32,835 nucleotides of DNA from Bacteroidales bacterium (GTDB taxonomy: Bacteria > Bacteroidota > Bacteroidia > Bacteroidales > JAADGE01). Below the pieces are notes generated by a model. The model saw nothing but the letters and a program-made list of their open reading frames with translations. It was not told the origin of the DNA and made no database searches. Below, piece by piece: positions 1 through 32,835 of this stretch. How positions within the stretch are numbered: position 1 is the stretch's first letter; every line of letters starts with the position of its first letter. Both the position numbers and the translations under genes were made by a program. The DNA is taken from contig JAOZMB010000003.1 of assembly GCA_029934515.1 (NCBI GenBank), positions 1-32,835 of the forward strand, written 5' to 3'.

Positions 1-62
1 GTTTTTTGTAAAATACTTATTATCAGGTGTAAACCAATTCGTAATTCATAATTTACTTATTA
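1..62 (-). repeat. Dispersed repeat copy A (partial, window edge)
   Basis: This is the first of five copies of an intergenic repeat in the window. Read on the minus strand it has a TAAGTAA end, two AATTAYR heptamers, AATTGG, then GTTTACACCTGATAATAAG and TATTTTAC. The distal half lies outside the window. It sits about 50 bp beyond the metK stop codon, with the heptamer end facing the gene. Confidence 0.85.
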
Positions 63-109
63 CTGTAGAAATGAATACAAATCAGAACGACAGTAAACAT
101 TTTAAATTT

Positions 110-1390
110 CTAAATTCCAAATGCTTCTTTAACTTTTTCTATATAATCTAATTTTTCCCAAGCAAAGAATTCTACATCTTTTGTATATTTATCTCCATTT
201 TTTGAAAAAGTTACTTTTTTTGTAAATGGTTCTCTTCCGAAATGACCATAAGAAGCAGTTTCTAAGAAAATAGGATTTTTTAATCCGAAACGTTTAATGA
301 TAAAAGCTGGACGCATATCAAAAATAGTTTTAACAATTTTTGCAATTTCTCCGTCAGATTTTTTTACGTTGGAAGTTCCGTAAGTATTTACGTAAAGCCC
401 TACTGGTTCGGCAACACCTATTGCATAAGCTACCTGCACTAATATTTCTTTTGCAACACCTCCAGCGACAAGGTTCTTTGCAATATGCCTTGTTGCGTAG
501 GCTGCTGAGCGGTCAACTTTTGAGGCATCTTTTCCCGAGAACGCTCCACCTCCATGCGCACCTTTACCGCCGTATGTATCAACAATAATTTTACGTCCTG
601 TCAATCCAGTATCTCCATGTGGGCCACCGATTACAAATTTCCCTGTTGGATTGACAAATAAACTCATATCTTTTCCAAATAATTTTTGTAATTTTTCTGA
701 GAGTTTATCTTTTACACGTGGGATTAGTATTTTTTTAATATCATCTTTTATTGTTTTAAGCATTTCATTGTCTGCTTCTTTTTGTGTTTTCGTGCTTGAT
801 GCTTTAACAAAATCGTCATGCTGTGTCGAAACTACTATCGTATCGATTCTTACTGGAATATTATCATCACCGTATTCGACTGTAACTTGCGACTTTGAAT
901 CTGGTCTTAAATATGTCATTTCTATACCTTTGCGTCTTATTGCGGCAAGTTCTGTCAATAACAAATGAGCAAGGTCAAGTGCAAGTGGCATATAATTATC
1001 TGTTTGGTCGGTTGCATAACCAAACATCATTCCTTGGTCTCCAGCTCCTTGTTCTTCTGTTGTTTCGCGAATAACTCCTTGGTTTATATCTGCCGATTGT
1101 TCATGTATCGAAGATATTACTCCACATGATTCACTGTCAAATTTATATTCGGCTTTTGTGTAGCCGATTTTTTTGATAACATTTCTTGCGGTTTTTTGAA
1201 CATCAACCCATGCTTTGGTCTTCACTTCGCCGCTTAAAACTGTCAATCCAGTTGTTACAAGTGTTTCACAGGCGACTTTTGAGTCTGCGTCTTGTTTAAG
1301 GAATTCATCCAACAATGCATCTGATATTTGGTCTGCTACTTTGTCTGGGTGTCCCTCAGATACTGATTCTGATGTAAATAAATAAGGCAT
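110..1390 (-). CDS. metK: S-adenosylmethionine synthetase
   Basis: Makes S-adenosylmethionine from methionine and ATP in the cytosol, releasing phosphate and pyrophosphate. The 426-residue product is full length for Bacteroidota members, which are longer than the E. coli enzyme. Visible motifs are GHPDK at residues 13-17, GAGDQG at 115-120 (the ATP-binding region), GGPHGDTGLTGRK near residue 257, and the glycine-rich P-loop-like GGGAFSGKD near 280. The ATG start is unambiguous because the SESVSEGHPDK block follows within the first 17 residues. It is transcribed alone from a strong TAnnTTTG promoter at 1517-1547 through a SAM-II-like leader, so its own product is expected to repress it. It lies downstream of ftsI on the same strand but is separated by 427 bp holding a riboswitch, hairpins and a repeat. 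Confidence 0.98.
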   Translation of the reverse strand: MPYLFTSESVSEGHPDKVADQISDALLDEFLKQDADSKVACETLVTTGLTVLSGEVKTKAWVDVQKTARNVIKKIGYTKAEYKFDSESCGVISSIHEQSADINQGVIRETTEEQGAGDQGMMFGYATDQTDNYMPLALDLAHLLLTELAAIRRKGIEMTYLRPDSKSQVTVEYGDDNIPVRIDTIVVSTQHDDFVKASSTKTQKEADNEMLKTIKDDIKKILIPRVKDKLSEKLQKLFGKDMSLFVNPTGKFVIGGPHGDTGLTGRKIIVDTYGGKGAHGGGAFSGKDASKVDRSAAYATRHIAKNLVAGGVAKEILVQVAYAIGVAEPVGLYVNTYGTSNVKKSDGEIAKIVKTIFDMRPAFIIKRFGLKNPIFLETASYGHFGREPFTKKVTFSKNGDKYTKDVEFFAWEKLDYIEKVKEAFGI

Positions 1391-1452
1391 TCTTAAAAAT
1401 TTTAATATTATAATATATTATAAATATTTAGGAAGGATATTTAAGAAAAGAT

Positions 1453-1510
1453 ATTGTTTTTAGCATTTTTTTGTGCGGTTGCAATCAATTCAAAACCTTC
1501 CGCTTTAAAA
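1453..1510 (-). promoter_or_regulatory. SAM-II-like riboswitch in the metK leader
   Basis: Read on the minus strand the leader contains GCGG (1503-1500), a T-rich loop, TTGCAACCGC, a short A-rich linker and TGCTAAAAAC (ending at 1455). This order reproduces the SAM-II aptamer as I recall it: P1 5' strand, L1, the conserved UUGCAA, P1 3' strand, L3, then GCUAAAAA forming the pseudoknot. SAM-II is known in alphaproteobacteria and Bacteroidota upstream of methionine and SAM genes. Position just after the promoter and about 60 nt before metK fits. A palindrome CCGCTTTTAAAGCGG (1500-1514) overlaps the P1 5' strand and may offer an alternative pairing, though its outer half may not be transcribed. 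Covariance-model confirmation was not possible. Confidence 0.8.
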
Positions 1511-1516
1511 GCGGTG

Positions 1517-1547
1517 CAAATGTATTTATAAAAATTAAATTAGCAAA
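1517..1547 (-). promoter_or_regulatory. Promoter of metK (TTTG-N19-TACATTTG)
   Basis: On the minus strand TTTG (1547-1544) is followed after 19 bp by TACATTTG (1524-1517). This matches the Bacteroidota primary sigma consensus TTTG-N19-21-TAnnTTTG. Transcription would begin near 1510, immediately before the SAM-II-like aptamer. Confidence 0.75.
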
Positions 1548-1597
1548 AAAGAATTAAAATTATAAATTACTTTCTTTATTTGGTGGTGATAAATAAG

Positions 1598-1627
1598 TAA
1601 GGCTATAATATTTAATTTTTAGCCTTA
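1598..1627. repeat. Hairpin TAAGGCTA/TAGCCTTA
   Basis: An 8-bp perfect inverted repeat with a 14-nt A+T loop lies between ftsI and metK. It could terminate the ftsI transcript or act as a processing site, but no T-run follows on the minus strand. Confidence 0.5.
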
Positions 1628-1649
1628 TAATGCAAACTGATTAGCAAGT

Positions 1650-1711
1650 AAATATACCGCCTATTACTGAGTTTTGAAAATCTGTAGAGTTTTCAGAATT
1701 TAGGTATATTT
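1650..1711. repeat. Long imperfect inverted repeat
   Basis: Outer arms AAATATACC (1650-1658) and GGTATATTT (1703-1711) pair perfectly over 9 bp. Inside them CCTA...CTGA can pair with TCAG...TTAGG, and GAAAA with TTTTC, giving a long interrupted stem. A T7 run follows on the plus strand although no plus-strand gene precedes it. It directly abuts repeat copy B. Confidence 0.55.
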
Positions 1712-1715
1712 TTTT

Positions 1716-1822
1716 CTAAGTAATCGTTAAAAAATAACTTTTTGATTTATTTTTTGTAAAATACTTATTATCAGGTGTAAACCAATTCGTAATTCGTAAT
1801 TTATAATTCATAATTTACTAAT
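1716..1822 (-). repeat. Dispersed repeat copy B (overlaps ftsI stop)
   Basis: Full-length copy on the minus strand: ATTAGTA, four AATTAYR heptamers, AATTGGTTTACACCTGATAA, AAGTATTTTAC, then GTTATTTTTTAAC-like DNA and a CTAAGTAA-type end. The TAG stop codon of ftsI (1818-1820) lies inside the conserved TTAGTAA of the repeat, so the repeat boundary coincides with the gene end. Confidence 0.9.
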
Positions 1823-3950
1823 ACAACCATATATTTATTTTCATATTTTTTTTTATTCTTGTTCCTGATGGAATTGACTGTCTTCTTACTGTTCCTCTTC
1901 CTCTGATATTAACTTTTATTCCGAGTGTTTCGAGTAAAAAAACTGCATCTTTTGCGCCCATATCTATTACGCTTGGGACTGTTCCTCTTATCATGTTTCG
2001 GTCTATATATTCAATAGAATATTTTCTTTTGTTTGTTGTTATCCATTCTGATTCTATTTTTTTTTTGCTTCCTATTGGTATCTTTATAACAGAAAAAATT
2101 GCATCAGCATCATCTTTGTATCCACTTTTTGAAATAGGTATTTCGGAAAAAATAAATTTTCCTGTTTCTTTTAATTTTTGAGGATTTAATTCATGGTCGC
2201 AAGAATATATTTTATTTGCTATTTTTTCAAAAACAGGCACTGCAACCTGAGCGCCGTAATAATTTCCCTGTGGTTTATTAATAACAACTATACATGAATA
2301 TTTTGGATTTTCGGCTGGGAAATATCCAACAAATGAAGCTCTATATTCTTCGATATGTTTTTTTTGTCCTACGTCATAATATTTTGCAGTTCCTGTTTTT
2401 CCTGCGACTTTAAATTTTTTTATTTTAATTCCGCTTGCTGTTCCACGTTCTACTACTCCTCGAAGAACACTATGAGCTTTTTTTATTGTAGGTTCGGAAC
2501 AAACAGCGTCTATCAAAACTTCGGGTTCAAATACTTTAATTGTTTCTCCGTGTTTCTGAAATTCAGTTACAACCTGTGGTTTCATCATCATACCGTTGTT
2601 TGCAATTGCATTGTAAAATGTAAGAATTTGCAATGGCGAAATTTTCAATTCGTACCCGTGCGACATCATCATTGGCGTTGAGTTTGACCATTTTTGATGT
2701 TTCCGATTTTTTATTTCCGATTTTTTCTCCCCAGCTATATCAATTCCTGTTTTTTTTCCAAACCCCATATCATAAAGTCTTTGAAGGAATTTATCAATTT
2801 TTCCAGTTTTTACATAATTAATATTAACAATTTCAGCCATTCCTACATTCGATGATTTTTCAAATACTTCCCTAACAGTATATTGTTGCTTAGCCTCGTG
2901 GTCATCGTCCACAGGAACACCAAAATATTCTTTATGCCCGTTTCCTATATCTATTGTATCAGTAAGTTTCACGTATTTATCTTCGAGAGCGGCAATTAAT
3001 ACTGGCAATTTAAAAGTGGAACCAGGAGCAAGCGTTTCACCAACAGCATGATTTAATCGTTCCGAATATAAACTGTCAGTCCCGTACTGCAAATTTACCA
3101 TCGCTTTAATGTAACCTGTTTTAACCTCCATCACAACAACACTTCCATGACTTGCTTTTGATATAAATAACTGCTCTCTCAGAACACTATCCGCATAATC
3201 CTGCATGTTTATGTCAATTGCCGTTACTATATCTGTGCCTTCGTCTGTTTCCAAACGCGTACCTTTATTTACAGCCATCAGCACATTATTTGCCAATTTT
3301 TGATAAAGTATCTCTCCTGGACTACCGAGCAATTCACGGTCATATTTTTTTTCTATTCCAGCCATTCCAATGTCTAATTCTGTATATCTATTTTCACTAA
3401 TGTATCCTATTGTCCTTCGCAACAGATTCCCGAATGGTCGTTCTCTTTTGATTTCTATTTGTGGTACAAGTCCGCTTACATTTCTGTTTAATTTAAGTAT
3501 CGGAAATTGTTTTATTATTTTAAGTTCTCTGTTAGACACCTTGTGTGCAATAACGAAAGCCCTGTTTCCTTTTTTTCTTGCGTCTCTTAGATCTGTAAGC
3601 CATTGTTTTTTGCTTTTATTTTTAAAGAAAATTGCCAAACTGTCAGCCAAATCTACAACATTATTATCAAATATTTTGTTACTTAATCCGCCAGCTTTCA
3701 TATCCATAAACAAATTATAGTAATGAACAGAAGTAGCAAGCAACTTACCCTTTGCATCATAAATATCTCCTCTTGATGCTCTGTCTTTTTTCAAAACATA
3801 AGCTCTTTTTCTCACTTCTTCTTTCCATTTATTTTTTTCAATGAACATTATACCCAGTAAACGAATAAAAATAAGGACAGCAATTATCATTATTAACCAA
3901 TATATAATTCCTGTTTTTGCTATTATCTCTTCTTTATGACTAATAAACAT
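1818..3950 (-). CDS. ftsI: Division penicillin-binding protein (PBP3/FtsI type) with PASTA domain
   Basis: A class B penicillin-binding protein that cross-links septal peptidoglycan at the inner membrane. The 710-residue product has one N-terminal membrane segment (about residues 16-37), a dimerisation/pedestal region, and a transpeptidase domain with the three canonical motifs: STFK at 311-314 (catalytic Ser311), SSN at 366-368 and KTGTA at 518-522. A PASTA-like domain fills about 655-710, as is usual for Bacteroidota FtsI. It follows rsmH and the ftsL-like gene on the same strand, the normal start of the dcw cluster, but murE, mraY and later genes are absent downstream. The gene instead ends in a dispersed repeat and metK follows. 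Probably transcribed from the rsmH promoter. The protein looks complete, with no missing catalytic residue. Confidence 0.96.
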   Translation of the reverse strand: MFISHKEEIIAKTGIIYWLIMIIAVLIFIRLLGIMFIEKNKWKEEVRKRAYVLKKDRASRGDIYDAKGKLLATSVHYYNLFMDMKAGGLSNKIFDNNVVDLADSLAIFFKNKSKKQWLTDLRDARKKGNRAFVIAHKVSNRELKIIKQFPILKLNRNVSGLVPQIEIKRERPFGNLLRRTIGYISENRYTELDIGMAGIEKKYDRELLGSPGEILYQKLANNVLMAVNKGTRLETDEGTDIVTAIDINMQDYADSVLREQLFISKASHGSVVVMEVKTGYIKAMVNLQYGTDSLYSERLNHAVGETLAPGSTFKLPVLIAALEDKYVKLTDTIDIGNGHKEYFGVPVDDDHEAKQQYTVREVFEKSSNVGMAEIVNINYVKTGKIDKFLQRLYDMGFGKKTGIDIAGEKKSEIKNRKHQKWSNSTPMMMSHGYELKISPLQILTFYNAIANNGMMMKPQVVTEFQKHGETIKVFEPEVLIDAVCSEPTIKKAHSVLRGVVERGTASGIKIKKFKVAGKTGTAKYYDVGQKKHIEEYRASFVGYFPAENPKYSCIVVINKPQGNYYGAQVAVPVFEKIANKIYSCDHELNPQKLKETGKFIFSEIPISKSGYKDDADAIFSVIKIPIGSKKKIESEWITTNKRKYSIEYIDRNMIRGTVPSVIDMGAKDAVFLLETLGIKVNIRGRGTVRRQSIPSGTRIKKNMKINIWLY

Positions 3951-3990
3951 ATATTTGAGATTTTTTGATTATAATTTTGTGATTGGAATT

Positions 3991-4326
3991 TTAATTGTCT
4001 ATTTCCAATCTGTAAGGTGGTTTTTGCGGAATATTCAATTTAAGATTATTTTCATTAACCAATTTTTGTACCTCCGACTCTTTGCTCATATACATCAATT
4101 TTTTTGTTACAATTACATATTCCGATTTTAATTCCTTAATTTCTTTTCTTAAATTGTGAGACTGTATAATTAACTTCTCAACTGCGTAACGATTTGATAT
4201 ATAAATAATACTAAGAACGGCAAGGAATACAAAAAAAATGAATTGTTTAACAGAAATTTCATTTTTTACCAATGAACCGGTTATAAGTTCTTTAAGTATT
4301 TTTCTCTTTTTTTCTTGTTTTTTCAT
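3991..4326 (-). CDS. FtsL-like division protein
   Basis: A 111-residue single-pass membrane protein. A basic N-terminus (MKKQEKKRK) precedes one hydrophobic segment (about residues 28-46, FIFFVFLAVLSIIYI), followed by a heptad-rich coiled-coil stretch (about 50-90) and a short tail. Size, topology and position between rsmH and ftsI are those of FtsL, which links FtsI and FtsW to the divisome together with FtsQ/FtsB. FtsL sequences are poorly conserved, so the call rests mainly on synteny and architecture. Spacing is 40 bp to ftsI and 39 bp from rsmH, consistent with co-transcription. The ATG start follows directly from the basic leader. Confidence 0.85.
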   Translation of the reverse strand: MKKQEKKRKILKELITGSLVKNEISVKQFIFFVFLAVLSIIYISNRYAVEKLIIQSHNLRKEIKELKSEYVIVTKKLMYMSKESEVQKLVNENNLKLNIPQKPPYRLEIDN

Positions 4327-4365
4327 ATATTTAAGTTTTATGATTTTATCATTAACAGTTATAAT

Positions 4366-5289
4366 CTACTGTTTTTCAGCTATTCTAAGTTTTGCACTTC
4401 TTGCTCTTTTATTATTTTTTATTTCTTCTGCTGTTGGGATAATTACACGTTTGTTTATTTGTTTAAAATCTGTTTCAAAATTTCCGTATATATCTTTATC
4501 TAATCTGCCTGAAAAATTTCCAGATTTAATAAAATTTTTTACCAATCTGTCTTCTAAGGAATGATATGTTAGAATAGCTATACGTCCTTTTGGTTTTAAT
4601 ATTTTTGACATTTTTAATAATAAACTTTTCAACATATCAAGTTCTTGGTTTGTTTCTATCCTCAGCGCCTGATAAATTTTTGATAGGAATTTGTATTCTC
4701 TATTTTTCGGCAAAAGAGGCATAATAATTTCATTAAATTGTTCTATGTATTCGATTTTTTTATTCGTTCTTAGTTTGCATATCTTTTTCACAATTCTATA
4801 TGGATTTCTTATTTCACCAAAATTTTTCATCACTTCCGTTAGTTCTTTTTCGCTGTAATTATTGATAATATCACTTGCTTTACGAGTTGATTTTTTGTTC
4901 ATTCTCATATCCAATTTACCTCCAAGACGGTATGAAAAACCTCTGCTTTGTGTATCAAACTGGTGAGAAGAGACTCCAAGGTCTGCAATAATTCCGTTTA
5001 CTTTATTGTAACCGTAATATCTTAAAAAATTTTCTATATAATAAAAATTGCTTTGTATGAATATAAATTTATCTCCGTTATTTCCTGCTGATATTACGTC
5101 TGCATTTTCTTTTGCATCTACATCACGGTCGAAAGATATTAGTTTTCCTGTTTTTATTTTTTTCAATATTTCTTTTGAATGTCCTCCTCCGCCGAATGTT
5201 ACATCAACATATATTCCATCGGATTTTATATTAAGACCATTTATTGTCTCTTCCAAAAGAACAGGTATATGATATTTCTGATTTTTCAA
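4366..5289 (-). CDS. rsmH: 16S rRNA (cytosine-1402 N4) methyltransferase
   Basis: RsmH (MraW) methylates C1402 of 16S rRNA in the small subunit using SAM. The 307-residue protein has YHIPVLLEE at the N-terminus, the SAM-binding glycine motif FGGGGHSKEIL near residue 32, LDMRM near 127, and YHSLEDRLVKNFI near 243, all typical of the family. The start codon is TTG (5289-5287). No ATG occurs in frame before the conserved YHIPVLL block, and an in-frame stop lies at 5302-5304, so TTG is forced. It heads the rsmH-ftsL-ftsI run. No mraZ gene, its usual upstream partner, is visible. A promoter-like TACATTTG lies at 5373-5380. Confidence 0.96.
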   Translation of the reverse strand: MKNQKYHIPVLLEETINGLNIKSDGIYVDVTFGGGGHSKEILKKIKTGKLISFDRDVDAKENADVISAGNNGDKFIFIQSNFYYIENFLRYYGYNKVNGIIADLGVSSHQFDTQSRGFSYRLGGKLDMRMNKKSTRKASDIINNYSEKELTEVMKNFGEIRNPYRIVKKICKLRTNKKIEYIEQFNEIIMPLLPKNREYKFLSKIYQALRIETNQELDMLKSLLLKMSKILKPKGRIAILTYHSLEDRLVKNFIKSGNFSGRLDKDIYGNFETDFKQINKRVIIPTAEEIKNNKRARSAKLRIAEKQ

Positions 5290-5372
5290 ATTTATTAAAT
5301 TTTAATGATTTGTTAATATATACAAATTATTTATATATATGTTTTGGTAAAAAATGATAAATATTAAGATTA

Positions 5373-5380
5373 CAAATGTA
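5373..5380 (-). promoter_or_regulatory. Putative -7 element for rsmH operon
   Basis: TACATTTG on the minus strand matches the Bacteroidota -7 consensus TAnnTTTG exactly and would give a leader of roughly 75 nt before the TTG start. No clear TTTG -33 box is visible, so support is moderate. Confidence 0.5.
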
Positions 5381-5640
5381 AAATAAATTTTTCCATTTTT
5401 AACTTATTTTTTCATATAATGTTTTTATATATTTATTATTATTCTAATAAACAAGCAGTTAGCTTAAAACAATGTATATTTTTATTTTAATATAAAATTT
5501 AGTTTATTTGCTGATTTCACAACATAGAAGGTTGTGATACGTTGGTTTTTACAAAACACAGAGTATAGTACAAATAATTTTTGATTTTGCATATATCGGT
5601 AAATTTTATCATCAATTATATATTTTTAAAAAAATTATAT

Positions 5641-5648
5641 TAATTTTG
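5641..5648 (+). promoter_or_regulatory. Putative -7 element for acyltransferase operon
   Basis: TAATTTTG matches TAnnTTTG and lies 29 bp before the ATG of the acyltransferase gene, giving a leader of about 25 nt. The -33 box is not obvious. Confidence 0.5.
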
Positions 5649-5677
5649 CCTGTTATTTTTTTATTTAAATAAATGAA

Positions 5678-6592
5678 ATGAAAGACATTATCTCACCTGT
5701 TTCCAAAAAATTGTTAATTAAAGAATTAACAAAAGACAAATTTATCAGAACAACAAATTTCGGCAATAATGAACTTTATATTTTTTCTTCTCACGATTCT
5801 CCTAATCTAATGCTTGAAATTGGGCGTTTAAGGGAAATTTCATTTCGATTAGCAGGCGGCGGCACAGGAAAGGATTCTGATATTGATAGCTACGACATTG
5901 CAGAAATACCTTATAAACAATTGATTGTTTGGAATAAAGATAATAATGAAATTATGGGAGGATACAGATTTATTAACTTAAATAATATCCCGTCAGAGAA
6001 ACGCAACAAAATGAAACTCGCAACTAAGGGTTTGTTTAAATATTCGAATAAATTTATAAATGAATATATGCCATATACAATAGAACTTGGGCGTTCATTT
6101 ATTCAGCCAAAATTTCAGGCTGGTAAACTATCACGAAAAACACTCTTTGCCCTGGATAATCTTTGGGACGGTCTGGCATCGCTTACACTTAGAAATCCAA
6201 AAATAAAATATTTCTTCGGTAAAGTTACAATGTACACAAATTATAACAAATACGCAAGAGATTTAATTCTTTTTTTTCTTAAAAAATATTTTGGAGATAA
6301 ACAAAAATTAGTTTTTCCTGTTGCACCATTAGGTTTTCATACAAACGAAAATATTCTAAAAAAAATTTTTATAGGAAAAAAATATTCAGATGATTATAAA
6401 ATTTTATATAGAACAGTAAGAAAAAATAATGAAACAATACCACCTTTGATAAATTCATACATGAACTTGTCGCCGACAATGAAATGTTTCGGAACTTCAA
6501 TAAATAATCACTTCGGAAACGTGGAAGAAACAGGTATAATGGTAACCATTTCAGATATTTATGATAGTAAAAAGAAAAGACACTTTAATTAA
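5678..6592 (+). CDS. OlsB/GlsB-like N-acyltransferase (GNAT fold, 'hemolysin' family)
   Basis: A 304-residue protein of the family long annotated as putative hemolysin, related to OlsB and to Bacteroides GlsB. Those enzymes transfer a 3-hydroxy fatty acid from acyl-ACP to the amino group of ornithine or glycine to begin amino-acid-containing membrane lipids. Diagnostic segments are LEIGRLREISFRLAGGGTGK (about residues 45-64), DIDSYDIAEIPYKQLIVW (about 67-84), GGYRF (about 93-97) and ELGRSFIQPKFQ (about 136-147). The partner O-acyltransferase (GlsA/OlsA) is not in the window. A TagF-like gene begins 14 bp downstream on the same strand, so the two are very likely co-transcribed and may act on one envelope lipid. 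The family is confident; the amino-acid substrate is inference. Confidence 0.82.
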   Translation: MKDIISPVSKKLLIKELTKDKFIRTTNFGNNELYIFSSHDSPNLMLEIGRLREISFRLAGGGTGKDSDIDSYDIAEIPYKQLIVWNKDNNEIMGGYRFINLNNIPSEKRNKMKLATKGLFKYSNKFINEYMPYTIELGRSFIQPKFQAGKLSRKTLFALDNLWDGLASLTLRNPKIKYFFGKVTMYTNYNKYARDLILFFLKKYFGDKQKLVFPVAPLGFHTNENILKKIFIGKKYSDDYKILYRTVRKNNETIPPLINSYMNLSPTMKCFGTSINNHFGNVEETGIMVTISDIYDSKKKRHFN

Positions 6593-6606
6593 AAATATAA
6601 ACTAAA

Positions 6607-7839
6607 ATGGCTAAATACAAAAATAAACAAGCTCTCAAATGGAGGTTTAAAAGATTGATTAAAAATTTGTTTTTACTTGACATACTCGCTTTTTTTTATT
6701 TCACCGCAGATAAACTAACTACGGTAAACAACAATAGAATTATATATTTTCTTGCAAAAGGTGAAAAATTTAATGATAATATCAGATTTTTTTATGAATA
6801 TATGATAAAAAACTCTGACTACGAAAATGTAATTCTTGTAAATGATACAGAACTCTACAAAACACTAATTATAGAAAATCAGAGCGGTATTTTTAAATCG
6901 CGCAGTATAAAAGGTTTTTTACTCTTTTTGAAAACAAAAACCATTGTTATTGCCAACGGATTAGATAAAATGTCGTTTTTTCCTTATTATTTAAGTCCAC
7001 GAACAAAAAATATTATCCAACTTTGGCACGGTAGTTTGTTCAAACGATTGGGCTTTCAGGTCAAGAATTGGCAAGATATAAAAAAACGTAAAGAATATCA
7101 ACGTTTTTCAAAATTTGTTGTCTGTTCTACTCTCGAAAAATTTATGGCTGCCTCGTGTTTCAATATGTGTATCGATGATATATGGATTACAGATTATCCA
7201 AGAAATGATTATCTTTTAAATCCTACAAAAGATTTGACAAAAAAACATAACTACTTAAAAAACAAAACAATACTGTATGCACCAACATGGCGAGAAGAAG
7301 GAAATAAAGTTATTTTCTTTCCTTTTGAGGATAAAAATTTATCCGAAATTCAGGAATTTCTGGAACAAAATAATGCTTATTTATTAATAAGAGGACATTC
7401 GGAAGAGTTGGAAAGAATATATAATCAATACGATTTATCTATCGAAATGACAAACAGAATATTGCCTGCAAATCAAAAAATCTTTCCAGAAACAGCTGAA
7501 CTTCTTCCTTATATTGATATTCTTATCACTGATTATTCAGGTATTTATCATGATTTTTTACTCTTAAAACGTCCTATAATATTTATACCTTATGACTTGG
7601 AACAATATTCTGAATACAGAGGAATTATGTTAAATTATAACAATTATACAGCTGGTTACAAAGTTTATACACAAAACCAACTTATCCGTAAAATAGGAAA
7701 TTTATTTGAAAATCCTAATCTATGCGGTGATGAAAGAATAAAAATGATGGAAACGTTCCATGATTTTTACAACGGAAAAGCTTGTGAGAGAATAAAAAAT
7801 AAAATAGAAATCCTTTTAGAAAAAAAAACAAATAACTGA
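6607..7839 (+). CDS. CDP-glycerol glycerophosphotransferase-family enzyme (TagB/TagF-like)
   Basis: A 410-residue protein of the Glyphos_transf family, which moves glycerol-phosphate or ribitol-phosphate units from CDP-alditol onto a lipid-linked or polymer acceptor. Motifs in order are LWHGSLFKRLG (WHG at 140-142, probable catalytic His), YPRNDYLL (PRND 198-201), YAPTWRE (225-229), RGH (262-264) and ITDYSGIYHDF (TDYSG 308-312, the CDP-binding block). The usual TDYSS appears as TDYSG. The N-terminus has a weak amphipathic segment, and peripheral association with the inner membrane is likely. Such enzymes build teichoic acid in Gram-positives; in Bacteroidota they belong to capsule or LPS decoration. 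No CDP-glycerol synthase (tagD) is nearby. Co-transcribed with the acyltransferase 14 bp upstream. The gene ends just before repeat copy C. Confidence 0.88.
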   Translation: MAKYKNKQALKWRFKRLIKNLFLLDILAFFYFTADKLTTVNNNRIIYFLAKGEKFNDNIRFFYEYMIKNSDYENVILVNDTELYKTLIIENQSGIFKSRSIKGFLLFLKTKTIVIANGLDKMSFFPYYLSPRTKNIIQLWHGSLFKRLGFQVKNWQDIKKRKEYQRFSKFVVCSTLEKFMAASCFNMCIDDIWITDYPRNDYLLNPTKDLTKKHNYLKNKTILYAPTWREEGNKVIFFPFEDKNLSEIQEFLEQNNAYLLIRGHSEELERIYNQYDLSIEMTNRILPANQKIFPETAELLPYIDILITDYSGIYHDFLLLKRPIIFIPYDLEQYSEYRGIMLNYNNYTAGYKVYTQNQLIRKIGNLFENPNLCGDERIKMMETFHDFYNGKACERIKNKIEILLEKKTNN

Positions 7840-7840
7840 T

Positions 7841-7946
7841 TTAGTAAATTACGAATTATAAATTATGAATTACGAATTTGTTTACACCTGATAATAAGTA
7901 TTTTACAAAAAACAAATCAGGAAGTTATTTTTTAACCATTACTTAG
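7841..7946 (+). repeat. Dispersed repeat copy C
   Basis: Full-length copy: TTAGTA, four AATTAYR heptamers, AATTTG, then GTTTACACCTGATAATAAG, TATTTTACAAAAAAC, ATCAGG and GTTATTTTTTAACC, ending CATTACTTAG. It starts 1 bp after the TGA of the TagF-like gene. CCTGAT and ATCAGG inside the distal half form an inverted repeat, and the outer ends TTAGTAA/TTACTTA are imperfect inverted repeats. Confidence 0.9.
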
Positions 7947-8008
7947 TAATAGTCGTTATTTATTTAAAAATCAAAATATTCAAAACTTCAATTTTAATAT
8001 AATTTGAT

Positions 8009-8776
8009 ATGTATTATTTTTTTATTGTAAAAAAAATCTTTTTCTTATTTTTAATATTAGCTGTTGTTCATTACGGTTGTAACGAAGACAAAAATGATTA
8101 TTTAATTGAAACTAAAAAATTTAAAAATATTTTAATTGACATGCATCTTGCCGATGGTATTTTACAAGCAGAGAATCTTCAGAGTAAGTTTAACAGAAAA
8201 AGAGACACTATAACACCTTATAATTTTGTTTTAAAAAAACATAATGTTTCGCGAGGTCATTTTGAAAAAACGGTTAATTATTATACCTTGCATTCCGAAG
8301 ATTATAAAATTATATATAAGTCTGTTATCGACAGTATTTCAAAAATGGAAGATGAAATAAAAAAAATAAATAAAAAATATGTTAATGAAGAAAAACTCAA
8401 AACAGGTAATCTTTGGCGAAAGAAAACTGAATGGAATTTGCCAGAAGATGGTAAGACAAAGGCTATTTCTTTTAAAATAAAATTAACAAAACATGGAACT
8501 TATACATTAAGTGCCGATATAAAAATGTTCAGCGATGATAAATCCGTAGGTCAGAGAATGACAATAATTGCAAATTACAAAGACGGCACGAAAGAAATTA
8601 ATACAAATGGAACTATTGTGAAAGACAACAAATACAACAATTATAAGGTGTCGATTACAAGTTTACCTGAAAAAAAATTACAAAGTATTTCTGGCTGGGT
8701 GCTTGACCACAGCAAAGGAACACAGGAAAAACATGCGAAAGTGAAAAATATTATGTTAAAATATCAAAAAAAATGA
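8009..8776 (+). CDS. DUF4296-type lipoprotein
   Basis: A 255-residue predicted lipoprotein. A hydrophobic leader ends in HYGC with Cys24 as the likely acylation site; the lipobox is loose, as is common in Bacteroidota. The residues after the Cys (NEDKND) are acidic, resembling the lipoprotein export signal that sends Bacteroidota lipoproteins to the cell surface. Residues about 33-125 match DUF4296 in pattern: a helical segment with LIDMHLADGIL, then HNVSRGHFEKTVNYYTLH and an EEIKKINK-like helix. The C-terminal half (about 130-255) reads as a beta-sandwich of unknown role. DUF4296 proteins have no established function. It stands alone on its strand after repeat C. Confidence 0.75.
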   Translation: MYYFFIVKKIFFLFLILAVVHYGCNEDKNDYLIETKKFKNILIDMHLADGILQAENLQSKFNRKRDTITPYNFVLKKHNVSRGHFEKTVNYYTLHSEDYKIIYKSVIDSISKMEDEIKKINKKYVNEEKLKTGNLWRKKTEWNLPEDGKTKAISFKIKLTKHGTYTLSADIKMFSDDKSVGQRMTIIANYKDGTKEINTNGTIVKDNKYNNYKVSITSLPEKKLQSISGWVLDHSKGTQEKHAKVKNIMLKYQKK

Positions 8777-8806
8777 TTTGAATATTCACAAAAAAAATTG
8801 TATTTT

Positions 8807-8836
8807 TTTGTATTTAAAAAAATAGTTATATATTTG
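8807..8836 (+). promoter_or_regulatory. Strong promoter TTTG-N18-TATATTTG
   Basis: TTTG (8807-8810) and TATATTTG (8829-8836) are spaced 18 bp apart, an excellent fit to the Bacteroidota housekeeping promoter. Transcription would begin near 8842 and meet a terminator-like hairpin about 60 nt later (8903-8929). Confidence 0.75.
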
Positions 8837-8841
8837 TGGCA

Positions 8842-8930
8842 CGTTTAGTGATTTTTTTACTAAAATGTTTTTTTTCATAGTAAGTTTTAGGTTAGTTGTT
8901 TTGAGGGCGGAGATATCCGTCCTCTTTTTA
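8842..8930 (+). ncRNA. Candidate small RNA or attenuated leader before the J-domain gene
   Basis: A consensus promoter, a hairpin TTTAGT/ACTAAA (8844-8864) and an intrinsic-terminator-like hairpin define a predicted transcript of about 88 nt. Its only in-frame ATG (8865) would add 26 unconvincing residues to the downstream protein, whose own ATG lies after the terminator. It may be a free-standing small RNA or a transcription attenuator for the J-domain gene. I do not recognise an Rfam family. Confidence 0.45.
8903..8929 (+). terminator. Intrinsic terminator-like hairpin
   Basis: GAGGGCGG (8903-8910), loop AGATAT, CCGTCCTC (8917-8924), then TTTTT. The 8-bp stem has one G.U wobble and is very G+C-rich for this genome. 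It is placed between the promoter at 8829 and the likely ATG at 8943 of the J-domain gene. Confidence 0.7.
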
Positions 8931-8942
8931 TTTTGTAATTCT

Positions 8943-9713
8943 ATGATTATAATTTCATTTCTTTATATATCCATTGCAGTACCTACTTTGCAGATTATCC
9001 TCACAGTTATTATACTAATTTTTTTAACAATAAAAATAATTGATTCTTCTTCTTCCGTAGAGAAAGACTCTAACAGTCATATTAACAATGTTTTAAAATC
9101 GAAATTAATTATTTTTGGGGCTAAATTTTTATTGTATAGGAATACTGATTATCAAAAAGAATTAGATTATATTTATAAATATTATCTAAAAAATTATGAT
9201 GAATATACTGCAAATATTTCAAAAAAGAAAATTATTTATTATATTAATAATACGGTAAAAATAAAAAACACTAAAAATACGGTAAAAATCCCACATAAAT
9301 ACCGTCTTAAAATTTTGTTTTTTTTGTTCGAAGTTGCATCTGTTAATAAACCTATTACAAAAAAAGAGCTATATTTTCTAAAAGAAATTTGCAAAGAACT
9401 AAAAATCAATCAAAATTTATTCGATAGAATAAAAGAAAATTATGTATATCAAAAAGATAAAACAAATAATAGAAAAGATTTTTTTCAAAATAGAAATCCT
9501 AATTACAAATTGAACGAAGCATATCGTACTCTTGATATTTCCGTAAATTCAAATATTAAAGAAGTAAAAAAGGCATACCGAGTACTTGCCCAAAAATATC
9601 ACCCTGATAAACATACAATTTTTGGAGAAGGAGCAGTTAAAAAAGCGGAAAAAAAATTTAAAATTATTTCGCAAGCGTATAAAAAAATTATTGATTCTCT
9701 AAAAAATTATTGA
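8943..9713 (+). CDS. Membrane-anchored TerB-like/J-domain co-chaperone (DjlA-like)
   Basis: A 256-residue protein with an N-terminal hydrophobic anchor (about residues 1-29), an all-helical middle region (about 105-170) resembling the TerB/DjlA segment, and a C-terminal J domain (about 188-256) with the HPD tripeptide at 220-222 that stimulates DnaK ATPase. It probably recruits DnaK to the inner membrane. I chose the ATG at 8943. The upstream in-frame ATG (8865) would start 26 residues earlier, but a G+C-rich terminator-like hairpin lies inside that extension. The gene is convergent with rsmE and overlaps it by 7 bp, so the two mRNAs are complementary at their 3' ends. Client proteins are unknown. 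Confidence 0.8.
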   Translation: MIIISFLYISIAVPTLQIILTVIILIFLTIKIIDSSSSVEKDSNSHINNVLKSKLIIFGAKFLLYRNTDYQKELDYIYKYYLKNYDEYTANISKKKIIYYINNTVKIKNTKNTVKIPHKYRLKILFFLFEVASVNKPITKKELYFLKEICKELKINQNLFDRIKENYVYQKDKTNNRKDFFQNRNPNYKLNEAYRTLDISVNSNIKEVKKAYRVLAQKYHPDKHTIFGEGAVKKAEKKFKIISQAYKKIIDSLKNY

Positions 9714-10408
9714 TTCAAAAAATCTATAATTACTGTTGCCGTGATTGCTGCTGTTTCTGTTCTCAGTCGTGAGTTTGAAAGATTTACAGATATAAAACCA
9801 TTCCGCTCAGCAATCATAACCTCTTTTTCCGAAAAATCGCCTTCTGGACCTATCAAAATTAAAACATTCTCTCCTTTATTGTATATATCTTTTATTTTCT
9901 TTTTTGGTGTATTGTAACAATGCGCAATAATTTTTTTACCTGGAAAATTAATGTTCAAAATTTTTTTAATATCAGTTAGAACATTCAATTTTGGTAAATA
10001 TGCTTTATCCGATTGTTTTACAGCCGACAATAAAATTTTATTTAATCGTTCTGGTTTTATTATTTTTCTTTCTGAATAACGACATAGAAGCGGAGTAATT
10101 TCTTCTATACCAATTTCGGTTGTTTTTTCTAAAAAAAATTCAAATCTATTTATACTTTTAGGAGGCGCAATTGCAATATGTAATTTAAAATCACGTTTTT
10201 TGTAATTACTTATTTTCGATATCAATGCAACTGTGCATCGTTTCTTATTTGTAAATATTATTTTTGCATGATAAAAATTTCCTTTTCCATCGATAAGATT
10301 AATTTCATCTCCGATTTTTAATCGCAATACGCGCAAACAATGTCGCGATTCATTTTCCGACAAAGTGTATTTTTTTGAAATAATATCTGTTGCGTAAAAT
10401 ATATGCAC
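9707..10408 (-). CDS. rsmE: 16S rRNA (uracil-1498 N3) methyltransferase
   Basis: RsmE methylates U1498 of 16S rRNA using SAM and belongs to the SPOUT (trefoil-knot) class. The 233-residue product has the N-terminal PUA-like part (HCLRVLRLKIGDEI), KTTEIGIEEITPLLC near residue 93, LIGPEGDFSEKE near 180 and the knot motif LSNSRLRTETAAI near 210, all typical. Length is normal for the family. The last codons overlap the end of the convergent J-domain gene by 7 bp. No clear promoter was found upstream, where about 180 bp of A+T-rich DNA precede repeat copy D. Confidence 0.96.
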   Translation of the reverse strand: MHIFYATDIISKKYTLSENESRHCLRVLRLKIGDEINLIDGKGNFYHAKIIFTNKKRCTVALISKISNYKKRDFKLHIAIAPPKSINRFEFFLEKTTEIGIEEITPLLCRYSERKIIKPERLNKILLSAVKQSDKAYLPKLNVLTDIKKILNINFPGKKIIAHCYNTPKKKIKDIYNKGENVLILIGPEGDFSEKEVMIAERNGFISVNLSNSRLRTETAAITATVIIDFLNQ

Positions 10409-10711
10409 TTTTTTTTATTATATTTATTAATTCATTCTATTAAAAATCTGTTTGTTAGGCAAAAGTTGAAAGTTGATGCGGAAAAATTTTTGTCAAATGA
10501 TTTAGGAATTGTTAAAAAAAGGTTTTGTAATATTTTGTTTTTTTATAAAGTCAATCATATTTTCCACAATGTCAAAAAAATACTTGTCTTAGTAAATTAC
10601 GAATTATAAATTATGAATTACGAATTGGTTTACAACTGATAATAAATATTTTACAAAAGAACAAATCATAAGTTATTTTTTAATGATTACTTATATACTC
10701 TCGTCCATATT
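10409..10711. other. Intergenic region rsmE / porin
   Basis: This 303-bp gap contains repeat copy D (10589-10693) and about 180 bp of A+T-rich DNA with no recognisable gene. A 68-codon plus-strand reading frame crosses it but overlaps the rsmE start and ends inside the repeat, so it is not annotated. Confidence 0.65.
10589..10693 (+). repeat. Dispersed repeat copy D
   Basis: Full-length copy with four AATTAYR heptamers, AATTGGTTTACAACTGATAA, ATATTTTAC, ATCAT (degenerate ATCAGG) and GTTATTTTTTAATG, ending ATTACTTAT. Unlike copies A-C its heptamer end faces away from the neighbouring stop codon (porin, minus strand). Confidence 0.9.
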
Positions 10712-11695
10712 TTAAAAGAATATTTGTAATTGAAGCGATGCTGTGTAATTTTTAATATTATTATCTATAACTTGGAAATAATTATCAAACATAATTTTAA
10801 GTTTATGCTTGTTTATCAGGTAATTATATCCTAATCTATAATATGGTTTATCATTTGTTTCGTCTATTATATCAGTGTAATTTTCGTAAGAAATAATTAT
10901 TTGATTTTTCTTGAAATTAAATGTTGTCAGTAAATAGTATCCGTTTGCAGATTGTTCGTTTATATTTGCGTTTAAATATTCTGCTTGGAATTCAATAAAT
11001 TTATTTTTAAATAAAACAAAAAAATTATATCTAAAATCATTACCATTTAATATTGTTGTATCTGGAATAAGTTTTTTTATTTTTAAATTTTCTGCTTTTC
11101 TGAGCGCAATAGAATATCCAATTTTTATTTCACTTTTATTGTTTGGTTCGAAATTCAAAGATGTTTTATGCGTTGCAAGGTAGCCATTATTCTCAAACCT
11201 ATATTCTTTTATTCCGTATCCGTTAAACAATCCAGCATAAGTTTCCAAAAGTTTATTTTTTGTCTGAAATTTTATCTGCATTCCTATATCTCTCATATCA
11301 AGTGAGCCGTTAACATACAATCTGTTAATTGGTTTTGTCCTTTCAATTGTTGTTATTTTATAATCAACTTGAAACATTTGCAAACTGTATGCTGGTTTGA
11401 ACTGTCCGATATCAAATTTGAACAGACCTGCTTTATATCCAATTTTTACGTCTTGCAGAAAGAATTTTTGTTGTTGGAAACTTGTTATTATTGTTTGAAT
11501 TTTATAAGACCATTTTTTTGAGAAGTCTGGAGTCGATTTTGACCAAGCTTTCAATCTTCGTAAAGCGAAACCATGATTATCATCAAAATTACTTGATGCT
11601 CTAATCTGTGCGTATCCGTTCCATTCTATCGAACTTTGTGCATTTGTAAAGCCTGTGCTAACTATTAATAGAAGAATAATTATTTTATATTTCAT
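10712..11695 (-). CDS. Porin O/P-type outer-membrane porin
   Basis: A 327-residue outer-membrane barrel. A signal peptide ends near TNAQ (residue 20), followed by WNGYAQIRA, FALRRLKAWSKS and VKIGYKAGLFKFDIGQFKPAY, which are typical of phosphate-selective porin O/P family members. The chain then alternates beta-strand and short turns and ends in LQLQIFF, with the aromatic last residue expected for BAM recognition. It likely lets small anions or sugars diffuse across the outer membrane; the substrate cannot be read from sequence. It stands alone on its strand; a TAAATTTG -7-like site lies 11 bp before the start. Confidence 0.8.
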   Translation of the reverse strand: MKYKIIILLLIVSTGFTNAQSSIEWNGYAQIRASSNFDDNHGFALRRLKAWSKSTPDFSKKWSYKIQTIITSFQQQKFFLQDVKIGYKAGLFKFDIGQFKPAYSLQMFQVDYKITTIERTKPINRLYVNGSLDMRDIGMQIKFQTKNKLLETYAGLFNGYGIKEYRFENNGYLATHKTSLNFEPNNKSEIKIGYSIALRKAENLKIKKLIPDTTILNGNDFRYNFFVLFKNKFIEFQAEYLNANINEQSANGYYLLTTFNFKKNQIIISYENYTDIIDETNDKPYYRLGYNYLINKHKLKIMFDNYFQVIDNNIKNYTASLQLQIFF

Positions 11696-11705
11696 TTTAA
11701 AATAT

Positions 11706-11713
11706 CAAATTTA
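11706..11713 (-). promoter_or_regulatory. Putative -7 element for porin gene
   Basis: TAAATTTG on the minus strand matches TAnnTTTG, but it would leave only about 5 nt of leader before the ATG and no -33 box is evident. Weak support. Confidence 0.35.
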
Positions 11714-11879
11714 TTTTTTTTATGTTTACTGTCGGCATTGTTTCAAATCACACAGACAGTATTAAACAAATACTTTTTTATATCAGGTTAATTTATCATT
11801 GTCAAAAGTGTCTCCAACATTCCAAACCCAAACTCTATGATTTTCAAGCACTCTAAAACTTTCACGCTGTAAAATTTTA

Positions 11880-11887
11880 TATTTTTG
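11880..11887 (+). promoter_or_regulatory. Putative -7 element for the small Cys protein
   Basis: TATTTTTG matches TAnnTTTG. It overlaps the only alternative in-frame initiation codon of the small gene (TTG at 11885-11887), which argues that this TTG is not a translation start. Confidence 0.5.
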
Positions 11888-11911
11888 CAAAATTATTTAA
11901 ATTTCATTTAT

Positions 11912-12109
11912 AATGAAAAAAAAAAAAGAAAATGTAATGATGCAACTCGGTTTGAGTTAAAAGGACAGGAGATGCACAGAATATTTCCGGGAGACATGGC
12001 AATTGGAACAGGAGATATTTTTAGCTTCTCATATTGCCTTGACTGCGGACAAATACAAGATGACTTTCCACTATTTAGAACAACTTTTGAAAAATTCTAC
12101 GATTTATAA
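11912..12109 (+). CDS. Small CxxC protein behind a 12-A run (frame slip at start)
   Basis: A reading frame of about 60 residues encodes KCNDATRFELKG, HRIFPGDM and FSFSYCLDCGQIQDDFP, a compact Cys-containing protein with a zinc-knuckle-like CLDCG. I do not recognise the family. The only ATG in a sensible place (11912) is followed directly by twelve A residues and is one base out of frame with the protein; 13 or 10 A would place MKKKK in frame. The open frame itself begins only at TTG 11885, inside a promoter-like element. Explanations are transcriptional or translational slippage on the A-run, phase variation, an indel error in the assembly, or a recently inactivated gene. A hairpin terminator follows at 12142-12197. 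Confidence 0.55.
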   Translation, partial: NEKKKRKCNDATRFELKGQEMHRIFPGDMAIGTGDIFSFSYCLDCGQIQDDFPLFRTTFEKFYDL

Positions 12110-12141
12110 ATCGTAAATAAAGTTTGAAATTATAGAAAAAT

Positions 12142-12197
12142 AAGTCGTAGCTTGGATATTTAATTTATATGTTACAAATAAACCCAAGCTTTGACTT
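12142..12197. terminator. Bidirectional terminator between convergent genes
   Basis: AAGTCGTAGCTTGG (12142-12155) pairs with CCAAGCTTTGACTT (12184-12197) as 5+7 bp with a 2-nt internal mismatch. It lies between the small plus-strand gene and the minus-strand DUF4465 gene. Confidence 0.6.
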
Positions 12198-12209
12198 TAT
12201 TGATGAATA

Positions 12210-13190
12210 TTATTTGATTATTTTGTGTGTGTAAGTTCTTGTTTTTGTTTTTATATTAATAAAATATAATCCAGATTTCAGATTACTAAGCTGTAATTCT
12301 ATGTTGCCAGAGCAGTTCTTTTTTTCCAAAATAACCTTTCCAGTAATATCACTAAGTGAAATATTAGCTTCCTCAATATTTTCAATTTTAATAAAATCGG
12401 AAAAAGGATTTGGATATATATTAAAATATTTATTGTTTAAGTTTTCTGTATTGGCAACATAATCAAGAGTCAAATTATCAACACAATAATATGCTGGCGT
12501 AAAATCATCACTTGTTTGATAAGAAATTTCAATACCGTGAGTCTCACCAAGTGCAGATAAATCTACCCAAGTCCAGTTGTCAATAATATATGAGTTCCCG
12601 TTTGTAAAATCGGCAAGATAAAATTCAACAAAATTACCAGTGTACTGATTATTAACCATACTTTTGAATATTAGTTTGTAATAATCACCTGTTTCATAAA
12701 TACCGTTACCTGTTCCGTCTGTTCCGTTCATGTAATGATATGCCCATGTTGAGTTTGTAAAATATGCTCCATTCGCAATTTGAATGCCACAACAATAAGA
12801 TACATCAAACTGGATTGTGTCTTTATCGAACATGTATCCAATAGCATAATTTTCTGTGTTCTCGCAACCGCCTCCATTTGGGTAGTTTGAGTATGAACTA
12901 AAATTAGTCCAATCGGCAGTGTTCAAATCAGTTTGGTTTGAGTATGCTGTCCCCGACCAGTAATCATAACCATTCTCAGGTGTATAAAATACACGAAAAG
13001 TTCCATTGATGCTCTGAAATACAAATTTCTCTGTAACTCCTATCGTTCCACTGTGCTGTGTTGAGCCGTTAAAATATCCTTCTTCTGGCACTATTAAATC
13101 TTCAAAATCAGTGATAACAACGTTCTGCGAAATAGCGCAAAAATGTGAAAATACAATAATAATTATTGCAGTTAATAATAAATTTTTCAT
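12210..13190 (-). CDS. T9SS-exported DUF4465 protein, likely B12-binding (BtuH-like)
   Basis: A 326-residue secreted protein. A signal peptide (about 1-21, ending AISQ) is followed by a DUF4465-like domain (about 25-248) with FEDL near residue 30, WSGTAYSNQTD near 78, NYAIGY near 115 and a beta-sandwich pattern. The C-terminal 75 residues are a type-A T9SS sorting domain: YPNPFSDFIKI near 260, DITGK, LKSGLYFINI and a basic IKTKT...HKIIK end. From memory, DUF4465 is the family of the Bacteroides B12-binding lipoproteins called BtuH. Independent support comes from a cobalamin riboswitch directly upstream on the same strand. Predicted location is the cell surface or medium via T9SS, in contrast to the lipid-anchored Bacteroides proteins. 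No btuB or btuG is beside it. Confidence 0.8.
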   Translation of the reverse strand: MKNLLLTAIIIIVFSHFCAISQNVVITDFEDLIVPEEGYFNGSTQHSGTIGVTEKFVFQSINGTFRVFYTPENGYDYWSGTAYSNQTDLNTADWTNFSSYSNYPNGGGCENTENYAIGYMFDKDTIQFDVSYCCGIQIANGAYFTNSTWAYHYMNGTDGTGNGIYETGDYYKLIFKSMVNNQYTGNFVEFYLADFTNGNSYIIDNWTWVDLSALGETHGIEISYQTSDDFTPAYYCVDNLTLDYVANTENLNNKYFNIYPNPFSDFIKIENIEEANISLSDITGKVILEKKNCSGNIELQLSNLKSGLYFINIKTKTRTYTHKIIK

Positions 13191-13258
13191 AAAAATATAT
13201 TTAAAAATAAAAAAAATACTTCATATCCAGAAAGTTCTTATTTTTTATATAGAATAAA

Positions 13259-13425
13259 CGGCAGGTCTTCTGACTTACTTCATATTTTCAAAAAGCCTTC
13301 CCATAAGTTATTGTTTAATACATAAACACTTACAGTGGCAAAAAGGAGGTTTCTTTGAAAATTTTGGAAGTTTACAGCAGCTGGTACTGTTGTCGATTTT
13401 CACGACATTCCCTCTTATTTTAATA
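13259..13425 (-). promoter_or_regulatory. Cobalamin riboswitch
   Basis: Read on the minus strand the element contains AGAGGGAATGTCGTGAAAAT, ACAGTACCAGCTGCTGTAA, GCCACTG, GGGAAGGC and, at the 3' end, the B12 box AAGTCAGAAGACCTGCC. This is the conserved order of the adenosylcobalamin-type aptamer. It ends 68 nt before the DUF4465 gene. No strong terminator is visible in the linker, so control may be at translation initiation. Confidence 0.92.
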
Positions 13426-13457
13426 TTAGAACAAATAATTAAAATCCATTTAAAGTG

Positions 13458-13465
13458 CAAATGTA
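13458..13465 (-). promoter_or_regulatory. Putative -7 element for the B12-riboswitch transcript
   Basis: TACATTTG on the minus strand matches TAnnTTTG and would start the RNA near 13451, about 26 nt before the aptamer. No clear -33 box is visible. Confidence 0.55.
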
Positions 13466-13590
13466 AAACTTTTTTGTAAAAAACGGCTTAATACTTGTGT
13501 TTTATTTTTTTTTTATTAAAAAGTAAAATAAAATATTTAAATTTAAATAAAAAATTATATATTTCGGGTTTCAAATTATAGTATTTTTTT

Positions 13591-15282
13591 ATGAAAATAA
13601 GAACAAAATTACCGCTATTTACAAGTATAATTGTTTTAATATCAATAGTTTCCATCACGATATATGCTATCTATGATTTCCGTATGAAGACGCTTGAAAG
13701 TATTGAATTATACAGAGTTGAACAGACAAATATAATAAAAAACCAACTAAAAGACAATGTAAACAATGCCTATAAAATAATTGAGATGGCACATGAAATG
13801 GCTATTTCTGTTGGCGATTTTAAACAAAAAACAGATACCGGTTATGTTGAAAATAAAGTTACAATTTCTAATTTTCTACGTCTTACTCTGGAAAATATAA
13901 GAATAATGCGTTACCGTGAAGCTGGTTATATTTGGATAAATGAGATTGAACCGCCTTATACTGTAATTTTGCATCCTATCCGACCAGAAATAGAAAGTAC
14001 AGCACAGGTTTTTTATATAAAAGATACACAACAGAATGTATATGAAGCATTTGCAGAGGTAATTTATGATGAAAATGGTGCTGGATTTCTTAGATATGAT
14101 TTCTACAAACCAGGAACAAACGAAAAAATACCTAAATTAAGTTATATCAGATTATATGAACCTTTTGGCTGGATACTTGGAACAGGAGTTTATATTGATT
14201 ACATAGATAAAATGGTTAGTCTTAAGACAGAACAGCTTTACGAACAGACCAACAAAATGATTAAATACATAATTGTTTTTGGTGTTGTTCTTATAGCTCT
14301 TTCTACAATTGCTTTATATTTTATAGGAAAAGTTATTACAGATTCTATATATTTTGTAAAAGAGCAACTTTTTCAAATGTCAAAAGGTCATATTATAAAA
14401 AAAAGTCCTAAGATGAGGAAAGATGAATTAGGCGAAATGACAAACTCGCTAAACGACCTAATAGGCGGAGTGAATTCTTACTCAGAGTTTGCTTTAAATA
14501 TAGAAAGTGGAAACCTTGATGCTGATTTTAAACCACTTAGCGAAAATGATAATCTTGGAGTCTCTTTATTAAAAATGAGACAAAGCCTAAAAACTGCTAA
14601 AAAAGAAGAAGAAAATAGAAGAATCGAAACAGAACGCAGGAACTGGGCAAATGAAGGATATACAATGTTTAGTGACCTGATGAGAAAAAGCAGCGACGAC
14701 CCAGTGTTAATGTCTTTTGAGATAATAAATAATCTGGTAAATTATTTAAATGCTATAATTGGTGGTTTGTTTATTGAAAATGACGATGACAAAAAAAATC
14801 CTCATTTCGAACTAATAGCATCTACAGCATATAATAGACGAAAATTTAAACAGAAAATAGTTAGAAGAGGAGAAGGTCTAATAGGAGCTTGTGCACTTGA
14901 AAAACAAAAAATTTATCTAACAAACGTTCCAAACGATTATGTTGAAATACGTTCAGGACTTGGAACAGCAAATCCAAACTCTATATTAATAGTTCCGCTG
15001 ATGATAGAAAGTAATGTTATAGGAATTATCGAACTTGCAGCTTTTAAAAAATTTAAAGAATTTGAAATACAATTTGTTGAAAAAGTATCCGAAAGTATAG
15101 CGGCAGCTGTTTATTCTGCAAAAATTAATGTAAGAACATCGGGACTACTGGAAGGAGTGAAAATATTTGATGATGAAAAAAATAAATTAATAGCAAATAT
15201 TAAAGATAAAGAAAAACAAATAAAAAAATTAAAAAGACAGTTGAGAATTGAAAATTCTAAAAAATCAATATTTGAAATTTAA
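13591..15282 (+). CDS. Cache-HAMP-GAF membrane sensor without output domain
   Basis: A 563-residue receptor-like protein. An N-terminal membrane helix (about 9-28) and a second (about 225-247) bracket an extracytoplasmic single Cache domain (sCache_2 type) with YIWINEIEPP, ILHPIRPE near 130 and a GAGFLRYDFYKPG block, a ligand-binding fold for small organic acids. A HAMP region follows (about 248-300), then a GAF domain (about 365-510; GEGLIGACALEKQKIYL, ILIVPLMIESNVIGIIELA). The chain ends in a lysine-rich coiled coil (about 515-560). No histidine kinase, methyl-accepting, GGDEF or PP2C domain is present. It may pass its signal by protein contact. The fused transporter gene starts 99 bp downstream with no obvious separate promoter, so the two may be co-transcribed. 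Confidence 0.85.
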   Translation: MKIRTKLPLFTSIIVLISIVSITIYAIYDFRMKTLESIELYRVEQTNIIKNQLKDNVNNAYKIIEMAHEMAISVGDFKQKTDTGYVENKVTISNFLRLTLENIRIMRYREAGYIWINEIEPPYTVILHPIRPEIESTAQVFYIKDTQQNVYEAFAEVIYDENGAGFLRYDFYKPGTNEKIPKLSYIRLYEPFGWILGTGVYIDYIDKMVSLKTEQLYEQTNKMIKYIIVFGVVLIALSTIALYFIGKVITDSIYFVKEQLFQMSKGHIIKKSPKMRKDELGEMTNSLNDLIGGVNSYSEFALNIESGNLDADFKPLSENDNLGVSLLKMRQSLKTAKKEEENRRIETERRNWANEGYTMFSDLMRKSSDDPVLMSFEIINNLVNYLNAIIGGLFIENDDDKKNPHFELIASTAYNRRKFKQKIVRRGEGLIGACALEKQKIYLTNVPNDYVEIRSGLGTANPNSILIVPLMIESNVIGIIELAAFKKFKEFEIQFVEKVSESIAAAVYSAKINVRTSGLLEGVKIFDDEKNKLIANIKDKEKQIKKLKRQLRIENSKKSIFEI

Positions 15283-15381
15283 AAACATAAAAAAAAAGAT
15301 TTTAATTGGAAAAATATGATATATTAATATCTTAAACTAATATTTCTGAACTCAAACCTTATAAAATCTAAAAAAATAAAA

Positions 15382-18300
15382 ATGAAAAGTATAAATAATA
15401 TATTAATAAATTCATTAAATATTAAACAAGAGGAAACTAAAAAGTTTACTCTTTTATTTTTTCATTCTTTTTTCACGGGTCTATTTATTGCCTTATATTT
15501 TGTTCAAGCAAATACTGTTTTCATAAATAACTACGGCAGCGAGCAGTTGCCTATTGCTTACATGCTTGCTGGTGTTGTCGGATGGCTTAGCTCGTCAATT
15601 TATTCTTCGCTACAAAAAAGAATACATAGTAAACATTTATTTGGAGGTGCTTTGCTTTTTATGTTTATGATTACAATAATAGGTCGTTTTGCATTAGGTT
15701 ATATAGAAGAAAAATATTTAAGTTTTTTTGTTTTTATATGGGCTTGGCCATTTATTTCAATTGTTGGTATTGAGTCTGGCGGACTTGCAATAAAATTACT
15801 TAACCTGACTCAGATAAAACGTCTCTTTGGATTAATAAATATGGGCGGTGTTACTGCTTCTATAATAGGATATTTAATTATTCCTGTACTGACAAAAATT
15901 ATAGGCACTTCTTACAATTTATTTATTATAGCTGCGACAAGTCTTCTTGCTGCAATGTTGTTGCTTTATTTTATTTACAAAAATTTCCCTGAAAAAGAAA
16001 TTACAATAAAACAATCGAAAGATAAAGCTAAAACGAATTTTAAATATCTGTTGAAAGACAAATATTTTAGATTGATATTTATTTCGGCAACTCTGTCAAT
16101 GACAGTTATTTACATTGCAGATTTTGGCTTTCTGTCGAGTATAAAAATTCAAAAAGAACTATTTGCAGATTCCGATTCTGTTGCACATTTTTTGGCATTG
16201 GTATTTGCTGGAATGAAAGTTGGAGAACTTATTATGTCTTATTTTTCAAGCCGAATTCTTAGTAAATACGGCGTGAAACTTGGACTAACAATCCTTCCTT
16301 TATCAATTACTTTAATTGTAATAATTTCGACAATAACTGGTTTTACTATTGGCGCTGTAAGTGTTATATTTTTGATTTTAATGACATTAAACAAGGCGGC
16401 AGAAAGAATATTAAGAAGAGGATTAGACGACCCTGCATCAAATATTTTGTATCAACCTTTACCCGAAAATATGCAGCTTGTTGTGCAGTCAAAAGTAGGT
16501 GTTGTTATGCAATTTTCTATCGGAATTGCTGGAATAATTCTTTTTCTTATTAATATAATTTTAAACAGTAAAGATGGTTTTAAGTTAGAGTTCTTTACGC
16601 TTTTTTTTATTCCAATACTTTTGGTATGGGTTTATTTTGCTTGGAAACTTTATTTGGCATATAAAGTTAAATTGCGTGATATGTTAAAAGAATTAAGCAA
16701 AAAACGACAAAGAGATACTTCAAAATATCATTATGGAACAGAAGTATTGTCAAAAAAATTCAAAGATGTAAACGAAAATATTGTAAATCTGAGTGTTGTT
16801 ATTCTCTCAGAAACAAACCCCAGAATTTTCGAACCTCATGTTGCTTCACTACTAAGAAAAAATGACCCTCTTATAAAAAAAGCAGTTTTGAGAAATATCG
16901 ACCCAACATGGAGAGAAAGAATAACAAGATATACAAAAAAAATATACAAGGAAACAAATTCATTAGAAATAAAAAAAATTGCTGAAAAAGTCAATTATTT
17001 GCTTGATTTTTCGGAAACAAAAAATATAACAAAAGATATTATTGAAGTCTTGATGAACTCGAATGATATAGATGATAAAGTAAAACTTATTAAATATTTA
17101 ATAAAGAAAAAAACAGATGTAAATGATGAAATTATTTTATTACATTTGTTAAAACAAAAAGATAAAATAATAAAAAATGCAGCAATTAGATTATCTGTAA
17201 ATATCAAAACAGACAAAATAATAAAGAAACTAATATTCCTTCTCTGCTCGCCAGAGTTTTATCACACAAGTACTGCTGCAATTTTGGATATTGGTGAACG
17301 CACTTTGCCTTACCTCGAAGAGTTATTTGAAAGCACAAAAGAAAATGATATTATTCTTAAAATAATAGAAATATATGCAAAAATGGGTTCTACTCCAGCC
17401 AAATCATTGCTTGCAAGTGCAATTAATTATCCAGACCGTAAAGTTCAATTATCAGCTATATGGGCATTGTACTATTGTAAATATCAGGCTGTTGAGTCGG
17501 AGCATGATATTATAAAGAAAAAAATCCTTGATGTAACAGAAAACTTATTATGGATTTTGGCTACTATAAAAGATATAGAAGAAGAAAAAAATACATTAAA
17601 ACTTTTTCTTGCCTTAGACCAAGAAAAAGTAAATAACCACGAACTTTTATTTAATTTACTTAGCTTTCTTCACGACCCAAGAGTTGTTAATTTGATTAAA
17701 AAAAATATTATAGGAAAAAATACGATATATGCTCTTGAACTAATTGATAATTTTATTATTCCTGATTTAAAACCTTATATAATTCCAATTTTTGAAGATA
17801 TCTCTGTTGCTCAGCGAATAAAAAAATTAGCTAAGTTCTTCCCACAAGAAAAAATGAAATTTATGCAAAGATTACGAGCTATTGTTTTGAGAGATTTTGA
17901 CAAACTTGATAAATGGACAATTGCAAAAGCACTGGAAATGATGGGTAAAGTGCAGAGAAAAAGAAATATAGCAAATAAATTAATCAGAAAACATATAAGT
18001 TATGATGACATAACAATCTGGAAAAAAGAAAATACAAATCTTGTTCTTAATCAAATAAAAAGAAGTGAATTACCAGATGAAGTATTTTTGGCATTATTTC
18101 ATAAAAACGAACTTGTATATTCAACTGCGGCAAAAATAATTTATGATGAAAATCCAGACAAGTGTATAAATTATCTTGAAAAAATGTCGGAAGAAAAGAA
18201 AAATCTTATAAAAATATTTACAGAAGGAGGGTTTCTTTTGCAGGATAAAATAAGATTATTACGAAGATATCAATTATTTTTTACTCTTCCTGATTACCTT

Positions 18301-18615
18301 CTTATTAGAATTGCAGAGCTTGTAAAACCAAATATATTAGAGCGAGGCAAAAAAATTTACTTCTCAGAAAATGGTAGTGAAAATATATTAATTTTGATAA
18401 GAGGTATTTTGATATACAAAAAAGGTCTGAGCGATGAGCATATATTTAAGAAAAAAATAATAGTTACTCCGGGTATGAACATAGAGCAAAATGCGGAATA
18501 CCTTACGGCTGTGAAAAAAACAACTGTCTTAGCTATAAACAGGTATAAATATTTTAATCTGCTTGTTGATAAAACAGAAATACTTCAACAAATATTTGAT
18601 GTAATTAAGAAATAA
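15382..18615 (+). CDS. ADP/ATP-translocase-like carrier fused to HEAT-like solenoid and degenerate cNMP-binding fold
   Basis: A 1077-residue three-part protein. Residues about 20-430 form 11-12 membrane helices of the Npt1/Npt2 (ADP/ATP carrier) or related MFS type; IALYFVQANTVFINNYG near 36, IESGGLAIKLLNLTQIKRLFGLINMGG near 132 and RILRRGLDDPASNILYQPLP near 341 are the recognisable parts. Residues about 440-940 are helical repeats resembling HEAT (ILDIGERTLPYLEELF, AIWALYYCKYQAVES). Residues about 969-1077 have a cyclic-nucleotide-binding-like beta-roll, but the phosphate-binding cassette is not recognisable (GMNIEQNAEYLTAV instead of GE.AL..R.A), so ligand binding is doubtful. Transport of nucleotides is unproven. 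It follows the Cache-GAF sensor by 99 bp and ends at a perfect bidirectional hairpin. Confidence 0.78.
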   Translation: MKSINNILINSLNIKQEETKKFTLLFFHSFFTGLFIALYFVQANTVFINNYGSEQLPIAYMLAGVVGWLSSSIYSSLQKRIHSKHLFGGALLFMFMITIIGRFALGYIEEKYLSFFVFIWAWPFISIVGIESGGLAIKLLNLTQIKRLFGLINMGGVTASIIGYLIIPVLTKIIGTSYNLFIIAATSLLAAMLLLYFIYKNFPEKEITIKQSKDKAKTNFKYLLKDKYFRLIFISATLSMTVIYIADFGFLSSIKIQKELFADSDSVAHFLALVFAGMKVGELIMSYFSSRILSKYGVKLGLTILPLSITLIVIISTITGFTIGAVSVIFLILMTLNKAAERILRRGLDDPASNILYQPLPENMQLVVQSKVGVVMQFSIGIAGIILFLINIILNSKDGFKLEFFTLFFIPILLVWVYFAWKLYLAYKVKLRDMLKELSKKRQRDTSKYHYGTEVLSKKFKDVNENIVNLSVVILSETNPRIFEPHVASLLRKNDPLIKKAVLRNIDPTWRERITRYTKKIYKETNSLEIKKIAEKVNYLLDFSETKNITKDIIEVLMNSNDIDDKVKLIKYLIKKKTDVNDEIILLHLLKQKDKIIKNAAIRLSVNIKTDKIIKKLIFLLCSPEFYHTSTAAILDIGERTLPYLEELFESTKENDIILKIIEIYAKMGSTPAKSLLASAINYPDRKVQLSAIWALYYCKYQAVESEHDIIKKKILDVTENLLWILATIKDIEEEKNTLKLFLALDQEKVNNHELLFNLLSFLHDPRVVNLIKKNIIGKNTIYALELIDNFIIPDLKPYIIPIFEDISVAQRIKKLAKFFPQEKMKFMQRLRAIVLRDFDKLDKWTIAKALEMMGKVQRKRNIANKLIRKHISYDDITIWKKENTNLVLNQIKRSELPDEVFLALFHKNELVYSTAAKIIYDENPDKCINYLEKMSEEKKNLIKIFTEGGFLLQDKIRLLRRYQLFFTLPDYLLIRIAELVKPNILERGKKIYFSENGSENILILIRGILIYKKGLSDEHIFKKKIIVTPGMNIEQNAEYLTAVKKTTVLAINRYKYFNLLVDKTEILQQIFDVIKK

Positions 18616-18641
18616 GAACTCTTACAAATTAAAATTTCATG

Positions 18642-18687
18642 AATTAATATATTTATAAAATACACTGATTTTATAAATATATTAATT
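18642..18687. terminator. Perfect 20-bp bidirectional terminator hairpin
   Basis: Arms 18642-18661 and 18668-18687 are exact reverse complements over 20 bp around the 6-nt loop ACACTG. The stem is entirely A+T apart from the loop. It lies between convergent genes (translocase-HEAT fusion and YKGDA-repeat protein), where it can serve both. Confidence 0.75.
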
Positions 18688-18705
18688 TTGAAAAATTTAT
18701 TGAAC

Positions 18706-19065
18706 TTAATAAATCAGATGTTTTTTAGAATCATTACGCCAGCCAGCATCGCCCTTATAATCAGCAAAATAAATCTTCAAATCTGCATCGCCTTTGTAAT
18801 CAACGAAATAAATCTTCTTGTCAGCATCGCCTTTGTAATCAACAAAATGCCATAAACCTTTGTTGCCAGAAGCATCGCCTTTGTACTTACATTTGTAAAC
18901 TACCAAATCTGCATCGCCTTTGTAATCAACTACATAAACCTTAATATCTGCATCGCCTTTATAATTAACAGAAAAAACTTTCTGAGCATTGGAATACTTA
19001 ATTACAGATAAAAAAAGCAAAATAAAAATAAAAATTGTAAAAAAACGTTTTGTTATCATAATCAT
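18706..19065 (-). CDS. Secreted YKGDA-repeat protein (septknot/DUF6150-like)
   Basis: A secreted protein of 119 residues built from six copies of an 11-17-residue unit whose core is (N/D/K)YKGDA(D/S/G), alternating with hydrophobic pairs such as VYVV and IYFV. A signal peptide (MIMITKRFF...KYSNAQ) precedes the repeats. I believe it matches the family renamed from DUF6150 to septknot, small repeat proteins with a knotted or circular beta arrangement and unknown role; that identification is from memory. I chose the ATG at 19065 (or 19059, two codons later). An open frame runs further upstream to 19125, but that start lies inside an inverted repeat and gives a poor leader. The single Cys sits in repeat 3 (CKYKGDA). 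Terminated by the shared hairpin at 18642. Confidence 0.75.
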   Translation of the reverse strand: MIMITKRFFTIFIFILLFLSVIKYSNAQKVFSVNYKGDADIKVYVVDYKGDADLVVYKCKYKGDASGNKGLWHFVDYKGDADKKIYFVDYKGDADLKIYFADYKGDAGWRNDSKKHLIY

Positions 19066-19111
19066 TAAATTTAAAAAATTATTAATTTGAGTGTGTAATA
19101 TTGTGGTTCGT

Positions 19112-19126
19112 ATTGTACGATACAAT
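19112..19126. promoter_or_regulatory. Inverted repeat ATTGTA-CGA-TACAAT
   Basis: A perfect 6-bp dyad with a 3-nt spacer about 47 bp upstream of the YKGDA-repeat start and 40 bp past the punA stop. Symmetry and position are operator-like; no regulator is identified. Confidence 0.4.
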
Positions 19127-19166
19127 TACAATTTAAGTATTTGAAAATTAATATCAAAATCTTTTT

Positions 19167-19982
19167 TTATATTTTTCTTAAAATACCTTCTACTATTTTT
19201 GACATTATTTGTTCGGCTTCACCTGCAATTTTTTGTACCTCCTCGTGTGTTGTAATTTTGTTCTTGTCTTCTGGTTCGCTTTCGTTTGTAATTACCGATA
19301 AACCAAAACATCTCATGCCCTGATGATGAGCAACAATCACTTCTGGAACAGTTGACATTCCTGTTGCATCACCGCCGAGCAAACGAAACATACGATACTC
19401 GGCAGGTGTCTCAAGCGTAGGTCCAGTGCTACCAACATAAATACCTTTTTGTAATTTAACACCTATTTCTTTTGAAACCTCTTCAGCAAGAGAAATAAAT
19501 TTTTCGTCATAAACTTTGCTCATATCTGGGAATCGTGTTCCGAGTTCATCAAAATTCTTTCCTCTTAATGGATTTTCAGGAAAAAAATTTATATGGTCAT
19601 TAATTATCATCAAATCACCAGCTTTATATTCTGGATTCAAACCACCAGCAGCATTTGAAACTATCAAATTTTTAACACCAAGAAATTTCATTACTCGAAC
19701 AGGAAACGTAACATCTTTCATATCATAACCCTCATAATAATGAAATCTACCTTGCATAGCTACAACATTTTTTCCAGATATCTGTCCAAAAATCAACATT
19801 CCAGAGTGTCCTGCAACAGTTGAAATAGGAAAATTAGGAATCTCAGAATAAGGAATCTCTATTTTATTTTCTATTACATTTACAAAACCACCGAGTCCGC
19901 TACCGAGTATAATACCCGTCTCAGGTATTGCCGTAATCTTTTTCTTTAAAAACTCTGCCGTTTTTTTTATATTTTCAATCAT
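19167..19982 (-). CDS. punA: Purine nucleoside phosphorylase, trimeric type
   Basis: Cleaves inosine and guanosine with phosphate to the base and ribose-1-phosphate in purine salvage. The 271-residue length fits the trimeric (PNP I/II) family. Motifs include ILGSGLGGFVN near residue 26, VAGHSG near 57 (phosphate-binding His), GRFHYYEGY near 78, VSNAAGGLNP near 109, TLETPAEYRM near 188 and GMSTVPEVIVAHHQG near 208 with the catalytic region ITNES. All key residues are present. It starts 36 bp after the stop of the type-B T9SS gene on the same strand, so it may be read through from that promoter. Confidence 0.95.
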   Translation of the reverse strand: MIENIKKTAEFLKKKITAIPETGIILGSGLGGFVNVIENKIEIPYSEIPNFPISTVAGHSGMLIFGQISGKNVVAMQGRFHYYEGYDMKDVTFPVRVMKFLGVKNLIVSNAAGGLNPEYKAGDLMIINDHINFFPENPLRGKNFDELGTRFPDMSKVYDEKFISLAEEVSKEIGVKLQKGIYVGSTGPTLETPAEYRMFRLLGGDATGMSTVPEVIVAHHQGMRCFGLSVITNESEPEDKNKITTHEEVQKIAGEAEQIMSKIVEGILRKI

Positions 19983-20018
19983 AAATTTATTATTTTTAAT
20001 TTATTTTATTATCAATTT

Positions 20019-21551
20019 TCATAATATACTTATCCAACCACTTTTTGTTATTGTTTTATTTTGTGAGTTATTATATTTAAGATAGTAAAAATATGTTTCG
20101 CGAAACATTACTTCTCCATTTGAAAGTTGTCCGTTCCAGCCTTGGTTAGGATTATTTGTCTCAAAAACTTTAACTCCAAGTCTATTATAAATTATTAATG
20201 AATATTCTGTAACAAAAGCTATTTTTGGTCTAAAAATTCTATTTTCTTCGATACTGCTGTTAGGACTAAAAGCATTTGCAATATAAACATTTGATATTTG
20301 ATTTAAACATTTTTCGTTTGATTTGTATGTTCTATTTTTTTCTGCATTTTTTGTTGTTATAAAATAACAAAATTTTCCTGATGTTATTTTATCAATAAAT
20401 TGATTTTCATAAAATTCAAAAACGTTGTCTTCAAAAAAATAATCATTTGTTATATTTATATTTTCATAATTGCCTGAATTAAAAGACCGAAATATTTCAT
20501 ATTCATTAATATTTTCCTGATTTGTCCAATTTAGTTCGTTGTAATATTTTTTTGTTTCTGTCTGGTTTGTATTCAATACAATATTATTAATCGTATCGGA
20601 AGTTATTACAATATCACCGCAACTGTCTATTCCTGTCATATAGTAATAATTTAATTTATTACTATTAAATTCCGATTCTGAATATTTTATATTTTCATTA
20701 TGAGGAGCTAAAAACTCATCTTTCAATACAAAATTTTTATATCTTTCGTTTGATTTAAATAATTGGTATTTTTCTATTTCATAGTTTTCATCAATATCAA
20801 AAGTAATCTCCAGCAGATTATTTTTATTAACAATAACAGAATCTACTTTTAAATATTGTGGAATCTGAATATCATCAACAAATTGTTCAGCAATATTTGT
20901 ATTTGATTCTATTTGATTATTACAAACAGCTGTTACAAAATAATAGTAGTTACCATTTATTATATTTGAATGTACAAATACTGTGTCTGGCGGTGAAGTA
21001 TTTCCTATATGAACAAACGATTCATCTGCATTTTTATTATAAATTTTATATTTTGCTATATTATTATCCCATGCTGCATATCTATTCCATCTCAATTTAT
21101 TATTTAACAAACATCTATTATGCTCAGTTTGTAACAACATTGTACTGTGTGGCTCGCTCATCAAGCTCATAAATATATCATTTCCGTTGTATTTAAAAGC
21201 AACAATCCTGTAAACTTCTTGTCGTTCTGCTGGAATTGCTTCGCCGTAAACTGTGGTATTATCAATAAAATTTGTTTGTTCAGGATTATATATAGTTGCA
21301 ATAGTATTAAAAGTATTGTTTACAACTCCGGGATAGCTGTATATCAATCGTTTTATAATATATCCGTCAATTGTTGAAATATTTTCTGGACTTATCCATG
21401 ATATTAAAGGTTTTTGAGTTTCATTGTCTATTGTAACAAAAGAAATTTCTGGCATTGATGGCGATTGCGAAAAAGCAATTTGTACATAAATAAGATAAAT
21501 CAAAGAAAATATAAATTTACATTTTAGGTTTTTTATTAAGAAATTAATCAT
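20019..21551 (-). CDS. Type-B T9SS substrate with FN3-like domains
   Basis: A 510-residue secreted protein. A signal peptide (about 1-29, ending AFSQ) is followed by several fibronectin-III-like beta domains (for example PLISWISPENISTIDGYIIK near 49 and ELNWTNQENINEYEIFRS near 350). The C-terminal 85 residues are a type-B sorting domain (gliding-motility-associated): NAFSPNSSIEENRIFRP, YSLIIYNRLGVKVFE, GWNG and a final aromatic/hydrophobic strand ending GWISIL. It should be exported through T9SS to the cell surface or medium, but no catalytic domain is visible, so an adhesin or scaffold role is only a guess. A long leader containing a large palindrome precedes it (21597-21694), with a promoter-like site at 21713-21745. 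Confidence 0.82.
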   Translation of the reverse strand: MINFLIKNLKCKFIFSLIYLIYVQIAFSQSPSMPEISFVTIDNETQKPLISWISPENISTIDGYIIKRLIYSYPGVVNNTFNTIATIYNPEQTNFIDNTTVYGEAIPAERQEVYRIVAFKYNGNDIFMSLMSEPHSTMLLQTEHNRCLLNNKLRWNRYAAWDNNIAKYKIYNKNADESFVHIGNTSPPDTVFVHSNIINGNYYYFVTAVCNNQIESNTNIAEQFVDDIQIPQYLKVDSVIVNKNNLLEITFDIDENYEIEKYQLFKSNERYKNFVLKDEFLAPHNENIKYSESEFNSNKLNYYYMTGIDSCGDIVITSDTINNIVLNTNQTETKKYYNELNWTNQENINEYEIFRSFNSGNYENINITNDYFFEDNVFEFYENQFIDKITSGKFCYFITTKNAEKNRTYKSNEKCLNQISNVYIANAFSPNSSIEENRIFRPKIAFVTEYSLIIYNRLGVKVFETNNPNQGWNGQLSNGEVMFRETYFYYLKYNNSQNKTITKSGWISIL

Positions 21552-21584
21552 ACTTGATTTTCATTTGATGTGTTTGCTCTAAAA

Positions 21585-21694
21585 AATCAGTGTTTAATCC
21601 GTATAATCAGTGTTTATCTGTGTTCCTATTACTCCAATAAATATTTGTGTATTCTCCTATTACTACGATAAATAGGAACGCTGATTATACGGAT
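21585..21694. repeat. Large interrupted palindrome with internal direct repeats
   Basis: ATCCGTATAATCAG (21597-21610) and GTTCCTATT (21622-21630) are matched in reverse by AATAGGAAC (21671-21679) and CTGATTATACGGAT (21681-21694). AATCAGTGTTTA occurs twice on the left, and CCTATTACTnCnATAAATA occurs twice in the centre. The A+T/G+C texture differs from surrounding DNA. Confidence 0.85.
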
Positions 21695-21712
21695 ATTTCA
21701 CGGATTTTGTTG

Positions 21713-21745
21713 CAAAGATATAAATATTGTTTTTTATGATTCAAA
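21713..21745 (-). promoter_or_regulatory. Promoter for type-B T9SS gene
   Basis: On the minus strand TTTG (21745-21742) is followed after 21 bp by TATCTTTG (21720-21713). The -33 box overlaps the end of the upstream gene. Transcripts would carry the 21585-21694 palindrome as a leader of about 155 nt. Confidence 0.55.
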
Positions 21746-22852
21746 CATAATATCAAAACTTTCTCCTTGTTGGTATTGTTTTGTCCATTTTTTTATTTCT
21801 TCTATTTTATAATTTATTATATTTTTTTGTTGTAATTTTTTTATAACAGTTATTTCTAATCTTCCTAATTTTCCGTCGATTAAAAATCCTATTATTAGTA
21901 ATTGTCCGATTGCAAGTTTTACATCATTATTACTATTTTCTAATTTTTCGAGATAATTTTCAGAAATAAAATGTTCTTTTTTAATTTTAATATTAAAAAT
22001 AGACAGAAAATATTTTGAAAATACAAAATCTGCTGGGTAGAATTTTTTCTTTGTAATTGCAATATATCCGAATGTATCATATATAAGTTCTATAAATTCT
22101 TTATTATTTGCAAATTTACTATGGAATTGGTTTCCTATATTTAACATTTCATTGTGTGCTAGCATTCTCATATTAATTTTTCTTATTACAACAGACGAAG
22201 CATAAGCGTTCCAAAAAGCATAAATTGGTATTCCAGCTAAATCGACAACTGTACGTACAGCAAGTCGTCCTAGCAATCGTTTTACAATAATTTTGAACAA
22301 AAAATTTGTTAGCATTGCTTTTAACATAAAAAAAAGTCGAATAAGTGCAACTCCGACTCTTGAAACATTTTGGAAGGGATTAATACCAACTTCGGGTACT
22401 TTTTTTTCGTCTTTTCCCATTCCTATATAAATTAGTTCTGTTATTTCATCGATGACAACATCATTTTTTTTTCTTGTAAAATATCCATAAACGGCAGCCA
22501 CTTTGCAGACAGCTCGAATATCGTTTCGCATTAACAACCATATTTCTATTACGACAAGGAAAAAACCGTAAAAAAGTTCTAATATTGACAGATTAACGAA
22601 AATATTTGTAAATGGAATATGAATTTTTTTTTGACTGAATAATTCTGGAAAATAATATTGAGGAATATATAATAAAATTACGCCGAGAATACCATAAACA
22701 GCTGATAATAACAATGTTTTATATTTTATTATTTTAACTTTTGCAATTTTTTCTTTTATTGATAAATTATCAAAAGTTGTAAATTTATCTGCTTGTTTCA
22801 AAAAAAAATTGAAAGCTGTTTTGTCTGTTATTTTTGTTAATTTTTCAAACAT
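21734..22852 (-). CDS. Membrane protein of unknown function (LBF_2804-like)
   Basis: A 372-residue protein with two clear membrane helices near the N-terminus (about 49-68 and 88-108) and a hydrophobic mid-region (about 170-225). A soluble helical C-terminus (about 235-372) has a TerB-like feel, notably AIGQLLIIGFLIDGKLGRLEITVIKKLQQK. I weakly recall similar proteins annotated as LBF_2804 family in Bacteroidota and spirochaetes; no function is known to me. The start follows from MFEKLTKITDKTAF. Repeat copy E lies just upstream, and no promoter is obvious. It is upstream of the T9SS gene but separated by 182 bp with its own promoter-like site. Confidence 0.7.
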   Translation of the reverse strand: MFEKLTKITDKTAFNFFLKQADKFTTFDNLSIKEKIAKVKIIKYKTLLLSAVYGILGVILLYIPQYYFPELFSQKKIHIPFTNIFVNLSILELFYGFFLVVIEIWLLMRNDIRAVCKVAAVYGYFTRKKNDVVIDEITELIYIGMGKDEKKVPEVGINPFQNVSRVGVALIRLFFMLKAMLTNFLFKIIVKRLLGRLAVRTVVDLAGIPIYAFWNAYASSVVIRKINMRMLAHNEMLNIGNQFHSKFANNKEFIELIYDTFGYIAITKKKFYPADFVFSKYFLSIFNIKIKKEHFISENYLEKLENSNNDVKLAIGQLLIIGFLIDGKLGRLEITVIKKLQQKNIINYKIEEIKKWTKQYQQGESFDIMFES

Positions 22853-22872
22853 TTTTATTTGAAATATGATAT

Positions 22873-22931
22873 TTAGTAAATTACGAATTATAAATTACGA
22901 ATTGGTTTACACCTGATAATAAATATTTTAT
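22873..22931 (+). repeat. Dispersed repeat copy E (degenerate distal half)
   Basis: Three AATTAYR heptamers after TTAGTA, then AATTGGTTTACACCTGATAA and AATATTTTA. Beyond 22931 similarity to the other copies fades. It lies between two minus-strand genes in the same orientation as copy D. Confidence 0.85.
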
Positions 22932-22980
22932 CAAAATTTATAAAAAACAAAAATTGACAAAATATATAATAATATACAAA

Positions 22981-23577
22981 CTATTTGTAACTTGGACAAT
23001 CGCATCCTTTCCCGTTACCAGCTGTGAGTTCGAATCTTATACCAGCCGTAAAACCAATTGAATATGGGTGAATATTATTTATAGCTAAACTTATCTGTGT
23101 TTTTTTTGATAAATAATAATTATATTCAAGAAATCCACTTAACCATGAAATTTTATATTGAAAATTGTCCTTGATTTTAAAATCTTCTTCGTTATTATAA
23201 TCGTTTAATTCACTTCTATTGTTGCCATAATATACAGTTGGACCAAATCCTATTCTAAAAAAATGTTTCCAATATTTATAAAATGTATATTTTATATATA
23301 TTTCAGAGCTTGTTGAAATTTTAGAGAATCTATCATTTACAATAGATGTTGAAATTCCAAGATATGTTTTTTTATAGATAGTTGATTCAAAAGACAATAT
23401 AATTCCAGGTTCAAAAGTAGAAACTCCTTCTGAATCTATTTTATTTTTATGTAATTTTAGGTTTTCATTTGCTGTCGGATGCACCGTGAATAGAATTGCT
23501 CTTGTAGAGATATAATTCTGTGATTCAGCATTAAATAAAACAGCTGTTACAAGATATAATAAAAAAAAAAATCGCAT
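22981..23577 (-). CDS. Small outer-membrane beta-barrel-like protein
   Basis: A 198-residue predicted outer-membrane protein. A signal peptide ends near AESQ (residue 20), and the rest alternates short amphipathic strands (YLGISTSIVND, SSEIYIKYTFY, FRIGFGPTVYYG, WLSGFLEYNYYL, IGFTAGIRFEL), consistent with an 8-stranded barrel. Unusually, the chain does not end at the last strand but continues with GNGKGCDCPSYK, a short tail with two Cys. No family is recognised. A -7-like element TACTTTTG is at 23642-23649. Confidence 0.7.
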   Translation of the reverse strand: MRFFFLLYLVTAVLFNAESQNYISTRAILFTVHPTANENLKLHKNKIDSEGVSTFEPGIILSFESTIYKKTYLGISTSIVNDRFSKISTSSEIYIKYTFYKYWKHFFRIGFGPTVYYGNNRSELNDYNNEEDFKIKDNFQYKISWLSGFLEYNYYLSKKTQISLAINNIHPYSIGFTAGIRFELTAGNGKGCDCPSYK

Positions 23578-23641
23578 TTTAATTTAAAATTTAGAAGATA
23601 TAAATATTAAATATTCAAAATCGTAAAGATATTATAAAAGA

Positions 23642-23649
23642 CAAAAGTA
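23642..23649 (-). promoter_or_regulatory. Putative -7 element for the small barrel gene
   Basis: TACTTTTG on the minus strand fits TAnnTTTG and gives a leader of about 58 nt. The -33 box is not clear. The remaining 150 bp toward the MscS gene shows nothing recognisable. Confidence 0.45.
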
Positions 23650-23804
23650 TGAAAAAATTATTGAAAACAGTAAACTATTAGTAGAAAATTTTCTTATTTT
23701 GTAGAAGCTTGTCTTTGTATTACGCATAAGGCTATCTTCAAAAAGAAGTAGCTGAAGTATAATCCGAAAACCAGTTTCACTTTAGTATAATCAAATTTAA
23801 TCAT

Positions 23805-25331
23805 TCAGTTTTTAATAATATGAATATCGTTTTGTGGAAATGGTATTGTTATATTATTCTCTCTAAACTTACTGTCTATATCAATTCTTATATCACTCTG
23901 AATATTTTCGATTTTTAGATTTTCTAAGCTCCAGAAAAACAATTGAAAATCGAGCGAAGAATTGCCAAAATTATAGAACCTAATAAAAGGCTCAGGCTCT
24001 TTGGCAACTTCTTTATGAAAAATTGCACATTCTTTTAAAATTTTTATAACAAGCTCAACATCAGAACCATAAGCAACACCAACTTCAATTTTGAATCTTG
24101 TTTTATTATTTATATTACTCCAATTAATAATTTTTTCGTTAGTAAATTTTGAGTTTGGTATTTGCATTGTAATATCATCTCTTGTGATTACTGTTGTTGT
24201 TCTTATTCCTATATATTCCACTTTACCAACTATGCCGTCCACCTTAACAATATCGCTTACTTTAAGAGGTCTTTCTATTAATAGAATAATACCAGAAGCG
24301 ACATCTGAGAAAACATTTTGTATCCCCATTCCAAGTCCAACAAGCAACGCCGCCGAACCAGCAAGTATTATTGATATATTAAAACCAGCAGATTGAAGAA
24401 CCACAACAGCCGCAATAATCCATAACAAATATTTTGTTATCTGAAATATTGCTGAACCAGTCCCAGTATCCAATTTTTTATTTGTAATTTGTAGATTAAA
24501 AAATTTTTTTATCCCTACAATAAAAAGACCATTTAATGAAATGATTATGCTAATATATAAGATATTGTAAATTGTAATATGAGTACCATTAATATCAAAA
24601 AGATTATAGGTATTTATAAGTTCTGGATTTTTCATTATTACTCGCAGAACATAATTTATTGTAATTATTACAAAAATATATTTCAATAATACCATTATCT
24701 TTCGTCTAATCTCTCTACTTTTTTCACTTATATTTTTATCACGAAACAATAAAATTTCAATTATACTTATTATTAATATTGAAAATAGTGGAATTAGAAT
24801 AATTAGTATTATATTGTCAGCACTTATCAGAAAATACTTTGTTTCAATAAGTATTGTTTTTGTTGCTTTTCGTAAAATAACCAAAGCAACCATACTAAAA
24901 CTGATAACCCATAAAATAATATTAATTATTTTAAATACTTGATTTATAAGTTCTTCATTAAAAAAAATTAGACTTTTTTTGAGGAAATATTTTTTTATTA
25001 TAACATCGAATATAAAAGTTGTTAGAATAATTAAAGTAATATATACAAGGTTTTCTATATTTATCAAAAAAAACTTTGTCTCTAAAAGTTTTATACTTGT
25101 AATTTTTCTTAAAATAAGTATAGCAATCATATTAAATGCGTTCGTCCAGAACAATATTTTTATTATTTTAAATAGACGAACTGCAATTTTTTTGTTTAAT
25201 ATTTTAATACTTTTTTTGAATAAATATTTTTTTATGACAGTTAATAATATTAATGTAAACGAAATTATTAGAATAGTATATACTAAATTTTCGATGCTCA
25301 ATAATACATATTTTGATTTATAGATTTCCAT
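23805..25331 (-). CDS. MscS-family mechanosensitive channel with tandemly duplicated helices
   Basis: A 508-residue inner-membrane channel that would release solutes under membrane tension. The conserved MscS core is at about 288-505: the pore-lining glycine/alanine helix (ILAGSAALLVGLGMGIQNV, about 322-340) and the beta-domain (SDIVKVDGIVGKVEYIGIRTT, then IPNSKFTNEKIINWS). The N-terminus contains an exact-length tandem duplication. The unit starting KYVLLSIENLVY at residue 7 recurs as KFFLINIENLVY at 86 and KYFLISADNIIL at 165, a period of 79 residues (237 bp), each ending ILRK..(S/K)I.L(L/I)ET. A more diverged unit leads into the core. This gives about 8-9 membrane helices rather than three. 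It lies downstream of rnfA on the same strand. Confidence 0.9.
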   Translation of the reverse strand: MEIYKSKYVLLSIENLVYTILIISFTLILLTVIKKYLFKKSIKILNKKIAVRLFKIIKILFWTNAFNMIAILILRKITSIKLLETKFFLINIENLVYITLIILTTFIFDVIIKKYFLKKSLIFFNEELINQVFKIINIILWVISFSMVALVILRKATKTILIETKYFLISADNIILIILIPLFSILIISIIEILLFRDKNISEKSREIRRKIMVLLKYIFVIITINYVLRVIMKNPELINTYNLFDINGTHITIYNILYISIIISLNGLFIVGIKKFFNLQITNKKLDTGTGSAIFQITKYLLWIIAAVVVLQSAGFNISIILAGSAALLVGLGMGIQNVFSDVASGIILLIERPLKVSDIVKVDGIVGKVEYIGIRTTTVITRDDITMQIPNSKFTNEKIINWSNINNKTRFKIEVGVAYGSDVELVIKILKECAIFHKEVAKEPEPFIRFYNFGNSSLDFQLFFWSLENLKIENIQSDIRIDIDSKFRENNITIPFPQNDIHIIKN

Positions 25332-25360
25332 TTTTTTGAACTTTTAATATATCTGTTATT

Positions 25361-25383
25361 GTGGCACATTTGCAAGATGCCAC
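25361..25383. repeat. Hairpin GTGGCA/TGCCAC
   Basis: A 6-bp perfect stem with an 11-nt loop lies between the rnfA stop and the MscS start. It could be the rnfA terminator, but no T-run follows on the minus strand. Confidence 0.5.
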
Positions 25384-25397
25384 GATAATTATTAAAT

Positions 25398-25976
25398 TTA
25401 AGCAATTCCAGAGAATCCCATAAAAGCAAGTGCAAGCAATCCAGCTGTAACAAAAGCGATAGGTACACCTTTCATTCCTTTTGGGATATCCTGCATATCA
25501 AGATGTTCTCTAAGACCAGCGAACAAGACAAGTGCCAATCCAAAACCAATTGCAGCCGCTACTGCATAAACAGTTGCTTCTAATAAGTTGTAGTCATAAA
25601 CAGGCTTTACCGCAAGTATTGCAACACCAAGTACTGCACAGTTTGTTGTAATAAGCGGAAGAAAAATTCCAAGAGCTTGATACAACGCAGGACTGACCTT
25701 TTTCAAAACAATCTCGACTAACTGAACAAGAGAAGCTATTACCAAAATAAATGTAATTGTTTGCATGTAGCCAATATTAAAAGCATCGAGTACGTATTTT
25801 TGTAAAATAAATGTTACTATTGTAGCAATTGTCATCACAAAAACTACCGCTCCAGTCATCCCAACTGCTGTCTCCACTTTCTTAGATACTCCAAAAAAAG
25901 GGCATACTCCCAAAAATTTTGCCAATACAACATTATTAACAAAAATTGCTGATATTACTATTAAAACATATTCCAT
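25398..25976 (-). CDS. rnfA: Rnf electron-transport complex subunit A
   Basis: An integral membrane subunit of the Rnf ferredoxin:NAD+ oxidoreductase, which couples electron transfer to ion pumping. The 192-residue product has [21 protein letters not shown] near the N-terminus (about 14-34), [26 protein letters not shown] (about 92-117) and the C-terminal [12 protein letters not shown], matching RnfA/RsxA rather than NqrE. The conserved Cys residues (Cys25, and Cys in TTNCAV) that hold the inter-subunit iron site are present. The ATG at 25976 is preferred; the open frame extends two codons to a TTG. It is divergent from rnfE, and rnfB, C, D and G are not in the window. Confidence 0.95.
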
Positions 25977-26324
25977 ATTCAATTATTTATTTTTTAAATT
26001 ATTTTTTATATTAAAAACATGTAGTTTGACAGTTTTTTCTTCTTTTAATAAAAAAAAATATTTTATATTTGCAAAAAATGAAATTCGATTTTTTTTATAA
26101 ATATTTTAATTCTTCTTTACATGTTTTCGCACTATTAGAGTGCAAATGCGAAAGTAAATAATTATTTTTATTATACAAATTTTTTATGTTTTTTTTGAAT
26201 TTTATATAAAACATTTTTACTTTGTACTATTATTATTTGAATAATTTTATTCAAATAATAATAACTTAAACTTAAACATTATCATAAATTAATTTTTTTT
26301 AATTATTAAAATAATAAATATAAC
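25977..26324. other. Divergent rnfA/rnfE intergenic region
   Basis: This 348-bp, extremely A+T-rich gap contains a TATATTTG site (26064-26071, plus strand), a nested hairpin TTTCGCA...TGCGAAA with inner GCACT/AGTGC (about 26127-26155), and a perfect 17-bp palindrome (26228-26263). No coding region is visible. Confidence 0.7.
26228..26263. repeat. Perfect 17-bp inverted repeat
   Basis: Arms 26228-26244 and 26247-26263 are exact reverse complements separated by TT, centred on TTTGAATAA/TTATTCAAA. It lies 62 bp upstream of the rnfE start, between divergent genes where no terminator is expected. Confidence 0.75.
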
Positions 26325-26912
26325 ATGAATAAATCAAAAATTTTCAAGAGGGGTTTTTTTAAAGAAAATGCTGTTTTTGTGATGTTGCTTGGTCTTTGTC
26401 CAGTTCTTGGTACGACATCATCTGCTATAAACGGTTTCGGAATGGGAGTTGCTACGACTTTTGTTCTTGTGATGTCTAATATTGTTGTTTCAATTGTAAA
26501 AAGACAAGTACCTGATAAAGTAAGGATTCCAGCTTTTATAGTTATTATTGCATCTTTTGTTACTGTTGTGGAACTAACAATGCAAGCTTTCGTTCCAGAT
26601 TTGTACGATGTTTTAGGATTGTTTATACCTCTTATTGTTGTAAATTGTCTTATACTTGGGCGCGCCGAAGCATTTGCATCAAAAAATAATACTATTGATT
26701 CTATCCTCGACGGTGCTGGCATGGGACTTGGTTTTACGATGGCACTTACAATGCTCGGAGCTGTAAGAGAGATACTTGGTAGCGGTTCGATTTTTGATAT
26801 TAATATTTATAAAGGAGACGGTGCATTGGTGTTTGTGCTTGCACCAGGCGCATTTATTGTTTTGGGATACATAATTGCTGTTATTAACAAATTAACAAAA
26901 AAAACAATATAG
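26325..26912 (+). CDS. rnfE: Rnf electron-transport complex subunit E
   Basis: An integral membrane subunit of Rnf, paralogous to RnfA with opposite topology; together they carry the membrane-embedded iron site. The 195-residue product has [21 protein letters not shown] near residue 11, [21 protein letters not shown] near 96, [21 protein letters not shown] near 129 and a C-terminal membrane helix. The Cys residues in GLCP and VNCL are conserved. It is shorter than the E. coli protein, missing the loop before the last helix, as is common in Bacteroidota. The ATG at 26325 is clear. It stands alone on the plus strand, not with rnfCDG as in the usual operon. The stop codon runs straight into a heptamer array. 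Confidence 0.93.
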
Positions 26913-27010
26913 TTTTTAGTTCTTAGTTTTTAGTTTTTAGTTCTTAGTTTTTAGTTCTTAATTTTTAGTTTTTAGTTTTTAGTTTCTATTTGTTAGTTCT
27001 TAGTTTTTAT
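26913..27010 (+). repeat. Heptamer tandem array (TTYTTAG)14
   Basis: Fourteen consecutive 7-bp units, mostly TTTTTAG or TTCTTAG with a few variants (TTCTTAA, TTTCTAT, TTGTTAG, TTTTTAT). The first unit begins immediately after the TAG stop codon of rnfE. It resembles the short tandemly repeated repetitive heptamers known from cyanobacteria. Confidence 0.92.
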
Positions 27011-27028
27011 TGCTATTTGTCATGCGCC

Positions 27029-27050
27029 TGTGCGGTGTTTTCACCGCACA
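27029..27050 (+). terminator. G+C-rich hairpin TGTGCGGTG/CACCGCACA
   Basis: A perfect 9-bp stem with a TTTT loop immediately follows the heptamer array and precedes the promoter of the dehydrogenase gene. The stem is strikingly G+C-rich here. It lacks a T-run, so terminator function is plausible but unproven. Confidence 0.5.
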
Positions 27051-27075
27051 TATTCCCAAGCACATTATATAAGTT

Positions 27076-27083
27076 TATCTTTG
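27076..27083 (+). promoter_or_regulatory. Putative -7 element for the dehydrogenase gene
   Basis: TATCTTTG fits TAnnTTTG and lies 24 bp before the ATG at 27108. The -33 box is unclear. It supports 27108 rather than an upstream in-frame ATG at 27030, which sits inside the hairpin arm 5' of this promoter element. Confidence 0.5.
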
Positions 27084-27107
27084 ATAATAATCAATAATAT
27101 TATATTT

Positions 27108-28049
27108 ATGTTAAAAATTTTAATTGCCGAACCAACACATAACAATTTACTTGAAAAATTGCAATCAAGAGGATTTTATTGTGATTATAAACCAGATATA
27201 TCTTTTAACAAAATGTCTGAAATAATAAAAGACTATGATGGTTTGGTAATAAGAAGCAAGTTCAAGATAGATAAAAAATTTATAGATTCTGCAAATAATC
27301 TTAAATTTGTTGCTCGTGCTGGAGCTGGAATGGAAAATATTGATACATATTATGCTTCAAAAAATAATATATTATGTATAAATTCACCAGAAGGAAACCG
27401 TGATGCTGTTGCCGAACATGCCTTAGGAATGTTGTTGGCTTTATTAAGCAAAATAAATGTTTCCGCAAACGAAGTAAAATCTGGTATCTGGGACAGGAAA
27501 AATAATATAGGCAATGAACTTTCTAATAAAACAATAGGAATTATAGGATACGGAAATACAGGCAGTGCTTATGCTAAACGTCTTTCTTGTTTTGGAATTA
27601 ATATAATAGCTTATGATAAATATAAAACAGGATATTCAAATGACTATGTTAAAGAAAGTTCGATAAATGAACTATTCCAAGAAGCAGATATTTTGAGTTT
27701 GCATATACCTTTAACAGATGAAACTGATTATATGATTAATAATGAGTTTATTAATAAATTTAAAAAACAATTCTATTTGATAAACACATCACGAGGAAGG
27801 ATAGTTCGTACTTCTGATTTAGTTAAAAATATGAAAATAGGAAAGATAAAAGGTGCTTGTTTAGATGTCTTGGAATATGAAAAAACATCTTTCGAAAACA
27901 TTATTATTAAAAATGAATCGGAAACATTTAAATATCTTATAAAATCAAAAAATGTAATATTAACACCTCATATTGCAGGAACAACTAAGGAGTCTTATAT
28001 TAAAATAGCAAATGTTCTGGCTGATAAAATTATAATGAAATTTGGATAA
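27108..28049 (+). CDS. D-2-hydroxyacid dehydrogenase (3-phosphoglycerate dehydrogenase-like)
   Basis: An NAD-dependent oxidoreductase of the D-isomer 2-hydroxyacid family. The 313-residue protein has ARAGAGMENID at 69-79, the Rossmann GxGxxG at 147-152 (GYGNTG), and the catalytic set Arg229 (NTSRGRIV), a Glu in LDVLEYE (about 256-258) and His288 (TPHIAGTT). No ACT or ASB regulatory domain is present, so if it makes 3-phosphohydroxypyruvate for serine it is the short unregulated form; other 2-hydroxyacids are possible. I chose the ATG at 27108 because MLKILIAEP is the natural family start. The longer frame from 27030 would be translated from within a hairpin and upstream of the promoter-like element. 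The histidine kinase gene begins 45 bp downstream. Confidence 0.88.
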   Translation: MLKILIAEPTHNNLLEKLQSRGFYCDYKPDISFNKMSEIIKDYDGLVIRSKFKIDKKFIDSANNLKFVARAGAGMENIDTYYASKNNILCINSPEGNRDAVAEHALGMLLALLSKINVSANEVKSGIWDRKNNIGNELSNKTIGIIGYGNTGSAYAKRLSCFGINIIAYDKYKTGYSNDYVKESSINELFQEADILSLHIPLTDETDYMINNEFINKFKKQFYLINTSRGRIVRTSDLVKNMKIGKIKGACLDVLEYEKTSFENIIIKNESETFKYLIKSKNVILTPHIAGTTKESYIKIANVLADKIIMKFG

Positions 28050-28094
28050 AAATAATATTCGCTTGCAAAATTACCAATTCAAAATAACAATAAT

Positions 28095-29723
28095 ATGAAA
28101 TCGAAACCAACATACAAAGAATTAGAAAAAAAATTAGAAGAAATAAAACTAAGTAATAATCTTATAGAAAAAAGTCCAGTAATTCGGTTTTTATGGAAAA
28201 ATAAAAAAAATTGGCCTGTTGAATATGTATCTGAAAATGTAAAAAGAATTTTCGGATACACAACAAATGACTTTTTAAAAGGAGATATTATTTATAGAAA
28301 AATAATACACCCAGAAGATTTACAGAGAGTAACAAAAGAAGTAATAGAAAATAGTAAATCAGATAAAATTTCATTCGAACATAAACCATACAGAATAATT
28401 TCCAAAAAAGGAAAAATAAAATGGGTAAATGATATTACTATTATTAGAAGAAATAAAAATAGAGAAATAACTCATTATGAAGGAATAATTATTGATATTA
28501 CAAAACAAAAACAATCAGAAGAAAAACTAATCATTACAAGAAAAAAAGTAGAAGAAAGCGAAGATAAATATAAAATACTATTAACAAATACATTAGATAC
28601 AATATGGACAACAGACCTCGAGTTTAATATTACTTATATAAGTAATGCAATTTATGACTTCTTAGGTTATAGACCAGAAGAATTTATAGGATTACATCCT
28701 TCAATTTTTACTAACACAGAAGGAATGAACAAATTAAAAAATCTCGCTAAACAGTTATTTTCTAAATATAATGAAGGCAAGATTGTTCAACTCAAATCTG
28801 AATTAAGACAGGCAAAAAAAAATGGAGAAGTTATAGATGTAGAAATTATGGCGAATATTTTACAAAATAGAAAAAAAGAGTTTATTGGATTTCAAGGCAG
28901 GTCTGTTGATATTACAGAACGAAAAAAATCAGAAAAAAAATTACGATTACAAAATATAGAACTTATAAAAGCCAAAAAGAAAGCAGAAGAAAGTAATAAA
29001 TTAAAAACTGAATTTATAAATAATATGTCTCATGAAATCCGAACACCAATGAACGGAATAATCGGGTTCTCAAATTTTCTTAATAAATCAGACCTAACAA
29101 ATCAAGAAAGAAAACAATACATAAATATAATTCAAAGTAGCGGAAGACAATTAATACGGATAATTGACGATATCTTGGAGATATCAAAACTTGGAACAAG
29201 ACAAGTAAAAGTAATCGAAAAACAAATTTGCTTAAACAATTTATTATTAGAACTGTTCGCTATTTTTGAAATAAAAGCAAAAGAAAACAAAACACCTTTA
29301 TATTTGAAAAAAGGACGCACTGACAAAGAAAGTATAATAATTACAGATGAAATAAAATTAAAGAAAATTTTGGGAAGTTTATTAGAAAATGCTCTGAAAT
29401 TTACAAATAAAGGATTTATAGAACTTGGATATAATATCGTAAATATAAAGAATGAATTGCCTCTGCTTCAAATATATGTTAAAGATACAGGAATTGGAAT
29501 AAAACCAGAAAACAAAGAAATGATATTTGTACGTTTTTCACAAGAAGAAAAAGGATTGTCTCGTAAAGCTGGCGGACTTGGATTAGGACTTTCAATATCT
29601 AAAGAAAACGCAGAACTACTCGGTGGAAAAATTACTCTAAAATCAGAAAAAGGAAAAGGTACAACATTTTATGTTACAATCCCTTATAAACCTGTAAATT
29701 CTAAAACTGATAATTCAATATAA
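28095..29723 (+). CDS. PAS-PAS sensor histidine kinase
   Basis: A 542-residue histidine kinase without membrane segments, so probably a cytosolic sensor. Two PAS domains (about 30-140 with the PAC-like end EGIIIDITKQKQ, and about 155-277 with GRSVDITERKKSE) are followed by a coiled coil and the HisKA domain with phospho-acceptor His313 (MSHEIRTPMNGIIGF). The ATPase domain has an N box (LLENALKFTNKG), G1 (KDTGIGIKPEN), an F-like box (FVRFSQEE) and G2 (GGLGLGLSISKENAELLGG). It ends soon after the ATPase domain with no receiver domain, and no response regulator is adjacent, so its partner is elsewhere. It is 45 bp downstream of the dehydrogenase, perhaps in one transcript. Confidence 0.93.
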   Translation: MKSKPTYKELEKKLEEIKLSNNLIEKSPVIRFLWKNKKNWPVEYVSENVKRIFGYTTNDFLKGDIIYRKIIHPEDLQRVTKEVIENSKSDKISFEHKPYRIISKKGKIKWVNDITIIRRNKNREITHYEGIIIDITKQKQSEEKLIITRKKVEESEDKYKILLTNTLDTIWTTDLEFNITYISNAIYDFLGYRPEEFIGLHPSIFTNTEGMNKLKNLAKQLFSKYNEGKIVQLKSELRQAKKNGEVIDVEIMANILQNRKKEFIGFQGRSVDITERKKSEKKLRLQNIELIKAKKKAEESNKLKTEFINNMSHEIRTPMNGIIGFSNFLNKSDLTNQERKQYINIIQSSGRQLIRIIDDILEISKLGTRQVKVIEKQICLNNLLLELFAIFEIKAKENKTPLYLKKGRTDKESIIITDEIKLKKILGSLLENALKFTNKGFIELGYNIVNIKNELPLLQIYVKDTGIGIKPENKEMIFVRFSQEEKGLSRKAGGLGLGLSISKENAELLGGKITLKSEKGKGTTFYVTIPYKPVNSKTDNSI

Positions 29724-29832
29724 CTCACTGCAAAAACAAAATTGACAGTATTTTAAATTTTTATAAATTAATTATTTGTATAATATATTGATTTTCAGTA
29801 TTTTATTAGAAAACCTCAAATAAACAAATCTT

Positions 29833-32661
29833 ATGAAAAAAATAATTTTAATATTTGCTCTTCTTTTTATTGGGCTTTCGGTATTTTCACAATTTCAAAA
29901 CCCACCGTCATTAAAATGGAAACAAATCGAGACCGAACATACACAAATAATTTTTCCTGAGGAAATAGAAAAAGAAGCTCAACGAGTTGCAAATTTGATG
30001 GATTATTTGTATGAATACGAAATAAAAACTCTTAAAACAGAACCAAAAAAATTACCAATACTACTTTTTAATCAATCCGCTTTGCCTGGTGGTTTTGCTG
30101 GTTTACGTCCTCGCAGGTCTGTTTGGTTCTCGACTCCTTCGCAATATGCCGCCGATTTAAGTAATTCAGATTGGTATATGTTGCTCGGAACGCATGAGTT
30201 TAGACATGTAGTTCAGTATTCAAAAAGTAATAAATATTTTACAAAATTTTTAAGTATTATTTTCGGACAAACAGGTCTGCTAATGGGCGAATATTCAATA
30301 CCTTCTTGGTTCTTCGAGGGCGATGCTGTTGCTACTGAAACATCTTTTTCCAAAAGCGGGCGCGGTAGAATACCTCAATTTGAAATGCCAATTAGAACAA
30401 TTCTTTTAGAAAACAAAACAATCAATTACGACAAAGCAAGGTTTAGGTCATATAAAGATTTTTATCCAAGTCATTATAATCTTGGATGGCTTTTAACGTC
30501 TTATGCAAGAGAAAAATATGGTAAAGATGTTTGGGATAATACTCTTAATAACTGTTCAAAAATATCATTCTTTCCATTTGCTTTTTCGATTGGATTAAAA
30601 AAAACAATCGGAAAAAATGAAAAAAAATTGTACAAAGAAGCAATGTATGCGCTTGACTCCGTGTGGACAAAAGAATCAGAAAAAAGAACTTTTACAGATG
30701 CTAAAATTATAAATACAGCAGAAAAAAAAATGTGGACGAAATATACAGAAGCGCATTATTTACCTGATGGAAATATTCTTGTCAAAAAAGGAGATTTATC
30801 AGAAATTACAGCTTTCTACATAATTTCGCCAGACGGGAAAGAAAAAAAAATAAAAAAAACAGATGCTGGAATGATATCAGTAAACGAAAATAAAGTTGTC
30901 TGGAAGCGTACATACAACGACCCACGCTGGGGATATCGCAATTATTCGGATATTGTTATCATGGATATAAAAACAAAAAAAGAAAAGCGTTTAACCAAAA
31001 AAGGAAAATTCCATTCGCCTACACTATCACCTGATGGAAAAAAAATTGCAACAATTAAATATACAAGCAATTTAAAATGTTCGTTAGTAATTATTGATGC
31101 CGAAACAGGTAAAGAAATTAAACATTTCGAGAGCAAAAATAATGAATTTATGCGTACACCAGCGTGGTCGCAAGACGGTAAAAAAATCGTTTATACAAAC
31201 AGCAAATATAAAGGCGCAGCGCTGACAATATTAAATGTAGAAACTGGCAAAACCAATGAAATAATATCTCATTCTTTTGAAAATATCGGAAGACCAGTAT
31301 TTTTTAAAAATTATGTTTTGTATAATTCTCCTTTTAACGGAATAGGCAATATTTATGCAGTGAACACAAAAACGAAAGAAAAATTTCAGGTTACATCAAG
31401 AAAATACGGTGCTTACAATCCGAAAGTTAAAGACAATAAATTGCTTTTTATTGATTATACTGTTATGGGATACGATATTGCGATGATGACCTTAGAACCT
31501 AAAAAATGGAAAAATATTACAAATATTGATTATGTATATAAATTTAAACGTGCAGAGACACTTTTGGAACAAGAGCAGAACAAAAATTTGTTGAACCCAG
31601 ATTTAATACCGAATAAAAAATTTGAAATAAAAAAATATTCCAAACTCAGGCACAGTTTAAATATTCATAGTTGGGGGCCAGTGACAGATTTTGAATCTAA
31701 TGTAAAATTTCAGTTGTACTCTGCAAATCTATTAAATACAGTTTTTGGAATTGCCGAATCGAGCTACAATATTTCCGAAAAAACAATAACAAACAGTCTC
31801 ACGGCAAGGTTCTCAAAATTATATCCAGTTATAGACATAACAAGCTCGTTCGGACAAAGATACCAAAAATATAGTGAAACATACAACGACCGCTGGAATG
31901 AAGCAAAAGCAAACATAAATGTAAAATTTCCTTTTAATATAACTCGTGGAATTTACAATAGAAGTGTAAATCTTAATGTAAACTACGGATATACACATAC
32001 TTACGACAAAGGAGAAGGACGATTTCTTTCAGGAAAAAAAGTTGGAGATTTTTCTTCTTTGGAATATTCAGGATTTTTTTATAACTTTATGCGACAGGCT
32101 TCAAGAGACCTTAATCCTAAATTTGGACAGTTTTTTTATCTCTCTTACATAAATACACCTTTTAATAAAGATTTAATTGGTTCTCAATTTTCCTGTTTGG
32201 CATCAATATATTTGCCCGGAATTTTCAGAAATAATTCGTTTAAAATAAGTGGTGGTTTCGAAGTGCAAAAAGATTATGATGCAAATAACAATAATGATTA
32301 TTATTTGTTTTCAAGTCCACAAAGTTTTTCAAGAGGTCATGACAGAATTTCGTGGGATAGATTTTGGGAACTAAAATTTGATTATCTATTTCCTGTTTGG
32401 TATCCTGATTTTGGAATAGGTTCTATTATTTATTTTAAAAGATTACGAGCAGGGTTTTTTGGCGATTACACAAAAATAAGAAACCTATCTGGAAAATATA
32501 AAACATATAAATCTGCTGGAATGGAAGCCTACATACAGTTCCATATATTCAGGCTCAAATTGCCATTGGAAATAGGTGGCAGAGTTTCATATATTTTTAA
32601 AGAAAATAATAACAAAGAATTATTTATTCCAGAGATATTTATTCTCGGAATACCTTTTTAA
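29833..32661 (+). CDS. Zinc-metalloprotease-like / beta-propeller / outer-membrane barrel protein
   Basis: A 942-residue secreted protein with three regions. A signal peptide (1-20, ending VFSQ) leads to a gluzincin-like peptidase domain (about 25-280). HEFRH at 121-125 fits HExxH, and PSWFFEGDAVATE at 157-169 supplies the third-ligand pattern (Glu162 in EGxA) of peptidase-MA-type enzymes. Residues about 305-570 read as a TolB/WD40-like propeller with SPDGK and SQDGK turns (for example PTLSPDGKKIATIKY and PAWSQDGKKIVYTNS). Residues about 610-942 alternate amphipathic strands and end in IFILGIPF, with a terminal Phe as in BAM-inserted barrels. It is predicted to sit in the outer membrane with the protease on one side. 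The upstream and downstream genes give no clue to substrate. Confidence 0.8.
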   Translation: MKKIILIFALLFIGLSVFSQFQNPPSLKWKQIETEHTQIIFPEEIEKEAQRVANLMDYLYEYEIKTLKTEPKKLPILLFNQSALPGGFAGLRPRRSVWFSTPSQYAADLSNSDWYMLLGTHEFRHVVQYSKSNKYFTKFLSIIFGQTGLLMGEYSIPSWFFEGDAVATETSFSKSGRGRIPQFEMPIRTILLENKTINYDKARFRSYKDFYPSHYNLGWLLTSYAREKYGKDVWDNTLNNCSKISFFPFAFSIGLKKTIGKNEKKLYKEAMYALDSVWTKESEKRTFTDAKIINTAEKKMWTKYTEAHYLPDGNILVKKGDLSEITAFYIISPDGKEKKIKKTDAGMISVNENKVVWKRTYNDPRWGYRNYSDIVIMDIKTKKEKRLTKKGKFHSPTLSPDGKKIATIKYTSNLKCSLVIIDAETGKEIKHFESKNNEFMRTPAWSQDGKKIVYTNSKYKGAALTILNVETGKTNEIISHSFENIGRPVFFKNYVLYNSPFNGIGNIYAVNTKTKEKFQVTSRKYGAYNPKVKDNKLLFIDYTVMGYDIAMMTLEPKKWKNITNIDYVYKFKRAETLLEQEQNKNLLNPDLIPNKKFEIKKYSKLRHSLNIHSWGPVTDFESNVKFQLYSANLLNTVFGIAESSYNISEKTITNSLTARFSKLYPVIDITSSFGQRYQKYSETYNDRWNEAKANINVKFPFNITRGIYNRSVNLNVNYGYTHTYDKGEGRFLSGKKVGDFSSLEYSGFFYNFMRQASRDLNPKFGQFFYLSYINTPFNKDLIGSQFSCLASIYLPGIFRNNSFKISGGFEVQKDYDANNNNDYYLFSSPQSFSRGHDRISWDRFWELKFDYLFPVWYPDFGIGSIIYFKRLRAGFFGDYTKIRNLSGKYKTYKSAGMEAYIQFHIFRLKLPLEIGGRVSYIFKENNNKELFIPEIFILGIPF

Positions 32662-32835
32662 ATAAAAAAATCTGTGTTAGTAATCATTAAATAATAAATT
32701 ATTATTCTGTATAAATTAGTTTTTGCTTCTTACAGTTTTACAAAAGTTACTAATAATAGGGCAACGCATCAAAATATTTAAGTGCTGAAAATCAAGGAAT
32801 TACTATTTTGAAAAATAGATAACAAAAAATAGCCA
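32662..32835. other. 3' flanking sequence
   Basis: This 174-bp A+T-rich tail contains a short palindrome AATAATAAATTATTATT and, at about 32676, TTAGTAATCATTAAA, which resembles the distal end of the dispersed repeat but extends no further. No gene is recognised before the window ends. Confidence 0.5.

Follow-up and report, generated by a model that had tools for sequence, protein, structure and literature searches.

Why should a single gene for an exported protein lie behind a cobalamin riboswitch, and what would its product do with no B12 transporter gene at its side? The question is raised by a locus in the window (the whole 32,835-nucleotide stretch of Bacteroidales DNA that we analysed). 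A covariance search places a cobalamin riboswitch aptamer (RF00174) at positions 13243 to 13465 on the minus strand, with 79.7 bits (E-value = 2.8e-18) against a gathering score of 31.5 bits. The match, read from 13465 to 13243, spans all 189 model positions and is of full length. Behind it, an ORF of 326 amino acids (12210 to 13190, minus strand) corresponds to a BtuJ-type (DUF4465) protein with a T9SS tail, according to Pfam, NCBIfam and the predicted fold. A preliminary description of this DNA had already named the aptamer and its strand, and the covariance search bears it out. The description also gave a gap of 68 nt between aptamer and gene; the position is close, but the distance from the B12 box to the ATG at 13190 is 69 nt.

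The window protein and its family

The hydrophobic N-terminus of the window protein (residues 1 to 22; 13125 to 13190, minus strand) ends in ...FCAISQN and reads by eye as a Sec signal peptide without a canonical lipobox; all 17 sequences of our DUF4465 alignment A3 have Gln22. The DUF4465 domain (PF14717, 102.8 bits, cut-off 25) occupies residues 75 to 240 (12471 to 12968, minus strand), with the HI-loop T231-P232-A233-Y234 intact. It is followed at residues 258 to 326 (12213 to 12419, minus strand) by a T9SS type A C-terminal sorting domain, recognised by Pfam (Por_Secre_tail PF18962, residues 258 to 325, 58.9 bits, cut-off 27), by NCBIfam (TIGR04183, 58.2 bits, cut-off 23) and by fold. Signal peptide, domain and type A tail are those of the preliminary description, which was also right to see the tail in place of a lipid anchor, the sorting domain being over both cut-offs and no canonical lipobox being present.

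A sequence search of the PDB with the window protein returned DUF4465 proteins first, namely 9hmu (E-value = 3.8e-16), then BtuJ1 9fct (3.4e-9). The profile A6, built from 18 DUF4465 sequences, matched 9hmu with an E-value of 3.8e-46. The AlphaFold model of the window protein (pLDDT 83.4, 18 sequences) aligns with 9hmu_A at a VIA-align Z of 27.6 (206 aligned residues, 2.1 Å; Foldseek E-value = 4.2e-16) and with BtuJ1 9fct_A at a Z of 24.9 (211 residues, 2.6 Å); BtuJ2 gives a Z of 20.7. The C-terminus of the model fits the T9SS substrate domain 8glk_D (Z 11.0, 71 residues, 1.6 Å). The predicted model of the window protein has the augmented jelly-roll fold seen in 9HMU and in 9FCT.

The closest solved structure, 9HMU, is that of D5EK51 from Coraliomargarita akajimensis, a bacterium of another phylum. 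The chain in that structure (250 aa) extends no further than the DUF4465 match and so holds no T9SS tail. Passages of PMC13398666 state that this structure was solved in complex with B12, and that eight divergent DUF4465 proteins bind B12, with identities as low as 16%. BtuJ1 and BtuJ2 of Bacteroides thetaiotaomicron, identified as DUF4465 proteins in passages of PMC12751083 (BT_1491, BT_1957; IPR027828), have in common with the window protein the jelly-roll, the HI-loop T-P-x-Y, an extracytoplasmic location (predicted for the window protein) and a B12-riboswitch-controlled locus. In the same passages they carry a lipidation signal and lie in operons with btuB/btuG, whereas the window protein has a T9SS tail and stands alone at its locus.

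The window protein is a BtuJ homologue, linked to a B12 riboswitch and T9SS-tailed, an identification that is real and well supported. A role in B12 capture, as the preliminary description had it, is likely from the combination of a riboswitch with DUF4465, whose tested members bind B12.

We take the C-terminal targeting motif IPR026444 to be the T9SS sorting domain. Passages of PMC12751083 record this motif on 229 of 824 DUF4465 family members, another C-terminal motif on 88 and a lipoprotein signal on 275, so that a T9SS-delivered binder is not the novel variant that had been supposed. The terms 'T9SS' and 'type IX' are absent from the main texts of PMC13398666, PMC12751083 and PMC10404256, and 'T9SS' from PMC8941943. 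A literature search pairing BtuH with 'type IX secretion' found nothing; one on 'type IX secretion' with cobalamin and riboswitch returned only the case of Flavobacterium psychrophilum, where, in the excerpt concerned, the gene behind a cobalamin riboswitch is that of a TonB-dependent transporter.

Capture and transport genes in this genome and its relatives

The RF00174 match of the window is the only one in its genome (3.34 Mb, 201 contigs, 98% complete). Profile searches located BtuB at C58:15629-17521 (E-value = 8.6e-153), BtuG at C26:3941-4990 (1.5e-111) and a member of a T9SS-tailed, BtuH-like family, c10, at C20:33173-34153 (4.7e-126; also L208:6168-7172). All three are on contigs other than the window's, and unrelated genes flank each of them. 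The preliminary description had noted the lack of a neighbouring btuB/btuG; this is true of the neighbourhood, but both genes exist elsewhere in the genome. The BtuB found here scores 121 bits against TIGR01779, far under the cut-off of 600, and the BtuB tested from a relative scores 114 bits. The next hit of the A1 search in this genome, on C7, scores 106 bits against 509 for the C58 protein and was not taken as a second BtuB.

Near btuB and btuG, the riboswitch model R1, built from 28 aptamers and run with filters off, reached at best 10.4 bits (L111, 7800-9000) and 12.4 bits (L110, 1-5000). By comparison, 73 of its 75 hits in the wider loci described below (best 80 of 561) score at least 81.7 bits, the other two being L153 (43.0) and L167 (40.3). 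An Rfam search of L110-L114 at E-values up to 5 gave no cobalamin riboswitch, nor did the whole-genome RF00174 search give one upstream of c10. To judge from the sequence, btuJ, btuH-like, btuB and btuG genes appear dispersed in this genome, with a detectable switch on the catcher only.

The genome scan for T9SS that the preliminary description had proposed finds SprA (2641 bits) and PorU (1249 bits), both over cut-off. Profile A5 matched the genome at 53 places, and in 52 of these the match was to the T9SS-tail part of the profile. Three B12-dependent enzymes, MetH, methylmalonyl-CoA mutase and IcmF, are all over their cut-offs, and there is one FecCD permease gene. CbiD has no match and PF00590 (TP_methylase; corrin/SAM methylase-type) has one, so that neither known corrin-ring route is evident from the two markers searched. 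The organism looks like a B12-dependent scavenger, because it has three B12-dependent enzymes and no detected corrin-ring pathway, and from its gene content it seems unable to make B12.

A DUF4465 match is found in 18 of 21 family-level genomes (own included), and in all 18 an RF00174 match lies 275 to 424 bases upstream of the domain match on the same strand, by distances worked out by hand from the match positions. Since the linkage is seen in 18 out of 18, chance is excluded as the cause of the pairing. Divergent from the window gene are a dCache-GAF protein (13591 to 15282, plus strand; cluster c4), which marks a conserved locus, and a 1077-aa protein with an MFS and a weak HEAT match (15382 to 18615, plus strand; cluster c5). 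Each cluster has 14 members, of which 13 lie close to a DUF4465 gene, and because these neighbours are kept beside DUF4465 we take the locus to be orthologous in those genomes.

Four genomes (G003, G009, G013 and G014) present the order riboswitch, DUF4465-T9SS, c10, BtuB, BtuG; the gene families of this order were tested on G009, and the BtuB frame is partial in G013 (376 aa) and G014 (491 aa). Nine others (G001, G006, G007, G010, G011, G012, G015, G016 and G019) have two riboswitches, one before DUF4465 and the other before c10 (G001) or before a protein of about 470 aa (the remaining eight), in either case with BtuB next. Examples of these 470-aa proteins behind the second riboswitch are L083:6238-7647 and L082:7410-8840; one of them was tested, and Pfam recognises in it a T9SS tail and nothing else over cut-off. 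Genome G005 (L121/L210) has c10, BtuB and BtuG and neither a DUF4465 nor an RF00174 match, catcher and switch being absent together. In G004, L062:3762-4748 seemingly encodes two tandem DUF4465 domains, seen as two matches, the second below cut-off, in one 329-aa frame cut by the contig end.

The wider loci (L122-L201) are the best 80 of 561 confirmed places from a contig scan with alignment A3. R1 finds the riboswitch in 75 of these best 80 of 561, one being cut by a contig end, and in 64 of 69 once 11 loci on family- or order-genome contigs, whose aptamers trained R1, are removed. The loci without it are L127, L163, L166, L183 and L185, of which L127, L163 and L183 start inside the first gene. 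A T9SS tail is present on 79 of the 80 DUF4465 proteins (best 80 of 561), a count that is biased upwards because the query itself is T9SS-tailed. The first gene behind the riboswitch is DUF4465 in 53 loci, BtuB in 20 and another gene in 2, with no riboswitch in 5, and BtuB or BtuG lies on the same strand within reach in 41 (best 80 of 561). Sequence of 5 kb or more is available downstream in 35 of the DUF4465-first loci (same best 80 of 561); 15 of them have BtuB or BtuG in reach and 20 have neither, so the lone catcher is frequent. A riboswitch followed by a T9SS-tailed DUF4465 protein is a common arrangement in related bacteria. The window has the same riboswitch and tail; its genome differs in that BtuB and BtuG lie on contigs apart from it, where no cobalamin riboswitch was detected. 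Eleven DUF4465-T9SS proteins of the wider set (best 80 of 561), six of them from Prolixibacteraceae, are 537 to 583 aa long (L136, L137, L139, L141, L142, L145, L147, L149, L151, L156 and L159), and their extra N-terminal part is unmatched by the c10 profile.

It is highly probable, in our judgement, that the locus makes an extracellular B12 catcher when B12 is scarce, feeding BtuB/BtuG encoded elsewhere. At low B12, the aptamer, of type I with an L5-L13 kissing loop, would leave the short leader open, allowing the DUF4465 protein to be made; once B12 is bound, expression would fall, as the riboswitch class leads one to expect. The protein would be exported by Sec first and then, through its C-terminal domain, by T9SS, ending outside the cell, at its surface or in the medium. 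Like BtuJ1, BtuJ2 and D5EK51, it would bind cobamides with its jelly-roll, and would then hand them to the outer-membrane BtuB/BtuG pair. This hand-over is not implied by gene order, because BtuB and BtuG are on other contigs.

Depending on the species, proteins with type A T9SS tails can be released or can become attached to the surface. The window protein may, although we think it rather unlikely, be released to the medium as a diffusible B12 catcher, a 'cobalophore' comparable to a haemophore, instead of being anchored at the surface. Type A tails would permit this; the gene is apart from btuB/btuG here, as in the 20 of 35 loci with neither (best 80 of 561), and passages of PMC12751083 place BtuJ on vesicles in B. 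thetaiotaomicron. The genome nevertheless encodes PorU, the sortase that attaches cargo, which makes surface attachment equally possible.

The riboswitch and its leader

The proposal of a catcher made when B12 is scarce relies on a working switch. The B12 box AAGTCAGAAGACCTGCC, read from the sequence at 13260 to 13276 (minus strand), is intact in the window, and its columns are invariant or nearly so across the 28 aligned aptamers. The Rfam match overlaps at its 5' edge with the block TACATTTG (13458 to 13465, minus strand), whose A, TTT and G are likewise invariant or nearly so in the 28; the block fits the Bacteroidota -7 promoter element TAnnTTTG and is a candidate for it.

The tetramer of the L5 kissing loop is CCAG (13381 to 13384, minus strand) where the other aligned aptamers have CCCG, the third base being C in 27 of 28 and A in the window alone. 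Downstream, a P13-like hairpin, acttt-CTGGATAT-gaagt (13218 to 13235, minus strand), has in its loop CTGG (13230-13227), which is the complement of the L5 CCAG, so that kissing-loop complementarity is present. CTGG occurs within a hairpin loop in 0.74% of mononucleotide-shuffled window tails. In the wider loci (best 80 of 561), CCCG is found in the L5 region of 73 of 75 aptamers, the larger aptamer part having been searched where that region is unbounded; the exceptions are L153, which is weak, and L167, which is cut. Beyond the B12 box, a hairpin loop contains CGGG in 55 of the 75 loci (best 80 of 561), against 4.6% of mononucleotide-shuffled tails in a run that left out L153, L167, L143, L150, L189, L152 and L172. 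The matched double change of L5 and L13 in the window, a single case, is modest evidence for a maintained L5-L13 contact.

The 69-nt leader of the window is short, since 13 of the 14 relatives listed have 120 to 185 nt and the remaining one, L122, has 72 nt; by eye, the outer helix shown by most of the 14 is missing from it. From the shorter leader and the missing outer helix it follows that switching may be altered. The aptamer score of 79.7 bits also compares with 92.5 to 111.3 bits for the other 17 family-level DUF4465-linked aptamers. One might then suppose that the riboswitch is decaying, with the shorter leader and the changed L5 as marks of lost function. We regard this as improbable, since the downstream loop carries a change complementary to that of L5 and the B12 box is intact.

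A promoter scan of 11600-13600 yielded 15 sites against a shuffle mean of 13.0, that is, no excess. The terminator scan of the same region yielded 1 against 0.7, the sole terminator-like site lying inside the gene; a terminator switch is unsupported, since the scan does no better than shuffles. Our guess is that the riboswitch of the window controls translation. The window also carries a SAM-II riboswitch (RF01726) at 1450-1509 on the minus strand (53.6 bits, gathering score 44), about 60 nt before metK (110-1390, minus strand).

Ligand of the DUF4465 domain and the partner c10

Sequence alignment with BtuJ1 replaces the contact residues Tyr146, Tyr97 and Asn241 by Trp149, Trp94 and Phe230 in the window protein; near the first of these, the DE-helix tyrosine position, Tyr151 stands two residues further than Trp149. 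Given these aromatic swaps and the Asn-to-Phe change in the pocket, the domain could have drifted to another ligand, with the riboswitch kept for an indirect reason. This appears very improbable to us: none of the 17 A3 sequences departs from the HI-loop T-P-x-Y (preceded in the window protein by Phe230 and not by Asn), B12 binding extends to members as divergent as 16% identity in the passages of PMC13398666 quoted above, and the riboswitch linkage is nearly universal across the loci examined (best 80 of 561; 18 of 18 at the family level). T-P-x-Y is also invariant in the 18 sequences of A6, which partly overlap A3 and were gathered with a pattern demanding T-P-x-Y, so that invariance there is built in.

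The family c10 is present in 31 of the 80 wider loci (best 80 of 561), 13 of which provided its profile, and is found alongside BtuJ, BtuB and BtuG (for example L140:8965-9957 and L065:7672-8661). In 18 of 18 members the T9SS tail is the only Pfam match over cut-off, the best of the weak others having an E-value of 0.0038, and a sequence search of the PDB at an E-value of 0.001 or better gave T9SS-tail matches only. The predicted c10 model (pLDDT 89.1) aligns in VIA-align with BtuH 7biz_B (Z 12.2, 156 residues, 2.9 Å) and with the H-domain part of BtuG1 8blw_B (Z 11.2, 175 residues, 3.9 Å), the next non-tail match having a Z of 9.4. Foldseek places the BtuG1 chain 8blw_B first (E-value = 2.4e-4), and 7biz is not among the matches listed. 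In L160 (same contig as L077), L165, L174, L183 (cut by the contig end) and L078, c10 is fused to DUF4465. From its predicted fold and its context, we read c10 as a putative T9SS-exported, BtuH-like B12 binder.

The preliminary description had counted BtuH among the DUF4465 proteins and had looked to BtuH for the structure of the window protein. Passages of PMC8941943 and PMC10404256 treat BtuH as a B12-binding protein distinct from BtuJ, and it is BtuJ (BT_1491, BT_1957) that is DUF4465; a text search of BtuH's own paper, PMC8941943, finds neither 'DUF' nor 'PF14717'. BtuH2 of B. thetaiotaomicron (7BIZ) likewise serves B12 capture on the Bacteroidota surface, with a different domain. Its fold is matched by c10, whereas the top Foldseek and VIA-align matches of the window protein are all DUF4465 proteins, 9hmu_A at their head, and BtuH was rejected as its identity. 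No BtuH is among the matches listed for the window model by either program, although such an absence proves nothing. That the locus encodes a BtuH-type binder working without btuB/btuG is barely credible: Bacteroidota use BtuH as well as BtuJ to bind B12 at the surface, and a c10 of BtuH-resembling fold accompanies DUF4465 in 31 of 80 loci (best 80 of 561), but the Pfam, PDB sequence and best fold matches all point to DUF4465/BtuJ, and BtuB and BtuG exist in the genome.

A BtuJ-type catcher feeding BtuB/BtuG encoded elsewhere remains our preferred reading; less expected are that the switch is kept only on the catcher and that the partner c10 is T9SS-tailed and BtuH-like. As a tentative generalisation, which we put forward with considerable doubt, environmental Bacteroidota may run a T9SS-secreted two-protein cobamide capture (BtuJ and a BtuH-like protein, separate or fused), maybe diffusible, and the lineage of the window may have its sensor on the catcher alone, with the transporter uncoupled. 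If so, B12 scarcity would alter the capacity for capture and not that for transport. The locus places the 2025-26 finding that DUF4465 proteins bind B12 in T9SS-bearing Bacteroidota beyond the gut genus Bacteroides, where a T9SS-tailed BtuH-like family with no dedicated Pfam domain travels with BtuJ and is sometimes fused to it. It also offers a clean test case, with one riboswitch found, one predicted exported binder, no corrin synthesis detected and the transporters elsewhere.
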